From: Anaerolineaceae bacterium
GTDB taxonomy: Bacteria; Chloroflexota; Anaerolineae; Anaerolineales; Anaerolineaceae
NCBI GenBank assembly: GCA_016841525.1
Contig: JAENYZ010000004.1
Coordinates: forward strand, 186,001 to 250,000
Reading direction: 5' to 3'
Length of the DNA stretch: 64,000 nt
In this document: piece after piece, positions 1 through 64,000 of the stretch
How the letters are laid out: each line of letters opens with the position of its first letter
Position numbering within the stretch: position 1 is the first letter of the stretch
Notes under the pieces: model-generated
Database searches by the model: none
What the model saw: the letters and a program-made list of their open reading frames with translations, nothing else
What the model was told of the DNA's origin: nothing
Program-made: the position numbers and the translations under genes

Positions 1-1
1 G

Positions 2-649
2 GATCCCACAGCCGCGGAATCAATGCATGCCTACATGCGGAACCAGTTCCCCTTCCTGGGGATCAAGTCTTCTTTGAGACGACAGCTGCAGCGAGAATTT
101 TATGCCGACCACAGCCTTCCTGAGCTGGAGGACTTGTCCTCGACCTTACTCGACCTCTGGTCCCTACCAGAGCGGGAATATCAATATACTGCCTGCGATC
201 TCCTTGGTAGATTTGAGAAAAAATTGCCGGCCGAATTTATTGACACCGTTGAAACCCTGCTGACGACCAAATCCTGGTGGGATACGGTTGACACCCTGGC
301 AAGCGATGCCGTGGGGACACACTTCAAACATTATCCGTCAGTACGCAAGGTCACACTGGAAAGATGGCGCAAATCGGAAGACTTTTGGCTGCGAAGAACA
401 TGCATCCTGTTCCAGCTCAAGTACAAGTCCGAGACTGATTTCAAGCTGTTAAAAACGATTATCTGTGAAAATCTTGGGTCACAAGAATTTTTCATCAATA
501 AAGCCATTGGCTGGGCGCTGCGGCAGTATACCCGGGTGGATCCTGATGGTGTTCGGGACTTTGTCGCCGAAACGCCGCTCTCACCCCTCAGCGCCAGGGA
601 AGCCCTCAAATGGCTGAACCGACAAACAAATAGCAAGAAGGCCGCATAA
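2..649 (+). CDS. alkD: AlkD-type DNA alkylation repair glycosylase, 5' partial
   Basis: HEAT-repeat DNA glycosylase that removes alkylated bases from DNA. The frame is open to the left edge of the window, and the first residues (DPTAAESMHAYMRNQF) align with an internal part of known AlkD proteins, so the real start lies upstream and about 25 residues are probably missing. The segment KSWWDTVD (codons 83-90 counted from the ATG at 23) carries the Trp and Asp of the AlkD active site. WLRRTCILFQLKYK is the region holding the catalytic Arg, and EFFINKAIGWALRQY is a typical C-terminal HEAT helix pair. The length fits the family once the missing end is allowed for. A GTCCC/GGGAC hairpin follows the stop. 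Confidence 0.93.
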   Translation, partial: DPTAAESMHAYMRNQFPFLGIKSSLRRQLQREFYADHSLPELEDLSSTLLDLWSLPEREYQYTACDLLGRFEKKLPAEFIDTVETLLTTKSWWDTVDTLASDAVGTHFKHYPSVRKVTLERWRKSEDFWLRRTCILFQLKYKSETDFKLLKTIICENLGSQEFFINKAIGWALRQYTRVDPDGVRDFVAETPLSPLSAREALKWLNRQTNSKKAA

Positions 650-674
650 TAACCCCCTCACGCAGTCCTACTTA

Positions 675-714
675 GAGTCCCTTCCCTTCAGGGAGGGGAC
701 TCAGGGGGGTAGGT
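675..714. repeat. Short hairpin repeat, copy 1
   Basis: The arms AGTCCCTTCCCT and AGGGAGGGGACT (one unpaired base) fold around a tiny loop and are followed by AGGGGGGTAGGT. A near-identical element lies at 13716-13751. It sits just after the alkD stop, so it may also end that transcript, although no T-run follows. What is seen is an intergenic repeat; a terminator role is inferred. Confidence 0.6.
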
Positions 715-805
715 CAAATATCTGAATTACGAAATCTTATTCTGACATGATGGCTGAAATCTGGAGAATCAGATGGTTCAGGTCTCCTGACCGTATAAGA
801 ACAAA

Positions 806-856
806 GTAGGGGCACAGCTGTCTTCGATTTCTCGACACTTCGTGCTGTGCCCCTAC
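806..856. repeat. GTAGGGGC-type inverted repeat, copy 1
   Basis: Perfect 12-bp arms (GTAGGGGCACAG and CTGTGCCCCTAC) enclose a 27-nt loop containing TCTTCGATTTCTCGACACT. The element at 15708-15758 has the same arms and a very similar loop, so these are copies of one short dispersed element. It lies between convergent genes. Confidence 0.7.
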
Positions 857-893
857 CCAATCTTGTTGTCGAACTTATCCTAAAAATGCAACA

Positions 894-1628
894 TCAGATC
901 GTCCACTCGTCATGCACAATCCCCACCAACCACCAGGCACCATCCTCCTGCACGAACACCAGGCGCAGGCTCTCCCAGTCCATACCCTCATACTGCTCAT
1001 CAAAGCCGCTGAAGTGGTATTCAACAAAGGACGTACCTGGGTAAAACTCCCCGATGTTATTGATGCTGTTGCCCTGTCCAAGGCGCTCATTGACAGCCAT
1101 CTGCTCAGGGTTGGTAAAATTGGAGGAATACACAAATTCCTGGTAATAATCGTCAAAGGTCAATTCAATCGGGTCCCCTGTCCCGTCATAAGCACCCCAG
1201 GTGTAAACCTGGTCAGAGCCAACCAGTGAAGCCAATTCGCCGGGCATAAAAACCTGGTGCTCTTCACGGACAAAGCCATAGGGAGAAAAACGAAGGCCCA
1301 TTTCAGGATGGACGATCTCAACTAAGGCAGCCATGTCTTTAACAGCCAGGGCATTGATCACCTGTGCGGCAGCAGTTTCCAAATCCACTGCTCCAGATTC
1401 TGTTTCAACAGGGTAAGCTGTGGCAGGGGACTGGGTTTCAGTTATTACGGGATAGCCTGTTTCGGGTACCGCCTCAGTTTCGGTAGCGATGGGGTATCCT
1501 GTTTCAGGCTCAGTTGTATCATTTGCCACGGTAGCTTCAAGTGTGGGTTCTTCTACAACTTCAGCTTTTGAACAGGCTGATAGTAAAACGAGAATCATGA
1601 ACACTACTAATTGGGATTTGCGATTCAT
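894..1628 (-). CDS. Putative lipoprotein, unknown function
   Basis: A 244-aa protein with an N-terminal signal (hydrophobic residues 7-17) ending in lipobox LSAC, Cys19, so it is probably anchored outside the cytoplasmic membrane. A Thr/Glu/Pro linker follows with the repeated motif ETGYP at residues 42-46 and 56-60 and a degenerate copy ATAYP at 69-73. The C-terminal part (about 80-244) is a compact soluble domain rich in aromatic residues. Its pattern of a helix with 'VINALAVKDMAALVEIVHP' followed by beta strands and a final WWLVGIVHDEW strand is reminiscent of NTF2/SnoaL-like folds, but that is inference. GGAGG lies 7 nt before the ATG. No partner gene is adjacent. Confidence 0.8.
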   Translation of the reverse strand: MNRKSQLVVFMILVLLSACSKAEVVEEPTLEATVANDTTEPETGYPIATETEAVPETGYPVITETQSPATAYPVETESGAVDLETAAAQVINALAVKDMAALVEIVHPEMGLRFSPYGFVREEHQVFMPGELASLVGSDQVYTWGAYDGTGDPIELTFDDYYQEFVYSSNFTNPEQMAVNERLGQGNSINNIGEFYPGTSFVEYHFSGFDEQYEGMDWESLRLVFVQEDGAWWLVGIVHDEWTI

Positions 1629-2275
1629 TATAAACCTCCAATTGATTATTTATTTTCTTTCTATCATCAATTTTACCAAAGGCTAAACACATCTCAAAAT
1701 GCAATAAAATTCTCATCCTGGTAAATTTATTCCCAAATCTAATATGATGTTGTTATCTAACAATAACAGGTTATTCGCCTTCCTTGACATTTTTCACTGC
1801 GATAGTAGAATTCAACCCTTGGATATTGGCTGAAATAATGAATGATGCATCTAAATTCAACATGAAGATAATCCCTTAAACACATTTTTGGACCTGTTTC
1901 AAAGGGTTTTTTTGATGAAAATTTCAGAAAAATTCAACAAAATGAATGAATTTCTGGTAATATCAAAGGTGTAATTAACAATTAAATGTTTTAATGATTA
2001 ATTAGGGACAACCGCAAGTTTTAAGAAACCGCTACGATTGCCGCCAAACAAGTGAAACCGAGTTTGTTTTGTTTGAACTGTCAATTTTAAATGGTGTCTT
2101 CAAAATACCCTTCTCTGCGCTCCTGATCGCGGGCATTTACGCTCACAAGTCCTCACGACCCCGAACGCAATCCCCATTTTCCAGACACAAAACATTAAAA
2201 GCCCTATTCTCATTTTGAATGTGACCATTTATATTTAATTATTTTTAGATATTTTTCAGATTAGGTGAAGAAAAG
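1629..2275. other. Intergenic spacer, AT-rich, no gene recognised
   Basis: About 650 nt between a minus-strand lipoprotein and a plus-strand ACT-domain gene, so it must hold divergent promoters. It is AT-rich with several runs of A and T. I see no convincing long ORF, tRNA, riboswitch or strong consensus promoter. The stretch from 2100 to 2180 is less AT-rich than its surroundings and could be part of a leader, but I cannot name it. Confidence 0.5.
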
Positions 2276-2758
2276 ATGATGGATAATAAAAGAGTTGAAG
2301 CAGGCGGATTAATTTATAAGGATCATATTGGCATGGTCGAGCTGATCGGCATTCCCACCCATCCGGGTATCGGCGGCCGTTACTTCTCAGAACTTGCCGA
2401 TGCTGGCATCCATGTTGAACTAATCGTCACGCTCTATGATGGTGATAAATGCGATCACATCCTTGTGTGTGTCGGTAGAAACAACTTCGAAGCTGCAATC
2501 GCAATCACCGAAAAAATCCACGAAGAAGTCAAAAGCCACGCCGTCATCCATGACGACCAGGTTGCCCTGGTATGCATTTCAAGTCTCGATTTTGACGAAA
2601 GCGAGGTCATCGCCGGGCATATGTTCCGGGCCCTTGGCGACAGCGATATCAATATTCAAGGCATCAGTACATCCGTTTCTTCAGTCACCTGCATGATAAG
2701 CTCCCAGGACCTTGATAAAGCGTTGACGGTTTTACGCCAGGCTTTTATCCTGCCTTAG
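2276..2758 (+). CDS. Tandem ACT-domain protein, aspartokinase regulatory-domain-like
   Basis: A 160-aa cytosolic protein made of two ACT domains, about residues 18-85 (MVELIGIPTHPGIGGRYF onward) and 95-158 (VALVCISSLDF onward). The second ends SVTCMISSQDLDKALTVL, which closely resembles the C-terminal ACT domain of aspartokinase. No kinase catalytic domain is present, so this is a free-standing regulatory module that probably binds an amino acid. The target is unknown. Two adjacent ATG codons (2276, 2279) are possible starts and the upstream Shine-Dalgarno is weak. It ends 52 nt before atpD and could be co-transcribed with the ATPase operon, though no functional link is evident. Confidence 0.75.
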   Translation: MMDNKRVEAGGLIYKDHIGMVELIGIPTHPGIGGRYFSELADAGIHVELIVTLYDGDKCDHILVCVGRNNFEAAIAITEKIHEEVKSHAVIHDDQVALVCISSLDFDESEVIAGHMFRALGDSDINIQGISTSVSSVTCMISSQDLDKALTVLRQAFILP

Positions 2759-2804
2759 CTAGCCCTTCACAATTTGAATGCGATGTAATTATTGAAAGCT
2801 GTAA

Positions 2805-4680
<1,876 letters not shown>

Positions 4681-4684
<4 letters not shown>

Positions 4685-5025
4685 GTTTATCAAAGCATGA
4701 TAATCCTGGCAATTCAAAAAAAGGTGTTGAGAGCAAAAGCCCGGAGAAGCAGACGCAAAAGGTGACTGGCGGCATGAGCCTCCTGGCAGAGGTATCTACC
4801 CTGGCATGGAACCTGGTTATTCCAATTGTCGGCGGCGTGATGCTGGGTCATTACTTGGATAACCGCAACGACAGCGGGGTTACCTGGTCACTCAGCTTAC
4901 TTGTTTTAGGTGTCATAATTTCCTTCACCAACTTATACAATTTGTATATTGAACAGGGACAGAAAAAACTCGATAAGAAACAAATCACAAACGAGGATGA
5001 GAAAGCCCATGCTCAAGAAGAATAA
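4681..5025 (+). CDS. AtpQ/AtpZ-like small membrane protein of the ATPase operon
   Basis: A 114-aa protein with a basic hydrophilic N-terminus (1-30) and two transmembrane segments, about 42-60 (LAWNLVIPIVGGVMLGHYLD) and 68-88. The GGVMLGHYLD segment between the helices fits the ATPase_gene1 (AtpZ) family, whose N-ATPase member is called AtpQ. It is thought to assist ATPase assembly or ion supply. N-ATPase operons usually carry a second small gene, atpR, between atpQ and atpB; none is seen here, since atpB begins inside this gene. The highly charged tail is Lys/Glu-rich. Confidence 0.75.
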
Positions 5026-5794
5026 AAAAACGCTAACAATGCTCCTGGTATTTGGTGTGGTCATCGCCCTGGCCTTGATCAGCTTCCAGATTCGGAAAAA
5101 TACGGGTTACGAAGCAAAACCGGTCGCCGAAGAAATCGCACCGCATGTGGTCTTTAATATTGGACCGCTCAAGGTGACATCAACCGTGGTGAACACCTGG
5201 ATAATGATGCTCCTCCTCGGCGCAGGATCCTATTTCTTAGGTCGTTCGTTCAAAATCAGACCAGGCATGTTTCAAAACGCAATTGAATGGCTGGTTAGCG
5301 CAATTAAAAGCATCATCAACCAGAATATTGAAACCAGGGACCCAGGCTTGTTTTTCCCTGTTGTTGCAACCTTCGCTATCTTCATTGGTGTTGCCAATCT
5401 TCTAGGTTTGATTCCCGGATTGCATTCCCCAACACCGGACATCAACACGCCGCTTGCCATGGCATTGGTCGTTTTTCTATCAGTACCCTATTTTGGCATT
5501 CGAACCCAGGGTTTGGGGGGCTATTTGAAGCACTACGTTGAACCCATATTTTTGATGCTGCCCATTGAAGTCGCCAGCGAAATTGCCCGCACATTTTCAC
5601 TGACCTTCCGCTTGTTCGGCAACATTCTAGGTGAAGAAATTATCATCGCGATATTGTTCATCATATCGCCATTTATTGTCCCGGTACCCATGATGCTGTT
5701 CAGCATCTTTACCGGTGTTTTGCAAGCATATATTTTTACGCTGCTAACCTGTGTTTACATCGGAGGGGCTGTCAAAGCCCACCAAGAATCTTAA
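5009..5794 (+). CDS. atpB: Rotary ATPase Fo subunit a
   Basis: Membrane subunit a, which forms the ion half-channels against the c-ring. It is 261 aa from the chosen ATG at 5009 (MLKKNKKTLTM), which follows GAGG at a long spacing and overlaps the previous gene by 17 nt. In-frame ATGs at 4997 and 4949 would only add charged residues. The first helix is KKTLTMLLVFGVVIALALIS. The conserved C-terminal motif ARTFSLTFRLFGNILGEE contains the essential Arg of the a/c interface. Several more hydrophobic segments follow, ending in a final helix with VLQAYIFTLLTCVYIGGAV. The region between the first helix and IGPLKVTSTVVNTW is short and extracytoplasmic. Confidence 0.93.
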   Translation: MLKKNKKTLTMLLVFGVVIALALISFQIRKNTGYEAKPVAEEIAPHVVFNIGPLKVTSTVVNTWIMMLLLGAGSYFLGRSFKIRPGMFQNAIEWLVSAIKSIINQNIETRDPGLFFPVVATFAIFIGVANLLGLIPGLHSPTPDINTPLAMALVVFLSVPYFGIRTQGLGGYLKHYVEPIFLMLPIEVASEIARTFSLTFRLFGNILGEEIIIAILFIISPFIVPVPMMLFSIFTGVLQAYIFTLLTCVYIGGAVKAHQES

Positions 5795-5814
5795 TAAATT
5801 AAGGAGTATTTATC

Positions 5815-6099
5815 ATGGACTGGTCAACATTACCTTGGGATAAGATTTTCGTTATCGTCACTGTGCTGGTCGCAGGCCCTGGCATTATCCTGGGCATTAC
5901 TGTTCCCGCACTCGGGCAGGCGATCGTCGCATACAGCGGTTTGAAAGCGATCAGCCGTCAGCCAGAAGCTGGCGACAGGATCAACAGCATCGTGCTGCTT
6001 TCATTAGCCATGCTCGAGTCCCTGGCAATCTATGTTCTGGCAGTGATCTTGATTTTAGTCTTTGCCAACCCCATGCGTGCCTTCATGCTGGGCAGCTAA
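5815..6099 (+). CDS. atpE: Rotary ATPase Fo subunit c with sodium-ligand residues
   Basis: A 94-aa two-helix c subunit; many copies form the rotor ring. Helix 1 is about 12-40 and helix 2 about 56-86, joined by the polar loop SRQPEAGD. The ion-binding Glu is E68 in MLESLAIY. Gln35 (PALGQAIV), Ser69 and Tyr73 match positions that complete the sodium site in sodium-translocating c rings such as that of Ilyobacter, and the ESLAIY form is typical of N-ATPase c subunits. Sodium coupling is therefore inferred, not shown. AAGGAG lies a suitable distance before the ATG. Confidence 0.94.
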   Translation: MDWSTLPWDKIFVIVTVLVAGPGIILGITVPALGQAIVAYSGLKAISRQPEAGDRINSIVLLSLAMLESLAIYVLAVILILVFANPMRAFMLGS

Positions 6100-6150
6100 A
6101 CTGCAAAAGTACATTAAAACCCTAATCACTTTCTACCCTGTGAGACGATT

Positions 6151-6897
6151 ATGCTTGAATTAAACGTCAGTACAATACTGTTACAAATGGCCAATTTCAT
6201 TATTATGGCCTTTATCCTTTATCGCTTCCTTTTTAAGCCCCTGCAAAATGTACTAAAAGAACGCGAGAGTGGGATTCTCAGCGCTATGGATGAAGCTCAG
6301 CAAGCGAGAAAAGAAGCTGAAGAAACCCGTCAAATTTACGAGGAGAAATCCAATAACATTGATGCGGAAATCGCTGCTCGGAAGAATGAGGCTCGCATTG
6401 TGATTGAACGAACCCGCCAGCAAATGCTGAGGGATGTTCAGTCACAAATCGAACAAGTTGAGGCACAAACAGAAGAAACCCTGACAAAACTTCAAGAAGA
6501 AGCAATTCGCCAGCATAAAGAACGCATTGGTGAATTAGCTTCGCAATTCTCAAAAGGTATCCTGTCAGATGTGATGTCAAAGCAGATTCAGGAAGAATTC
6601 GAAGCAGAATTCCTCAACCGTATTACTAACCTGGACATTTCTTCTTACCTTGAAGGCTCAAGCCTGGACGAGACAAATTTCATCAAAGTGATCATGGCTA
6701 TAAGACCTGGGTCTGACTTTGAGCAAGAACTCAGGCAAATTCTGGATAAAAAATTATCCAGAAAAATCAACCTGTCTTACGAGCTTGACCCCAGCCTTAT
6801 CGCTGGGGGCATCTTAAGGTTTGAGAACAAATTAATTGACGGCAGTCTGGCAGGGCAGATCAATTTACTTAAACAAAAATATCAGGAAGCGGTATGA
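6151..6897 (+). CDS. atpF: Rotary ATPase stator subunit b with delta-like C-terminus
   Basis: A 248-aa stator subunit. Residues 5-30 form the membrane anchor (STILLQMANFIIMAFILYRF). About 35-150 is a long charged coiled coil (EESGILSAMDEAQQARKEAEE style). The last 65 residues (from about 182) include DPSLIAGGILRFENKLIDGS and then LAGQINLL, which strongly resembles the C-terminal end of the F1 delta subunit. No separate delta gene exists in the operon, so this b-delta fusion probably does both jobs, as in N-ATPases. It is longer than an ordinary b subunit (about 160 aa) and ends in a 4-nt overlap with atpA. Confidence 0.88.
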   Translation: MLELNVSTILLQMANFIIMAFILYRFLFKPLQNVLKERESGILSAMDEAQQARKEAEETRQIYEEKSNNIDAEIAARKNEARIVIERTRQQMLRDVQSQIEQVEAQTEETLTKLQEEAIRQHKERIGELASQFSKGILSDVMSKQIQEEFEAEFLNRITNLDISSYLEGSSLDETNFIKVIMAIRPGSDFEQELRQILDKKLSRKINLSYELDPSLIAGGILRFENKLIDGSLAGQINLLKQKYQEAV

Positions 6898-8579
6898 GTC
6901 CTTATCGCAATTTGTTTCTTAAGAATTCTTCAGATGAGCCTTACGAAGGACCGGAACTGCACACCGATGAACTTCGTGGGGATTTTGAAGATTATATCCA
7001 GCAGAAAAAAGATTTGATTTCTGGCTTGAAGGACAGTCTTAACCTGGATACACCATCACGGGTAGCTGCTCTTCAATCAGTTGTTAATCAGCAGGGATAT
7101 CAGCTGATTGCAAAAAATGCCGGTACAGTCAAGAAAGTCGGCGGCGGCGTTGCCATCGTCTCCGGCCTGCGCGGCGTTATGGAAAACGAATTGGTCCTAT
7201 TTCCTGACGGCACCTTCGGTTTAGCCATGGATTTGCACGAATTCCACGTCGGCTGTGTCATCCTCGGTCCTGGCGAACATATCCAGGCGGGTGATGTGGT
7301 TTATGAAACGGGACGTGTCGTGGACGTCCCTGTTGGTGCAGGCCTCCTCGGCCGCGTTGTCAACGCCCTGGGGCAGCCAATTGATGGGCTGGGTCCGATT
7401 GAAGCTGACGGCTACCGCCCCATTGAATTCCCTGCCACAGGGTTTATCTATCGTTCGCCCATCGATACACCATTACAAACAGGCATCAAAGCCATCGATT
7501 CGATCATTCCCCTGGGTAAAGGGCAGCGCGAGTTGATCATCGGCGACCGCCAGACCGGTAAATCAGCTATTGCCATGGATACAGTCATCAATCAAAAAGG
7601 CGAGGATGTTTATTGTATCTATGTCTGCATTGGCCAAAAAATGTCGACCGTTGCACAAATTGTCAACACATTCCAGGAATACGGCGCAATGGACTACACC
7701 ACCGTCATCACTGCCAGTGCGGAGGATTCCCCCTCCCTGATTTATCTTGCCCCGTATGCGGGCTGCGCCCTGGCAGAATCCTTTATGTATGATGGGAAAG
7801 ATGCGTTAATCATCTATGACGACCTGTCCAAGCATGCCATCGCTTATCGACAGCTTTCTTTACTGCTGGAGCGACCTGCAGGCCGTGAAGCTTATCCGGG
7901 TGACATCTTCTATCTTCACTCAAGGCTGCTGGAACGTTCAGCCAACCTCTCCAAGGAAAAAGGCGGCGGCAGCATGACAGCCCTGCCCGTGGTAGAAACC
8001 CAGGCTGGAAATATTTCTGCTTACATTCCCACCAACCTGATCTCAATCACCGATGGACAAATTTATCTCAGTTCGAAACTTTTTGATGAGGGAATTTTGC
8101 CTGCCATCGATATTGGTCTGTCCGTATCCCGGGTCGGCGGCTCAGCGCAAAATGATGCCATGCGAGCAGTCTCTAAAAACCTGTCACTTGATGTGGCACA
8201 ATACCTGGAGCTGCGCGTCTTTGCGCGTTTCGGTACAGAATTAGATGCTGAGACTCGGCAGCAGCTCGACCGCGGTGAGCGAATCCGCACAATTTTAACC
8301 CAACCACAGTTTGAACCGCTCCCCATTGCTCACCAGGTCGCTGTGATTTATGCTGCCATCGAAGGCTATCTTGACCAGGTCCCATTGGATAAGATCTCTG
8401 AATTTGAAAAACGCTTCATCAAGCACCTGACGCAGTACCACGCAGGTTTGCTAACAGAATTCGCCGCTGGGCGCTGGGATGAGCAATTAGAAAAAGAACT
8501 CAAAGATACCCTGGACGATTTCATCACCCGGCTTTACGAAATAGGCTTTCTTGAAGAAATTGAAGAAATGGAAATTTAA
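6894..8579 (+). CDS. atpA: Rotary ATPase F1 subunit alpha
   Basis: Non-catalytic nucleotide-binding alpha subunit, 561 aa. It has the P-loop GDRQTGKS, the VGRVVNALGQPIDG-type strand and the family segment SKHAIAYRQLSLLLERPAGREAYPGD (shown here as its start SKHAIAYRQLSLLL). It is longer than the usual ~505 aa: the N-terminal 50 residues are acidic and hydrophilic, and the C-terminus has an extra acidic helix ending LEEIEEMEI. It overlaps atpF by 4 nt and atpG by 1 nt. Confidence 0.95.
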   Translation: MSPYRNLFLKNSSDEPYEGPELHTDELRGDFEDYIQQKKDLISGLKDSLNLDTPSRVAALQSVVNQQGYQLIAKNAGTVKKVGGGVAIVSGLRGVMENELVLFPDGTFGLAMDLHEFHVGCVILGPGEHIQAGDVVYETGRVVDVPVGAGLLGRVVNALGQPIDGLGPIEADGYRPIEFPATGFIYRSPIDTPLQTGIKAIDSIIPLGKGQRELIIGDRQTGKSAIAMDTVINQKGEDVYCIYVCIGQKMSTVAQIVNTFQEYGAMDYTTVITASAEDSPSLIYLAPYAGCALAESFMYDGKDALIIYDDLSKHAIAYRQLSLLLERPAGREAYPGDIFYLHSRLLERSANLSKEKGGGSMTALPVVETQAGNISAYIPTNLISITDGQIYLSSKLFDEGILPAIDIGLSVSRVGGSAQNDAMRAVSKNLSLDVAQYLELRVFARFGTELDAETRQQLDRGERIRTILTQPQFEPLPIAHQVAVIYAAIEGYLDQVPLDKISEFEKRFIKHLTQYHAGLLTEFAAGRWDEQLEKELKDTLDDFITRLYEIGFLEEIEEMEI

Positions 8580-9475
8580 TGGAATCGATCAACGAGATCC
8601 AGAATCGCCTCCAGGGGCTTGAGGACATTAAACATCTCTTAAGATCGGTTCGTGCAATGTCAGCCATTCGATGGCGGCGGGCAAAAAAGCACCTTGAAAT
8701 TGCACAATCCTACGCTGCTAGCGTGGATACCCAGCTTGGGACGATCCTTGTCCACAGAGGTGGGACCCTTCCTCAAAATATGCGAGAGACACCAACCAGC
8801 AATGGCGAAGTCAATGTCGGGCTCATCACATTGACCTCCGACCGCGGCTTGTGCGGTAATTTCAACACCGAACTGATTGCAAAAGCAATGTTCGTAAGGA
8901 ATATCCTCAACAAGAAAAATAAAAAGGTCAAGATCATATCATTAGGGGGGTATGGCGAGCGGATGTTTCAAAATGCGGGATACGAGATCTTCTACACAGA
9001 AAAGATACCCTCATCCCAGGCGGTTTCCTTCATCAACATGCGAAAGGTCATCGCCCACATTCAGGCATTTTACGAATCAAAAGCCATTGATGAGTTGAAC
9101 ATTTTGTACAATCGGTTTAATTATTTTGGTTCTTATACACCCAAATCCATCCAGATCCTGCCGCCAAAATTATCAGATTTGACCACCACACAAACGCACC
9201 CTGACAAGACGCTGATGGTCAATAGCGATCCGGAACAATTGACTTCCTTTCTTATTTGGGAACACCTTGCGGCACAATTATATTTAGCCTTTATTGAATC
9301 AACCATCAGCGAGCACAGCGCCCGACTGCAGACCATGGATTCAGCCATCAGCAGCCTTGATGAGCGGGTTGCAGAATTAGAAATCCAGTATCACACCATC
9401 AGGCAGGAAAAGATCACACAGGACGTACTGGAAGTTCAAAGCAATATTCGTGAACACAGTAATAAGAGAAAATAA
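8579..9475 (+). CDS. atpG: Rotary ATPase F1 subunit gamma
   Basis: Central stalk subunit, 298 aa. The N-terminal helix (MESINEIQNRLQGLEDIKHL, then LRSVRAMSAIRWRRAKKHL) and the C-terminal helix pair (SEHSARLQTMDSAISSLDER) form the coiled shaft. The middle has the conserved TLTSDRGLCGNFNTEL strand-turn. As is common in N-type enzymes, the extreme C-terminus is more diverged than in standard gamma. It is the last gene of the operon; a 100-nt AT-rich gap and a new promoter follow. No clear terminator hairpin is visible. Confidence 0.92.
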   Translation: MESINEIQNRLQGLEDIKHLLRSVRAMSAIRWRRAKKHLEIAQSYAASVDTQLGTILVHRGGTLPQNMRETPTSNGEVNVGLITLTSDRGLCGNFNTELIAKAMFVRNILNKKNKKVKIISLGGYGERMFQNAGYEIFYTEKIPSSQAVSFINMRKVIAHIQAFYESKAIDELNILYNRFNYFGSYTPKSIQILPPKLSDLTTTQTHPDKTLMVNSDPEQLTSFLIWEHLAAQLYLAFIESTISEHSARLQTMDSAISSLDERVAELEIQYHTIRQEKITQDVLEVQSNIREHSNKRK

Positions 9476-9510
9476 GCCCCATTAATTTTACATTTTTATA
9501 GTTACAATTC

Positions 9511-9539
9511 TTGCTGAAATTTAATGAATAAGGGATAAT
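9511..9539 (+). promoter_or_regulatory. Candidate sigma-70-type promoter for the DUF1622 gene
   Basis: TTGCTG at 9511-9516 and GATAAT at 9534-9539 are separated by exactly 17 nt. They lie 37 nt before the ATG at 9577 and just after the ATPase operon. Position and spacing are good; the hexamers are near consensus. Confidence 0.45.
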
Positions 9540-9576
9540 TAGACTAGAAATTATCGTATTATTGAAAGGACTATCT

Positions 9577-10092
9577 ATGTCTGAAAAACCACCCCAAACC
9601 ACCCGCAGCGGAGAGCATTGGCTCAGCTATATCCTTCCCGTCTCAATTATTGCAGGTTTGGTTGCCTTATTGATTGTTATGGCAGAACACCCAACAGAAG
9701 AACTGCAGGCCGTTATTCCCCAGGAAGAATGGCTGAATATTGTCGCAGGTTACTTGATCATTGCAGCTGAAGCTGCTGCTGCCTTTGTGATCGGTGCTGC
9801 TGTTGTAAGAGCAGTCATCAGCTACGTACAGCATCTTTTTGATGGGATGACGCAGCAAATCAACCAAACAGAACAAATCCGGCTGCGGCTTGGTCATATG
9901 CTCAACCTCGGATTGGAATTCGCCATGGGCAGCGACATTCTGCGGCTGGCAGTTTCTCCTTCCACTGGCGATGTCATCATATTGTTTGCAATTGTTCTCC
10001 TGCGTATTTTGCTAAATTACTTCCTCGAACGAGAAATTCGGTCATCCGAAGAATTCTGCGGCCCCGGGGATTATGTTCCACCAATAGAATAA
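9577..10092 (+). CDS. DUF1622 family membrane protein
   Basis: A 171-aa integral membrane protein with three predicted helices, about 17-37, 52-78 and 125-147. The conserved parts are EAAAAFVIGAAVVRAV, the RLRLGHMLNLGLEFAMGSDI segment and LRILLNYFLEREI, the hallmarks of DUF1622. The function is unknown. The start was set at 9577 because GAAAGGA precedes it by 6 nt; an in-frame TTG at 9562 overlaps that site. It stands alone between the ATPase operon and an HD hydrolase, 28 nt upstream of the latter, and the two may be co-transcribed. Confidence 0.85.
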   Translation: MSEKPPQTTRSGEHWLSYILPVSIIAGLVALLIVMAEHPTEELQAVIPQEEWLNIVAGYLIIAAEAAAAFVIGAAVVRAVISYVQHLFDGMTQQINQTEQIRLRLGHMLNLGLEFAMGSDILRLAVSPSTGDVIILFAIVLLRILLNYFLEREIRSSEEFCGPGDYVPPIE

Positions 10093-10120
10093 TCAATAAA
10101 ACTTCATTGTAGAAATCGTC

Positions 10121-10714
10121 ATGCTAAAAAAACATTCGCTTCAGGAAATCATTGACTTTATCAGCTATATTGACCAATTAAAAAATGTCATACGGAAAAA
10201 CGGTCTGCATGATGGGTCTCGAGAAGAAAACACTGCTGAGCATTCCTGGCATGCAGCCTTGAGCGCTTTGTTATTAGCCCCCTATGCAGATCAAAAGCTC
10301 GACATTGATAAGGTCATAAAAATGCTGTTGATTCACGACCTGGTTGAGATTGAGGCTGGGGATACCTTTGTTTATGACAGAAAAGAAGTTGCAAAACAAG
10401 GACTTTCCGAAGCTGAGGCTGCCGATATCATTTTAAACAAACTGCCGGAGCAGCAGGGGGAAATGCTGCAAAACTTATGGGACGAATTTGAAGCTCGGGA
10501 AACGCCTGAAGCAAAGTTTGCCAAAGCAATAGATCGCTTTTTGCCACTATACAGCAATATCATCAATCGCGGCTATTCCTGGCTGCCATATGGTGTTACT
10601 CAAACCCATGTCCGTGAAATTAACAGCATCATAAAAGATGGGTCAACCGGTCTATGGGAGCTGATTGAAGAAATGCTGGATGAAGCTGTACTGGAGGGAT
10701 ACATAAACCCCTGA
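10121..10714 (+). CDS. HD-domain hydrolase, YfbR/HDDC2-like
   Basis: A 197-aa cytosolic metal-dependent phosphohydrolase. HD ligands are visible: H41 in ENTAEHSWH, H72-D73 in LLIHDLVEIEAGDT, and Asp in AKAIDRFLPL. The EEN-AEHSW pattern is typical of the HD_3 family that includes 5'-nucleotidases acting on deoxyribonucleoside monophosphates (YfbR) and human HDDC2. The substrate is inferred only. It lies 28 nt after the DUF1622 gene on the same strand. Confidence 0.85.
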   Translation: MLKKHSLQEIIDFISYIDQLKNVIRKNGLHDGSREENTAEHSWHAALSALLLAPYADQKLDIDKVIKMLLIHDLVEIEAGDTFVYDRKEVAKQGLSEAEAADIILNKLPEQQGEMLQNLWDEFEARETPEAKFAKAIDRFLPLYSNIINRGYSWLPYGVTQTHVREINSIIKDGSTGLWELIEEMLDEAVLEGYINP

Positions 10715-10838
10715 TCGATTCTCAGCACCGCAAGATGCCTATCCTGAATCCCCAATTACACCATTAATCCTGTAAACTTCTTTCAGGAGAATTCACCCAA
10801 TACCTATTACCCAATACCTATTCCCCACTCACTTTCAC

Positions 10839-13637
10839 TTACAAATTCAACCAGCGCTCTGTGACCTTTGGTAAATCCGCCAGCAGTCCCTGTTTGAAAG
10901 TGCACTGCGGCAGTGACTCGATGAAATACCTTCCGTACTGCTTCGTCAGCACACGCTTATCAAGCACTGCCACCACACCCCGATCTGTCTGGGTGCGTAT
11001 CAGACGGCCAAAGCCCTGGCGAAACCTTAAAATCGCTTCTGGCAAAGCATATTGATAAAAGGGGTCCTCATAGGTTTCTGCTCGAGCAGCAATGATTGGG
11101 TCTGAAGGTACATCAAAGGGCAGTTTCACAATCATCAAGACCGACAGTGCCTCACCGGGCACATCCACACCTTCCCAAAAAGCACGCGTCCCGAGTAAAA
11201 CTGCACGATCTGTTTCCTTGAAGGTTTCCAGGAGCATATTTGCCGATGCCCCTTCACCCTGCTCATAAACCTGGATATCATCTTGCGCCAGGATAGGCGA
11301 TATCCGATTGGATGTCCGCTGCAGCTGCGCATAGGAGGTGAATAAAGCTAACATCCGTCCACCAGAAGCTTTGGCGACGTTAGTGATACCGATTTCAACA
11401 GCTCGTTGATGCCCGTTATAATCCGATGGTTCCGGGATGTCCGTCGCCACATACACCAGGGCAGAAGTCTCATAATCAAATGGCGACCCCACCACAAGTT
11501 CATCGGCATCCTCAGCGTTCAATTGCCGGCGAAGGTATTCAAATTCCCCATTGGTTGTGAGGGTTGCAGAAGTTAAGATGACCGATTCCTTCTGGTACCA
11601 CAAATGTTTCTCCATCAGGCTGCCAATATGAAGCGGTGCAGCATTCAGATTGATCTCCAAATACTTGGGGTTGATCTCCACCCAGTAGATGGTGCTCATA
11701 TCCGGATCCGTGGTCAGGCCGTTCAGATTTTTCTGAATCTCTTCCAGTTGGGAGAACATATTCCCCAGGCTGCCCCACATATCCTCTGCTTCTTCGTTAT
11801 CCTGGTCTGCCAGCTCGCGCATGGGCGTCCGCAGATCGCGCAAGATCAACAGCAGGCTTTTCAGCGTTTCATTTGCCAGCTCCCAGGCAATCTCCACATC
11901 CAGCCAGATTGGCAGTGTGCGGGTTGACGGCAAAACGCGCTCCTGCTGTGGATAGGTACCCAGGGGGCGCCCATCCCGCTGCTCTACCAAAAATGCGTCC
12001 AGGGCTTGATAATACTGGTTCATCTGGTTGTCAAACCTGAAAGCCAGGTCTGATGCCTTCTGAACAAGCTGTGTCAAAGCTGCCATTTGGGCAGGCTTCA
12101 ATAAATCTTCACAAAGATCGACAAAACGCCCAAGCACACCCGTCTTCAGGCCACCCAGCTCGCGAATTAACCGGGTAATATCCACCGCTCGCACCCGGAA
12201 GGACATCGCATTGGTCGTGGCGGATTCCAGGTGATGTGCCTCATCCACGATCAAATAATCAAAGGGGGGCAGCACACGGTTTCCTGTGGCAGTATCCGCT
12301 AAAAGGAGGGCATGGTTGACGACAAGAATATGCGCATTATCTGCAGCGACTTTAGCCCGGTAGAATGGACAGCGCCCACCGGTTCGTTTCAGGCATACCT
12401 CCAGGCGGCAGCCTTCATCCTCTGCAGACAAACGTGACCAGACCATGCGTTCCACATTACCGTTCAGGTTGATTTCAGTACGATCACCAGTTTTGCTTTC
12501 CAGGAGCCACACCAGAACTTTGGCAAGCACGCGCATCTCATGAACGTTCTCAGGTTTTCGACGCCGCATCGCTGCCAACCGGCGTGGACAAAGATAATTT
12601 GACCGACCTTTCAGCACTGCTGCCCGAACCGGAAGATTTAGCGCCTTGCGTAAATCAGGAATATCCTTGTTGATTAGCTGGTCCTGCAGGTTGATCGTAT
12701 TGGTGGATACCACAACCCGGGTATTATTCTTCAGTGACCAGTAAGCCGCGGGGATGAGATACGCAAAGGATTTGCCCGTCCCGGTGCCGGCTTCCACCAT
12801 CAAATGTTGAGACTGGCTCAGTGCCTCTGTGACGGATCGTAGCATATCCACCTGTTGTGGGCGGTATTCATAATCATTGAAATAACTGGCGAATTGACCA
12901 CCAAGGTCAAGCACAGCTGCCACGTCATCTACATCAAGGGGTGTTAAACCCCTGGCAGCATCGACACGCTTACCTTCTTCATCCATGGGTTTGTCGAACA
13001 AGGGACCCTGCACATTGCCCTGCGCTTTTTTCGCCTGGACCGGTTCCTTTGCGCGCTGTCTTAAAACTTGCTGCAGCGTCCAATTTGCCTGCCAATCAAG
13101 AGGTTTGCCCAGGCGGACAATCTCTGCCAGCAGGTCCAGGGGTAATTGCTGTGCCTTTTCAATAAGCTCGATCAAGACCCTGTGGGTCACCCGGGCATCA
13201 TCCAGGGCGCGATGGGTTGCAGGTAACAGGATGCCCAACTGCTGAGCCAATGCGGACAGATTGTATCGACTGGCTGTCGGCATTAAAACGGCCGCCAGCT
13301 CATAGGTGTCAATATCAATATTATTGGTCAGGGCACCAGCACGCCTTAAGAACGAAAGATCAAAGCTGACGTTATGTCCAACCACAGGTGCATCCCCTAC
13401 AAAACCAATCAAATCACCGATCACATCCGAAAGCGGTGGGGCGTGTCGCACCATGCTGTTAGTGATCCCTGTTAATTGGGTAATGAAACCTGGGATCGAT
13501 TGGCGAGGATTGACCAGGGTGGACCACTCATCCTCTACACGACGGCCGTTAAACTTGACCGCCCCGATCTCGATGATCACATCCTCATCCAGATTTAAAC
13601 CCGTTGTTTCGATATCGACTGCAACAATTATAGACAT
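10839..13637 (-). CDS. dinG: DinG-type 3'-5' exonuclease and ATP-dependent DNA helicase
   Basis: A 932-aa fusion of a DnaQ-type exonuclease and an XPD-like superfamily 2 helicase. The exonuclease motifs are VDIETTG (D8, E10), HNVSFD (88-93) and HRALDDA (142-148). The helicase Walker A is EAGTGTGKS (282-290), followed by a DEAH box (IVDEAHHLES). A Cys set (YLCPRRL, EGCRLEVC, GGRCPF) is placed like the iron-sulfur ligands of XPD/DinG. The C-terminal RecA-like domain holds LLGTRAFWEGVDVPGE and RFRQGFGRLIR. This exonuclease-helicase layout is found in Bacillus-type DinG. The gene has no clear Shine-Dalgarno; a TATAAT ends only 7 nt before the ATG, so the mRNA may be leaderless. Confidence 0.95.
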   Translation of the reverse strand: MSIIVAVDIETTGLNLDEDVIIEIGAVKFNGRRVEDEWSTLVNPRQSIPGFITQLTGITNSMVRHAPPLSDVIGDLIGFVGDAPVVGHNVSFDLSFLRRAGALTNNIDIDTYELAAVLMPTASRYNLSALAQQLGILLPATHRALDDARVTHRVLIELIEKAQQLPLDLLAEIVRLGKPLDWQANWTLQQVLRQRAKEPVQAKKAQGNVQGPLFDKPMDEEGKRVDAARGLTPLDVDDVAAVLDLGGQFASYFNDYEYRPQQVDMLRSVTEALSQSQHLMVEAGTGTGKSFAYLIPAAYWSLKNNTRVVVSTNTINLQDQLINKDIPDLRKALNLPVRAAVLKGRSNYLCPRRLAAMRRRKPENVHEMRVLAKVLVWLLESKTGDRTEINLNGNVERMVWSRLSAEDEGCRLEVCLKRTGGRCPFYRAKVAADNAHILVVNHALLLADTATGNRVLPPFDYLIVDEAHHLESATTNAMSFRVRAVDITRLIRELGGLKTGVLGRFVDLCEDLLKPAQMAALTQLVQKASDLAFRFDNQMNQYYQALDAFLVEQRDGRPLGTYPQQERVLPSTRTLPIWLDVEIAWELANETLKSLLLILRDLRTPMRELADQDNEEAEDMWGSLGNMFSQLEEIQKNLNGLTTDPDMSTIYWVEINPKYLEINLNAAPLHIGSLMEKHLWYQKESVILTSATLTTNGEFEYLRRQLNAEDADELVVGSPFDYETSALVYVATDIPEPSDYNGHQRAVEIGITNVAKASGGRMLALFTSYAQLQRTSNRISPILAQDDIQVYEQGEGASANMLLETFKETDRAVLLGTRAFWEGVDVPGEALSVLMIVKLPFDVPSDPIIAARAETYEDPFYQYALPEAILRFRQGFGRLIRTQTDRGVVAVLDKRVLTKQYGRYFIESLPQCTFKQGLLADLPKVTERWLNL

Positions 13638-13715
13638 AAAAAGGATTATACCCTTATATTCCGACCCTAAATTTGAAATTCCATTTAGTAATAGTCCCTT
13701 TCCAGCAGGACGAAA

Positions 13716-13751
13716 AGTCCCTTCCCTTTAGGGAGGGGATTAAGGGGTAGG
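13716..13751. repeat. Short hairpin repeat, copy 2
   Basis: The arms AGTCCCTTCCCT and AGGGAGGGGAT are followed by TAAGGGGTAGGT. This is the same element as at 675-714 with one or two changes. It lies upstream of dinG and downstream of the DUF4282 gene. Confidence 0.6.
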
Positions 13752-13824
13752 TGAATCTTGATTAAATCAAAAAATACCCCCACTGAAAAACACAAAAACA
13801 TTGCTTCAATGACCGAAACTGGTG

Positions 13825-14139
13825 CTATTCGACAGGCTGATCCTTTTCCAACAAGACTTTAATGTCGGTCAAAGTCTCATTGATCCTGAAGGCAAGGATC
13901 ATCAATTCGCAATAAATGCGTGTAATCAGGGCGCCAATTGCGAAGGTCAGGATGCCGCCCAATAAACCAAATAACAATGTCAGGAGAACTGCCGGGAACC
14001 TACCGTTCGAGATCGAAGATGTCGGAATCATTATTAACACGATAACCCCGGCAACAAAGCTGCCAACAATGCCAATCCAGAATAAGATTTTGATGATAAT
14101 TGGGGTAATCATCCGCTCAAAGCTAAAAAACCGTTTCAT
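13825..14139 (-). CDS. DUF4282 family membrane protein
   Basis: A 104-aa protein with two transmembrane helices, about 16-38 (IIIKILFWIGIVGSFVAGVI) and 51-76. The opening RFFSFERMITPIIIK and the closing RIYCELMILAFRINETL fit DUF4282, a small membrane family of unknown role. The start was set at 14139 because AGGAGG lies 11 nt upstream; the longer frame to 14190 would add 17 residues without a ribosome site. It is divergent from the MerR regulator gene, with about 210 nt between them, so the two might share control. Confidence 0.75.
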   Translation of the reverse strand: MKRFFSFERMITPIIIKILFWIGIVGSFVAGVIVLIMIPTSSISNGRFPAVLLTLLFGLLGGILTFAIGALITRIYCELMILAFRINETLTDIKVLLEKDQPVE

Positions 14140-14274
14140 AATTTCGTTAACCTCCTCAATTCTTGGGTCTTTGAATGAATATATCCACAAATTTATTTTA
14201 TCACTTAGTAGATAAACACAATAAAATCATTGTGAGTTTCAAAATATTCGATTACGATTTTTAAGAATTCCCTC

Positions 14275-14305
14275 TTGACTCTTCCCTTGCAGGAGACTGT
14301 ATACT
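14275..14305 (+). promoter_or_regulatory. MerR-type promoter with 19-bp spacer
   Basis: TTGACT (14275-14280) and TATACT (14300-14305) are separated by 19 nt instead of 17. The spacer contains an imperfect dyad, ACTCTTCCC and AGGAGACT around TTGC. Long spacers with a dyad between the hexamers are the signature of promoters twisted open by MerR-family activators. It lies 43 nt before the MerR gene, so autoregulation is likely. Confidence 0.75.
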
Positions 14306-14347
14306 TTAGTTACTGAAGGCCTTCAGGAACAAAAATTTGGAGTGATC

Positions 14348-15691
14348 ATGTTAAAGATTGGCGACTTCTCAAAAATTGCACAGGTGAGTATTAAGACACT
14401 GCGCTATTACGACACATTGGGGCTGCTCAGCCCTGCTCACATCGACCGATACAGCGGCTATCGCTATTATGAGCTCTCACAATTAGTGACCCTGAATCGC
14501 ATATTAGCGCTCAAAGATCTTGATTTCTCACTGGATCAGATAAAAGAACTGCTCAAAGTTGATCTTTCCAGCGAGGTAATGGAAAAACTCTTAAAAGACA
14601 AAGCTGCTGAACTGCAGAACCGTATCCTTGATGAGCACGCCAGGTTAATGCGAGTTGAAGGACGGCTAGCACAACTCAGAGAAGCCCTTAACGACAGGCT
14701 CAAACCGGTGGTTCTGAAATCCTCACCCACCCAATGTCTTGCCTCAATTCGCCAAATCTTACCCTCTATCAAGGACCTTGCGACGTGGCGGCAAGACCGC
14801 CTGGAAGCCATTGATAGAAGATTAAAAGAGGCATCTCTGAGGTCAAACGAAACATCGATCCTGATCTATCACCAGGATGAGTACCGCGATGAAAAGGTAG
14901 ATGTAGAAATTGGCAGGTTCTTAGAGGTTAAAAAACAACATGCTGAACTCAAAAACATGAATGATTCTCTTCAAATTAGTACATTACCAGCAGTCAATCA
15001 CCTGGCGACAACAATCCACACCAGCGGTGCGGAAAACATCGGCGAAACATATGCCAGTCTTTCAGGCTGGACGCAAGCCAATGGCTTTATCCCCATCGGT
15101 GCCTGGCGCGAACTGAGCTACACACCTGGCGACCCTGGAGAAAGACAGATCACAGAAGTTCAACGCCCGGTAATGAAGGCAATAAAATTTTATTCACAAT
15201 TGGAGGCAAATGAAATGGAACCAAAAATTATCAAAAAGAACGGCTTCACCCTGGTTGGCTTACCCTATTTTGGCAAGAATGAACATATGGAAATACCACA
15301 GCTCTGGGAAACCTTTAACCAGCGCATGAATGAGCTGGGCGGTTTACCAAATGAAACCGGTGATGCTGCAATCGGCTTGTGCATTACACCTGAAGGTGAA
15401 CCCATCGATGGTGCATTTGAATATGTTGCAGGTTTGCCGGTCTCAGAAGCGGAAGATGTGCCGGAGGATTTCGTCGTGCGGCATGTACCGGATTATACCT
15501 ATGCCGTCTTTGCCCATAAGGGTGATATGCCCAGCCTTGGCAAGACCTATGAATATATCTACCAGACATGGCTGCCGCAATCCAGCTATAAATTAGCTGC
15601 AAAGATAGACTTTGAGTACTACGATGCAGACTTCAAAGACTTTGCACCGGACTCTGTTTTCTATATCTATCTGCCAATAGAGAAAATATAA
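14348..15691 (+). CDS. MerR-family regulator with two GyrI-like effector domains
   Basis: A 447-aa transcription factor. Residues 1-70 form the winged helix (KIGDFSKIAQVSIKTLRYYD, then TLGLLSPAHID), and about 72-115 is the dimerising coiled coil. Two ligand-binding modules follow: about 118-275, and about 290-447, the latter ending FAPDSVFYIYLPIEKI, which is typical of GyrI/AraC-type effector domains. BmrR-like proteins usually have one such domain, so a tandem pair is unusual. Such proteins sense cationic drugs or lipophilic compounds. No transporter gene is adjacent, so the regulon is unknown. GGAG lies 5 nt before the ATG at 14348; a GTG at 14342 overlaps that site. Confidence 0.88.
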   Translation: MLKIGDFSKIAQVSIKTLRYYDTLGLLSPAHIDRYSGYRYYELSQLVTLNRILALKDLDFSLDQIKELLKVDLSSEVMEKLLKDKAAELQNRILDEHARLMRVEGRLAQLREALNDRLKPVVLKSSPTQCLASIRQILPSIKDLATWRQDRLEAIDRRLKEASLRSNETSILIYHQDEYRDEKVDVEIGRFLEVKKQHAELKNMNDSLQISTLPAVNHLATTIHTSGAENIGETYASLSGWTQANGFIPIGAWRELSYTPGDPGERQITEVQRPVMKAIKFYSQLEANEMEPKIIKKNGFTLVGLPYFGKNEHMEIPQLWETFNQRMNELGGLPNETGDAAIGLCITPEGEPIDGAFEYVAGLPVSEAEDVPEDFVVRHVPDYTYAVFAHKGDMPSLGKTYEYIYQTWLPQSSYKLAAKIDFEYYDADFKDFAPDSVFYIYLPIEKI

Positions 15692-15707
15692 AATCTTATT
15701 AAGCATC

Positions 15708-15758
15708 GTAGGGGCACGGCAGTCTTCGTTTCCTCGATACTACGTGCCGTGCCCCTAC
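15708..15758. repeat. GTAGGGGC-type inverted repeat, copy 2
   Basis: Perfect 13-bp arms (GTAGGGGCACGGC and GCCGTGCCCCTAC) enclose a loop like that of copy 1 (AGTCTTCG, CTCGATACT). It follows the MerR gene, ahead of a convergent zinc-ribbon gene, so it could end both transcripts. Compensatory arm changes between copies 1 and 2 (CACAG/CTGTG versus CACGG/CCGTG) suggest the folded form is selected. Confidence 0.7.
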
Positions 15759-15923
15759 TCTTTTTCCCATAATAACAAAATAAAAACTACAAACAGGTCA
15801 TCACGGTGAACTTCATCCTTGAAATAAAGTACATCTACCTGCCACTTATTCTGGGATAAATTCAAGCCATCTTGAATAACCATTAAAGAGACTGTCATAA
15901 ACAAACAATCCCTTTCTTTGGCA

Positions 15924-16175
15924 TCACTCTAACGGCGCACTACAACGAGGACAAACACCCTTATTCGCTGGAATCTCACCCCTGCAATAAGGACATACTT
16001 TTATCCTCAAGTCAGCACTACAGCGCGGACAGGTGGAAAACTTCCCCGTCAACTGCCAACCGCACTGGGGACAAAATCTATAAAAGAAACGCTCCCTCTC
16101 AGCATGAATAATTTCAGATTGTTTTCCGCCAACTGCCCATAAGTTCGCCAGGTCGCCCTGATGCCCTTTGCTCAT
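15924..16175 (-). CDS. Small double zinc-ribbon protein
   Basis: An 83-aa protein. The C-terminal 50 residues hold four Cys pairs (CPQCGW, CPRCSA, CPYCRG, CPRCSA), enough for two zinc ribbons. The N-terminal 35 residues are polar and include an amphipathic helix. No catalytic domain is visible; such proteins usually act as adaptors. AAGGAG sits well placed before the ATG. The neighbours do not suggest a partner. Confidence 0.8.
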   Translation of the reverse strand: MSKGHQGDLANLWAVGGKQSEIIHAERERFFYRFCPQCGWQLTGKFSTCPRCSADLRIKVCPYCRGEIPANKGVCPRCSAPLE

Positions 16176-16480
16176 TTTTTATGTCTCCTTCCCAGTCTAT
16201 TCAAAGATATAAGAATTTTAATACCAATTTCTACGAATTCTAATAGATATCAGGTTACGTAGGGGCTCAGCATGCTGAGCCCCTACGCGATAATTAAACA
16301 TCCCCTGATGTATGAATTGGCGCGGGAATAACTAACGAAACGCAAATAATAATACGCTTCAACTAAAGGTGCTGTATGAAATACAATAATTTAGAAATTT
16401 AATAATTGAATTAAATCAGAAAATAAAGATGATTTATAATGATATAGTGAATTATGTGGAACACTTGAAAGGTCAAAAAA
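16176..16480. other. Divergent intergenic region with a perfect palindrome
   Basis: About 300 nt between two divergent genes. It holds the palindrome at 16259-16286 and, nearer the flavodoxin gene, an AT-rich stretch with TATAAT at 16435-16440 whose -35 is weak. I see no other gene. Confidence 0.5.
16259..16286. repeat. GTAGGGGC-type perfect palindrome, copy 3
   Basis: A 28-nt perfect palindrome with half-site GTAGGGGCTCAGCA. It shares the GTAGGGGC and GCCCCTAC ends of the elements at 806 and 15708 but has almost no loop. Confidence 0.7.
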
Positions 16481-16978
16481 ATGGAAAAGAAAATCTTAAT
16501 CGCTTACGGCACGGTTGCAGGATCAACGAAAGAAGTCGCCCAGGCGATCGGTGAAGAAATGGAAAATGCTGGCGCCCTGGTGGAAATCAAACCTGTTGAG
16601 GATGTCAAATCTATTGAAGGCTATGACGGCCTTGTTGTGGGTTCAGCAGTGCGAATGTTCCACCTTTTGGGTAAAACCAGGCGCTTTCTTCGAAAACATA
16701 AAAAGGCGATAGCAAACCTGCCAGTGGCATTCTTTGTGGTTTGCCTGACCATGGGAGAAGAAAAACCTGAAAATATTGAAAAAGCAAAAGGCTACGCAAA
16801 ACCCATGCTCGAGGTTAAGGACCCTGTCAACCTGGGATTATTCGGTGGATGCATTAACCACGAAAAACTAACAGACTTCTTTGGAAAATCCATGAAATCT
16901 GTTCCAGAACAAGATCACCGCGACTGGAATAAAATCCGGAAGTGGGGAAGCGATACCCTTGCCAAAATGTTTGAGTAA
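16481..16978 (+). CDS. Flavodoxin-domain protein, HemG-like
   Basis: A 165-aa FMN-binding protein. The phosphate-binding loop AYGTVAGSTKEVAQAIGEE is at 9-27, followed by GLVVGSAVRMFHLLGKTRRF and AFFVVCLTMGEE, the pattern of the Flavodoxin_5 family that includes menaquinone-dependent protoporphyrinogen oxidase HemG. No haem gene lies nearby, so a general electron-transfer or quinone-linked role is equally possible. AAAGG precedes the ATG. A strong hairpin (17000-17033) follows the stop. Confidence 0.85.
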   Translation: MEKKILIAYGTVAGSTKEVAQAIGEEMENAGALVEIKPVEDVKSIEGYDGLVVGSAVRMFHLLGKTRRFLRKHKKAIANLPVAFFVVCLTMGEEKPENIEKAKGYAKPMLEVKDPVNLGLFGGCINHEKLTDFFGKSMKSVPEQDHRDWNKIRKWGSDTLAKMFE

Positions 16979-16999
16979 ACAAAAAATACCCCTTTAATG

Positions 17000-17033
17000 C
17001 ACTTGCGGATGACATTTCAGTCATCCGCAAGTG
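17000..17033 (+). terminator. Rho-independent terminator of the flavodoxin gene
   Basis: A perfect 14-bp stem (CACTTGCGGATGAC and its complement) with a 6-nt loop, followed by GGTTTTCGG. It lies 22 nt after the stop codon. Confidence 0.75.
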
Positions 17034-17209
17034 GTTTTCGGAAGGAGTCTCTAAACCAAAAGGAGAGAAAAGATAATTTTATCTTCTCACAGTTAGGAAA
17101 AACCCAACATGTTGATAAGAGTATAATACTTTCTCATCCCTTTGAGCTTAAGAACTTGTTAAGGCTTGGAGAGCAAACGTTTAAGATTTCAAGCTAAATA
17201 TAATTGAAC

Positions 17210-17242
17210 AAAAAACCTCCAGGAAGAACCTGGAGGTTTTTT
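17210..17242. terminator. Bidirectional rho-independent terminator
   Basis: AACCTCCAGG and CCTGGAGGTT form a 10-bp stem with a short loop. It is flanked by an A-run on the left and a T-run on the right, so it works on both strands. It lies 25 nt beyond the stop of the minus-strand binding-protein gene. Confidence 0.85.
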
Positions 17243-17266
17243 ATCAGTAATTAAGATTGGGTAATT

Positions 17267-18676
17267 CTACTGAACTTCCTCAACCAGGTCATTTGCTGTC
17301 TGGGTTAAGGTCTCAAGAATCGCTACAACTTCATCTTCACTGGTTGCATTATACAATTCTGCTGCCACATCGTTGATCGTGCGGCGAACTGAGGACCAGG
17401 CAGGGAAGGTTTGCGGTTCTGCTGGACCAATTGCAGCCAGAGCTACACCTGTTGCCCAAATAGGATTCTCTTCAAGGTAATCCACCAACAGGCCTTCGGT
17501 TGTATACTGCGTGCCGTAATAGCCGCTTCCCCTGACCCATCGTGCCTGGATCTCAGGGGAGGTCAGCCACTTGACAAACAGCCAGGAAGCCATTTCCACA
17601 TCTTCTGTTGAAGGAATCACACCCAACATCTGCTGGAAGGCGTTAACTGCCATCTTTCCATCTGGACCAGGAGCTGCAATGAAACCCCACTCATCATCAT
17701 TGTTTGCGTCTTCAAAGGCTGCCTCATAATAGGGTAAACCTGCGGTGGAGCTCATCGTGATCAGGGCTTTTCGCTGCCCTTGTTCTGGGTTGGGATAGCT
17801 TTCCGTCTGCCAGACACAGCCTTCAGCTTTCATGTCATTGATGAACATGGTGGTGTCAACAGCTGCCTGTGTGTTGAAATCATAAGCGGTGCCGTCATCA
17901 TTGAGCTCTTCACCACCAAAGGCATACAGGAAGTGCAGCCAGTTTGTGGCGCTTGGATAATAAACCAGGCCGCCGGTACCTGCAAAATCGCCTCCGATTT
18001 CCTCATTGGCTGCAGCTGCCGCGCAGGCGACTGCACGGAGTTCGTCTGCGGTTTGTGGTGCACCCTCAAAGCCAAGTTCTTCTGCCCATGTAAAGTTATA
18101 AACCAATACATTGGCGGATTGGGTCATTGGGTAGGCAATCCACGCGCCGTCTGGTGTTGTCCCAGCTGCCCGCAAGTGCGGATACAGGTCATTCAACTCT
18201 GCTTCGGTCAGACCATATTCCGGATCCTCAATATAAGGCGTGAGGTCAGCTATAGAGTCAACAGAATACCAGTCGGCAAGGGAATTGGTGTATGCCATGA
18301 CTACATCAGGCAGGTCACCCGATTGGATACCCGCGTTGATCTTGTCTTCCACATCACTGTAGTTACCCTGGTTGAAACCATTGACTGTAATGCCGTATTC
18401 ATTAGTCTCATTGAATTCATCAATCAAACCTTGCAAAATCTCACCCGGTATCTCAGAGTAAACGTGCCAGAAGTCCACTTCCACACCTTCAAAGGGTGCA
18501 GTAACCTCTTCGGGTTCCTCAACCTCTTCAGGTTCTTCGACCTCTTCGGGCTCTTCAACTTCGGGTTCTTCAACCTGGGGTTCTTCAGTCGGTTCCGGGG
18601 TTGCCTCAGGGGCACAGGCAGAAAGGACCAGCGTCAAAACCATGACGATTGCCAGCAAAAAACTAAATTTCTTCAT
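17267..18676 (-). CDS. ABC sugar-type solute-binding lipoprotein (family 1)
   Basis: A 469-aa extracytoplasmic binding protein. The signal ends in lipobox VLSAC (Cys21). A very acidic linker follows (about 25-58) with repeats of EEPEEVEEPEE type. The binding domain starts VDFWHVYSEIPGE and has the SBP_bac_1 layout (INAGIQSGDLPDVVMAY, then WLFVKWLTSPEIQARW). Carbohydrate substrates are usual for this family. It is the third gene of an operon with two permeases upstream, 98 nt apart, with a GGAG ribosome site. No ATPase gene is present in the cluster. Confidence 0.92.
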   Translation of the reverse strand: MKKFSFLLAIVMVLTLVLSACAPEATPEPTEEPQVEEPEVEEPEEVEEPEEVEEPEEVTAPFEGVEVDFWHVYSEIPGEILQGLIDEFNETNEYGITVNGFNQGNYSDVEDKINAGIQSGDLPDVVMAYTNSLADWYSVDSIADLTPYIEDPEYGLTEAELNDLYPHLRAAGTTPDGAWIAYPMTQSANVLVYNFTWAEELGFEGAPQTADELRAVACAAAAANEEIGGDFAGTGGLVYYPSATNWLHFLYAFGGEELNDDGTAYDFNTQAAVDTTMFINDMKAEGCVWQTESYPNPEQGQRKALITMSSTAGLPYYEAAFEDANNDDEWGFIAAPGPDGKMAVNAFQQMLGVIPSTEDVEMASWLFVKWLTSPEIQARWVRGSGYYGTQYTTEGLLVDYLEENPIWATGVALAAIGPAEPQTFPAWSSVRRTINDVAAELYNATSEDEVVAILETLTQTANDLVEEVQ

Positions 18677-18774
18677 ATTTCATCTCCTCTTAAATGTTTG
18701 TTATATTGTAAAGACATTTGTTATCCAATATTATGTTTGTGTCGAAATAACCACCTCCAATCCATCATTTATTT

Positions 18775-19641
18775 TTACCCTTTCAAACCAGATCGAGCGA
18801 TGCTTTCGGTAAATTGCTTTTGTGTAAAGAAATAAATTATTAAAATCGGTAAAATAGTGATAAACGCGCCAGCCATGGTCAGGTTGATTTCCTGGCCTGC
18901 TTCTGTCACAAAGCTCATCAAACCCACAGAAATCGGCCGCCAGTCGGGCGTGTTGGTCACCAGCATCGGCCAGGCCAATGAGTTCCATGTGCCAATAAAG
19001 GACAAAACCAGGATCACCATCAGGGGCGCCTTGGATAAAGGCAAAACAACCTGTGTCAGGAAACGGAAGTGACCTGCGCCGTCAATTTGTGCGGCATCAA
19101 AAAGCTCATCCGGCACCTGGGCAAAAAACTGCTTGAGCATAAATATCGAGAAGATGCTGCCCATAAACGGGATGGTCAGAGCTGGCCAGTTGTTGATCCA
19201 GGGAATCGGCCCAATCCGTCCCAGCCAAGTGACCGTCAAAAAATTCGGGATAGTGAACACCATTGCCGGGATCATCATCGTGCTAAGCATAATGCTAAAA
19301 ATCAGGTCTCTCCCCGGGAATTCCATCCGTGCAAAGGCATAAGCCGCAAGGATGCTAAATGTCAGCTGACCAACTAGGGTAATTAATGTGATCAAGATGC
19401 TGTTTACAAAATATTCTGTAAAATCTGCCCGCCGCCAGGCTTCCGCATAATTCTCAAAATGGAGTTCCGATGGAAAAAAAGCGGTTCCTAACGCCTCCCC
19501 CAAATTCATCAAAGAGGTTGAGATCATCCACACAAAAGGCACCAATGATATCACAACCCCTATCAATAAGATCACATATGTGAAGATATTTCTTTGGGTT
19601 GAAAATTTCATCCGTTTTTTTTGAAGTTGTTTTTCAGCCAT
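18775..19641 (-). CDS. ABC sugar-type permease, MalG/UgpE-like
   Basis: A 288-aa inner permease subunit with six predicted helices. The EAA loop (PDELFDAAQIDGAGHFRFLT) that docks the ATPase is clear. The start was set at 19641 (MAEKQLQKKRM): AAGGTG lies upstream and the codon overlaps the previous gene's stop by 8 nt. The longer frame to 19749 only copies the other gene's DNA. It works with the 556-aa permease and the binding lipoprotein. A shared MsmK/UgpC-type ATPase elsewhere is presumed. Confidence 0.92.
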   Translation of the reverse strand: MAEKQLQKKRMKFSTQRNIFTYVILLIGVVISLVPFVWMISTSLMNLGEALGTAFFPSELHFENYAEAWRRADFTEYFVNSILITLITLVGQLTFSILAAYAFARMEFPGRDLIFSIMLSTMMIPAMVFTIPNFLTVTWLGRIGPIPWINNWPALTIPFMGSIFSIFMLKQFFAQVPDELFDAAQIDGAGHFRFLTQVVLPLSKAPLMVILVLSFIGTWNSLAWPMLVTNTPDWRPISVGLMSFVTEAGQEINLTMAGAFITILPILIIYFFTQKQFTESIARSGLKG

Positions 19642-21304
19642 AGAACACCTTTGAACCTTGTGTCCGGTTATTGATGTAAGAAAGTAAGATGATGATACCA
19701 AATAAGATAAATGCCAGCGCTGAGGCATAGCCATAACGGAGTTTTTCAAAAAACTCGATAAATATTGTCACACTGAAGGTATCCGTTGTGCCCAACGCCA
19801 GGTTTGACCGAAATATCCATAGGGTATTGAAAGCTTTGAAGGTGCCAATAATGGCAATTAAGGATAAGAAGTAGGTCGTTGGTGAAAGCAGTGGAAATAT
19901 GATGTGTCGAAAAACCTGCCAGCGGTTTGCGCCATCCACCTCGGCTGAATCAGTCATTTCTTTGGAAATATTACCCAAACCTGCCAGGTAAATCACAGTA
20001 TCGTAGCCGACATAAGTCCAAATGTTGTGGATAATGATCACCATCAGGGCCAGGCTGGGACCGGCAGCCCAAGTGGGAACAGTAAAGCCAAGTGTATCCC
20101 CAAGGATGGTGAGAATCCCGCGCGGTTCATACAACCACTGCTGCGGTTGTAAACCTAAAAATTTAAGAAACATATTGACCGGCGCGGACTGGCGGTTAGA
20201 AAACATCTGTTGAAAAACAGCCGCGCTGGCGATGCCCGGTGTAACGTAGGGAATAAAATACAAGATGCGGAAAATATTTGACCCACGCACTTTTTGAAAC
20301 AACAACACTGCCAGGAACAAGCCAATAGCCAGCTGGAAAGGAACAGTGCCCAGGGAAAAGAATACCGTTACCTTGAGGCCTTCCCATAAATCTTTATCAC
20401 CAGAAGCAATAATGGTCGGGATTTCCCCAATCAACAGCCACCCACCAACCAGTAATGCCGCTGCAGCGAGGATATGCAGCAAAAATCCGCCTTTGGAGTT
20501 TCGTTTGGGTGCACGCTGCCACAACATCCAGGCAAGGATTAACAGGAACACGCCAGCGCTGATGGATATAAACTGCGGCCATATACCGGGGTCCGTACCT
20601 GCTTCAAAGGCCTCAGCGTAAGCAGCACTGACACGCTGGAAAGTGTAATAAATTAATCCCACGCCCGCACCTAACGCCAGGAATGCCAGGGCAAAAAAGG
20701 ATTGGTATTTCATCGTTCGTTTATTGCGCCAGAACCAGTAAATCAGTCCCCCAACTACCATGCTAGCCAGGAACAGCCATAAAAAAGTTCGCCAGGCAGG
20801 CAAAACCGTCTCGGCCCGCAACGCCTCCCGTAAAAACTGCATGAAAATACTTTGCGACCGTTCCATACCCCGTAATTTATCCGCGATGCCAAGCACCTCA
20901 GGCAGAGCAGCATAAAACCATCTAAAGAAAGCGAATGTGGTCCCAGCGTAGAACAAACCCGGCAAAATTGTTAGCCAGGGTTTCTCTGAATTTTCCCGTG
21001 CCATTTTGAGGATTTGACGAAACAATAAAAACAACCCAAATAAGGCGGCAACACCTAAAAAGAAAACCACCACATAGGCCAGGTTCCCGATGGCATTGAC
21101 ATAATTACGCAGATCGATGAAATCAGACCGTTTAATGCGCCACTTATGCAAACTCACATAAAGGGCAAAGCCTACCGGGAAGATGCCAAATATAAAAATA
21201 AGAATTGTCGCTGGAGCGATGAATGCATAAGCAGTGATGACTTCTTTAATTTTCCGCCCACTTCGTCCAGTAAGAATGTCCTTTAGAGAATTTTTATTTT
21301 CCAT
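19634..21304 (-). CDS. ABC sugar-type permease, MalF/UgpA-like, with extra membrane domain
   Basis: A 556-aa permease, almost twice the usual ~300 aa. Helix 1 (about 25-50) and the family motif FIDLRNYVN (62-70) are followed by an insertion of about 230 residues (73-302). It carries roughly six more hydrophobic helices, near 73-96, 111-131, 171-192, 200-221, 242-263 and 273-293. The canonical part resumes at DLWEGLKVTVFFSLGTVPFQ and includes the EAA loop (AEVDGANRWQVFRHIIFPLL). The insertion sits where other members have only an external loop. It is the first gene of the operon. Confidence 0.88.
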   Translation of the reverse strand: MENKNSLKDILTGRSGRKIKEVITAYAFIAPATILIFIFGIFPVGFALYVSLHKWRIKRSDFIDLRNYVNAIGNLAYVVVFFLGVAALFGLFLLFRQILKMARENSEKPWLTILPGLFYAGTTFAFFRWFYAALPEVLGIADKLRGMERSQSIFMQFLREALRAETVLPAWRTFLWLFLASMVVGGLIYWFWRNKRTMKYQSFFALAFLALGAGVGLIYYTFQRVSAAYAEAFEAGTDPGIWPQFISISAGVFLLILAWMLWQRAPKRNSKGGFLLHILAAAALLVGGWLLIGEIPTIIASGDKDLWEGLKVTVFFSLGTVPFQLAIGLFLAVLLFQKVRGSNIFRILYFIPYVTPGIASAAVFQQMFSNRQSAPVNMFLKFLGLQPQQWLYEPRGILTILGDTLGFTVPTWAAGPSLALMVIIIHNIWTYVGYDTVIYLAGLGNISKEMTDSAEVDGANRWQVFRHIIFPLLSPTTYFLSLIAIIGTFKAFNTLWIFRSNLALGTTDTFSVTIFIEFFEKLRYGYASALAFILFGIIILLSYINNRTQGSKVFYG

Positions 21305-21352
21305 AAATTAACTTTGCATTGTGCCTTGTGATCGGTAAAAGAGCCGTCAAAA

Positions 21353-21361
21353 ATTATAGCA
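21353..21361 (-). promoter_or_regulatory. Extended -10 promoter element for the sugar ABC operon
   Basis: On the minus strand the sequence reads TGCTATAAT, an extended -10 (TGn plus consensus TATAAT). It lies about 50 nt before the ATG of the first permease. The -35 is poor (AACTGT or TTAACT), as is common with extended -10 promoters. Confidence 0.55.
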
Positions 21362-21538
21362 TACTTATCAATTTCACAGTTAATTTTACCATTGAGATAC
21401 TTACAATAATGATATTGGTATGAGTAAATTGATGACATTATTGCTCAAAACCGACCGTGATTTAATCTTCAGTCCACATTTTTATTCGAACTTTCTTAAT
21501 ATTTACCACATTCGTTTATAAATCCGAAGAATTCCCCT

Positions 21539-22300
21539 TCATCTCCGGGTCAATGATGATATCACAACACCTTCTGCAGAGAGGATCTTGCGAACTGCCC
21601 GTGCATTCTCTACCGCAAGCTCGTTGTCGCCATGCAGGCACAGCGTATCGATTGATATCTTTTCTCCGCCCACCCTTATCCCATTTTTCACCAGTATCAG
21701 GGCATTTTCAGCAACAGCTAGCGGATCATGAATGACAGCACCCTGCTGATCCCTTGGCATCAATTGGCCGTCAGGCAGATAAGCTCGGTCAGGAAAGCCC
21801 TCATTCACAACCCGTAATCCAATGGTTTCTCCAGCTTTGACCAATACAGAACCTGCCAAGCCTACCAAGATCAGTGTCCGATCAAAGTCAAAAACAGCTT
21901 GGGCAATAGCATCTGCAGCTTCCCAATTGACTGCAGCGAGGTTGTATAAAGCGCCATGAGGTTTAACATGCACAAGAGGCACATCTGCGACGCGGGCAAA
22001 AGCATTCAGTGCGCCGAGCTGGTAAATGATCATATTGCGAATTTCACCCGGTGTTAAGCCTATTTGCCGCCTGCCAAAACCCTGTAAATCCGGGTAACCA
22101 GGGTGGGCACCCAGGGCAACCCCATGCTGTTTTAACAGGGCTACCGTGTGCGCCATCACATCCGGGTCACCCGCATGAAAACCGCAGGCAAGGTTCACCG
22201 AGGTGATCAGCGGCATCATGGCAGCGTCCTCGCCTAAGGCATACCTGCCAAAGCTTTCTCCAAGATCGCAATTCAAGTCAACACTCACAGATGGGTCCAT
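21539..22300 (-). CDS. pxpA: 5-oxoprolinase subunit A (LamB/YcsF family)
   Basis: A 253-aa cytosolic subunit of the ATP-dependent 5-oxoprolinase PxpABC, which opens pyroglutamate to glutamate. Family motifs are VDLNCDLGESFGRY near the start, NLACGFHAGDP (about 36-46), LGAHPGYPDLQGFGRR and HVKPHGALYN. The start at 22300 has AGGAGG just upstream and lies 16 nt inside pxpC. It is the last gene of the pxpB-pxpC-pxpA set, the usual composition. Confidence 0.94.
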   Translation of the reverse strand: MDPSVSVDLNCDLGESFGRYALGEDAAMMPLITSVNLACGFHAGDPDVMAHTVALLKQHGVALGAHPGYPDLQGFGRRQIGLTPGEIRNMIIYQLGALNAFARVADVPLVHVKPHGALYNLAAVNWEAADAIAQAVFDFDRTLILVGLAGSVLVKAGETIGLRVVNEGFPDRAYLPDGQLMPRDQQGAVIHDPLAVAENALILVKNGIRVGGEKISIDTLCLHGDNELAVENARAVRKILSAEGVVISSLTRR

Positions 22301-23241
22301 ATATCCTCCTGGGGCTTTTCAATTTTATCAATATCATTAGTCGCCTTTATCAGTCTATCCCGGGCATCATTAGGATTGATCTTCACAAAATTGATTTCGC
22401 TGATGCCTGGTTGTGCCTGTGCGATCAAGGGTAAATCAGGCCGGCAAATCGTTCCAATTGAGGTATAGCCGCCCGTTGTTGGGTGGTCAGGCATCATCAC
22501 GATCGGCTGGCCGTCCGAAGGCACCTGGATTTCTCCCATAACCATCCCCTGGGAAAGGAGATCAACGCCAGTGCGATGAGCCAGGTTTTCGCCCTGCAGA
22601 CGATAGCCCATGCGGTCAGAACGACTTGTCACCTTGAATTTTTGCTGCCAGAAAGCAGCCTGGGCCTCATCCGTAAACCGCTCATAGTGAGGCCCCGGGA
22701 TAACGCCTGCTGAAACATCCCGATCATAAGCTGGACGGTTTGCTTGAGGAATGAACCAACCCGCATCCCAGCGTGATTGATGAGTGCTTTCGCCTATCGG
22801 AATTCGATCACCTCTCTGCAAAAGCCTCCCTAACCCCCCTTTTGGGTAAACACTGCGCGATCCCATCCAAACCTGGGAGGAAATGCCACCTGCTGCAGCC
22901 AAATAAACCCAATTTCCGCCAGGTGTTTTCTCAAAATCCAATCGATCTCCTTTTTGCACCCAAAAGGACATCCACAATGGCATTTGCCTGCCATTGAGAT
23001 AGATTTGATAACCCACCCCACAAATCGCGAACAGAGCATCTTTTTCTAATCTCAAAGACGCATCCGTAAAACCGACCTCAAGGCAAGCACTATCTGGAGG
23101 ATTATCCACCAATCGATTTGCAGAACCAAATGCCCGCCAATCCATAGGTCCTGATTCAGGCAAGCCAAACCGCATAAACCCAAATCGCCCCAGATCTTGA
23201 AGGCTCATGATCAAAGATGCGTTCTCAACAAAAAGGGGCAT
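22285..23241 (-). CDS. pxpC: 5-oxoprolinase subunit C (KipA/biotin-dependent carboxylase-like)
   Basis: A 318-aa partner of PxpB. It starts with the typical SLIMSLQDLGRFGFMRFGLP segment and contains SGPMDWRAFGSANRLV, ending in SDGQPIVMMPDHPTTGGYTS. It joins PxpB as the two-subunit part of the oxoprolinase. GGGAG lies just before the ATG, which overlaps the pxpB stop by 1 nt. Confidence 0.93.
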   Translation of the reverse strand: MPLFVENASLIMSLQDLGRFGFMRFGLPESGPMDWRAFGSANRLVDNPPDSACLEVGFTDASLRLEKDALFAICGVGYQIYLNGRQMPLWMSFWVQKGDRLDFEKTPGGNWVYLAAAGGISSQVWMGSRSVYPKGGLGRLLQRGDRIPIGESTHQSRWDAGWFIPQANRPAYDRDVSAGVIPGPHYERFTDEAQAAFWQQKFKVTSRSDRMGYRLQGENLAHRTGVDLLSQGMVMGEIQVPSDGQPIVMMPDHPTTGGYTSIGTICRPDLPLIAQAQPGISEINFVKINPNDARDRLIKATNDIDKIEKPQEDIWTHL

Positions 23242-23933
23242 TAAAACGCTCCCATGTTGATTGCCTTGAATTGGACTTCATCCCCCGGTGCAAGTAAAAA
23301 ATAGGGCGGCTGATCAGGGTTGAATAAGGCTAAGTCTGTCCGCCCTATCAGCTGCCAGCCCCCGGGTGATTCCAGCGGGTAAATCCCCGTTTGACCGCCT
23401 GCGATGCCAACAGACCCGGCAGGGACATTGGTTCTCGGCGATTTTAACCTGGGAGTCGCTAGAGATAGATCCAACCCTAACAGGTAAGCAAAACCCGGTG
23501 TAAAGCCCATCATCCCAACATGGTAGGTTTGCGCAGTATGCCTGCGCACAACTTCACCTGGTGATAAGTGATGATATGATGCAACATGATTCAGGTCAGG
23601 TCCGTTCTCGCCCCCATAATGTACAGGTATCACGACTTTCTTTGCTTTTTGCACTTCATTATCCGATACATTTTCCAGACAATTTTTAAGCCAGCTTTTC
23701 ACTTCTGAAATTCCCACTAAAAGAGGGTCGAAAATAACAAGCATACTTGAATAAGCCGGCACCCATTCTCTGACACCCCGAAGTGGATTTGCCTGTATGC
23801 AGGTATCTAATGCATACACCCTGCGATTAATTTCTAAGCTCAGTTCTTCATCAATTTCAAGTAATATAGCTGATTCACCGACAGGATTAAATCTCGGGAA
23901 CATTTTTAGTTCATCTGTTATTGTTCTTTTCAT
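23241..23933 (-). CDS. pxpB: 5-oxoprolinase subunit B (KipI family)
   Basis: A 230-aa subunit of 5-oxoprolinase. FPRFNPVGESAILLEI opens the domain. The core contains VHYGGENGPDLNHV, GFTPGFAYLLGLD and PAGSVGIAGGQTGIYPLESP, all typical of KipI/PxpB. The start at 23933 follows AAGGG at 7 nt and overlaps the upstream YihY gene by 23 nt. An internal ATG at 23903 would also fit family length but has no ribosome site. Confidence 0.92.
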   Translation of the reverse strand: MKRTITDELKMFPRFNPVGESAILLEIDEELSLEINRRVYALDTCIQANPLRGVREWVPAYSSMLVIFDPLLVGISEVKSWLKNCLENVSDNEVQKAKKVVIPVHYGGENGPDLNHVASYHHLSPGEVVRRHTAQTYHVGMMGFTPGFAYLLGLDLSLATPRLKSPRTNVPAGSVGIAGGQTGIYPLESPGGWQLIGRTDLALFNPDQPPYFLLAPGDEVQFKAINMGAF

Positions 23934-24822
23934 CAAGAAACCCTTGAATTGAAGCCGTTAAGTGCGCCCCTAAAAGGAGGATCAATGCCGTAAGATAAAT
24001 CCAGAACATCAAGGCAACCACCGTTCCCAGTGACCCGTAAATTAAGCGATATTTTGAAAGACCGCTGCTCAAATACCATGTAAAACCCCGGTTGAGTAAC
24101 TGCCAGGCAATTCCCGCAATCAGACCACCAATCAGCGAGGCTCTGCGAGAGACCCCTACTATCGGAACCAAATAATAGATTGCCCAAAACAATAACATAT
24201 TAAGCAGGACGGGAACAGAAAGAGAAATAATTCGCCAAAATAAAGTCTCATGCAGTGATTTGCCATTCAGGGGAATGTTAATTGATGGGATCAATCCAAT
24301 CACAGTCGATGAGGCAAAGGTCAAAAACATCAACAAGCCCAGACCCAGGAACATCAAAAATGCCAGCAGACGCCCTTTTAGAAAATTCAAAGAACCAGCC
24401 TTTGGGAAAGCCCGGTTGATGTTTTTCGCAAGGATATTGAAGACGCTGGTAGCTGACCAAACCAAAGAGAGCAAAGCAACCAGTGTGACAGCACCTCTTA
24501 ATTCGAGAACCCGGTCAATGTTTTCAATCACAACTTCTTTAGCACCCGGGATCACCCCCTGTAATATTTCCAGGAGTCTTGCCTGAACAAATAGCCGATC
24601 AACAAAGAAACTGCCAATGACAATAAAAACCAGCAGCATGGGGAATATGGAAAAGAAAGCGTAGTATGCCAGGCTTGCTGCTGCTTCAGAACCGCGTTCT
24701 TTCGTAAATTGCTCAACGGTCTTTCGGATGATGCCAAGAATGCCGCCGCTGAGTTTATTTAAACGCCGATACAAGCCCCTGATGCGACTGATCAAATTTT
24801 GTGATGTTTCTTTTATGTCCAT
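23911..24822 (-). CDS. YihY/BrkB-family membrane protein
   Basis: A 303-aa integral membrane protein with about six helices. The segment AASLAYYAFFSIFPMLLVFI and the later RGFTWYLSSGLSKYRLIYGS are diagnostic of the YihY (UPF0761) family, whose function is unresolved. The start was set at the ATG at 24822; the frame runs on to a TTG at 24855. It overlaps pxpB, so it may be the first gene of the oxoprolinase operon, but a functional link is not apparent. Confidence 0.85.
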   Translation of the reverse strand: MDIKETSQNLISRIRGLYRRLNKLSGGILGIIRKTVEQFTKERGSEAAASLAYYAFFSIFPMLLVFIVIGSFFVDRLFVQARLLEILQGVIPGAKEVVIENIDRVLELRGAVTLVALLSLVWSATSVFNILAKNINRAFPKAGSLNFLKGRLLAFLMFLGLGLLMFLTFASSTVIGLIPSINIPLNGKSLHETLFWRIISLSVPVLLNMLLFWAIYYLVPIVGVSRRASLIGGLIAGIAWQLLNRGFTWYLSSGLSKYRLIYGSLGTVVALMFWIYLTALILLLGAHLTASIQGFLDEKNNNR

Positions 24823-25019
24823 AGGATCAAAGATAATGACAAAGGTGTACTTCAATAACAGGTTTTAATTATACTGGTTTTGCGATTTTTGAATTGACTC
24901 AACAGTTATTACAAACCTGAAACAATTATCCATCTCTAATCATCACCTAACTTAATCCTTCACAAATGCCTGACAGGGTATAATTTCCCCTGTTTGATCA
25001 ACAGCACAAAGGAGCCAGC

Positions 25020-25406
25020 ATGAACATTGAGACCATCCAAAGGTATTATAAAGCCCGGGGCCTTCAGTGGCCGGAAGCAAAGGATGCTTTATGGTTTTAT
25101 CTCTCAGAAGTCGGGGAGCTGGCGGAAGCCTATCTTTCTCATCACCAGGACGGACTTACAGCAGAAGAAGTTCAAATGCTTGAGGGATTTGCAAAGCACG
25201 GCATGCATGCCGATGAGATTGTTTCGCGCGTCGATGGCTGGATTCGCAACAATGACCGCGTTCGAAAAGAGGATATCAGCAAAGAAGTCGCCGACTGTGA
25301 AATGATGTTAGCCGTCTTTATGCACAGCCTGACGGGCAAATCACCGGATGATGCACTCCTTGAGAAAATGAAAGAAAAAGTAGGAGACAAATCTGGTCTA
25401 CTTTAA
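25020..25406 (+). CDS. MazG-like nucleotide pyrophosphohydrolase
   Basis: A 128-aa all-alpha protein. The metal-binding pattern of the MazG/all-alpha NTP pyrophosphatase superfamily is visible as SEVGELAEAYL (about 29-39) and ISKEVADCEMML. These enzymes hydrolyse non-standard or excess nucleoside triphosphates. It is a single-domain form, about half the length of E. coli MazG. AAAGGAG precedes the ATG. A TATAAT at 24979-24984 is a plausible -10. Confidence 0.75.
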   Translation: MNIETIQRYYKARGLQWPEAKDALWFYLSEVGELAEAYLSHHQDGLTAEEVQMLEGFAKHGMHADEIVSRVDGWIRNNDRVRKEDISKEVADCEMMLAVFMHSLTGKSPDDALLEKMKEKVGDKSGLL

Positions 25407-25634
25407 TCACGTTTGCTTCTGAAAATGAAATCATCATCAATTTAGAAATTTGGATGGGGACAGAGCACCACCCTTACAGAAAAAAATCAACTTGATAAGT
25501 GGGACAATTTATACATATTACAAAAAAATTAAGGGGTTATCCTTCCTATCCTCCGAAAAAGGTAGAAGTAACCCTGCTGTGAATAGATCCTATTTTACCA
25601 ATGGCACGACTGCACAAATTTAATTTAAAATTAT
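25407..25634. other. Intergenic spacer after the MazG-like gene
   Basis: About 230 nt, AT-rich, before a strong promoter at 25635. I see no ORF of coding character, RNA gene or repeat. Confidence 0.4.
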
Positions 25635-25663
25635 TTGACAAGCTAAGAAAAATCTATTAGACT
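25635..25663 (+). promoter_or_regulatory. Strong promoter of the small transcript
   Basis: Consensus TTGACA at 25635-25640 and TAGACT at 25658-25663 are separated by exactly 17 nt. It lies 41 nt before a 22-codon ORF, and transcription would end at the hairpin at 25798-25817. Confidence 0.7.
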
Positions 25664-25703
25664 ATTACTCGTTGATTAATTAACCTGAAAGGAGGTCGCT
25701 CGT

Positions 25704-25772
25704 ATGTTAGATAACTTAAAAATATCTTGCAAAAGACAATTGTTCGCGCCTCCTGCTGGTCGCTATAATTAA
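25704..25772 (+). CDS. 22-codon small ORF with a near-perfect ribosome site
   Basis: A 22-aa ORF starting MLDNLKISCKRQL and ending APPAGRYN. A full AAAGGAGGT lies 7 nt before its ATG. The promoter upstream and the terminator downstream make a self-contained transcript of about 160 nt. The GGAGG of the ribosome site can pair with a CCTCC near the end of the ORF (within codons 15-17), so folding could hide the start. It could be a leader peptide, a small protein or a dual-function RNA. I do not recognise the sequence. Confidence 0.5.
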   Translation: MLDNLKISCKRQLFAPPAGRYN

Positions 25773-25797
25773 GCATTAATAAATAATGTCTTGATCA

Positions 25798-25827
25798 CCA
25801 CAGGTGCGCACCTGTGGTTTTTCTTTT
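25798..25827 (+). terminator. Rho-independent terminator of the small transcript
   Basis: A perfect 20-nt palindrome with half-site CCACAGGTGC at 25798-25817, followed by a T-rich tail (TTTTCTTTT). It lies about 85 nt before the RIO kinase gene, so the kinase needs its own promoter or read-through. Confidence 0.85.
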
Positions 25828-25913
25828 CCCAAAAATAAAAATCACAATTTAAGCTTGCTGGCATGTGTCAGCCAATAATAACAAACTTGAAAATATTTAA
25901 GGATGATTAAACA

Positions 25914-26921
25914 ATGTCGAAGTACGACAATTTTGAACTTTTAGACCAAATGGAAGACCTGGATGGTTTACCCCCTATTCGGAATATCCCGAATAAACAA
26001 TTACAATACCGCCATCCTAAAAACAAAGTCAATAGAGAAATAGAATCTTTTGACACATCATTATTAGAAGAACGAGAAAATGAATTCAACTTTAGCTACG
26101 GCGCATCCAAACACGAGAAAGCCTGGATCAATGACTCTCTGAAAGATTTCTACCAGCAAAACTGGTTTGAAGATATCCTTCGTCTGATCAAAGGCGGCGG
26201 CAAAGAGGCATCCGTATATCAATGCCTTGGAAACACGACCACCCAGCATAAATACATCGCTGCTAAGGTTTATCGCCCGCGAAAATTCCGTCAACTGCGG
26301 AATGATTCACTCTATCGTGAAGGCCGCCTGATTCTCGACGATGAAGGTCATGAAATCAGGGATGATCGCGCTTTACATGCAATCCAACAGCGAACCAATT
26401 TTGGCAAACGCCTGCTGCACACCTCCTGGATTGAGCACGAATACCAAACGATGTCCCTGCTGTTCAAAGCCGGCGCTGACGTCCCGGAGCCCCTTGCCAG
26501 CGGAAACAATGCAATTCTGATGGCATATATCGGCACGGATGACATCCCTGCACCAACCCTCAACACCGTTGAGCTGGATCAAAATGGAGCGCAGCGTTTA
26601 TTCGAAAAAGCCATTCAGAATGTTGAAATCATGCTGAGCAACCACCGTATACATGGAGATCTTTCCGCCTATAACATTCTCTATCATGAGGGTGAAATCT
26701 ACTTGATAGATTTTCCCCAGGCAATTGACCCGCGTGTAAACAGGGCTGCTTTTCCTATTTTCAAAAGAGATCTAACCCGTTTGTGTGAATATTTCCAATC
26801 ACAGGGCGTGAGCTGCGATCCCGCCCAGCTTGCTGAACAACTCTGGGAAAAGCACGGTTACATTCCGAATGCCTCTGCTAATGCAAGCCTGGTTGAAACT
26901 GAGTTTGAAGATGGGCTGTAA
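25914..26921 (+). CDS. RIO1-type protein kinase
   Basis: A 335-aa atypical Ser/Thr kinase or ATPase. The RIO P-loop is LIKGGGKEASVYQCLG (about 89-104), an invariant Lys lies in YIAAKVYRPRKFR, the catalytic loop is HGDLSAYNILY, and the metal-binding loop is LIDFPQAIDPR. These are the RIO1 forms. RIO kinases act in ribosome maturation in archaea and eukaryotes; the role of bacterial members is not settled. The N-terminal 75 residues are polar and probably flexible. AAGGATG precedes the ATG, and a strong hairpin follows the stop. Confidence 0.92.
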   Translation: MSKYDNFELLDQMEDLDGLPPIRNIPNKQLQYRHPKNKVNREIESFDTSLLEERENEFNFSYGASKHEKAWINDSLKDFYQQNWFEDILRLIKGGGKEASVYQCLGNTTTQHKYIAAKVYRPRKFRQLRNDSLYREGRLILDDEGHEIRDDRALHAIQQRTNFGKRLLHTSWIEHEYQTMSLLFKAGADVPEPLASGNNAILMAYIGTDDIPAPTLNTVELDQNGAQRLFEKAIQNVEIMLSNHRIHGDLSAYNILYHEGEIYLIDFPQAIDPRVNRAAFPIFKRDLTRLCEYFQSQGVSCDPAQLAEQLWEKHGYIPNASANASLVETEFEDGL

Positions 26922-26948
26922 AAATGCTATTACCAGGGATTAAAACTT

Positions 26949-26981
26949 CAGAGACGCATCCGGGGATGCGTCTCTGACTCT
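26949..26981. terminator. Terminator after the RIO kinase gene
   Basis: A 13-bp perfect stem (CAGAGACGCATCC and its complement) with a GG loop at 26949-26976, followed by ACTCTTTTT. It also lies downstream of the convergent lipoprotein gene but lacks a strong T-run on that side. Confidence 0.85.
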
Positions 26982-27014
26982 TTTTAATTAATTCAATCAC
27001 ATGTCAAAAGACTT

Positions 27015-27809
27015 TCAATTATCCTGTTCCAGGGTAAAGATCTCATACAGGTCGCCATACTCAACAGTGTACTCACCTGCTGGCAAGCCTTCGACATCCA
27101 ATGAAATTGTCTCTTCAAAGGGCACAATTGCCATGGTGCAGGCGACATCAACAGGTTTGCGGGTCACAATGTCAATTGTAAATTTTTGCTCTTCACGTTG
27201 TGCAGATATCTCGTAAATCGTGGTGCACCCATCGGGGAGATAGCCTGACAAATCAACGCTTACCTGAACCGGGAAGGATTCCATGATATTAATGTTCATC
27301 GTTTCAACCGTTGCCTGGCTGCCGTAGGAATACTTCGTATCTTCACCTTCACCTGAAATCACATTGTTGACATCAAGGGTGAAGGACGCCTGTTTATCCT
27401 GTGCCACGACTGTATAAGTTCCAGCTTCAAGTCCGTGAATATCAAGGTCCACAGTCTCCTCAAAAGGAACTAAAGCCTCAGTGCAGGCAACATCACCGGT
27501 CAAATGGCGGGTTGTCAGCGTCAAATTGAAGCGCAGACCATTTTGTTCAACTGAGATTTCGTGAAGTTCTGAACACCCATCGGGCAATGTCCCTGAAACA
27601 ACAGCCTGTGCTTGAAGTGGGAATGACTCAAGCAGGATAACTTCCAGGGATTCAACGGTTGCCCGCTGGCCATATTCATATTTTGGTTCTGCCGGCTCTG
27701 TTCCAGAGGGGACTTCGGTAGGGTTGTCGGGGCCAATCACTGCCTGGCATGCCGACAGGAGAATGCCAGTAAAAATCATCAGCGTCAAAATTATTTTTGT
27801 CATTTTCAT
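27015..27809 (-). CDS. Lipoprotein with two tandem homologous domains
   Basis: A 264-aa lipoprotein of unknown function. The lipobox is LLSAC. After a Pro/Thr linker there are two repeats of about 95 residues. Each starts YEYGQRATVESLEVILLESF or YSYGSQATVETMNINIMESF and contains LPDGCSELHEISV or LPDGCTTIYEISA. Each then has DVACTEALVPFEET or DVACTMAIVPFEET and ends GLEAGTYTV or GLPAGEYTV. Each unit has two Cys, a likely disulfide, and looks like a beta-sandwich. The start at 27809 follows AAAGGTG at 9 nt; a GTG at 27821 is less likely. A dyad lies just upstream. Confidence 0.82.
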   Translation of the reverse strand: MKMTKIILTLMIFTGILLSACQAVIGPDNPTEVPSGTEPAEPKYEYGQRATVESLEVILLESFPLQAQAVVSGTLPDGCSELHEISVEQNGLRFNLTLTTRHLTGDVACTEALVPFEETVDLDIHGLEAGTYTVVAQDKQASFTLDVNNVISGEGEDTKYSYGSQATVETMNINIMESFPVQVSVDLSGYLPDGCTTIYEISAQREEQKFTIDIVTRKPVDVACTMAIVPFEETISLDVEGLPAGEYTVEYGDLYEIFTLEQDN

Positions 27810-27836
27810 AGTTTCAATCACCTTTCTTCTTTTGGT

Positions 27837-27865
27837 GGTTCTTATTTAATTAACGTATAAGAACC
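27837..27865. promoter_or_regulatory. Candidate operator dyad upstream of the duplicated-domain lipoprotein
   Basis: Perfect 9-bp inverted repeat GGTTCTTAT and ATAAGAACC with an 11-nt AT-rich spacer, 28 nt before the ATG. No T-run follows, so a protein-binding site is more likely than a terminator. The binding protein is unknown. Confidence 0.4.
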
Positions 27866-28100
27866 CACTTTTGTTCCAATTTGAGCATATTGGCCGAATA
27901 TCAAAATCACATAAGAATAATAAATTGTCACAATACGAAAATCTTCAATGGAATTATCTTTGGCGGTGGGCTATTAGATTGGAGATACTGGCTCGACTGT
28001 ATTGATTAAAGATTTTTTTAGAGAAAAAAACTGCCTGCCAATAATTTTTAAATTATTCAAAGTTCTACAAGATTCCTGCATGAATAATCCCTTAAAAGAA
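27866..28100. other. AT-rich intergenic region
   Basis: About 235 nt between two same-strand lipoprotein genes. It is very AT-rich. Nothing recognisable apart from the dyad on its left and the terminator on its right. Confidence 0.4.
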
Positions 28101-28128
28101 AAAATCCCCCATATATAAATGAGGGATT
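28101..28128 (-). terminator. Terminator of the 342-aa lipoprotein gene
   Basis: The stem AATCCCCCAT and ATGAGGGATT (one mismatch) has a short AT loop. On the minus strand it is followed by a T-run (complement of the A-run at 28098-28104). It lies 18 nt after the stop codon. Confidence 0.75.
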
Positions 28129-28145
28129 CTATTGGAATTTCGTTT

Positions 28146-29174
28146 TTAGGGATTTATATGATCATAACGGGCACGTAGTGTATGGTGGATATAATTTTGC
28201 CACAGGTTGATCATATCCTGGGTCTTGTAGTCATGAGTGGAAAAGGTCTGCCAGATCATCTGCCCGTCCATACATTCAGCAATCAACCCATAAGCGCTGT
28301 GTTCTTTAGCTTGCGCGCCTCCAAGGAGGACCGCGTCAGAACCTGTGTTGAGTTTTACCATGTCACCAACATCACCCGTCCAAAGAACATCATAAGGGAT
28401 CAACATGCTGATCGCGTTGGGTTCTGAAAATAAAGGATTGTCAGGCTCCAGCAAATAAACCAGGTAATCATTCAAATTGCTGTTCCACGCCCGCTGCCAA
28501 TCCCTATGAAAAGTGATTCCGCAACGCTGGAATACTGGTTGGATGCGCCCGGTACTGATATCATCGACGTACCAAACTTCAATGATGAATGAGCTGCCGC
28601 GATCCATCTCAGAGGAAATGACATCGAAATATTCACCTGAAATATTGTCACGGTTTTCAGCACCGACAATGATCAGGTCCCAATTGGTAGAGGAATTCAT
28701 ATTGGAAAGGAAATCGCCCATAGCATCACGTACGTTTGTGGTGTTGTTGCCCAGCCCAAGTCCGTCGAGCGCATTTTCAATGACCAGTTCTTCGCCTAAA
28801 TCATACATATCATCATACAACAAGATTTCGACGTCCTCCAACCAATCCTCAAAAGAGACTGAAGGTGCTGGTTCTTCTTCTGACACAGGTTCTGATGTCG
28901 CAGTCGGTTCATTCACAACCTGAGCTTCAGTTGGCTGAGCAGTGTACGTTGGGTAGGGGGTGTAAGTAGGGAGAGCCTCAACCTGGGGTTCCGCCTGTGC
29001 CGGTTCAGACTGTGCCAGCTGAGCTTGCTGCATTGCCAAACTGGTTTGCTGAACAGCGATCGCCACCCTGGTATTTTCCAAATCATCATTTCCACCTGAA
29101 GAAGGTAATCCACAGGATACTAAAAGACTTCCTGAGACTAAAAATAATATACCAAAATAATAAAGTTTTTTCAT
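28146..29174 (-). CDS. Putative lipoprotein, unknown function
   Basis: A 342-aa protein with a signal ending LLVSC (Cys21), then a Gln/Ala-rich helix (about 35-58, IAVQQTSLAMQQAQLAQ) and a Thr/Pro/Tyr linker (TYTPYPTYTAQPTEAQ). The globular part from about 105 has short alternating helix and strand segments (DWLEDVEILLYDDM, WDLIIVGAENRD, SFIIEVWYVDD), suggesting an alpha/beta fold of Rossmann type facing outside. I cannot assign a family. GGGAGG precedes the ATG. Confidence 0.75.
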   Translation of the reverse strand: MKKLYYFGILFLVSGSLLVSCGLPSSGGNDDLENTRVAIAVQQTSLAMQQAQLAQSEPAQAEPQVEALPTYTPYPTYTAQPTEAQVVNEPTATSEPVSEEEPAPSVSFEDWLEDVEILLYDDMYDLGEELVIENALDGLGLGNNTTNVRDAMGDFLSNMNSSTNWDLIIVGAENRDNISGEYFDVISSEMDRGSSFIIEVWYVDDISTGRIQPVFQRCGITFHRDWQRAWNSNLNDYLVYLLEPDNPLFSEPNAISMLIPYDVLWTGDVGDMVKLNTGSDAVLLGGAQAKEHSAYGLIAECMDGQMIWQTFSTHDYKTQDMINLWQNYIHHTLRARYDHINP

Positions 29175-29358
29175 CAGCGCCTCCCGCTATATAAGATTCA
29201 CAAAATCCAACCCCTCAGAATATAATAATAATCTAATTTATCATTAATTTTCTTTTCAATCAAGAAGAAACTTAACCAAATACAAGATTTAGTTATGATA
29301 ATCAAAAGTACCTCAAGGTTTATAATAAGAATTATCTTTTCATAAAGGCAATAATCAT

Positions 29359-30282
29359 ATGATCACAAAAACCAACAAAAAACGCATCTATATCTTCCTC
29401 GCCTTTGCTTTTGGGATATCATGGGCAGCCGCTTTGGTGATATACCTGACAGGTGGGCTTGAAAACAGCCCTACATACACCTTTGCAGGCGGACAAGTCA
29501 CCCTCGCTATTATTCTTCTCGCGTCTGTGTATATGTTTGGTCCTGCCATTGCCAACCTGCTCACACGGACCATCACAAAAGAAGGTAAAAAGGATTTATT
29601 TCTTCAACCTCAGTTTGATAAAAAACGGGGCTTATATTATCTTGCAGCCTGGTTTCTACCCGGATTGCTCACGATAATCGGCGCTATCCTTTTCTTTCTG
29701 CTTTTTCCCCAATTCTTCGACAAAAATTTAAGCACCCTGCAATCTTTGCTTGCTACCAGCGGTCAAAACGGCAGCATCAATCCCTGGGTCATTGCAGTGA
29801 CGCAAGCCTTGCAAGCCTTGTTCATCTCACCGATTTTGAACGCTATTCCAACTTTTGGCGAAGAATTTGGTTGGCGAGCATATTTGCAGCCAAAATTAAT
29901 GCCCCTCGGCGGGCGCAAAGCCGTCTTGCTGACCGGGCTGATTTGGGGTATCTGGCACTGGCCAATCATCATCATGGGATACAACTACGGCAGCGATTAC
30001 TTCGGCGTGCCCTTTCTCGGACCGCTGGCAATGATCTGGTTTACTTTAAGCTTGAGCGTGATCTTTGGATGGCTGAGCTTCAAAGCGCACAGCCTGTGGC
30101 CTGCCGTGATCGCCCATGGCGCGATCAACGGTATTGCTGCCTTGGGATCAATTTTTGTAAAAGGAAATCCTGATTCTTTGCTGGGTCCTACCCCTGTGGG
30201 TATCATAGGCGGGTTTGGATTAACCGTAATTGCTGTTTTGATACTCCTTCATCCAACAGCGCTTAAACCGGAAAAACAATAA
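29359..30282 (+). CDS. CPBP-family intramembrane protease (CAAX/Abi)
   Basis: A 307-aa membrane protein with about eight hydrophobic segments. The glutamic-protease motifs are present: EEFGWRAYL (EExxxR type), GIWHWP and AVIAHGAIN (His with Asn). Members cleave within the membrane; in bacteria they serve in maturation of peptides or in immunity to them. No bacteriocin gene is adjacent. It is convergent with pcm. Confidence 0.88.
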   Translation: MITKTNKKRIYIFLAFAFGISWAAALVIYLTGGLENSPTYTFAGGQVTLAIILLASVYMFGPAIANLLTRTITKEGKKDLFLQPQFDKKRGLYYLAAWFLPGLLTIIGAILFFLLFPQFFDKNLSTLQSLLATSGQNGSINPWVIAVTQALQALFISPILNAIPTFGEEFGWRAYLQPKLMPLGGRKAVLLTGLIWGIWHWPIIIMGYNYGSDYFGVPFLGPLAMIWFTLSLSVIFGWLSFKAHSLWPAVIAHGAINGIAALGSIFVKGNPDSLLGPTPVGIIGGFGLTVIAVLILLHPTALKPEKQ

Positions 30283-30326
30283 ACAATCTCTATCTTGTTA
30301 CCAAATATCCTATTACAGGTCAAAGC

Positions 30327-30983
30327 TTAATCTGGATCGTCACCATCCCAGCCTGCCTCTCCAATCAAAGGCACAAAGACAACCGGAATGCTGTTAGATT
30401 TCTTGAACTTTTCCCCCTGCCTGGTCCATACTTCCAAATGCTGTGAAAATCGGCTGCCAACCGGCAGGACGAGCCGGCCGCCATCCGCCAGCTGCTGCAA
30501 TAATGGGTCGGGTACTTTTGGCGCAGAAGCAGCAGCAATGATGCGATCATAAGGCGCAGCAGCCGGATAACCCAGGGTACCGTCCCCCACATGGACATGG
30601 ATATTCTGATAACCCAGATCTACGAGATGCTGTTGTGCTGTATCAGCCAGTTCAGGATGCCGCTCAATGGTATGCACTTCTGCTGCCAGCTCCCCCAAAA
30701 TCGCCGCCTGGTACCCGGAACCGGTACCTACATCCAGTACACGGTGCGTTTCATCCACTTCCAGCAATTCCGTCATCAATGCAACAATATAGGGCTGCGA
30801 AATGGTCTGGCCACGCCCAATTCGAACAGGGCTGTCACCATAAGCATAAGGCCAGGAGTCTTTTGGCAAAAATAAGTGGCGGGGTACAGATTGCATCGCC
30901 TCAATCACCCGATTATTTTTTATCCCCCTGCCCTCAATTTGATGTTTTACCATTCTCTCACGTTCAGCCTGGTAGCTCTCCAT
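30327..30983 (-). CDS. pcm: Protein-L-isoaspartate O-methyltransferase
   Basis: A 218-aa AdoMet-dependent repair enzyme that methylates isoaspartate in aged proteins. The N-terminal helix and SVPRHLFLP are followed by IGRGQTISQPYIVALM (substrate loop). AdoMet motif I is VLDVGTGSGYQAAIL, and the C-terminus has GGRLVLPVGSRFSQHL. The start at 30983 has AAAGGAG upstream and lies 20 nt inside mutY. It ends a four-gene minus-strand cluster. Confidence 0.93.
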   Translation of the reverse strand: MESYQAERERMVKHQIEGRGIKNNRVIEAMQSVPRHLFLPKDSWPYAYGDSPVRIGRGQTISQPYIVALMTELLEVDETHRVLDVGTGSGYQAAILGELAAEVHTIERHPELADTAQQHLVDLGYQNIHVHVGDGTLGYPAAAPYDRIIAAASAPKVPDPLLQQLADGGRLVLPVGSRFSQHLEVWTRQGEKFKKSNSIPVVFVPLIGEAGWDGDDPD

Positions 30984-32049
30984 CCATAAGCTCCTTTGCA
31001 AGGCGGTTGGCGATCAACCGATCTACCTTGCCCATAGGATAATCCTCCAAATCATTAACATGCACCCATGCCAAAGCCTGGCTTGCCAATGGTTGTGGCT
31101 CTTCTCTTGATACTAATTCACACAAAAAAGCATGCAGCGTAATTTTAAAATGAGTATAAGCATGCTTGTAATCACCGAATGGGGTGCCTACCCTGATATC
31201 GACACCTAATTCTTCCTGGATCTCACGCTGCAAGCAAGACTCCAGGTCAGCATCCCCTTCTTCTTTTGTGCCGCCAGGGAATTCCCAGAGACCACCTAAA
31301 AGGCTGTTGTTATGCCGTTGAGCTATCAAAACGCGCCCATCTCTCTGAATAACAGCTGCCGTAACGAGGTAATGGGGCACCTTCTTGCGGGGCAGCTTAA
31401 CCGGCCGCTCCTCCTGTAGGCCCAATTCATAGGCTAAGCAAGCCCTGGAAACTGGGCAGGAATCACAGGAGGGATTAACAGGTGTGCAGATGCTTGCACC
31501 AAGGTCCATCAAAGCCTGATTATAGGTGCCGCCTTTTCCTTCCGGCAGATTTTCTTGTGCTAGTTTCCAAATGATCTTCTCACCATCGGTGCTGCGAGCC
31601 GGCGATGTGATATTGAAAAGCCGCGAAAACACACGACGGAAATTGCCATCAACAGCCGCCACATCTGCCCCAAAGGCAATTGAAGCTATCGCAGCCGCAG
31701 TATAAGGTCCAATCCCGGGTAAACGCTGAAGCGCTTCAGGGATCTGAGGCAACTCTCCGTTAAATTCCTCCACAAGGGTCTTAGCTGCCCGGTGCAAATT
31801 CCTGGCTCGGCTGTAATAACCCAGCCCTTCCCAAAGCGTCAGCACTTCCTGCTCATCTGCTGCAGCCAGGCTTTTTATATCTGGAAATCGCGCCATCCAT
31901 GCTTCAAAATAGGGTATGACGGTTTCCACCTGTGTTTGCTGCAGCATGATTTCCGATACCCAGGTTCGATATGCAGATTGTCGAGAACGCCAGGGGAGCT
32001 CCCTGGCGTTCTCGGCATACCAATCCAACAATGAATTAGCAAAAGACAT
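30964..32049 (-). CDS. mutY: A/G-specific adenine DNA glycosylase
   Basis: A 361-aa MutY, which removes adenine mispaired with 8-oxoguanine. The N-terminal catalytic domain has LPWRSRQSAYRTWVSEIMLQ with the active-site Glu in SEIMLQQTQ, the helix-hairpin-helix LPGIGPYTAAAIASIAFG, and the Asp in VDGNFRRVFSR. The iron-sulfur loop C-x6-C-x2-C-x5-C is seen in CTPVNPSCDSCPVSRAC. A C-terminal NUDIX-like domain (GGLWEFPGGTKEEG) reads 8-oxoguanine. The start ATG overlaps the previous stop by 1 nt. Confidence 0.95.
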   Translation of the reverse strand: MSFANSLLDWYAENARELPWRSRQSAYRTWVSEIMLQQTQVETVIPYFEAWMARFPDIKSLAAADEQEVLTLWEGLGYYSRARNLHRAAKTLVEEFNGELPQIPEALQRLPGIGPYTAAAIASIAFGADVAAVDGNFRRVFSRLFNITSPARSTDGEKIIWKLAQENLPEGKGGTYNQALMDLGASICTPVNPSCDSCPVSRACLAYELGLQEERPVKLPRKKVPHYLVTAAVIQRDGRVLIAQRHNNSLLGGLWEFPGGTKEEGDADLESCLQREIQEELGVDIRVGTPFGDYKHAYTHFKITLHAFLCELVSREEPQPLASQALAWVHVNDLEDYPMGKVDRLIANRLAKELMDGELPG

Positions 32050-32351
32050 CAAAACTGAAACCCTCCCTGAAGGGGTGCCAATTTCAATTCGTAATTTTCA
32101 ACATAATCTAGCAATTTATCATTCAGATGAAACCATTCTTCAGATGTGATAATTTCCTGAGCTTTTTCCAAACCCGGTACAACAGCGCCAACCAGTATTT
32201 GAGGATGTTCACCATAAATGGTCACCCAGGCATCACTCAATGCCATCCCCAATTTTTGGACACCGGGCATAAAACTGCGGACGACAAACTCAAAATATTC
32301 TTGTTCGCGGCCCTGAACAATATCCCAGGACATGATCACTTTCACGTTCAT
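32049..32351 (-). CDS. 100-aa conserved-looking protein, unknown function
   Basis: A small alpha+beta protein starting MNVKVIMSWDIVQGREQEYF and containing DAWVTIYGEHPQILVGAVV, then a charged helical tail. The strand-helix-strand pattern, with a GREQEYFEFV helix, suggests a ferredoxin-like dimeric alpha-beta barrel. That is inference and no substrate can be named. The start at 32351 has GGAAGG upstream; a GTG at 32366 is possible. It overlaps the mutY start by 1 nt and lies 32 nt after the metallo-hydrolase gene, so it is translationally coupled to DNA and protein repair genes. Confidence 0.7.
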   Translation of the reverse strand: MNVKVIMSWDIVQGREQEYFEFVVRSFMPGVQKLGMALSDAWVTIYGEHPQILVGAVVPGLEKAQEIITSEEWFHLNDKLLDYVENYELKLAPLQGGFQF

Positions 32352-32383
32352 ATACTTTCCTTCCACCAGAAAGTGTGAATTAA

Positions 32384-33034
32384 TTATAAGGTCAAATCTA
32401 AAACAACAACCTGCGTTTCCTCTGGCAGCACATTAACGCTGGTTAATTTGAGTGATTCTTCGGTTTCAACGCTTGTCAGACCCATCTCTTTCAAGAATTT
32501 TGAGAGGGGATCCAACTTCATCAAAGACTTGCTCATCCCATAATGCATTGGGATAACAATGCTTGGCTCAAGCAAGCTGATCACTTCAGCAGCTTTTGCA
32601 GCATTAAGGCTGGTTCCGCCCCCAACGGGTACCAGGGCAACATTGACCTCACCCAAACCTTCAACCTCTGTCTGGCTGGGGACATTGTTCAACTCGCCTA
32701 AATGCGCTACGGTTAAGCCATTATAATCAATCACATAGACTGTGTTGCGCGATTCATCAGTAGATGTTTTTTTCTTGCTGCCATTAATCAAAACACCGGT
32801 AATAAACACCCCACCGATCTCATATTCACCAGGACCGGTTATTTCAAAAGCTTTACCACGAATCGCCTTCACATAATTGTGCGCTGGATTGTCACAGCTG
32901 ACTGTGACAACTTCTGCTCGTAATTTTCCAGGATCAATCCCAACCACCTCAGGGTCATAAGGGTCTGTCACAACAGCAGCCATGCCGCGATCATTAATTC
33001 GAAAACAAGAAAGTCCGTGCCAGGTAATTTCCAT
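32384..33034 (-). CDS. Metallo-beta-lactamase-fold protein with degenerate metal site
   Basis: A 216-aa protein of the UlaG-like branch. It begins ITWHGLSCFRI, as these proteins do, and keeps VTDPYDPE and VIPMHYGMS. The usual THxHxDH metal motif reads VSCDNPAHNY, so at least one metal His is replaced. The later TVAHLGELNNVPS keeps a His. Activity may be altered or lost. GGAGG precedes the ATG. It is first in a cluster with the 100-aa protein, mutY and pcm, and divergent from the slipin gene. Confidence 0.82.
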   Translation of the reverse strand: MEITWHGLSCFRINDRGMAAVVTDPYDPEVVGIDPGKLRAEVVTVSCDNPAHNYVKAIRGKAFEITGPGEYEIGGVFITGVLINGSKKKTSTDESRNTVYVIDYNGLTVAHLGELNNVPSQTEVEGLGEVNVALVPVGGGTSLNAAKAAEVISLLEPSIVIPMHYGMSKSLMKLDPLSKFLKEMGLTSVETEESLKLTSVNVLPEETQVVVLDLTL

Positions 33035-33184
33035 AAAACCTCCAATTTATTTTAATAAATTATACAACGTCCTGGCAAATTTAATGATATTGCCCAGAAC
33101 AGTAGATTGTATCAGGTATTTTTACCCAATTAATTGTAAAATAGAATTGTAAATATGTCATAAAACAAATAAAAGGAGAAAACG

Positions 33185-33976
33185 ATGTTCGATTTTTTTG
33201 GTGAAACAACAATTTTCTTGCTGTGCGGTGGTGGGCTAATCCTTTTCTTTTTGGTGACCCTTGTTTTTAGAGCTGTCAGGGTTATACCAGAATATGAACG
33301 CGGTGTCATTTTCACATTGGGTAAATTCACGGGTATCAAAAATCCTGGCTTAATCTTCCTGGTGCCGGTCATTCAACTCATGAAGCGGGTTGATATGCGT
33401 CTTGCGACTGCAGAAGTTCCCCGCCAGGAAGTGATGACCAAAGATAATATACCTATGCTGGTCAATGCCGTCGTCTATTTCAAAGTCGTCGATCCGGAAG
33501 CTGTGATCATCAAAATCGAGGATTACATTTTTGCTATCCGGCAGTACACCCAGGCAGCCTTACGAGATGTTATCGGTAATAACGAAATGGATACCGTCTT
33601 GATGGAACGTAAACAAATTGCGGATGCAATTCGCGAAATTGTTGATGCCGAAACCAGCGACTGGGGTGTGGATATTGAATCCATCAAAATCCAGGAATTG
33701 GAATTGCCAGCCGAGATGAAACGTGCAATGGCACGCCAGGCTGAAGCCGAACGTGAAAGACGTGCAACCATCATTGCCTCACAAGGTGAGCTGGAAGCAT
33801 CAAAGAACCTGCGTGCCGCTGCAGACGAACTGGCTTCTTCCCCGGGTGCCCTGCACCTGCGCACACTGCAAACCATTCGGAATATCTCCTCCGATCCCTC
33901 AGAAAAGATTGTCCTTTTTATGCCCTCAAACATGGCAAACCTCGCTGATGTGATGACCGGGAAGAAAGATTCATGA
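33185..33976 (+). CDS. Slipin/stomatin-like SPFH protein
   Basis: A 263-aa membrane-anchored scaffold protein. Residues 10-33 form the single N-terminal helix, then RVIPEYERGVIFTLGKFTG and the SPFH domain (VPRQEVMTKDNIPMLVNAVV). A charged coiled coil (RAMARQAEAERERRATI) follows, with a C-terminal oligomerisation part. Slipins form membrane microdomains. An NfeD-type protease partner is often adjacent; here the next gene is an OMPDC-like protein with a 4-nt overlap. AAAGGAG precedes the ATG. Confidence 0.93.
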   Translation: MFDFFGETTIFLLCGGGLILFFLVTLVFRAVRVIPEYERGVIFTLGKFTGIKNPGLIFLVPVIQLMKRVDMRLATAEVPRQEVMTKDNIPMLVNAVVYFKVVDPEAVIIKIEDYIFAIRQYTQAALRDVIGNNEMDTVLMERKQIADAIREIVDAETSDWGVDIESIKIQELELPAEMKRAMARQAEAERERRATIIASQGELEASKNLRAAADELASSPGALHLRTLQTIRNISSDPSEKIVLFMPSNMANLADVMTGKKDS

Positions 33977-34650
33977 TCCAAGCAAAACTCGACAATAACG
34001 TCAGATATCTGCAAATTGCGTTCAACTACGACCTGAGCATGGTCTGGCAGACCCTGACCCGTATTCCGCAAAGCGATCGGATCCTGATCGAGGCAGGCAC
34101 ACCCTTCATCAAACTTGAGGGTATGGACGGCATACGCGCTATCCGAAAACGCTGGCAAGGCCATATTGTTGCAGATATGAAGGTGACGGATGGCGCATTG
34201 GGTGAGGTGGAAATGGCACATCGAGCAGGGGCCACAGCGATTACTGTTTTGGGTAATGCACCCAGCGAGTCAATTGACCTGTTCATCGAAAGATGCGCCC
34301 AGCTCAACATGCTTTCAATGATTGATTTGTTGGGTGCCGATGACCCTTTGGATATATTGCGCCCCTTGCACCATTCGCCGGATATCATCGTCATCCATCG
34401 CGGGCGAGACGAGGAAAACACCCGTGGGAAGATGATCCGTTATCGGCAAATCAACCGCATCCGCAGCAAGTATGACTCGCTCATTTCTGCCGCCGGCGGT
34501 GTGGACCTTCGAGAAGCACGCAGTGCAATCTTCAATGGTGCAAACATTGTTGTTGCCAACATCGTGCGTCCCCAGGACGGCTGGGTGGGAATAAAAACCA
34601 CAGATGACATCACCCAAATCTCAAGAGAGTTCCTTGAAACTATCTCCTGA
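33973..34650 (+). CDS. OMPDC-superfamily protein (HPS/KGPDC-like)
   Basis: A 225-aa TIM-barrel protein. The family catalytic motif DxKxxD is seen in VADMKVTDGALGEVEMAHRA, and the phosphate-binding end in AAGGVDLREARSAIFNGANI, then VVANIVRP. The pattern fits 3-hexulose-6-phosphate synthase or 3-keto-L-gulonate-6-phosphate decarboxylase better than pyrimidine OMP decarboxylase. The exact substrate is not evident. It overlaps the slipin stop by 4 nt, an unexpected pairing. Confidence 0.82.
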   Translation: MIQAKLDNNVRYLQIAFNYDLSMVWQTLTRIPQSDRILIEAGTPFIKLEGMDGIRAIRKRWQGHIVADMKVTDGALGEVEMAHRAGATAITVLGNAPSESIDLFIERCAQLNMLSMIDLLGADDPLDILRPLHHSPDIIVIHRGRDEENTRGKMIRYRQINRIRSKYDSLISAAGGVDLREARSAIFNGANIVVANIVRPQDGWVGIKTTDDITQISREFLETIS

Positions 34651-34663
34651 GCCTTAAATCAAA

Positions 34664-34694
34664 GATCCCGGGCGCTAAAATCAGCCCCGGGATC
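34664..34694. terminator. Hairpin between convergent genes
   Basis: The 9-bp perfect arms GATCCCGGG and CCCGGGATC have a 13-nt loop. It lies between the convergent OMPDC-like and glyQS genes and could serve both, though T-runs are short. Confidence 0.6.
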
Positions 34695-34712
34695 TAATTG
34701 AACAAATCGATT

Positions 34713-37709
34713 CTAAAAGCCTTCCAGGTAACTCAGGTCTACAATGCCATCTGAAAGACCTGCAATGCGCTGGAGTAAACCCAGACGGTTTTCACGCAAT
34801 GGCTGGTCATCATCCATAACAAGCACCTCGTCAAAGAAGTTGTTGATAACTGGCACCATGGGTAAGAACGCGTTCAGGAACGCATCCACCGTATTGCCAT
34901 CACCAAGGTCCGCTTCAGCTTTCAACAGGGCTTGATAAAGTGAGCGCTCTGATTCAGCGATAAAAGCATCCTCATTAATGGCAAACTTCATATCCTGGTC
35001 GCGTGTTATGCGAACACAGCGGCTGAAAGCAGGCAGTATTTCGTGCCAATCATCCCGATCAACCCAGGCTGTCAGGCTTTGAACACCCTGGAAAGCCCCA
35101 AAGGGATCCGATCCTTTTTCTGTCATGACGCTGTCAACCACATCATGCTTGAATCCCCAGTCCAGCAGCATCCCTCGCAATCGACCCTGGATAAATTCCA
35201 AACAACTCTGAACATCATCGCTGCTGACATCCAAATCTAATCCTGTTGCAGCCTGGCTCAAACCCCACCCAATGTCAAAATTCAGCTGCCAATCAATCAG
35301 GTTCTGACAAATACCAATAGCAGCACGCCGCTGGGCAAAGGGGTCCTTGGTGCCTGTCGGGGCTAAACCTGCCGCGAACAAGCCCATCAAAGAATCCAGG
35401 CGATCTGCCAGCCCAACCATCAAGCCCGGTTTTGATTCAGGCAGCCGATCCTCTGCGAAACGGGGTAAATAATGTTCAAAAATGGCATCAGCCACAGCAT
35501 GGGTTTCGCCGCTCTTCAACGCATAATATCGCCCCATCACACCCTGTAGTGAGGTCATCTCAACCACCATATTGCTCGCCAGGTCCGCTTTGCATAAAAG
35601 CGCTGCCCGTTCTGTCGCTGCTAATTCGTCGTCAGTGAGGGCGAATTTTGAAGCCAAATCTTTCACGAGGAATTGAATACGGCGGGTTTTATCGAGGAAG
35701 GAGCCTAACTTCACCTGGAATGTCAGGGTATCCAGATCAGCCACAAAGGACTCCAGGGAACGTTCAAGGTCTTTTTTAACGAAGAATTGTGCATCATCGA
35801 AACGTGCCAGGATCACCTGCTCATTGCCATCCGTAACAATCTCAAGGTTTGCTTCGCCGCCATTCCGGACCCCCACAAAATGAGGCATTAATTGACCATT
35901 GTCATCTTCCACCACAAAGTAACGCTGGTGTTTTTTCATAACAGATGTCAGTACTTCTGGCGGCAAAATTTCCAGGTAAGCCCGGTCATAATCGCCTCTA
36001 AATGCTGTTGGCTTTTCTACCATGCCAGTAACTTCATCCAGCAGGGCTTCATCAAAAGAAATACTGCCGCCAAGCTCTTCAGCCAGGGATTGTGCCTGTT
36101 CTCGTATGACTGACTTTCTTTCCTGCGGATCGTGAATGATACCCTGATCTCCCATTTTCTTCAAATAATCCCCAAGAGATTCTACCGCAAACACCTCCCT
36201 ATTTTGGAATCTCAATCCTCTTGTTGTCCTGCCGCTGTTATAAGCTGCAAATTCAAAGGGAACAAGTGTATTACCATGGAGCGCCAGCAGCCAGCGGATC
36301 GGTCGTGAAAATGCCACGCCGCTCTTGTTCCAGCGCATGGATTTATTGAACCGAATACTGGCAACCAGGTTTGGCAGGGATTGGCTCAAAATTTTCCTGG
36401 CGGGAAGCCCCTGCTGTTCTACAATCGCCACCACATAGGCACCCCCGTCAATCTCCTTTACCTCAAGGTCCTTAACATCAATCCCTTTGCTGCGGGCAAA
36501 ACCTTCTGCTGCCCGAGTCGGTCGTCCTTCTTCATCAAAAGCACGATCAGCCGGGGGGCCTTTAACCTCTTGAACCAGGTCAGGCTGCCGGGCTGCCAGG
36601 TCGTCAACCATAACAACCAATCGCCGCGGCGTGCCCATGATTTTGATCTCGCCATGGGTCAGGCGGTGTTCATCAAGAAGGGCTGGCACAGTGCTTTCAA
36701 GTTGTGAAATTGCAGATGTGAGGTCCGAGGGCGGAAGTTCCTCCGTGCCAATTTCTAAAAGGAATGGTGCTTGCGTTTCTTTCAATGCTTCATCAGGCGA
36801 TTTCGCTTCAAGGGGCGTTTCCTGGCGCTTTTCACCCAGCCAGGGGAATTCTGCATCCTGCCGTTGCTGAACATATACCTCAGCCACGCGCCGGGCTAAA
36901 TCACGCGTGCGCGCAAACAAAGCCTGGCGTTCTGTCACGCCGACAGCGCCACGGGTATCAAGGATATTAAATGTATGGGAGGTCTTTAAAACATAATCAT
37001 GCGCAGGCAAAACCAGTCCGGCATCAATTGCTCGCTCGGCTTCACGCTCGTACATATCGTACATTTTTCGCATGCTGTCCACATCAGCAAGATCAAAATA
37101 ATAGGTGCTGTGCTCACGTTCACCCATCAAATTGACATCCCCGTAGGTGCGTTCCGGGCTCCATTGGATATCCCTGAAGTGCCGAGCACCTTGCAAAGTC
37201 ATCGCAATCCTTTCAAGACCGTAGGTGATCTCTACAGAAACCGGGTCAAGATCAATGCCGCCGCATTGCTGAAAATAGGTAAACTGTGTAATTTCTTGTC
37301 CATCGAGCCAGACTTCCCAGCCCAAGCCCCAGGCACCAATCGCTGGCTGCTGCCAGTTATCCTCGACAAAGCGGATGTCATGCTGCTTGGGGTCGATGCC
37401 CAATGCTTGCAATGAGTCAAGATAAATTTCTTGCGGATTTCCCGGGTCGGGTTTGAGGATCACCTGGAATTGGTAAAACTGCTGTAAACGATTGGGGTTG
37501 TCGCCGTATCGGCCGTCATCCGGACGGATCGAGGGTTCCACATAAGCCACTTTCCAGGGTTCTGGTCCCAGCACACGTAAAAAAGTAGCTGGATTCATCG
37601 TTCCGGCGCCCACCTGTGAATAATACGGCTGCCAGATCAGACAATTACGTTCTGCCCAAAACTCCTGCAGCTTGATGATGATTGATTGAAAATCAAGGCC
37701 TTTTTCCAT
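34713..37709 (-). CDS. glyQS: Glycyl-tRNA synthetase, alpha and beta chains fused
   Basis: A 998-aa single-chain form of bacterial glycyl-tRNA synthetase. Residues 1-290 are the catalytic alpha chain ([40 protein letters not shown] and [20 protein letters not shown]). A Glu/Lys/Pro linker (about 295-315) leads to the beta chain ([15 protein letters not shown], then RFNKSMRW), which ends in a tRNA-binding C-terminal domain. The two chains are separate genes in most bacteria. GGAG lies 10 nt before the ATG. Confidence 0.95.
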
Positions 37710-37832
37710 AAAGATCTTACTCCAAGTATTAATTTCGCAAAAAATATATAGTAGTTTTAAATGTTTCTCTTAAAATGAACCGTATCATTATACCACCCAC
37801 AAATTCCAGTTGATTCATATCCTGCGTGTTTT

Positions 37833-38067
37833 GTGGGGTGGGTTGGGGAGATCCATTTATGAGTATTGAGCCTGGGATTGAATAATAATCTTGTCCACAA
37901 AGCTAATCCGTGACAACCCACCGATCATACAATTTGGCATCCAAGTAAATATTGCAAATAAGTAATGTTGGTGGGTTGGTCATCAGAATCTCGTGAAATA
38001 TCAACGGATTTGTACTTTTCAATGCCTGAAAAGAAAAAATAACTTCGTCCAACCCACCCTACAAAAA
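37833..38067. repeat. Double-hairpin REP-like element, copy C
   Basis: Four arms occur in the order GGTGGGTTGG (37837), CAACCCACC (37914), GGTGGGTTGG (37970) and CCAACCCACCCTAC (38049). They give two hairpins and a whole-element inverted repeat. Arm order and spacing match the two copies that flank the transposase gene at 51426, but the internal sequence has diverged. It lies downstream of recO and upstream of glyQS. Confidence 0.7.
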
Positions 38068-38083
38068 ATTTTGATTCCCACCC

Positions 38084-38318
38084 TCACCTCAATCCTCTCC
38101 CTGAGGGAGAGGAGCAAGTGCTGCTGAGATCTTTGTCCGCGTTGGAAAAGGAATGAGAATGATTAAGTAAATCGTGTTAAAAACCCTCTCCCTCGAGGAA
38201 GAAGAGGAGGCAGGACCACTGAAATCTTTGACCTCGTTGGACGAGTAATAAGCTTGATCTACAAGACCATATTCAGAACCCTCTCCCTTGGCCAAGGGAG
38301 AGGGCAGGGTGAGGGTTC
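38084..38318. repeat. Imperfect tandem repeat with CCCTCTCCC hairpins
   Basis: Three TCTCCC-headed units start at 38096, 38187 and 38282 (unit lengths 91 and 95 nt). Units 1 and 2 share ATCTTTG and CGTTGGA segments. Unit 3 carries the perfect arms CCCTCTCCCTTGG and CCAAGGGAGAGGG. This is a dispersed intergenic repeat type found in many genomes. It lies immediately downstream of recO. Confidence 0.6.
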
Positions 38319-38327
38319 CAAACCGCC

Positions 38328-39116
38328 CTACAACTGGCTCCCTTTTTCCCCATACTTTCCTCGCACCTCGCGCAAAAAAGTTGGTGAATTCAACTTTCGT
38401 TCGAGTAAATAGGTCAAATACCGCGTGATCAGTTCCCCAAGGCGCGTCTCGATCTCTTCTGGAATAACAACATTTTCAAGCCTCCCCCAGTTCGAACGTT
38501 GAAAATGACGAAAATACCTCAGGACATCCTTTTCAACCCGCCATGCTTCAGCGCGAGCAAGGCCGCATTTAGGACATAAAATACCCCCAACCAGGGGTGA
38601 AAAGAATTGATCTTCCTCAATGATCTGCTTACCGCAGTCAATACATTCAAAAAGTTGGGGACGAAAACCGAGTAAGTCCAACAAGCGCAGTTCAAAATAA
38701 TGAACAACTGTTTCAGGGTTTGACTGTGTCTCCAACCTGCTCAATGTGTTTGCCAATAGACGAAAGATACCAATATTTTGCCCCTCTTCATAAGTAAACC
38801 GATCCAGTACTTCCATCACATAAGATGCATAAGCAAGCCGCTCCAGGTTGTCTCGCAAACCGGCGAAGGAATCAACCATTTCAGCCTGGGTGATAATATC
38901 CAGATTGCGCCCCTTTGCCAGGAATAAATTTACATGAGTAAAAGGCTCTAAATGCCCGGCTTTTCGGGAACGGATTTTTCGAACACCCTTTGCAATGGCG
39001 CTAATCTTGCCCTTTTCAAGGGTAAAGAGCTTCAATATTCTGTCCGCTTCACCATACTCAATATGACTGAGGACAATTGCCTGTGCACGATAGGATCGAG
39101 CTTCTTTTGAAGACAT
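38328..39116 (-). CDS. recO: DNA repair protein RecO
   Basis: A 262-aa recombination mediator that loads RecA with RecR. The N-terminal OB fold runs from YRAQAIVLSHIEYGEADRIL to LFLAKGRNLDIITQAEMV. The C-terminal domain has a zinc site CIDCGKQ...CPKCG and ends LNSPTFLREVRG. A terminator separates it from cdd upstream. Only a weak AGG precedes the ATG. Confidence 0.93.
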   Translation of the reverse strand: MSSKEARSYRAQAIVLSHIEYGEADRILKLFTLEKGKISAIAKGVRKIRSRKAGHLEPFTHVNLFLAKGRNLDIITQAEMVDSFAGLRDNLERLAYASYVMEVLDRFTYEEGQNIGIFRLLANTLSRLETQSNPETVVHYFELRLLDLLGFRPQLFECIDCGKQIIEEDQFFSPLVGGILCPKCGLARAEAWRVEKDVLRYFRHFQRSNWGRLENVVIPEEIETRLGELITRYLTYLLERKLNSPTFLREVRGKYGEKGSQL

Positions 39117-39133
39117 AAACCTAATAATCTTAG

Positions 39134-39172
39134 TTAAAAAAAGCGCATGATCGGTAAACCGGCACGCGCTTT
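39134..39172 (-). terminator. Terminator of the glmU-CNNM-cdd operon
   Basis: On the minus strand, AAAGCGC and GCGCTTT enclose an inner GGTTTACC-type stem, followed by a run of seven T. It lies 27 nt after the cdd stop. Confidence 0.75.
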
Positions 39173-39198
39173 ATGGAATTTGAAAATCATCCCTGGGC

Positions 39199-39600
39199 CT
39201 ATTTGATGTCTTTCTCACCAAAGGAATAGGGCAAGAGTTCTGCGACAGTTAATTGATGGATTAATTCGCCATCCGTGTTAGCAATCAGAACAATTGTATC
39301 CAGCCCAAACTCCGCCATCACCTGTCGGCAAGCACCGCAGGGTGTGCCGCCATTCTTTGTGACCACAGCAATCGCCTGGAATGAACGATGCCCTTCTGAA
39401 ACGGCTTTAAAAATTGCTGTCCGTTCCCCACAAATACCTACCGGGTAAACCGCATTTTCAACATTGACGCCGTCATAAATTTCACCTGACTTTGTCAGGA
39501 GTGCCGCTCCCACATTGTAATTCGAATAAGGCGCATAGGCTCGACCCCAGGCTTCTTTTGCCCTTTGGATCAATTTATCTTTGATTTCATTTGTCAGCAT
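39199..39600 (-). CDS. cdd: Cytidine deaminase
   Basis: A 133-aa zinc enzyme deaminating cytidine and deoxycytidine. The zinc and catalytic motifs are NVENAVYPVGICGERTAIFK (Cys and Glu of the CxE site) and PCGACRQV (Cys pair). The length is typical of the tetrameric form. The ATG at 39600 lies 14 nt inside the preceding gene; a TTG at 39606 is also in frame. Confidence 0.95.
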   Translation of the reverse strand: MLTNEIKDKLIQRAKEAWGRAYAPYSNYNVGAALLTKSGEIYDGVNVENAVYPVGICGERTAIFKAVSEGHRSFQAIAVVTKNGGTPCGACRQVMAEFGLDTIVLIANTDGELIHQLTVAELLPYSFGEKDIK

Positions 39601-40867
39601 TAGCAATTTCCTTTTCTAAGGGGTTTATCCGTTCACGCTTTGCGCGTACTTTTGTAATACGTCGACCGACAACCTGGTCTACCGTTAAAATCACATCATC
39701 TGCCTTTAAGGTTTCACCACCGACAGGGACATCGCCAATTTCCCCATAGATGTATCCGCCGATGGTATCTGCATTTTCAGTGGCAATTTCTGTCCCCATG
39801 ATCTCGTTAAAAATATCCAAATCCACACGACCGAGAAACACATATTCATCGTCGCTGATCTTTTGATAGGGCATTTCTTCACTTTCGTCGTATTCGTCAC
39901 GGATTTCGCCAATGATTTCCTCGACAATATCTTCCAATGTGACTACCCCGGCAACACCGCCGTATTCATCCACGACAATTGCCATGTGCATGCTGCGCGT
40001 CTGCATTTCTGCAAGCAATTCATCCACTTTTTTTGCTTCAGGGACAAAATAAACCAGCCGCAAAAGTTCACGGTGATCCGCAATAGCTCCTGCATCGTTC
40101 TTAACGCTCAATAAATCCTTTGCATACAGCAAACCAACGATGTTGTCCACCGTATCTTCGTAGACCGGCACACGGGAATGCCCTGCGCTCACAAATGTCT
40201 CACGCGCTTCCGCCAGTGTGGAATTAATATCCAGTGTAAGCACATCAATCCGCGGCACCATGATTTCTTTCGCCAGGGTATCACCAAATTGGAAAATGGA
40301 ATAGATCATCTCGCGTTCGCCCTTTTCAAGGGAACCCTCTGGCTGATCTGATTCCACCCAATTCTTCAGGTCTTCTTCAGTCATTGATGCCATGGTAAGG
40401 CTGTTGACTTCAGGTCCCGATAATTTCTGCAATACCCCGGAGAAAGGGGAAAAAATAAAATTAATCAGGCTGCCGAAAAATCGGAATCGTATTGCATTTT
40501 CTTCTGCAGATTGAATGAAAATGGCTTCAACACCATACTCAATCAAGACAATCAGAATCATCGCAATAGTCAAATATATTAACAATAACCAGAGTTCAAT
40601 GCCAGGCTGGAAATTTTTCAACAAAAGAGTTAGCAGACCTGCCAGCAGAAAATGAAAGAACATGACAGCCAGGCGAAGGCTGGTTCGCAAACGCGGTTCT
40701 TCAATCACCTGTATAGTGCGATCCACGACTTCTCCCCGTGTTTCCCGCAAATTCAACAAATTGGGCAACCTTGCATGACTGAAACTGGCTTTAACTACAC
40801 TCACCAGCAAATCCAGTAAGAATACAAGCGCCGTTATTATAATTATTATTAAAGATTCTTCAGTCAC
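39587..40867 (-). CDS. CNNM/HlyC-CorC family membrane protein
   Basis: A 426-aa protein with an N-terminal DUF21 membrane domain (about 1-165, helices near 5-25, 62-85, 92-112 and 128-150). A CBS pair follows (IMVPRIDVLTLDINSTL, then MAIVVDEYGGVAGVVTLEDI), with a C-terminal CorC/HlyC domain (YVFLGRVDLDIFNEIMG). Homologues are proposed magnesium or cobalt transport or efflux factors. The start is GTG at 40867, with GGAG 4 nt upstream, and overlaps glmU by 8 nt. Confidence 0.92.
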   Translation of the reverse strand: MTEESLIIIIITALVFLLDLLVSVVKASFSHARLPNLLNLRETRGEVVDRTIQVIEEPRLRTSLRLAVMFFHFLLAGLLTLLLKNFQPGIELWLLLIYLTIAMILIVLIEYGVEAIFIQSAEENAIRFRFFGSLINFIFSPFSGVLQKLSGPEVNSLTMASMTEEDLKNWVESDQPEGSLEKGEREMIYSIFQFGDTLAKEIMVPRIDVLTLDINSTLAEARETFVSAGHSRVPVYEDTVDNIVGLLYAKDLLSVKNDAGAIADHRELLRLVYFVPEAKKVDELLAEMQTRSMHMAIVVDEYGGVAGVVTLEDIVEEIIGEIRDEYDESEEMPYQKISDDEYVFLGRVDLDIFNEIMGTEIATENADTIGGYIYGEIGDVPVGGETLKADDVILTVDQVVGRRITKVRAKRERINPLEKEIANADK

Positions 40868-42212
40868 TTTTCTCCAACTTACGTTTTTCTTTGGCCGGGA
40901 CGCCTATCACAAGCGTATCCGGCGGGACATCCTGTGTTACCACCGCCCCCGCGCCAGTTTTACTTCGGTCTCCGATTTTGACCGGTGCTACCAGCATGGT
41001 ATCACTCCCAATAAAGACATCATCTCCTATTTCCGTAGGGTGTTTTTTCTCACCATCATAATTACAGGTGATCGTTCCAGCACCAATGTTCACATTCTTC
41101 CCAATTTGCGCATTGCCAATGTAAGAAAAATGCCCCATTTTCGTATATGTGCCCAGGGTTGAGTCCTTGACCTCGCCGAAATTTCCTAAATGCACGCCTT
41201 CTTCCAAAACAGCGCCTTTGCGTAAATGGCAGTAAGGTCCCATGGTCACATGATCCGCCAACTTTGCCTGCTCGATTACAGAAGCAAGAATTTTTACATC
41301 ATCGCCTATATTCGTATCGACAATAGTCGTATCCGGGCCAATTTCGCATCCCTCACCAATCACAGTACTTCCTCTCAAATAGGTATTCGGGTAAATGACG
41401 GTATCCTGTCCGATCTTAACACCCGCTTCGATGTAGGTTACCTCGGGATTGATAATGGTCACGCCCTCGAGCATCCATTGCTGATTAATCCGCTGGCGCA
41501 TCACCTTTTCGGCAGCAGCCAGGTGCACACGGTTGTTCGGCCCAATCGCTTCATCAGGATCTTCAACCATAAAGGAGTTAACCTGAAAGCCATCATCTAC
41601 AGCCAGGCTGACCACATCGGTCAAATAATACTCACCCTTTGAGGATATCGGGATGCGTGTCAATGCTTCCCAGAGCCACTCAGCGTTAAAACAATAGGCA
41701 CTCAAATTATATTCCCTGATCGCCAGCTGCTCAGGCGTGGCATCGGCTTGCTCCACAATCGCGATGACATGCCCTGCCGAATCTCGAACGACACGCCCAA
41801 AACCACGCGCCTCTTCGCCAATATAGCTGGTCATTGTGACCGGGCTGTCACCCTTTTTATGCAATGCCATCATCCCCTGGACCGATTCTTTACGAAGTAA
41901 GGGCATATCAGCAAAGGTCACCAAGATCGTGTCAGATTTGCCTTCAAGTGATGTTCGAGCGCAAGCAACTGCATGGCCTGTGCCAAGCTGCTCTTCTTGA
42001 AAAACATAAGACGCCTGGTCACCAATTTCATCCATAACCGTTTCGGCACGGAAGCCAACAACTAAAACAGGGGGCAAATCTACCAAAGACTCAACCGCTT
42101 TGAGTGCATGCCACACCATGGGTTTCCCGGCAACCGGGTGAACAACCTTTGGGAGTTTTGATCGCATGCGCGTGCCTTCGCCCGCCGCTAAAATGATGGA
42201 TGCAGTCGTCAT
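40860..42212 (-). CDS. glmU: Bifunctional UDP-GlcNAc pyrophosphorylase / GlcN-1-P acetyltransferase
   Basis: A 450-aa enzyme making UDP-N-acetylglucosamine for the cell envelope. The N-terminal uridylyltransferase has LAAGEGTRMRSKLPKVVHPV, QLGTGHAV and TFADMPLL. The C-terminal left-handed beta helix (from about 250) has hexapeptide repeats and the acetyltransferase segment NIGAGTITCNYDGEKKH. It is first of the glmU-CNNM-cdd set. AAGGA precedes the ATG. Confidence 0.96.
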   Translation of the reverse strand: MTTASIILAAGEGTRMRSKLPKVVHPVAGKPMVWHALKAVESLVDLPPVLVVGFRAETVMDEIGDQASYVFQEEQLGTGHAVACARTSLEGKSDTILVTFADMPLLRKESVQGMMALHKKGDSPVTMTSYIGEEARGFGRVVRDSAGHVIAIVEQADATPEQLAIREYNLSAYCFNAEWLWEALTRIPISSKGEYYLTDVVSLAVDDGFQVNSFMVEDPDEAIGPNNRVHLAAAEKVMRQRINQQWMLEGVTIINPEVTYIEAGVKIGQDTVIYPNTYLRGSTVIGEGCEIGPDTTIVDTNIGDDVKILASVIEQAKLADHVTMGPYCHLRKGAVLEEGVHLGNFGEVKDSTLGTYTKMGHFSYIGNAQIGKNVNIGAGTITCNYDGEKKHPTEIGDDVFIGSDTMLVAPVKIGDRSKTGAGAVVTQDVPPDTLVIGVPAKEKRKLEKSD

Positions 42213-42379
42213 GATCTCATATCCTTCAGTCGTTTAGTTTTCCACAAAGATTCTTGGGGAAATCCCTGAAAATTAAATGCAAAACCACGCCCTGGGAATA
42301 AAAACACACCCAAAGCCTGGTTCATGTTTTGTCTATCAGGGTCAATTGCTTCTTGAGTACTCAATGCTTTCTTTTTAAG

Positions 42380-42453
42380 TGGCCGGGGCACCAGGATTCG
42401 AACCTGGATCAACGGATTCAAAGTCCGCTGTGCTGCCATTGCACCATGCCCCA
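42380..42453 (-). tRNA. trnQ: tRNA-Gln (anticodon TTG), CCA encoded
   Basis: Read on the minus strand, acceptor TGGGGCA pairs with TGCCCCG (one T-G pair). The D-arm is GTGCAATGGCAGCAC, the anticodon loop CTTTGAA sits in stem GCGGA/TCCGT, and the T-arm is CCAGGTTCGAATCCTGG. Discriminator G is followed by an encoded CCA (42380-42382). 74 nt including CCA. Confidence 0.95.
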
Positions 42454-42558
42454 GAATGATAGGAATGATTCTAACACATTTTAATCAAACATCCAAACAA
42501 CAGAACTGAAAAATTTGATTATTTACCAAAGGATGACACGATATTCATTGTTTACATC

Positions 42559-42588
42559 AAAAAAGCCTGTCGAGCTTCAACAGGCTTT
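42559..42588 (-). terminator. Terminator of peptide ABC operon 1
   Basis: The arms AAAGCCTGT and ACAGGCTTT (9 bp) enclose a 9-nt loop. On the minus strand a T-run follows. It lies 26 nt after the stop of the last gene in the operon. Confidence 0.8.
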
Positions 42589-42613
42589 ATTTGGTTGACA
42601 ATTAGCATCGAAT

Positions 42614-42895
42614 TTACTTCATCCAATCCGTCTTACTTTCATGGTCATTCTCTACTGGAGGTTTTCTTTTCTGCCTGTATTTCCTGCGCCCTTCCAAAAC
42701 TTTCTGCGAAGTTACGATCGTGCCAATGATGATCCCACCCAGCTGCAGAAGAAAAGTCAGAAAAGCCAGAAAAAAGGTGCTTTCAAGGACTCCCATAACT
42801 GTCAGGAATGGCAGCACAACCCCTAAACTTACCATAAGTATACCAATCCAGATTAAGCTACGCTGCGAAATCAGGTTCTTCATAGCGCTCATCAT
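42614..42895 (-). CDS. Small membrane protein at the end of peptide ABC operon 1
   Basis: A 93-aa protein with two transmembrane segments, about 14-33 (LIWIGILMVSLGVVLPFLTV) and 39-62, then a strongly basic tail (GRRKYRQKRKPP) that should stay in the cytoplasm. The function is unknown. Its start lies inside the preceding ATPase gene; ATG codons at 42895, 42892 and 42883 are all possible. A gene of the same length, also encoding a small membrane protein, closes the second peptide operon. Confidence 0.7.
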   Translation of the reverse strand: MMSAMKNLISQRSLIWIGILMVSLGVVLPFLTVMGVLESTFFLAFLTFLLQLGGIIIGTIVTSQKVLEGRRKYRQKRKPPVENDHESKTDWMK

Positions 42896-43922
42896 ACAAC
42901 CAGCAGGCTACTTCATGCCCTTCTTCAATGGTGAAATCGGGTGGATCTTCCGCATCGCAAACACCGCCAATAGCATACTTACATCGCGGATGGAATCGGC
43001 AGCCTTTTGGCGGTTTCACCAGGCTTGGCGGTTCTCCAGGTGGGACCTCTTTAAAGCCCATGGCATTTTTGTAATCCGGCTCAGAAGTCGCCGTCAACAA
43101 GGCATAGGTGTAGGGGTGCTTTGGATTGGTCAACAAATCATGTTGTTTTGCTTTCTCCACAATTTTGCCAGCATACATTACAAAGATGTATTCGGAGAAA
43201 TAACGCACCGTCGAAAGATCGTGTGTGATGTAAATAAAGGAAATATTGTGGTCTTCCTGAAGTGCACGCATTAATTGTAAGACCTCGACACGCACAGAGG
43301 CGTCCAGCATGGAAACAGGTTCATCTGCCACAATGATTTCCGGGTTTTGGATCAAAGCCCGCGCAATCACCACGCGCTGCTGCTGACCGCCGCTGATCTG
43401 GTGCGGGAATTTATTGATATAGTCACTAACCGGAACTAACCGGACTTCTTCCATAGCCTGGCGAATACGCTCCAACCGTTCTGCTTTATCCTTCATACCG
43501 CCCACAACCAAGGGCTCTTCTAATATCCTTCGAACGGTCATAAAGGGCGGCAGCGCGCCATAGGGGTCCTGCTGGACATAGCCAATTTGCGTCGATCGAT
43601 ACCAGCGCAGGGTTTTCTTGTCCATTTCGTTAAGGAGCATGTCGTTGTAGTAAATGTCGCCATCGGTGATCTCGTTCAAGCCTAAAATGGTCTTCATCAA
43701 TGAGGATTTCCCACAGCCGCTCTCACCAACAATAGCAATGGCTTCACCGCGCTTAAGTTCAAAACTTACCCCATCAACGGCATGAACAAAACCTGTCCGG
43801 GCAAATCCAAAGCGCCTGAGTTCAAACCACACTTTAAGATTATCCACATTAAGCACGTTTTCACCTGTGTGCTTTTGTCCTTCAACCTGAACTTCATCCA
43901 GGGTCATTGATTCATCTGTCAT
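42858..43922 (-). CDS. Peptide ABC importer ATPase, OppF/DppF-like (operon 1)
   Basis: A 354-aa ATPase powering uptake through the neighbouring permeases. Walker A is GESGCGKSS, the signature is SGGQQQR, Walker B is EIIVADEP and the switch is ITHDLS. The OppF-type C-terminal Cys cluster (GCRFHPRCKYAIGGVCD) is present. The first 25 residues are an acidic extension. AGGAG precedes the ATG and the gap to the upstream ATPase is 9 nt. Confidence 0.93.
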   Translation of the reverse strand: MTDESMTLDEVQVEGQKHTGENVLNVDNLKVWFELRRFGFARTGFVHAVDGVSFELKRGEAIAIVGESGCGKSSLMKTILGLNEITDGDIYYNDMLLNEMDKKTLRWYRSTQIGYVQQDPYGALPPFMTVRRILEEPLVVGGMKDKAERLERIRQAMEEVRLVPVSDYINKFPHQISGGQQQRVVIARALIQNPEIIVADEPVSMLDASVRVEVLQLMRALQEDHNISFIYITHDLSTVRYFSEYIFVMYAGKIVEKAKQHDLLTNPKHPYTYALLTATSEPDYKNAMGFKEVPPGEPPSLVKPPKGCRFHPRCKYAIGGVCDAEDPPDFTIEEGHEVACWLYDERYEEPDFAA

Positions 43923-43931
43923 TGGTAACTC

Positions 43932-44909
43932 CTAAAGGTTCTCTTCATAAAGCCAGCACCGCACTTTGATCCCATCCCTATTAAAGACGGGTGGATCTTC
44001 ATCACACTTTTCAAAGCGACGTGGACAGCGTGCTTTAAATCGACATCCCGTGGGTGGATTGAGCAAACTTGGCGGCGTACCTTTAATAAATTCCAGTTCG
44101 GCATTCCCATGAAGTCTCGGGACACTTGCCATCAATTTTACAGAATATGGGTGAAGCGGCTTTGTAAAGAAGCGTTTTGCATCACTGACCTCCACCATTT
44201 GGCCGGCATACATCACTGCCACATTTTCTGCCAGTTCACTTGAGGTAGCAATGTCGTGGGTGATCAAAATATAACTTGTTCCAAACTCTTCTTTCAGCCG
44301 TTTAAGCACATTAAAAATGTTCGCCTGGGTCAAGAGATCAAGGGCAGAAGTGGGCTCGTCGAGGATGATCAGGTTGGGCAGTGTCACCAGTGCCATCGCC
44401 AGTGCTGACCGCTGGCGCATGCCGCCGCTCAACTCAAAGGGATAGCGAATTAAGAAATCATCAGGGACGCCAACATGCTGGAACATTCTGCGTGCCATAC
44501 CCCATGCCTCATCTTTTTTGAGACCATGGTGAACCATCACCGGTTCAGCCACCTGGTCACCAATTCGAAGCACTGGATTTAATGAGTTCAAAGCAGCCTG
44601 GGGCACCATGGACATGCCTACCCAACGCACATTGCGCCGAAAGGCTTCATCGTCCAGCTGCATTACATCCTGGCCGCCAAACCACACCTTTCCCGTATAA
44701 GTACCAGCATTGCGCGGTAGTAACCGCAAAATTGCCTTTGCCAGGGAACTCTTGCCGCAGCCTGATTCCCCCAGGATCACGACAGAGGAATTATTATCCA
44801 GCTCAAAATCCACACCGTCCACTGCCTGAACAACACCCTGTGTAACGTTAAAATGTAATTTTAAATCTTCAATTCGTAATAATTTATCCGTTGCTGACGT
44901 TGTCACCAT
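43932..44909 (-). CDS. Peptide ABC importer ATPase, OppD/DppD-like (operon 1)
   Basis: A 325-aa partner ATPase. Walker A is GESGCGKSS, the signature LSGGMRQR, Walker B LIILDEPTSALD and the switch ITHDIA. The C-terminal Cys cluster (GCRFKARCPRRFEKC) is kept. The gap to the upstream permease is 4 nt. Confidence 0.93.
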   Translation of the reverse strand: MVTTSATDKLLRIEDLKLHFNVTQGVVQAVDGVDFELDNNSSVVILGESGCGKSSLAKAILRLLPRNAGTYTGKVWFGGQDVMQLDDEAFRRNVRWVGMSMVPQAALNSLNPVLRIGDQVAEPVMVHHGLKKDEAWGMARRMFQHVGVPDDFLIRYPFELSGGMRQRSALAMALVTLPNLIILDEPTSALDLLTQANIFNVLKRLKEEFGTSYILITHDIATSSELAENVAVMYAGQMVEVSDAKRFFTKPLHPYSVKLMASVPRLHGNAELEFIKGTPPSLLNPPTGCRFKARCPRRFEKCDEDPPVFNRDGIKVRCWLYEENL

Positions 44910-44913
44910 TGTT

Positions 44914-46257
44914 TTATAGCCCTCTCAATCTCGGGTTGAAAATTCGATCCAGTGAAAATCCCAGCATTGCAAAACCCAAACCCGTAATCATCAACAGGGC
45001 TGCTGGTTCAAGGATCCAATAATACCAACCTCGATAAAGCGCAGCATTTTGATAAGCATCATTTATGGTCTTTCCCCATGTCGGCAAGACAGGGTCGCCG
45101 ATGCCAAGTAAAGCCAGGGAAGCTTCCAAAAAAACAAAAGCAGGAACCGCAGAAATCAATCCCGGAATGAGCAGGGGAATGATTCGGGGAATCAGATATC
45201 GGGAAATAATCCGTCCATCTTTAGCGCCGTATGCCTGTGCAGCCTCAATATACGTGGATTCTTTAACCTGCATAAAGATTGCACGATACTGCTTTATGCC
45301 GCCCGTAAAAATACTCAGGGCAATCGTCACGCCTAAAATTGTCCAGATACTCCGAGAATAAAATGTTCCTACCATGATCAATATTGAAAGGAAGGGCAAA
45401 ACCAGGTTGATCTCAGTAATGCGCTGGATCAAACCGTCCACAACCCCACCGTACCAGGCGCCGATGGCAGCAAAGATCATCGTCGTCACAGAGGTTCCCA
45501 GGGCTGCCAGTAAACCAAAGGTTAAGGCGATTGGCGCTCCCCACATCATTGGTAGGGTTAAGTCCCGTCGTAAATGATCTGTACCCGCCCAACCATAAAC
45601 CTGACCCAGGACAAGCATTTCCACATTGATCTCAGAACCAGGTTCAAAGGTGATAGCTTCCAAATTGACTTTATAGGTACCTTGCAGGACCTGTTCGCCC
45701 TCTTGTTCCGGGTCATCGAACAGTCCAACATTCGGCATCATTCCATCCACTTTTTTTCTGATCTGATCATCCTGTGACACCGGAAATGTTAAAGTAGGAC
45801 CAGTCCCAAAATTTCCCAGGCGTATTTCACGCTCATCAGGGGTCACCCAGGTCATCGCGACAAAAGGTTCTTTTACATCAAAATTTGATTTGAAATAAAA
45901 GACCACATCCTGGGGAAAAGCGGTGTAATTGTAATCAAATTCAAAGGAGAGTGTCTTGATCGTCGTACCGCCCTTTGTCGTCTCAACCGTACTTGTAACG
46001 CCATTATCTCCTTCTATAAGTTCAAAACTTTCCGGTAAATCATCTTCTCGGAACCAGTTGAACCATTTTGGCGGGACATTACGTGGGTTTCTGCCGTAGA
46101 CTTCCTCACCGCCTCGCCAAAGCCGAATGGCTTCTTGATAGGGGATATTGATCACAACAACAACTGCGAAAATTACAAGGGCAGAAACAATCAACAAACC
46201 GACAATTGCTGCTGGATATTTTCGAATTTCTCTTAGTGTACTTAAAAATTGTTTCAT
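44914..46257 (-). CDS. Peptide ABC permease, DppC-like, with 180-aa external insertion (operon 1)
   Basis: A 447-aa permease; the family norm is about 300. Helix 1 is about 15-37. The canonical core resumes at GQVYGWAGTDHLRRD (about 218-232), which matches the HxLGTDxxGRD motif. Between them lie about 180 hydrophilic residues that must face outside, with beta-rich stretches such as LSFEFDYNYTAFPQDVVFYF and PFVAMTWVTPDEREIRLGNF. The EAA loop is EAAQAYGAKDGRIISRYLIP. It overlaps the DppB-like gene by 4 nt. Confidence 0.9.
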   Translation of the reverse strand: MKQFLSTLREIRKYPAAIVGLLIVSALVIFAVVVVINIPYQEAIRLWRGGEEVYGRNPRNVPPKWFNWFREDDLPESFELIEGDNGVTSTVETTKGGTTIKTLSFEFDYNYTAFPQDVVFYFKSNFDVKEPFVAMTWVTPDEREIRLGNFGTGPTLTFPVSQDDQIRKKVDGMMPNVGLFDDPEQEGEQVLQGTYKVNLEAITFEPGSEINVEMLVLGQVYGWAGTDHLRRDLTLPMMWGAPIALTFGLLAALGTSVTTMIFAAIGAWYGGVVDGLIQRITEINLVLPFLSILIMVGTFYSRSIWTILGVTIALSIFTGGIKQYRAIFMQVKESTYIEAAQAYGAKDGRIISRYLIPRIIPLLIPGLISAVPAFVFLEASLALLGIGDPVLPTWGKTINDAYQNAALYRGWYYWILEPAALLMITGLGFAMLGFSLDRIFNPRLRGL

Positions 46258-47402
46258 TTCTTTGGTTCTCCTCCCCCGCCGATCTTTACCCTTGGGTCCA
46301 CCAAAGCATAAACGATGTCGAGCAGGAAAACAGTAATTGCCAATAAGTAAGCGTAAATAATCGTCGTCCCAACTATCACAGGCGTATCATACAATCCAAT
46401 GGCTCTGAAAGTCACACGGCCCAAACCTGGCCACTGAAAGACAGTCTCAGTAATGATTGCCCCCGTCCAGGTGCCAATCAATAATAGTGCAAAAGCAGTA
46501 ATAATTGTGGGAAGCGTTGGTCTTAATATATAGCGGCGCTCAACATCCCGGGATGGTAATCCCTTTGCCTTAGCCATTTCCACATAATCCTCACTGGAGT
46601 AAATCAAGAAAAAGGTACGCCAGTTATAAATGCTGTAGAAAAACTGGGAGATGATAAGCGAGCTCGCCGGCAGGATCAAATGCCTTAAGACACTTAAAGA
46701 CCTGCCAAGAAAATCCTTCGGGACTGGTGCGTCAATCACGCCGCCGAAAGGTAAAATTTTTAATACGGCTGCAAAAATAAGGATAAGAAAAATACCATAT
46801 AACCAGGACGGTGCAGAAGATGTCGGTGATAAGCCAATGATGATCTTATCCCAAAAGCTGCCGTATTTACGAGAAAGTGCGAGTGCTAAAAATAAGGTTG
46901 TAAAAAACAGGATAAAATTCGCCGTTCCCATTAATAGCAGTGTATAGGGAATGCGTTCCAAAATAATTGCACGTACATTCCGTGAGCCGCTGTCACTGGA
47001 TAGGTTCATTGCCCGTCCCAGGTTAAGGGTTAACGCATTTCTTAAGAAACGCACACTGCGTAATAACAAGGGTTGATCTAAATTCAATCGCTTAATTTCG
47101 TTCTGAATTTCCTTCTCGGTGAGTTCTTTCCTTGTTGCCGGATCCATATTTTGGAAGGCTGGATTCATCTGAATTTGCATGGTAATCCGCTCTTGAATCT
47201 CAGCTTTCATCATCGTATCCACATAGCCACCCATATTAGCAATCATGATGGTCAGGTAAACCCCAATCACAACGGTGATAAACAGGGAGATCAATCGAAC
47301 ACCTGAATATTTTATCACGCGCTTCAAAGTCATCAGGGTTTGCTGCTTTTTCTTCTGGACATCTACCGGTACATTTTCAACATTTTCAGCGATGGATGTC
47401 AT
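46254..47402 (-). CDS. Peptide ABC permease, DppB-like (operon 1)
   Basis: A 382-aa permease. After a basic N-terminus (1-28), helix 1 is about 35-52 (LISLFITVVIGVYLTIMIAN). The external loop (about 55-105) is longer than usual and contains IQMNPAFQNMDPATRKELTE. The DppB segment EDYVEMAKAKGLPSRDVERR is the EAA loop. The end is PRVKIGGGG. AGGAGG precedes the ATG. Confidence 0.92.
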   Translation of the reverse strand: MTSIAENVENVPVDVQKKKQQTLMTLKRVIKYSGVRLISLFITVVIGVYLTIMIANMGGYVDTMMKAEIQERITMQIQMNPAFQNMDPATRKELTEKEIQNEIKRLNLDQPLLLRSVRFLRNALTLNLGRAMNLSSDSGSRNVRAIILERIPYTLLLMGTANFILFFTTLFLALALSRKYGSFWDKIIIGLSPTSSAPSWLYGIFLILIFAAVLKILPFGGVIDAPVPKDFLGRSLSVLRHLILPASSLIISQFFYSIYNWRTFFLIYSSEDYVEMAKAKGLPSRDVERRYILRPTLPTIITAFALLLIGTWTGAIITETVFQWPGLGRVTFRAIGLYDTPVIVGTTIIYAYLLAITVFLLDIVYALVDPRVKIGGGGEPKK

Positions 47403-47429
47403 TGGATCATACCTCCTGTAATTTATTCG

Positions 47430-47465
47430 ATAGGGGCAAGGCTGAATGAGATGCCTTGCCCCTAT
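47430..47465. repeat. GTAGGGGC-type inverted repeat, copy 4 (variant)
   Basis: The 13-bp arms ATAGGGGCAAGGC and GCCTTGCCCCTAT enclose a 10-nt loop. It lies between the binding-protein gene and the permease genes of operon 1, so it may reduce transcription into the permeases. Confidence 0.65.
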
Positions 47466-47510
47466 TTTTCAAACTTAATTAACTGATTTTAACTTGATTT
47501 GTCGTCCAGA

Positions 47511-50405
47511 TTACTCAACGGTTACAAATTCAAGTCCAACAAAGGTTGGAATAGCAACAGGCAATGGTGCGACGACAGCTTCAAGTTTACTGGCGCCCGC
47601 TTCCATTTCAGCTGCTAATTCGGCACTCACGGTAACGGTATAGTGACCGTCTTCAACCAATTCAGCATCGAGCACCGCAACAATCTGTCCAGTGCCATCA
47701 TACAGCAAACCGGTGACTGCCTTGATCTCAGCATCTGGATAGGTTTCTCCTTCGTAAGTCACGAAAATATCAAAGACCGCTTCCTCACCAACGATAAGCG
47801 TGGCAGGTCCTTCAACTTCAACTTCAGCAATCTTTGGAAGACCATATACACCGAACCATTTATCTGTCCGATCAGGGAACATGGGGTTGTAAACCAGGGT
47901 TCCAATCTTTTCGGTCAGGAAGACATCTTCAAGGATGTAAGGACCGGTGCCAATGGAAAAGTGACCGTATTCTTCAAAGAAGGCTCGTAAATTCTCATAA
48001 CGGGCAACAGCTTCTTCAGCGGTGATATAATCACCCAGCACACTGGCATAAGGAATATGCTGTTCTTCAATGGCTTTGTCAATCATCGAATTGATGATCT
48101 CCAAGCTAGGACCGCCAACGGTGCTCAGCCATTCAACGGTTGCAGTTTCGGTGGATTCTGCTTCAGCTTTATCTGGCGTGAAAGCAGCCAGGTTTTCAAT
48201 ATCCGCCAAGGCACCCAGTTCTAACAGATGCCATGGGCCCTCACCGAAATCCCACATAGGCCACATGGTGTCGATGTTCAGTTCAGCATCAATCTCGTAA
48301 GAATCGTAGAAGGTTTCAACAGTAAGGGGGTCTTCAGAGAGGATGCGGAAACCTTTGAAATTCGCCAATTCTGCTACAGAATTAGCAACCCAAGATTCAT
48401 CATAGATCGCCGATTGCTCACGCCCCAGATCCAGATTGATAATCCAGGAATACAAGAAATCAGCCAGAGTAATCGGGCTGCCATCATGGTATTTAACATC
48501 GGTCCAGAGGGATTCGGGATAGTAAACAACACTCTTAATATTCGAGGTGTAATACTCCTTCTCCTGGGCAGCCGCCAGGGCTTCTTCAGCCGCAGTCACA
48601 ACATCCGGGGCACCTTCGAGGGCTGCTTCAGCATCTGCTAATGCAGCTTCTGTATCGGCTACAGCTGCTTCAGCTGCTGCTACATCTTCATCGCTCGCAT
48701 CATCAGCCAGTTCGTCCAGCGCCGCCTGGGCTGCTTCGAGAGCCGCCTGGGCTTCCTCAACAACGCCTGGTGCCGCTTCTTCAGCAGCGATGGCTTCATC
48801 TAAAGCCGCCTGGGCAGCTTCAGCATCCAGGACTAACTTTTCATCAGCTGTAATGAATGCCTGGTTGGCTGCATCCCAGTCCATGATCGCGTCGCCGGGG
48901 ACCTGGATCTCAGGTGTAAAGTCAAGTGTCACCCAATCAAGAGTCTTGCCAATTGGCAGTCCTTCCTGAGCCGTAATTTCAGCCCGTTCAAAGCGCTGCG
49001 GCAGAAGCAAGCCAGTGTAGGGATCAATCATATAGGCGTTTTGATGGATAGCCCGGGATATGGACTGGTCGTAAGCCCAGTTTGAACCAGAAATGGGGTT
49101 CCAGGGATCAACAAAAATGTCAGTTTGAGCAAAGGTAATCGTGCCGCCCAACTGGTCTGTAATACCCAGGGTGTAAGGCCAGATCATGGAACCGTCAACA
49201 CCGGCTGCCAGGTCATAGGTCACATCCAAGCCCTCCCGATAGGGTGTGAAGTTCTTACCGTCAATCAGCCAAACATGGATGGATTCTTTTAATGCAAGCT
49301 CTAACATTTCTGCCATAGCCGCATTTCGTTCCTCAACCGTGCCGAATTTATTATAGGCCAGGGCATCCGTTAATTCTAAGTAACGCTCCGGGTTTGCCAT
49401 CGCCTCGTCAAATGCTTGCCACAGGGCTGAAAAACCATATGAGGATTGTGGTGTATCAAAGAATTGGAAATTGTCGCCTTCATCACGATCGATAATAGTC
49501 GCAGACCAGGCGCCGGTATAAACATGGAACAGACCATCGGCAGGATCGCCAAAAATCCAGATTGGGGAGGCTTCCGAGGAGGTGCGGTACTGGCGCTCGG
49601 TGGCGAAACCGGCTTCTTCAAGCTGGTTGGCTACATAGTCGCCAATCGGAACACGGGTGCCGTCGGAGTCGTTTCGGATCAATATGATCAGAGTGACTTG
49701 CTCACCGTTATACATGTACATGCCATCTTCCTTGGTCACGCCGTCAATCCCAAGCATGACCTCATCCATCTGAGCCACGCCGCGTTCAAAGTCATAAGCA
49801 TATTGAGCTTCCAGACGGCGTACGGTTGGTGCCAGGGTGGAATAATCCGGGAATTGGGTAATGATGCTCCAGAATTTGGGCAGCGAACCACCATTATAAA
49901 CCTCACGGTTGATATAATCGCGATCAACCATCCAGTTCATGGCTTCGCGAGCGCGTGGATCAAAGAAGGGGTTGACCTGGTCAGTGGTTTCAAAGACAGG
50001 TCCGACCGGGTTGAAGGTCAATTCGTAGTAAAGACCATTTGACAGAGCATAGGGTAATCCAGCCTCCTCAATTTCGGGTAGTGATGCTGAGGAAAGACCG
50101 GTAGCAAAAATATCTATAGCGCCAGCGATCAGCTGTGTCACAGCAGATGCGCCGTCGACGACGTTAAGGATAATGCGGTCCAGGGGTGCGCCCATGTCTG
50201 GGACCCGCTCGACCTCTGCAGGGCCTTCTTCGGTTGGCTCTTCAGTGGGTTCAACCTCAGGTTCCTCAGTCGGTTCTTCGACCTCGGGTTCCTCGGTTGG
50301 CTCCTCTACGGCTGGGGGTTCAGTTTCAACAGCGGGTTGACATGCTGCTAAAACCATGCTCAGCGCGACGAGAAGACTAACAAACAAAAAGGTATAACGT
50401 TTCAT
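47511..50405 (-). CDS. Peptide-type binding lipoprotein, apparently circularly permuted (operon 1)
   Basis: A 964-aa lipoprotein (Cys22) with an acidic Pro/Glu linker to about 70. Residues 72-415 resemble the second half of family 5 binding proteins (RIILNVVDGASAVTQLIAGA, FFDPRAREAMNWMVDRDYI). The segment that usually begins the mature protein appears only at 419 (LGGTITFAQTD), followed by WTDVKYHDGSPITLADFLYS (634-653) and GTGPYIL (819-825). An Ala/Glu coiled coil (526-615) interrupts this part and an Ig-like domain (865-946) ends the protein. The halves are thus in swapped order. CGGAGGAG precedes the ATG. It is the first gene of operon 1. Confidence 0.85.
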   Translation of the reverse strand: MKRYTFLFVSLLVALSMVLAACQPAVETEPPAVEEPTEEPEVEEPTEEPEVEPTEEPTEEGPAEVERVPDMGAPLDRIILNVVDGASAVTQLIAGAIDIFATGLSSASLPEIEEAGLPYALSNGLYYELTFNPVGPVFETTDQVNPFFDPRAREAMNWMVDRDYINREVYNGGSLPKFWSIITQFPDYSTLAPTVRRLEAQYAYDFERGVAQMDEVMLGIDGVTKEDGMYMYNGEQVTLIILIRNDSDGTRVPIGDYVANQLEEAGFATERQYRTSSEASPIWIFGDPADGLFHVYTGAWSATIIDRDEGDNFQFFDTPQSSYGFSALWQAFDEAMANPERYLELTDALAYNKFGTVEERNAAMAEMLELALKESIHVWLIDGKNFTPYREGLDVTYDLAAGVDGSMIWPYTLGITDQLGGTITFAQTDIFVDPWNPISGSNWAYDQSISRAIHQNAYMIDPYTGLLLPQRFERAEITAQEGLPIGKTLDWVTLDFTPEIQVPGDAIMDWDAANQAFITADEKLVLDAEAAQAALDEAIAAEEAAPGVVEEAQAALEAAQAALDELADDASDEDVAAAEAAVADTEAALADAEAALEGAPDVVTAAEEALAAAQEKEYYTSNIKSVVYYPESLWTDVKYHDGSPITLADFLYSWIINLDLGREQSAIYDESWVANSVAELANFKGFRILSEDPLTVETFYDSYEIDAELNIDTMWPMWDFGEGPWHLLELGALADIENLAAFTPDKAEAESTETATVEWLSTVGGPSLEIINSMIDKAIEEQHIPYASVLGDYITAEEAVARYENLRAFFEEYGHFSIGTGPYILEDVFLTEKIGTLVYNPMFPDRTDKWFGVYGLPKIAEVEVEGPATLIVGEEAVFDIFVTYEGETYPDAEIKAVTGLLYDGTGQIVAVLDAELVEDGHYTVTVSAELAAEMEAGASKLEAVVAPLPVAIPTFVGLEFVTVE

Positions 50406-51100
50406 TTTTCTCCTCCGTACAAATATTTTGTCAGGATTCTATAGTGTTGTGAAAATACTTGGAAATCTTTTTTTTACTTGCTTTGTATGCACCACCTCCT
50501 TTTTTGCCAAACCTAAACAAACGATATAATTGATCAAAACGATGGTGACTAATTCAATATTAATAATACCAGATATTGTGCAAAGTTTGAACAAAAATAT
50601 AGCATATAACAATTAACTCGTCAAGAACTTATGGCAATATATCAAAAATTTGTGTTTATAGTTAAATTTTTCAATATTTAGCTAAAAATGATTAACTTTA
50701 ATTTACACCTCCAAAAGAATTCTGTGAAGTTCTCTTATGTGAGGTAATCACCACGTTTTCGAGATCGAACTCATATAGGTCTGTAAAATATGAGCTTTGT
50801 CATATCTTACAAATGATTTCGTAACATAATTATAAAACAAAAATTGATTCAATCAATCACTTTTTATTGGCAATTCACGTTTATTAGTTAATTTTAATGT
50901 GTTTTACGCGTTCAAATTCGTTACTAAGTTGAGGAATCTGACGACGTTTTTGTCATCGCGAGGAGCCGCAGCACGGCGACGTGGCGATCTCTTAAAAAAT
51001 CCGAAATTGTCACCTCGCGCTGTATGGGAGCTCGATATCTGAGCGTGTCACTTAGGTCGCCCAGGCGACCATACGTGGCCTACGAAGTAGAAATTCTTCG
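50406..51100. other. Long upstream region of peptide ABC operon 1
   Basis: About 700 nt, mostly AT-rich, upstream of the minus-strand operon. It must hold the operon promoter; I see candidate -10 elements but no clear pair. At 50953-50992 there is a GC-rich palindrome-like piece (ATCGCGAGGAGCC ... GGCGACGTGGCGAT), a common dispersed repeat type in Chloroflexota and other bacteria. A GGAGGTGGTGC motif on the minus strand near 50490 resembles a ribosome site but has no good ORF after it. Confidence 0.45.
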
Positions 51101-51335
51101 CAGGGTGGGTTGGGTTAGCAACATTCGAACTTTACGCCCTTGATAATCCACCATAACATTCGCCATATAAATAATTCATGACAACCCACCGAAACGACAT
51201 TACATTGTTAAATATCCGAATTCAATGGGATGAAATGACGGTGGGTTGGTCATCCGGACTTCTTGGATTACCAAGGGGATTTGGCACACAGAACGATTGA
51301 TGGATAATGGTTCTCCGTCCAACCCACCCTACAAA
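51101..51335. repeat. Double-hairpin REP-like element, copy A
   Basis: Arms: GGTGGGTTGG (51104), CAACCCACC (51182), GGTGGGTTGG (51240) and CCAACCCACC (51319). The outer ends are also an inverted repeat (AGGGTGGGTTGG and CCAACCCACCCTAC). A further CCCAATCCACCCTAC follows at 51342. The internal sequence is closely similar to copy B across its whole length, including CTTGATAATCCA and CTTGGATTACC. Confidence 0.85.
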
Positions 51336-51425
51336 AACACGCCCAATCCACCCTACAAGAGAAATGTGTTTTTAGGTGAATTTTTTTATGGATTATTAAA
51401 ATCGTTTTCCATGTAAAATTATCAC

Positions 51426-51974
51426 ATGCCTAATTATCGACGGGTTTGGATTAAAGGATCAACATTGTTTATTACGATCGTCACATACGACCGTATGTCG
51501 ATCCTTCTAAACCCACAATCACGAAAAATATTAAAACTTGCATGGAAGGATGTTGCCAAGCGATATCCTTTCACTACAGATGCGATTTGCCTTTTACCAA
51601 ATCATATCCATGTCCTGATGACTTTGCCAGAACACGATTGTGATTATTCTATGAGGATTCGAGAAATTAAACGCTTATACACAAAAAGATACATTGCAAA
51701 TATCGGAGAAAAAATTGAGCGAAATTTATCGCACATCCATAAAAGGGAGGCGACCATCTGGCAAAGACGATTTTATGAGCATACCATCAGAGATGAACAG
51801 GATTATCAAAACCATCTTGATTACATCCATCACAACCCGGTAAAACATGGGTTGGTAGATAACGTATCTTTATGGAAATGGTCAAGTTTTCATCGTTATG
51901 TCAATTTGGGGATTTACGAGGCAAATTGGGGAGAAAATTTTTCCGAAGATAAAAACACAGATTTTGGTGAATAA
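51426..51974 (+). CDS. REP-associated tyrosine transposase (RAYT, IS200-like)
   Basis: A 182-aa Y1-type single-strand DNA transposase. The HUH motif is in LLPNHIHVLM (H60, H62). The C-terminal HLDYIHHNPVKHGLV is diagnostic of RAYT proteins; the catalytic Tyr is Y127 or Y133. FYEHTIRDEQDYQNH precedes it. RAYTs are tied to palindromic REP elements, and two matching double-hairpin elements flank this gene. It reads as intact, with no frameshift. No Shine-Dalgarno is visible; TGTAAAAT ends 7 nt before the ATG, so a leaderless or weakly expressed transcript is likely. Confidence 0.92.
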   Translation: MPNYRRVWIKGSTLFITIVTYDRMSILLNPQSRKILKLAWKDVAKRYPFTTDAICLLPNHIHVLMTLPEHDCDYSMRIREIKRLYTKRYIANIGEKIERNLSHIHKREATIWQRRFYEHTIRDEQDYQNHLDYIHHNPVKHGLVDNVSLWKWSSFHRYVNLGIYEANWGENFSEDKNTDFGE

Positions 51975-51979
51975 TTTTT

Positions 51980-52198
51980 CGTAGGGTGGGTTGGGTTAAT
52001 AGCGTTCAAATTAAACGCACTTGATAATCCACACTCACATTCGTCTAATATTATATTCATGACAACCCACCCACAACCACAAGCAATCCTGATATCAAAA
52101 ACGGTGGGTTGGTCATCAGGACAACTTGGATTACCGAGGGTATTTGGCACAAAAAACGCATTATGGATAAAGTTTCTCCGTCCAACTCACCCTACAAA
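51980..52198. repeat. Double-hairpin REP-like element, copy B
   Basis: Arms: GGTGGGTTGG (51985), CAACCCACC (52063), GGTGGGTTGG (52103) and CCAACTCACCCTAC (52182). It is a direct repeat of copy A on the other side of the transposase gene, starting 7 nt after its stop. It is about 15 nt shorter between the two hairpins. Confidence 0.85.
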
Positions 52199-52216
52199 TA
52201 ATTATTAAAATGAAAA

Positions 52217-52240
52217 GAGGCTGCTTTTTGAAGCAGCCTC
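52217..52240 (-). terminator. Terminator of peptide ABC operon 2
   Basis: The arms GAGGCTGCTT and AAGCAGCCTC enclose a 4-nt loop, with TTTT following on the minus strand. It lies 22 nt after the stop of the last gene. Confidence 0.8.
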
Positions 52241-52261
52241 CCTGATTATAAAAATCAAATT

Positions 52262-52543
52262 CTACCGAAGCCAAATTTGTGTAGAAAAGAGTGTGAACAA
52301 TATCAAAACAGCAGAAAAGACCAACGCAATCGTTAAGCCTGCCAGCATCGCATACCAGGTAAAACGCCGGGCTTCAGACTTCGTCATTTGCACACCTTGA
52401 GAACCTCTCACTTTTTTCTGTGCACGCCGTTCGGCTCGCTTTTCCCGACGAACCTGGCGATCATGCCAGGGCATGCCTTCAACATCCATATCGCAGATAA
52501 CGCGACCGTCATCGTCATCATACTTTTTTGGTTCTTTACCCAT
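52262..52543 (-). CDS. Small membrane protein at the end of peptide ABC operon 2
   Basis: A 93-aa protein. The N-terminal part (1-60) is highly charged (DRQVRREKRAERRAQKKVRG), and one helix (about 64-87, YAMLAGLTIALVFSAVLILF) lies near the C-terminus. It would be anchored with its basic part in the cytoplasm. The sequence is not evidently homologous to the 93-aa protein of operon 1, but position and size match. The function is unknown. Confidence 0.7.
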   Translation of the reverse strand: MGKEPKKYDDDDGRVICDMDVEGMPWHDRQVRREKRAERRAQKKVRGSQGVQMTKSEARRFTWYAMLAGLTIALVFSAVLILFTLFSTQIWLR

Positions 52544-52588
52544 AAGTCATCTACCTATAAATATTTTTGTAATATTAAATGTACTCAA

Positions 52589-53614
52589 TTAATTATACAA
52601 GTGGCAAGCAACCGTATGCCCAGGTTCAACTTCGCGCACATCTGGAATGACTTTATCGCAAATATCCATTCGCTTCCAACATCGCGTATGGAACTTACAA
52701 CCTGAGGGTGGGTTCGCTGGTGAGGGAATGCTGCCCTCAAGAATGATCCGATTCTTTTCAGCAGTTGGATCAGGCACTGGCGCAGCGCTGAGGAGCGCTT
52801 CGGTGTAGGGATGTAGAGGATTTCCAAATATCTGTTTCTTGCTCCCAAACTCCACCAGGTCACCCAGGTACATCACGCCTACTTCGTCAGAAATATGCTC
52901 CACTACGGAAAGGTCATGCGAAATAAAAAGATAGGTCAACTCAAATTCGTTCTGCAATTCCTGGAGAAGGTTGATGATCTGCGCTTGGATGGAAACATCC
53001 AGCGCGGACACCGGCTCATCACAAACAATAAACTCCGGCAATAAGGCAAGCGCTCGGGCAATACAAATGCGCTGCCTCTGACCACCTGAGAATTCATGAG
53101 GATATCGACTCTTATGGTAGGGCTGTAAACCGCAGATTTTCATGATGTTATCAATGTATGCTTCATACCCTTCTTCGGGTGAAAGCCCATGCTCCTTTAC
53201 CGCCTCGCCAATAATTTCACTGACTGGCAAACGGGGTGAGAGGCTGGAATAGGGATCCTGGAAGATGATCTGCATCTTTGGGCGCATTTTGCGCAGTTCT
53301 TCATGACTAAGCGCATGAATATCAATCCCATTGAATAAGACGTCACCAGCGGTCTTCTCATTTAAACGTAAAATCGTCTTGCCAACCGTCGTTTTTCCGG
53401 AACCAGATTCGCCCACCAAACCCATTGTCGTGCCGCGTTTAATATTAAAGCTGATACCATCCACTGCCTTTACATTGCCAACAACGCGCTGCAGTAAACC
53501 AGCTTTGATCGGAAAATATTGTTTTAATCCCCTGACCTCAAGCAAATTCGTTTTATCATGCTCGAGCATTTTTTCCATATCCATCGTGTGTTCTACCTTC
53601 ACGTTTTCTTCCAT
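52589..53614 (-). CDS. Peptide ABC importer ATPase, OppF/DppF-like (operon 2)
   Basis: A 341-aa ATPase. Walker A is GESGSGKTT, the signature FSGGQRQR, Walker B FIVCDEPVSALD and the switch ISHDLS. The C-terminal Cys cluster (GCKFHTRCWKRMDIC) is present. The start at 53614 follows AGAGGA and lies 1 nt after the previous stop; a TTG at 53638 is less likely. Confidence 0.94.
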   Translation of the reverse strand: MEENVKVEHTMDMEKMLEHDKTNLLEVRGLKQYFPIKAGLLQRVVGNVKAVDGISFNIKRGTTMGLVGESGSGKTTVGKTILRLNEKTAGDVLFNGIDIHALSHEELRKMRPKMQIIFQDPYSSLSPRLPVSEIIGEAVKEHGLSPEEGYEAYIDNIMKICGLQPYHKSRYPHEFSGGQRQRICIARALALLPEFIVCDEPVSALDVSIQAQIINLLQELQNEFELTYLFISHDLSVVEHISDEVGVMYLGDLVEFGSKKQIFGNPLHPYTEALLSAAPVPDPTAEKNRIILEGSIPSPANPPSGCKFHTRCWKRMDICDKVIPDVREVEPGHTVACHLYN

Positions 53615-53615
53615 A

Positions 53616-54803
53616 TTAATCCTCTGTTTGCTCGTCAATGTAATGATAGCAAGTGACCATATGAGTCGGTGTCACGTAGACTTCCCTGGGATATGCCCCA
53701 TCACACACAGGCATTCGCCGGGCACATCGATCTTTGAAATAACAGTAATTCGGCATATTGACGGGATTTGGCACGCTGCCAGGGATGGTGTAGAGTTTCT
53801 CAACTTCTTTATTGACCACCGGTTTTGAAGCCATCAACCCAACGGTATAAGGGTGTAAGGGATTATGAAATACCTCTTCAGCAGTGCCCTTTTCTACAAT
53901 ACGTCCTGCGTACATCACAACAACAAAATCCGCCATCTCAGCAATAACACCCAGGTCATGGGTGATCAGCATGATGCTTGAATTGATCTGGTCTTTAAGA
54001 TTTCGAAGCAGGTCAAGAATCTGCGCCTGGATGGTCACATCCAATGCCGTTGTTGGCTCATCGGCAATAATCAGCTTTGGATTACAGGCAAGCGCCATCG
54101 CGATCATCACGCGCTGGCGCATACCGCCAGAAAGCTCGTGGGGATACATCTGGTAAACACCAGTGCTATTCGCAATACCGACCATATCAATCATCTTCAA
54201 CGATAATTGTTTGACTTCTTCTTCAGTCATCTCCGGGTTGTGCAACTTGATAACCTCATCAACCTGATCACCGGTACGAAATACCGGGTTGAGGCTGGTC
54301 ATCGGTTCCTGGAAGATCATGGATATCTTGGCACCGCGAATGGTTTCCATCACTTGCGTGGGTGTCTTCGCAATATCATAAACTTTTTCACCATCGTTAA
54401 AGCGGACCGTTCCTTCAACAATCTGTCCCTGCGGACGCTGCACCAATTGCATTAATGATAAGGCTGTCACAGATTTTCCACAGCCCGATTCGCCAACCAC
54501 GCCAACAGATGCCCCTTGAGGTATCTCGTATGATACACCATCAACCGCTTTGACTGTGCCAACATCAGTAAAGAAATAAGTATGAAGATTGTCGAATTCC
54601 ACAACGTTCTTGGGATCTTCCATCTTCGTTAAATATTCGCTTTCCGAGACGTTCTTACGATCGCGCTGTTTCTCAATTGCATTTGTGATTTTACGATTTG
54701 CGCGTGTTATCTTGCCTGATTCCCGGGCTGAAAGGCGCGAACTTGTTTTCGTTTGGGTGATTTCTTCAATTTTTCCCATTAATTCTTTTACTTCTTGATC
54801 CAT
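53616..54803 (-). CDS. Peptide ABC importer ATPase, OppD/DppD-like, with N-terminal extension (operon 2)
   Basis: A 395-aa ATPase. The ATPase domain begins near residue 67 ([16 protein letters not shown]), so about 65 extra residues precede it. They are helical and charged ([20 protein letters not shown]), unlike the operon 1 partner. Walker A is GESGCGKSV, the signature LSGGMRQR and Walker [13 protein letters not shown]. The extension could contact the permease or membrane; that is inference. Confidence 0.92.
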
Positions 54804-54815
54804 CAGAATTTTCTC

Positions 54816-56573
54816 CTACCTATTCATCCTTGGGTCAAAGGCATCCCGAAGCCCATCGCCAACAAAGTTGAAGCCAAGTACCGTCAACAGGATCAACAAG
54901 CCTGCAGGAATCCACATAAACCAGAAATTTGTCATGACATAGGCATCTGAAGACACGTTAATGATGCTGCCCCATGATGCCAGGGGGTACTTAACACCAA
55001 GTCCAAGGAAACCCAGGGTCGCTTCAGTGATAATAATACCGCCCAAACCTGCCGTCGCAGATACAATCAGTAAGGGCATTACGTTCGGGACTAAATGTCT
55101 GAAAATCCTGCGGCTGGTTCGAATCCCAGTCGCTTCTGCAGCAACCATGAAGTCCTGCTCTCGGAGCGAGAGGATTTGTCCGCGAACAACTCGGGCTACA
55201 CCCGTCCAACCGAGGATACCCAACACCCCCATTAAAAGGAATATTCTCGCCATTGGATCTACTTCCAGCGTATCCATCACAGAACCAAATATAATTACGA
55301 CAGGATAAAACGGAATACTGTTGAATAGATCAACAAAGCGCATTAAAGCTGTGTCCACTGCACCGCCAAAGTAACCTGAAATTCCGCCGATGATGACGCC
55401 AATTGCAACCTCAATAATCACAACCACAAAACCCACAAGAAGAGAGATACGACCGCCGAACATTAAACGCGTCATAACATCCATCCCGTTGTTATCCAAT
55501 CCGAGTGGATGCTCAGCAGAAGGCATTTCATATTGACGAATTAATTCAGTGGGGGTTTCTCTCCGAATATAGTAATTCTGATTGACACGGTTTATCGTAT
55601 ATTCTACTGTCTCACCATTTTCAGTGAAAATCGTCTCTTCTTCGTTATTTCTGATAGCTTCACGAATTGTTGATTTGTAATCAACAGAAAGGAATTCATT
55701 TTGATCAAGAGGATTAACAATGATATTCGACACTGCTGCATATTCTTCACCAGAATTGTCAATTATCGTTGTTTGACCTTCATCATAACTAAGTGTGTAA
55801 TCTTGATCATTGAAAGAAAATGTCGACTCATTCTCTGTAATCGCTTCTTCAGCCGCCAATCTGAAGGCAAATGAATCTATGGTTTCCTCATCTTCCTGGT
55901 TATACGGATCGTAAACTTTCAAGGTTGCGAAGGCAACATTATGTTCTGTTGATATTACTTTCGCTTTAAGTCGTTGAGTAATTCGATATATTACACCGTT
56001 GAGGACAAAACTATCTTCATTTTGGTCCTTCGCAGTTTCGTAGGCTTCAACAAAACCATCGGGTAAAGTTGAACCATTAATCGGATTCACGTTGCCAAGC
56101 AATTCTTCTGCTATTGGGTCAAGCTGCATAATCCGATGAGTGCCGTCACTTAATGTCGTAAAGTAATAAATATCATCGCCGACATTAAAAGTCTCTTCGC
56201 CTTTGCCAAGCGCTAGTAAAAACTGTGCTCGATCGGCATTGGTAAAGCTCTCATCCTGTGAAACCGTATAACGAAGTTCTTCGTTGTAGATCGCTCCCGC
56301 ATAATCCTTGTACATACTACCCAATCCTGTAAATACTTGCGTCTGGCTGTGGGGAGATAATAAGGGTCCTAGAAAAGAAAAAGTGAACATGAAAACGAGA
56401 ATTGCAAGACCAATGACCGCCAGCTTGTTTCGAATAAAACGTTTAAAAACAAGCATGCCTGGTGAAAGCGATTTGACACGCCTTGCATCATCAAGATGCA
56501 ACTCTTCATCTACTTCTTCAATAACTTCAACTTCTGGTTCTTGACCTGGAAAAATATTATTCATATCAGACAT
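54816..56573 (-). CDS. Peptide ABC permease, DppC-like, with 275-aa external insertion (operon 2)
   Basis: A 585-aa permease, nearly twice the norm. After an acidic N-terminus (1-30), helix 1 is about 51-72. The canonical motif HPLGLDNNGMDVMTRLMFGG appears only at 355-374. The 275 residues between them are hydrophilic, probably external, and contain two similar units: NVGDDIYYFTTLSDGTHRIM and SFNDQDYTLSYDEGQTTIID. A third NGETVEYTINRVNQNYYI repeats the pattern. The EAA loop is EATGIRTSRRIFRHLVPNVM. It lies 12 nt after the DppB-like gene. Confidence 0.9.
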   Translation of the reverse strand: MSDMNNIFPGQEPEVEVIEEVDEELHLDDARRVKSLSPGMLVFKRFIRNKLAVIGLAILVFMFTFSFLGPLLSPHSQTQVFTGLGSMYKDYAGAIYNEELRYTVSQDESFTNADRAQFLLALGKGEETFNVGDDIYYFTTLSDGTHRIMQLDPIAEELLGNVNPINGSTLPDGFVEAYETAKDQNEDSFVLNGVIYRITQRLKAKVISTEHNVAFATLKVYDPYNQEDEETIDSFAFRLAAEEAITENESTFSFNDQDYTLSYDEGQTTIIDNSGEEYAAVSNIIVNPLDQNEFLSVDYKSTIREAIRNNEEETIFTENGETVEYTINRVNQNYYIRRETPTELIRQYEMPSAEHPLGLDNNGMDVMTRLMFGGRISLLVGFVVVIIEVAIGVIIGGISGYFGGAVDTALMRFVDLFNSIPFYPVVIIFGSVMDTLEVDPMARIFLLMGVLGILGWTGVARVVRGQILSLREQDFMVAAEATGIRTSRRIFRHLVPNVMPLLIVSATAGLGGIIITEATLGFLGLGVKYPLASWGSIINVSSDAYVMTNFWFMWIPAGLLILLTVLGFNFVGDGLRDAFDPRMNR

Positions 56574-56585
56574 AAGTTACACCTA

Positions 56586-57575
56586 TTAATTGGCTCTTAC
56601 ACGCGGGTCAACCATTGCATACATAATATCTGCAATGAGGAGACTCACCTGTGTCAGTATAATGAGAAAAGTCGTATAAAACATAGCAAATGGTATATCG
56701 CCTCTGATCATAGCCTGGTAGGATATATAACCAATTCCCGGTATTTGGTAAAGGGTTTCCGTTATAAGCACCCCACCAAACATTGATGGGATTAAATAAC
56801 TCATATAAGAAACAAGCGGAATCAGGGTATTTCTGAAGGCATGTTTATTAATGACAACCTTCTCAGAAAGTCCCTTTGCGCGAGCTGTACGGATATAATC
56901 GGAGTGAAGCACCTCCAACATATTCGTTCGGGTATACCGCATCAAGCCACCAATAGAAAGCATCATCAGCGTAATAATTGGTAAGACCATATGATACGCG
57001 ATGTCCCAAATTTGCTGCCAGGGTGTCATGGAACTGTAAAACCTGCCAGTTAATCCATAAAGATCAAACCACCCTAACTTAATAGAAAACACATATTTTA
57101 ATATTGTGGCAAGGAAAAATGTTGGCAGAGAAATGCCCGCTAATGCAAATACCGTAATCGCATAATCTGTTTTACTGTATTGTTTTCTCGCTGCCAAAAT
57201 GCCCAGAGGAATAGAAATGACCATTTGGACAATAAAGGTAACAATATTGATGATTACAGAATACCAAACAACCTCTGAAAATTTTTGTGTAACAGGAACG
57301 CCAAAATTCCAGGATTCCCCAAAATCTCCTCGTATTGCATTTCCAAGCCACCCAAAATACCCGGGGATAATACCAATGTTCAGTCGATAAACTTCATTCA
57401 ACTGGTCGAGCCATTCCTGATAAGTTTTGGTACTCAGGGGACTGGACGCGCGTTGTCTTGCAATTTGCTCCACATAGGAGGTAGGTAATGATCGAATAAT
57501 GCTATAAATAATCAAAGCCCCAAAAAAGACAATAAAGATACCTAATAAAACTCTCCTGATAATGAAATTTTTCAT
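56586..57575 (-). CDS. Peptide ABC permease, DppB-like (operon 2)
   Basis: A 329-aa permease with six helices. The start at 57575 (MKNFIIRRVLLGIFIVFFG) follows AGGGA and fits the family N-terminus; the longer frame to 57632 is not needed. The EAA loop is YIRTARAKGLSEKVVINKHA, and the end is MYAMVDPRVRAN. The first external loop (LNEVYRLNIGIIPGYFGWLG) is of normal length, unlike the partner DppC. Confidence 0.93.
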   Translation of the reverse strand: MKNFIIRRVLLGIFIVFFGALIIYSIIRSLPTSYVEQIARQRASSPLSTKTYQEWLDQLNEVYRLNIGIIPGYFGWLGNAIRGDFGESWNFGVPVTQKFSEVVWYSVIINIVTFIVQMVISIPLGILAARKQYSKTDYAITVFALAGISLPTFFLATILKYVFSIKLGWFDLYGLTGRFYSSMTPWQQIWDIAYHMVLPIITLMMLSIGGLMRYTRTNMLEVLHSDYIRTARAKGLSEKVVINKHAFRNTLIPLVSYMSYLIPSMFGGVLITETLYQIPGIGYISYQAMIRGDIPFAMFYTTFLIILTQVSLLIADIMYAMVDPRVRAN

Positions 57576-57635
57576 ATCGTTCCCTAATTCTATTTTTTTA
57601 AGTTTTATTCCAACCCAATTCTTGCTTATCAAAGA

Positions 57636-57661
57636 GTGAGCCCACCCATGGGTGGGCTCAC
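57636..57661. terminator. Perfect palindrome between binding protein and permease genes (operon 2)
   Basis: A 26-nt perfect palindrome with half-site GTGAGCCCACCCA. No good T-run follows on the minus strand, so it may act as partial terminator or mRNA stabiliser, leaving more binding-protein message than permease message. Confidence 0.55.
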
Positions 57662-57692
57662 AATGACGTTCATATCGAATCGCTAAGGTGTA

Positions 57693-60239
57693 TTAATTCA
57701 TTTCAACAAGTTCAATGTCGGACAGCCAGCCCCAGAAGGTTGTGATATCAGGGGTGATGGTATCGATATTGATACGTTCGGTGCTGAAGATAATCACGTT
57801 GAGTCGCTGATAGGTTGGGATCTCAACAGCCCAGTCAATGAGGAGGTCTAAAGCCTGCTTATAAATGGCTTTTCGATAATTCTGATCATCACTGAGTCGG
57901 GCATCAACAATCAACTGATCCAGTTCGTCGTCCTGAATGTGATAATGGTTCGATTCGGAACCACCTGCACCAATGACGCTGGAGCTGTGATAGATCTGGT
58001 ACATATCGGGGTCAATGGTTGTACCCCAGGCAGCTGTCCACAATTCCTGTGACTCTGCATCCAGCGCATCCCAAAGGATGTTGCTGTCAGCGGGGTCATT
58101 GATATTGAGTTCCATACCTACATTGGCCAATGATTCTTTCGCATTGGTCAGAATAGCGAAGGCAGGGTGGTCACCAACACCATCAGCAGGAACGATGATT
58201 TCGTAGCTCATCTTAGCGCCTTCAGGTGCGGCAGTAATCATATCATTTTCTACTGTGTAACCAGCCGCTTCAAAGAAGCCCAATGCAGCAGCTTCTGCAG
58301 CCGCAATGCGTTCTTCAAGGGACATATCAGCTGTGTAGATCGGGTCGCCGTTTACGTCAACAGAGAACGCAATCTCGTAACCCTCATCCGTCGGCTGTGG
58401 TGCAGCCCAGGAGGTGTTAGAAATTGGGTAGTTGATAACGGAGGCGCCTTCACCATAGTAGCTGTCAATAGCCAGGTCACGGTGGACGGCCATAATTGTG
58501 GCAATACCCTTGCGCAAGTCCTTGGAGGCTTCAGAGCCTGGTTCACCAGCAACGTTAACGTTAGCAGCATTGATACCAATGTAGCCGTAGCCAAGGTTGT
58601 CGACCATGCTTGATGTAATTACATCACCGGTCATTTCACCGTTGGAGTTGTAGGATTTAACTTCGGCATAGCGCTCACCGGAGTAGGTCATCTCACCAGC
58701 ATCAGCTGTGCCAGTTTGGACGGCTGATGGGACCTCAGCGGAAGTTGTTTCCTTGAATTGAATTTCTGCAATCTTTGGGCAGCCGCGATAGTAGTTTTCA
58801 TTGGCTTCGAAGTACACAACCTTATTGTCATAGGTAACGTACTTATATGCGCCTGCACCCATGGGTGTCGCTGTCAGGCTTTCCTGTTTTGACAGGTCGC
58901 CGAAGTCGAAACCAAACATATTGTTTTCGTAATCATATTTTGCCACATCGCCGTAGTAATGCAGCGGTGTGACCTGGATGCCCAGGATGGAGTAAACAGC
59001 AGGTGCTGAATAGCCGTTAACCGTTACTTCAACGGTGTAGTCATCAAGTTTCTTGATGCCGGCAATATTCGGTACGCCCTCGCCGCCCATTGTTTCATCT
59101 AATGGACCCCAATTGCCGATGAAGGCAGATTTCACATTGGCAAAAACATCAGCGCCGTCAGCAGATTCGTATGGGAATGCTGCCTGAACATCGCCTTCAT
59201 AGCATGCCAGGATGTCATCTTTGTAGGTTTCAACGGTTGGGAAGCTCTCAACCAGGTCGAAGGTTTCTTCGGTGCAGCCGGTGGTGAAAACGCCAGCGTC
59301 ATCAACGCCGCCGAATCCCCAGAGGACCATACCCAAAACGACCTTGAGGCCTTCATTTTCTGCAACAACTTCAGGTGCAAAACCAATGTAGTCCTGTGCA
59401 TAAGCATCGCGGTAATTTGCATCAACGTAATTTACGATCTTTTCTGCTTCACGAACAATTTCTGCATCCATGCGAGCCCACAGGTCGTCTTGCTGTTCCT
59501 GTGTCCAGGCATCTGCATCTGACCACTCATGATCACGGCCAGCAGCGTAGATCTCTTCAAACAGAGCATCATACTTGTCAAAAACTTCACTTGTTGTCTG
59601 GGTTTGGTAATCTTTCAGACCAACAATGTCATAGGACCCAAGGGTCGTGGAACCTACATAGCTCGGATCGAGGAATGTATAGTATGTGAAGATGACATCA
59701 TCAGCAGTAACGGGGGTGCCGTCAGAGAATTTCATACCAACGCGAAGCTTTGCGGTGTATTTTGTTGTATCAGTAGCTTCATCATATGCCACACTTGTGT
59801 CGGCAGGGCCCTTGTAAAGATAAGGGGTTCCATTGTATTCAACTGTTTCACCCTCGATGGCGTTGTGAACGATACCGCCAACACGATCTGTTGTTAAAAT
59901 ACTGATCTGTGTCATTGCAGCAACATCCGCATCATAACCGGTGTCTGAGAAGAAGGGGCTGAATTTCTGGGAGAATGCATTGTAAGCAACAACTAACGGG
60001 GTGTCAATTGTTGGCTCAGTTGGCAAATTCTCACCAAAAGGTTGTTCTGGGAAGAGCACTTCCTCTTCAGTAGGCTCTTCAGTTACGACTTCTTCAGTGG
60101 GTTCTTCTGTTACTTCGGGTTCTTCCGTTACTTCGGGCTCTTCTGTGACGACCGGCGTCTCAGTCGCACAAGCTGCCAGCAAGCTGGCAAACATGATGCC
60201 CACAACCAGAACGGAAATGAGTTTCTTAAATCGGTACAT
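57693..60239 (-). CDS. Peptide-type ABC binding lipoprotein (operon 2)
   Basis: An 848-aa lipoprotein (Cys24, LLAAC) with Thr/Glu-rich repeats of EEPEVTEEP type (about 32-60). Domain order is normal: VAYNAFSQKFSPFFSDTG, then KFSDGTPVTADDVIFTYYTF (about 170-189), GAGAYKYVTYDNKVVY, and DLRKGIATIMAVHRDLAIDS. About 180 extra residues (about 210-393) lie in lobe 1 and include a Trp/Asp/Glu helix (HEWSDADAWTQEQQDDLWAR). The start at 60239 has AGGAGA upstream. It is the first gene of operon 2. Confidence 0.92.
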   Translation of the reverse strand: MYRFKKLISVLVVGIMFASLLAACATETPVVTEEPEVTEEPEVTEEPTEEVVTEEPTEEEVLFPEQPFGENLPTEPTIDTPLVVAYNAFSQKFSPFFSDTGYDADVAAMTQISILTTDRVGGIVHNAIEGETVEYNGTPYLYKGPADTSVAYDEATDTTKYTAKLRVGMKFSDGTPVTADDVIFTYYTFLDPSYVGSTTLGSYDIVGLKDYQTQTTSEVFDKYDALFEEIYAAGRDHEWSDADAWTQEQQDDLWARMDAEIVREAEKIVNYVDANYRDAYAQDYIGFAPEVVAENEGLKVVLGMVLWGFGGVDDAGVFTTGCTEETFDLVESFPTVETYKDDILACYEGDVQAAFPYESADGADVFANVKSAFIGNWGPLDETMGGEGVPNIAGIKKLDDYTVEVTVNGYSAPAVYSILGIQVTPLHYYGDVAKYDYENNMFGFDFGDLSKQESLTATPMGAGAYKYVTYDNKVVYFEANENYYRGCPKIAEIQFKETTSAEVPSAVQTGTADAGEMTYSGERYAEVKSYNSNGEMTGDVITSSMVDNLGYGYIGINAANVNVAGEPGSEASKDLRKGIATIMAVHRDLAIDSYYGEGASVINYPISNTSWAAPQPTDEGYEIAFSVDVNGDPIYTADMSLEERIAAAEAAALGFFEAAGYTVENDMITAAPEGAKMSYEIIVPADGVGDHPAFAILTNAKESLANVGMELNINDPADSNILWDALDAESQELWTAAWGTTIDPDMYQIYHSSSVIGAGGSESNHYHIQDDELDQLIVDARLSDDQNYRKAIYKQALDLLIDWAVEIPTYQRLNVIIFSTERINIDTITPDITTFWGWLSDIELVEMN

Positions 60240-60291
60240 ATTATTTTCTCCTAATCTCCTAAATAGATTTTTAAAATACACCTGAGATTTC

Positions 60292-60320
60292 ATGATATTT
60301 TAGAATCGGCTAATTGTCAA
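60292..60320 (-). promoter_or_regulatory. Promoter of peptide ABC operon 2
   Basis: On the minus strand, TTGACA (60320-60315), 17 nt, then TATCAT (60297-60292). It lies 52 nt before the ATG of the binding-protein gene. Confidence 0.65.
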
Positions 60321-60355
60321 GCTAAAATCCCCAGCTAGAGCTGCAATTATTACAT

Positions 60356-60892
60356 TTATCCTTCAATTTTTTGGACATTGAGAATATCCTGAAGACGCAA
60401 CAACCAGTAAGATGCGACAACTGCAAATGATTCTACTGATAAAAAAATAAATTCAAGATAATTCCTGTCATTTGCGAAAAACAGGAGAAAAATGATTTCT
60501 CCAATAGCCGTCATTACCAAAAAGATGAGCAGATAAGTACTGGTTTTCTTCATGCGTTCAAATGAGAGCTCAACCTCATCTCTGCGAAAGTTTCGCTTCT
60601 CTTTGGGTAACCGCAAAGCACTATCAACCAGAAAATAAAGCGGCAAGAAAGTAAAAACATAGGGGAGTGCAATATAAAAAGCATACATACCGCGATTACC
60701 AATAAAGCCACCTGCGACATGCAATAAAAGGATAATCACCGTTAAAATCAGGCTGTTTCTTTTAAAACGAATAAGGTCAAGCTGGTCAATATCAATCTCA
60801 AAATAATTGCCGATGTAGCGCGCCGATTTTGTTTCGCCCCCTTTGCCGTCATCTTCGTAGACAAGTTCATAATCATCAGCATATTTTTTCAT
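60356..60892 (-). CDS. Four-helix membrane protein, unknown function
   Basis: A 178-aa protein. The N-terminal 42 residues are polar and cytoplasmic (YIGNYFEIDIDQLDLIRFKR). Four helices follow, about 47-65, 70-92, 118-138 and 145-165. The pair of basic segments LPKEKRNFRRDEVELSFERM lies in the loop between helices 2 and 3. The protein resembles small membrane proteins found in Firmicutes, but I cannot name a family with confidence. The gene starts upstream of the peptide operon promoter on the same strand. Confidence 0.7.
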   Translation of the reverse strand: MKKYADDYELVYEDDGKGGETKSARYIGNYFEIDIDQLDLIRFKRNSLILTVIILLLHVAGGFIGNRGMYAFYIALPYVFTFLPLYFLVDSALRLPKEKRNFRRDEVELSFERMKKTSTYLLIFLVMTAIGEIIFLLFFANDRNYLEFIFLSVESFAVVASYWLLRLQDILNVQKIEG

Positions 60893-61362
60893 AAAAATTT
60901 TCCTCAGTTATCTGTAGATTATTTGAGTTATACCCCAAATTACATTCGTTAACCGATTCTGCAGGGGCAGGCCTCAGTGCCTGCCAATCAAAAATTTTGC
61001 CTTCTCTTCCGGAGTGCGGGTCGTGCGCCAAACCTCATGCGTTTGGTGTCAACCCGCTTCGATGTACTTATCTGGAATGACTGTCTAATAAAACAAATTT
61101 AATTTGTTATGCGAAACCTTGCGGACTGAAGTCCGCACTCCGAAGGTATAGATTTTTACTTGCATGCTCAGTAAACCTTACACCAACAAGCTTTCCCTTG
61201 GGGGAAGGTGGCACGCCGCAGGCGTGACGGATGAGGGAAAAGGAATTTGTTATATCAATTCTGCGGACTAACCCTCACACCTTTCAGGTTCTGCACCTAA
61301 AGCTGTTTCGCTACGCTTCAGGCAGGGTCCGCACTCCGAAATTCTATAGATGTTTCCATGAA
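60893..61362. repeat. Intergenic mosaic of dispersed repeat fragments
   Basis: About 470 nt without a gene. It contains GGCAGGC/GCCTGCC (60966-60985), and GCGGACT-GA-AGTCCGC followed by ACTCCGAAG (61122-61145), with GGTCCGCACTCCGAA again at 61326. It also contains a CTTTCCCTTGGGGGAAGG hairpin followed by CACGCCGCAGGCGTGACGGA (61190-61240). These are typical non-coding repeat types. Several seem truncated, as if inserted into one another. Confidence 0.6.
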
Positions 61363-63309
61363 TTACGGACAGTCCCTAAAATAAGCAAGGTTGGCAAAAA
61401 AATCGCCTTCTGTCGAAATTTCGTTCTCGTAACAGCTGTCCGCAGTGATCACCATGGCCTTCGGCGTTGAAAACAAAGGCACAGCCGGCAAGGCTGATAA
61501 GAACATTTCTTCAGAATAACCCACCGCTCCTTCCAGCTCATCCGGCAGGGCAAGGACCGCTGCACCACAGGCAGTATCGTAGGCTTCATTTAATAAGCCT
61601 GCAATATTTGTCCCTATCCAATAGTTCTCATCCCTGGGTACAGCCCAGCTTTGATAAAGCTGACAATCCCCCCCTGGCATCGGCTGCCAGGAGATCAGCG
61701 CCAGGTCGAATCGCCGTCCAAAAAGCGCCCCTTCCGGACCGGGCGCATATAGGCTTTCCAGATCTTGCGTCGTGACCGTCACACCCACACCGCAAGCGCT
61801 CAAATCACTTTGAATCGTCTGAGCAATTTCCTGGTGAAACCCATAAGGACTCACCAATAATTCCGGAGCAAGCGGGGTTCCTGCGGGGACACCAGCAACA
61901 TTCCAGGCTTGCAAAGGTGTGGAAGGGTCGCCGTCATGGTCAAACCAACCCACTTCCGCAAGCAGTTCAGCACCCTGTTTTGGGTTATAAGCAATCTCCC
62001 TTTCCGCTCCTAATTGCGAATCCTGGGGCGGCAGGTAAGTTTGCCAAACCTGCCCTAAATCGCCAAAGAAATCTTCATACATGCTTTCACGATCCAGGCA
62101 GTACATGAACGCCTGGCGCGTACGGGCGTCCCCGAGAATATCCGGGCGTCCATCCAGCTGCGGGTTGTAAAAATCATCATAGTCAGCCGGTTGTATGCCA
62201 AAGACAAGCTGGGTCCATGATTTATCCAAATCAACAATCAACTCAAAGTCACCAAGAAGCCGAGCCTCCCGAATCACATCTTGAGCTTCAGCCCAATTAA
62301 ATGAGGAATCCAAAACATCACACTGACCCGCCAGTAATGCTTCCCATGCCTGAGGTGCACCAGGACCGAGCTGGCGGAACACAATTTGATCTAATTTCGG
62401 CAAACCCTCGTCAGATCGGAAATAATCCGGGTTTCTCGTTAAGCTCAAGAGACCATCTTCCCACTCAGATACAATAAATGGGCCGTATCCAATTGGAGAA
62501 GTGTTAATCCTATCGTCTTGCAGCATATTTTCCCAATCCATACCATCCTGATAAAGATGTGCGGGCATCGGTTTCCAGAAAAACCGTGCCAGGTCTGCGT
62601 TGGAAAATCCAGGCAAACCCATCCACTGCACAGTCCTTTGGTCAACAACTGTGTATGATTGCGTCCGGTCATAGACCCACTTTGATTCAAGATCCGCTGC
62701 ATCCCGGGCAATATCAAAGCTAAAAACCGAATCCCCTGATCGCACAGGCGTCCCGTCAGACCAGGTCAGATTCTCCCTCAATCGGTAATTCACAAGCATT
62801 TGGTCCATTTCGAGCGAGGTTTCGCCATCCCACGCTTTAACACAGTCCCCACTGCGACAGCCAGCAGGACGAACCACAAGCCCAGCTTTGAGGACTGTCA
62901 ATTGCCCGGTCGCATCCACGACAGGCTGACCGGCCTGTACGCTCACCGGTACCATAACAAGATCGCCATTTTCCCGATCAGGAACGCTTTCTAAGATTAC
63001 AGGGTCTAATTCGCCATCTACCGCAATAAATGGTGCTTCATAAATCAGGTTCAGAATATTGGCTTTACCCCCCAATCCTGCTGCATGATAAGGTAACAGG
63101 CTTTCGGGGAGTGCTGCTGTACAGATTGTCAGGGATTTCAGCGGGGCTGTTGTAGGTGTAGGCTCTGGTAGATTTGTAGGCAGGGGTGTGTTCGGCGGCA
63201 GGGTTGAAACTGGCGTCGGGATTCCGGTAGAAGGCTGACAGGCTGTAATGATAAACAATACGGATAATAAAAATAATGTGATCGAGAATAGCTTGTTTGG
63301 TTTTTTCAT
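61363..63309 (-). CDS. Solute-binding lipoprotein, family 5 (peptide/nickel type)
   Basis: A 648-aa lipoprotein (Cys24, FIITAC) with a Pro/Thr linker (PTPVSTLPPNTPLPTNLP). Domain order is normal: SLTICTAALPESLLPYHAAG, NLTWSDGTPVRSGDSVFSFD, SPIGYGPFIVSEWEDG, and DARTRQAFMYCLDRESMYED. A small Cys-containing loop, CRSGDC, and other Cys suggest disulfides outside the membrane. No permease or ATPase is adjacent. It lies 24 nt after rsgA and is probably co-transcribed with it. Confidence 0.9.
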   Translation of the reverse strand: MKKPNKLFSITLFLLSVLFIITACQPSTGIPTPVSTLPPNTPLPTNLPEPTPTTAPLKSLTICTAALPESLLPYHAAGLGGKANILNLIYEAPFIAVDGELDPVILESVPDRENGDLVMVPVSVQAGQPVVDATGQLTVLKAGLVVRPAGCRSGDCVKAWDGETSLEMDQMLVNYRLRENLTWSDGTPVRSGDSVFSFDIARDAADLESKWVYDRTQSYTVVDQRTVQWMGLPGFSNADLARFFWKPMPAHLYQDGMDWENMLQDDRINTSPIGYGPFIVSEWEDGLLSLTRNPDYFRSDEGLPKLDQIVFRQLGPGAPQAWEALLAGQCDVLDSSFNWAEAQDVIREARLLGDFELIVDLDKSWTQLVFGIQPADYDDFYNPQLDGRPDILGDARTRQAFMYCLDRESMYEDFFGDLGQVWQTYLPPQDSQLGAEREIAYNPKQGAELLAEVGWFDHDGDPSTPLQAWNVAGVPAGTPLAPELLVSPYGFHQEIAQTIQSDLSACGVGVTVTTQDLESLYAPGPEGALFGRRFDLALISWQPMPGGDCQLYQSWAVPRDENYWIGTNIAGLLNEAYDTACGAAVLALPDELEGAVGYSEEMFLSALPAVPLFSTPKAMVITADSCYENEISTEGDFFANLAYFRDCP

Positions 63310-63333
63310 AGGCTTGTTGATAAGAAATTCTAT

Positions 63334-63999
63334 TTAATCTTCAAGGTAATCTTCTGAGTCGTCTTCAAAACGCAGACGCAGGTATGAGTTATAACGCTCA
63401 GGCGCAATCTCGCCCCGGGCAACTGCCTCCCTTACCGCGCATCCCGGCTCATGGGTGTGTGTGCAATCGCTAAATTTACAATCAGAAACCAGCGCTCGCA
63501 TCTCAATAAAATAGGCGTCCAGTTCTTCAGGCTCGGTATCCCACAATGCCAGGGTGCGGATGCCAGGCGTATCCGCCACATAACCCCCCACATCCAGCGG
63601 GAAAAGCTCACGCACATGGGTCGTATGCTTGCCTTTTGAAGTCGCTGCACTGACTGTCCGCACATGCAAGCCCAAACCTGGTTGAACTGCATTCAAGAGG
63701 CTGGATTTCCCCACACCAGAAGGACCAGCAAAAGCAGATATCTTCCCCTGTAAATGATCTCGCAGATCATCCACACCTTCGCCTGTATGGGCAGAAGTAA
63801 AAATTACTGAATACCCCAGATCCTCATACATCCCAAATAAAGCTTTGGCTTGTTCTTTTGTGACCAAATCAATTTTGTTAGCAACAATTAAAGCATCGAT
63901 ATCCTGCTTTTCTGCAATCACCAAAAAGCGGTCCAGCATTCGCAAACTCGGTTCGGGACGTGCGCAGGCAAAAACAGCCACAATTTGATCGGGGTTAGC
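63334..63999 (-). CDS. rsgA: Ribosome small-subunit-dependent GTPase A, 5' partial
   Basis: The C-terminal 222 residues of RsgA (YjeQ), a GTPase that helps mature the 30S subunit. The G motifs are in circularly permuted order as expected: G4 VANKID, then G1 GPSGVGKSS, then G3 DTPG. The zinc site is in CKFSDCTHTHEPGC. The frame is open to the right edge of the window (ANPDQIVAVFACARPEPS), so the N-terminal OB fold lies outside. The GTG at 63981 is inside the gene and not its start. Confidence 0.95.
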   Translation of the reverse strand, partial: ANPDQIVAVFACARPEPSLRMLDRFLVIAEKQDIDALIVANKIDLVTKEQAKALFGMYEDLGYSVIFTSAHTGEGVDDLRDHLQGKISAFAGPSGVGKSSLLNAVQPGLGLHVRTVSAATSKGKHTTHVRELFPLDVGGYVADTPGIRTLALWDTEPEELDAYFIEMRALVSDCKFSDCTHTHEPGCAVREAVARGEIAPERYNSYLRLRFEDDSEDYLED

Positions 64000-64000
64000 A

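Follow-up and report, generated by a model that had tools for sequence, protein, structure and literature searches.

A leader ahead of RIO kinase genes in Anaerolineae as a probable ribosome-read transcription attenuator without control codons

The leader that precedes a RIO-family kinase gene in the window (the whole 64,000-nucleotide stretch of Anaerolineaceae DNA that was analysed) is probably a cis-acting, ribosome-dependent transcription attenuator that has no control codons and would sense ribosomes that have stalled at or close to the start codon of its own short reading frame. It belongs to a widespread family of ribosome-read attenuators that appear to be codon-independent, and its 22-codon ORF most likely serves as the part of an RNA switch that ribosomes read, rather than encoding a new protein. 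Sequence comparison supports the anatomy of the element, its competing pairings, the frame kept open without amino-acid constraint and the association with particular gene classes, while the direction of the switch, its timing and kinetics, and its signal are what we infer.

All parts of the element lie on the forward strand. A sigma-70-type promoter, the leader's own, spans 25635-25663 and matches 10 of 12 consensus bases (TTGACA at 25635-25640 and TAGACT at 25658-25663, with a spacer of 17 nt). Segment 1, at 25690-25699, contains AGGAGGT (25690-25696), the Shine-Dalgarno of the leader ORF, and would also serve as the 5' arm of an anti-antiterminator. The leader ORF, which is the proposed translated sensor, occupies 25704-25772 (ATG at 25704, TAA at 25770-25772) and encodes the 22-codon peptide MLDNLKISCKRQLFAPPAGRYN. 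Segment 2, CGCGCCTCC at 25745-25753, is a potential partner of either segment 1 or segment 3. Segments 3 and 4 make up an intrinsic terminator hairpin at 25797-25818 (9 pairs, a loop of 4, then a T-run), which recurs in relatives; segment 3, AGGTGCG at 25802-25808 in the 5' arm and loop, is the complement of CGCGCCT at 25745-25751, and their pairing would be the antiterminator. The promoter, AGGAGGT, ORF and palindromic terminator had each been reported in a first-pass annotation and were all found in the sequence as claimed. The complete leader was matched at 25687-25825 by two covariance models, R1 (E 7.7e-26) and R2 (E 1.3e-20), whose training rows both include the window's sequence, so that these own-row matches arise by construction. 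The gene that we propose is controlled follows at 25914-26921 and encodes a 335-aa protein that belongs to the RIO domain family (Pfam PF01163, E 9.5e-36); it matched NCBIfam NF041645 at E 7.6e-36, yet under that model's cut-off, and its solved relatives are RIO1 structures (best E 8.8e-20).

The same annotation had proposed that the ribosome site is occluded. We found that GGAGGTCGC (25691-25699) is complementary to GCGCCTCC (25746-25753) with one U bulged, and that this pairing between the Shine-Dalgarno and the end of the ORF is present, as AGGAGG.CGC with GCGCCTCCT, within the minimum-free-energy fold of the RNA 25671-25830 (-41.9 kcal/mol, z -3.44; 0 of 200 shuffles equally stable). Because the fold pairs the Shine-Dalgarno with these 3' codons, the ribosome site of the leader is, in the folding model, occluded by the leader's own ORF. 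Within 25400-26000, promoter-like matches taken alone were near chance (4 vs 2.4 expected), and terminator-like matches were above it (3 vs 0.4 expected, the hairpin at 25797-25818 being one of the three). The arrangement of parts is, by comparison of sequences, not due to chance, since the parts other than a GGTCGCT repeat recur in relatives. That repeat does occur at both ends of the ORF, as had been pointed out, but is unconserved: its second copy is altered in two relatives (G006 and G011) and absent from three others (G013, G003 and G002).

The element was found well beyond the window. A DNA search of 61 genomes, the window's own included, gave matches in six, all within the window's genus; an intact RIO gene is present in 6 of 16 genomes of the genus, and the leader is present in 6 of those 6. 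A seventh member of the genus, G012 (L022/L023), has just RIO fragments, which include an internal TGA, and the RIO gene may on that account be dispensable in some members. Six further RIO loci (L010-L015), including those of Levilinea saccharolytica and Ornatilinea apprima, have the same order of parts, namely promoter, Shine-Dalgarno, an ORF of about 20 codons with a GCGCCTCC-like segment, stop codon, terminator and RIO gene. Conservation of the ORF and of the fold, the loss of which in relatives would have spoken against the first-pass annotation, was thus checked and found.

R1 was built from 12 elements and R2 from 34, including those 12. R1 matched 55 of 147 genomes of the family at E <= 0.1. 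At E <= 0.001, R2 matched 171 of 400 genomes and 68 of 130 genera of the order, 50 of 396 genomes of the class, and 16 of 301 genomes of a phylum sample (15 inside the class and 1 outside); the family, order, class and phylum sets overlap, and these tallies are not additive. The one matching genome outside the class, G1032 (E 4.6e-4), has a covarying site, AAAGGACGCAC with GTGCGTCC, and because of this covariation we take its element as real. In Rfam (release 15), a tRNA was the only match to the window at gathering score, the best sub-threshold match at E up to 5 reached 22.7 bits against a cut-off of 128, and 14 element loci gave 0 matches. The leader adds an attenuator family across the class Anaerolineae, with one case outside it, that has no covering Rfam model.

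The window's own genome has three elements, located ahead of the RIO gene, ahead of RsgA and a gene with an RNHCP domain, and ahead of a GNAT-MFS pair. The RsgA-side element (L025/L211) was matched at E 7e-5 by R1 and 6e-12 by R2, which contains it, and the GNAT-MFS-side element (L208/L212) was matched weakly by R2 (E 8.3e-4). Three other matches in this genome (L027, L028 and L029; E 1.5, 2.6 and 9.0) were dropped as chance, of which L027 was later recognised as the second terminator of the likely element L208; reverse-strand matches on the terminator palindrome (L026 and one more row) were likewise dropped. As a separate observation, in both L010 and the GNAT leader L208 the first terminator is followed by a second terminator-like hairpin with a T-run, as if termination were doubled.

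To describe the genes behind the leader, we assembled 172 elements, consisting of 31 R1 loci, 41 new R2 loci (L059-L099) and 100 of 101 matches hand-picked among those listed; the one left out is in G317 contig C85, and some weak matches were also left out. The downstream ORF was sought solely on the element's strand, and clusters were identified by Pfam and NCBIfam on representatives. The next ORF encodes a RIO kinase in 99 elements, an ABC protein in 32, RsgA in 14, an MFS protein in 8, a SnoaL-like protein in 4, a GNAT acetyltransferase in 3 and aminopeptidase P in 2. These seven recurring families take 162 of the 172 elements; one has no downstream ORF, and the remaining nine are followed by singletons, among them a further GNAT and a D/K/N-type class II tRNA synthetase. 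The RIO cluster of 99 (99 phmmer matches) includes L070 and a truncated L148, and stricter clustering keeps 97. The same stricter clustering divides the ABC set into 27 L210-like ATPases (ABC-2-type) and 5 MsbA-like proteins. Two ABC2_membrane_6 permeases come after L210, whose ATPase is closest to DrrA, under that model's cut-off. All matches of the tested ABC and MFS proteins to exporter models fall under the curated cut-offs, and their assignment as exporters is putative. No ABC-F protein was recognised among the annotated downstream representatives. Two gene arrangements were seen in passing. At L070, the ORF at 1735-2925 has a RIO-kinase-like start followed by an M20 peptidase and has no RIO domain, which may be an assembly chimera or a deletion fusion. 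In two genera, the gene behind a leader-associated RsgA is of the RNHCP type (L211 by Pfam, L214 by apparent protein similarity).

The converse comparison started from the RIO genes. Among 147 genomes of the family, 30 RIO genes were found (E <= 1e-40), and the leader lies ahead of 30 of 30. For 25 of them the gene sits 29-247 nt behind a listed element, and at the longest gaps, in G103 and G104, the element was confirmed on re-reading (E 6e-7 and 3.2e-8, 1.7-kb search). Reading the upstream DNA of the other five revealed the element in all of them, in an 11-kb search that gave E 1.1e-7 to 9.8e-5 for four and, most weakly, 0.0017 for L219. These results strongly support one of three options in the first-pass annotation, that of a leader for the RIO kinase gene. 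A second option, a regulatory RNA, appears correct in the cis sense. We consider it very improbable that the unit is instead a small RNA of some 150 nt that acts in trans, with the downstream gene expressed from elsewhere. A discrete terminated transcript is indeed predicted, and its CCUCCU could contact other Shine-Dalgarno sequences, but the concentration of next same-strand ORFs in the seven families, their closeness (median 73.5 nt across all parsed elements) and the retention of a reading frame argue against this. A trans role in addition to the cis switch is conceivable. Calling the transcript self-contained, as had been done, is misleading, in that the unit accompanies a downstream gene.

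We then examined the leader ORF in 90 non-redundant elements, which are the basis of the ORF, frame and swap statistics. The parse requires an ORF of 12-35 codons, and 171 of 172 elements parse, with a 3' hairpin also in 171 of 172; L192 is without a parsable Shine-Dalgarno. Because an ORF is demanded, an open frame 0 in 90 of 90 elements is uninformative, and the fair count is that from the first ATG with no length rule: the ORF has 16-35 codons in 89 of 90, mostly 19-22, and the remaining element is without a parsable site. Over 12 codons, the other two frames stay open in 22 and 51 of the 90 elements. TTGAC occurs inside the 60 nt preceding the element in 61 of 90 (4.9 expected from shuffling). 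The base opposite the Shine-Dalgarno A lies in codons 14-16 in 122 of 161 elements, and the stop codon follows 5-6 codons past this base in 111 of 161. Among non-redundant elements, the base occupies one codon position in 65 of 83 and the other two in 9 and 9, a count that covers 83 of the 90, as 7 are without a located partner.

The peptide itself drifts. Among single changes in the codons ahead of segment 2, counted in 27 independent close pairs, 14 are synonymous (16.1 expected without selection) and 44 are nonsynonymous; between the window and G006 there are one nonsynonymous and zero synonymous changes in these codons. A new small protein had been the third option of the first-pass annotation, and it is unsupported: the ORF does stay open, yet the codons ahead of the pairing segment give no indication of purifying selection. 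An independent small-protein gene that merely happens to lie beside RIO would account for a good promoter, Shine-Dalgarno, ORF and terminator, but the substitution counts, the occurrence of the element before several unrelated gene families and the alternative pairings that favour true partners (below) leave this reading hardly credible. The leader ORF is rather a clean case of a frame held open while its amino acids drift.

Some residue trends would agree with an attenuator that answers to control codons or to one particular stalling peptide, such as Pro-Pro near the end of the ORF: Pro-Pro is found in 45 of 90 leader peptides and Ala-Pro-Pro in 29, and position 4, which has the strongest trend among positions 2-13, is Ile or Val in 38 of 90. 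The Pro codons are, however, the pairing bases GCGCCTCC themselves, and Pro-Pro is absent from half of the elements (for example L035, L037, L054 and L069). Positions 2-13 carry just 0.37-0.89 bits with no strong residue preference, and no run of amino-acid control codons of the trp or his type was found. Tests of residue conservation and of codon changes likewise found no conserved stall motif in the leader peptides. Moreover, a stall at segment 2 would mask that segment and favour termination. We regard tuning to a peptide or to control codons as improbable.

Segment 2 is complementary both to the Shine-Dalgarno (1:2) and to the 5' arm and loop of the terminator (2:3, CGCGCCT/AGGTGCG). Over the 90 elements, the duplex energy of true 1:2 partners is -17.96 vs -15.68 (sd 0.25) for swaps binned by GC content, and that of 2:3 is -19.49 vs -17.09 (sd 0.27); 0 of 2000 swaps reach the true value in either case, whereas in five control segment pairs it is reached by 305-2000 of 2000 binned swaps. 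Composition matters in such tests, because without GC bins the control pair of Shine-Dalgarno and spacer was reached by just 22 of 2000 swaps. The longest ungapped helix gave the same picture (z 5.7 for 1:2 and 3.9 for 2:3, reached by 0 of 5000 swaps in either case; z from -2.5 to 1.3 for the controls). In L099, for example, 1:2 is GTACTTACGC/GCGTAAGTAC and 2:3 is GTACACCTG/CAGGTGTAC, and 2:3 is ACACACCT/AGGTGTGT in L047 and ATGCGCCT/AGGCGCAT in L046. A column-locked count of 2:3 pairs in 78 elements showed a weak excess (of 2000 shuffles, 33, 827, 134 and 27 did as well at the four positions counted), a weakness that we think is due to helices sliding in register. In the 12-row alignment, 94.6% of cells are paired, with two-sided changes in 2 of 14 pairs, both in the terminator. 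Judged by these comparisons, the element combines mutually exclusive pairings, one of which would destroy the terminator, with the other marks of a ribosome-mediated attenuator, a short leader ORF with a ribosome site and an intrinsic terminator before the gene.

We propose the following mechanism, in which segment 1 is the Shine-Dalgarno of the ORF of about 20 codons, segment 2 lies around codons 13-16, and segments 3 and 4 are the arms of the terminator ahead of the real gene. With no ribosome, 1:2 and 3:4 would pair and transcription would terminate. Under smooth translation, a ribosome at the stop codon would mask segment 2, 3:4 would form and the gene would again be off. A ribosome held at the start or first codons would cover segment 1 and leave segment 2 free to pair with segment 3 before segment 4 has been made; the terminator would then fail and the downstream gene would be transcribed. 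The decision would be taken while the polymerase sits between the two terminator arms. The usual position of the stop, 5-6 codons past segment 2, would be explained, because a terminating ribosome then masks segment 2.

Ensemble folding was performed with a ribosome footprint placed nowhere, at the start codon or at the stop codon. Before the 3' arm of the terminator exists, the predicted number of 2:3 pairs has a median of 9.3 when no ribosome is placed; the median is 11.9 for a start-codon ribosome and drops to 0.31 for a stop-codon ribosome. Masking at the stop codon is incomplete in some elements: at least 4 of the 2:3 pairs still form in 21 of 90, and in the window's element the masking is only partial (11.6 expected pairs without the ribosome and 5.4 with it). 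In the full-length RNA, the median probability of the terminator is 0.96 with no ribosome, 0.89 with a start-codon ribosome and 0.97 with a stop-codon ribosome. Because the terminator is favoured at equilibrium in all three states, the proposed switch would have to be kinetic. In addition, the off state without a ribosome would depend on 1:2 forming first, because the model forms 2:3 in 77 of 90 elements when no ribosome is present and the 3' arm has yet to appear.

The switch probably turns the downstream genes on when protein synthesis is disturbed. Given that neither codons nor a peptide motif are conserved and that exporters, RsgA and RIO kinases are among the targets, we read the signal as a general arrest at initiation or early elongation, as might be caused by translation inhibitors, cold or immature subunits. 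Alternatively, the same switch could respond not to antibiotics but to the rate of initiation or the supply of ribosomes (free 30S, cold shock, subunit maturation), with 30S binding to segment 1 alone setting the balance. That segment 1 is the Shine-Dalgarno itself, that the peptide is unconstrained and that RIO kinases and the 30S-maturation GTPase RsgA stand behind the leader all agree with a supply signal, but 40 of 172 elements precede putative exporter-type transporters (27 ABC-2-type, 5 MsbA-like and 8 MFS) and a few precede GNAT acetyltransferases, which together fit drugs better; we consider the supply signal a real but unlikely alternative. Anaerolineae might share a translation-stress regulon in which copies of one codon-independent sensor, with the leader's Shine-Dalgarno as its sensing site, stand before RIO kinases, RsgA, exporters and acetyltransferases. 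We offer this tentatively, as a proposal that falls a little short of an even chance. The aminopeptidase P, SnoaL-like and tRNA synthetase targets have no obvious fit to drug or ribosome stress. If the regulon is real, bacterial RIO kinases would help cells to survive when ribosomes are inhibited or misassembled. The present data group them with RsgA and exporters in what looks like a single regulatory set, and raise the testable question of whether they are induced by, and protective against, ribosome trouble.

Several known leaders resemble this one in part. Attenuators of the trp type share its four-segment logic of 1:2, 2:3 and 3:4 pairings with a leader peptide and terminate when untranslated; here, in contrast, segment 1 is the ribosome-binding site of the leader rather than a run of control codons, and segment 2 is inside the ORF. 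The uORF leaders of whiB7 in actinobacteria, which we set beside the Anaerolineae leader by description only, also show uORF-dependent attenuation and respond to many translation inhibitors, but control a single transcription factor. The closest mechanism appears to be that of vmlR in Bacillus subtilis, a likeness drawn from its published description. There, an anti-antiterminator, antiterminator and terminator are present, the uORF lies in the anti-antiterminator stem, and a ribosome arrested at initiation on it releases the antiterminator (PMC9226507). Its codons are described there as variable, MDN and MDK being equal to MIN and MRK less effective (PMC9226507). The two leaders share this three-part logic, a uORF within the anti-antiterminator and variable codons, and probably also release by a ribosome arrested in initiation and control of a translation-stress gene. 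The vmlR uORF has 3 codons, however, and its Shine-Dalgarno is single-stranded and ahead of the stem (PMC9226507), whereas the Anaerolineae ORF has about 20 and supplies both sides of the stem, one from its own Shine-Dalgarno and the other from its 3' codons; compared with vmlR as so described, the Anaerolineae element is also in another phylum, serves other genes and has copies ahead of many targets. The rli80/hflXr attenuator of Listeria has a 14-codon ORF overlapping the anti-antiterminator, a terminator and an RLR stall motif, and is induced by stalled ribosomes to express a ribosome-splitting factor (PMC6310831). The overlap of leader ORF and anti-antiterminator and the terminator are common to both leaders, induction by stalled ribosomes would be a further likeness, and the RLR motif is a difference, the Anaerolineae leader being without a conserved residue motif. 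Among the matches listed in a search of the open-licence literature, we found no description of this element, nor of any leader-ORF attenuator in this phylum.

Some minor features of the window were also recorded. A plasmid blastn search returned a single 25-base match, which was dismissed. Upstream of the leader, 25020-25406 encodes a 128-aa protein without a Pfam or NCBIfam match, which we presume to resemble MazG, and a similar frame lies upstream in G011, G013, G003 and G002. Between the terminator and the RIO start, a small hairpin, CTGGCA-TGTG-TCAG, is located at 25850-25878; in G006 its two sides differ (CTGGTATGTGCCAG) in a way that resembles a compensatory change.
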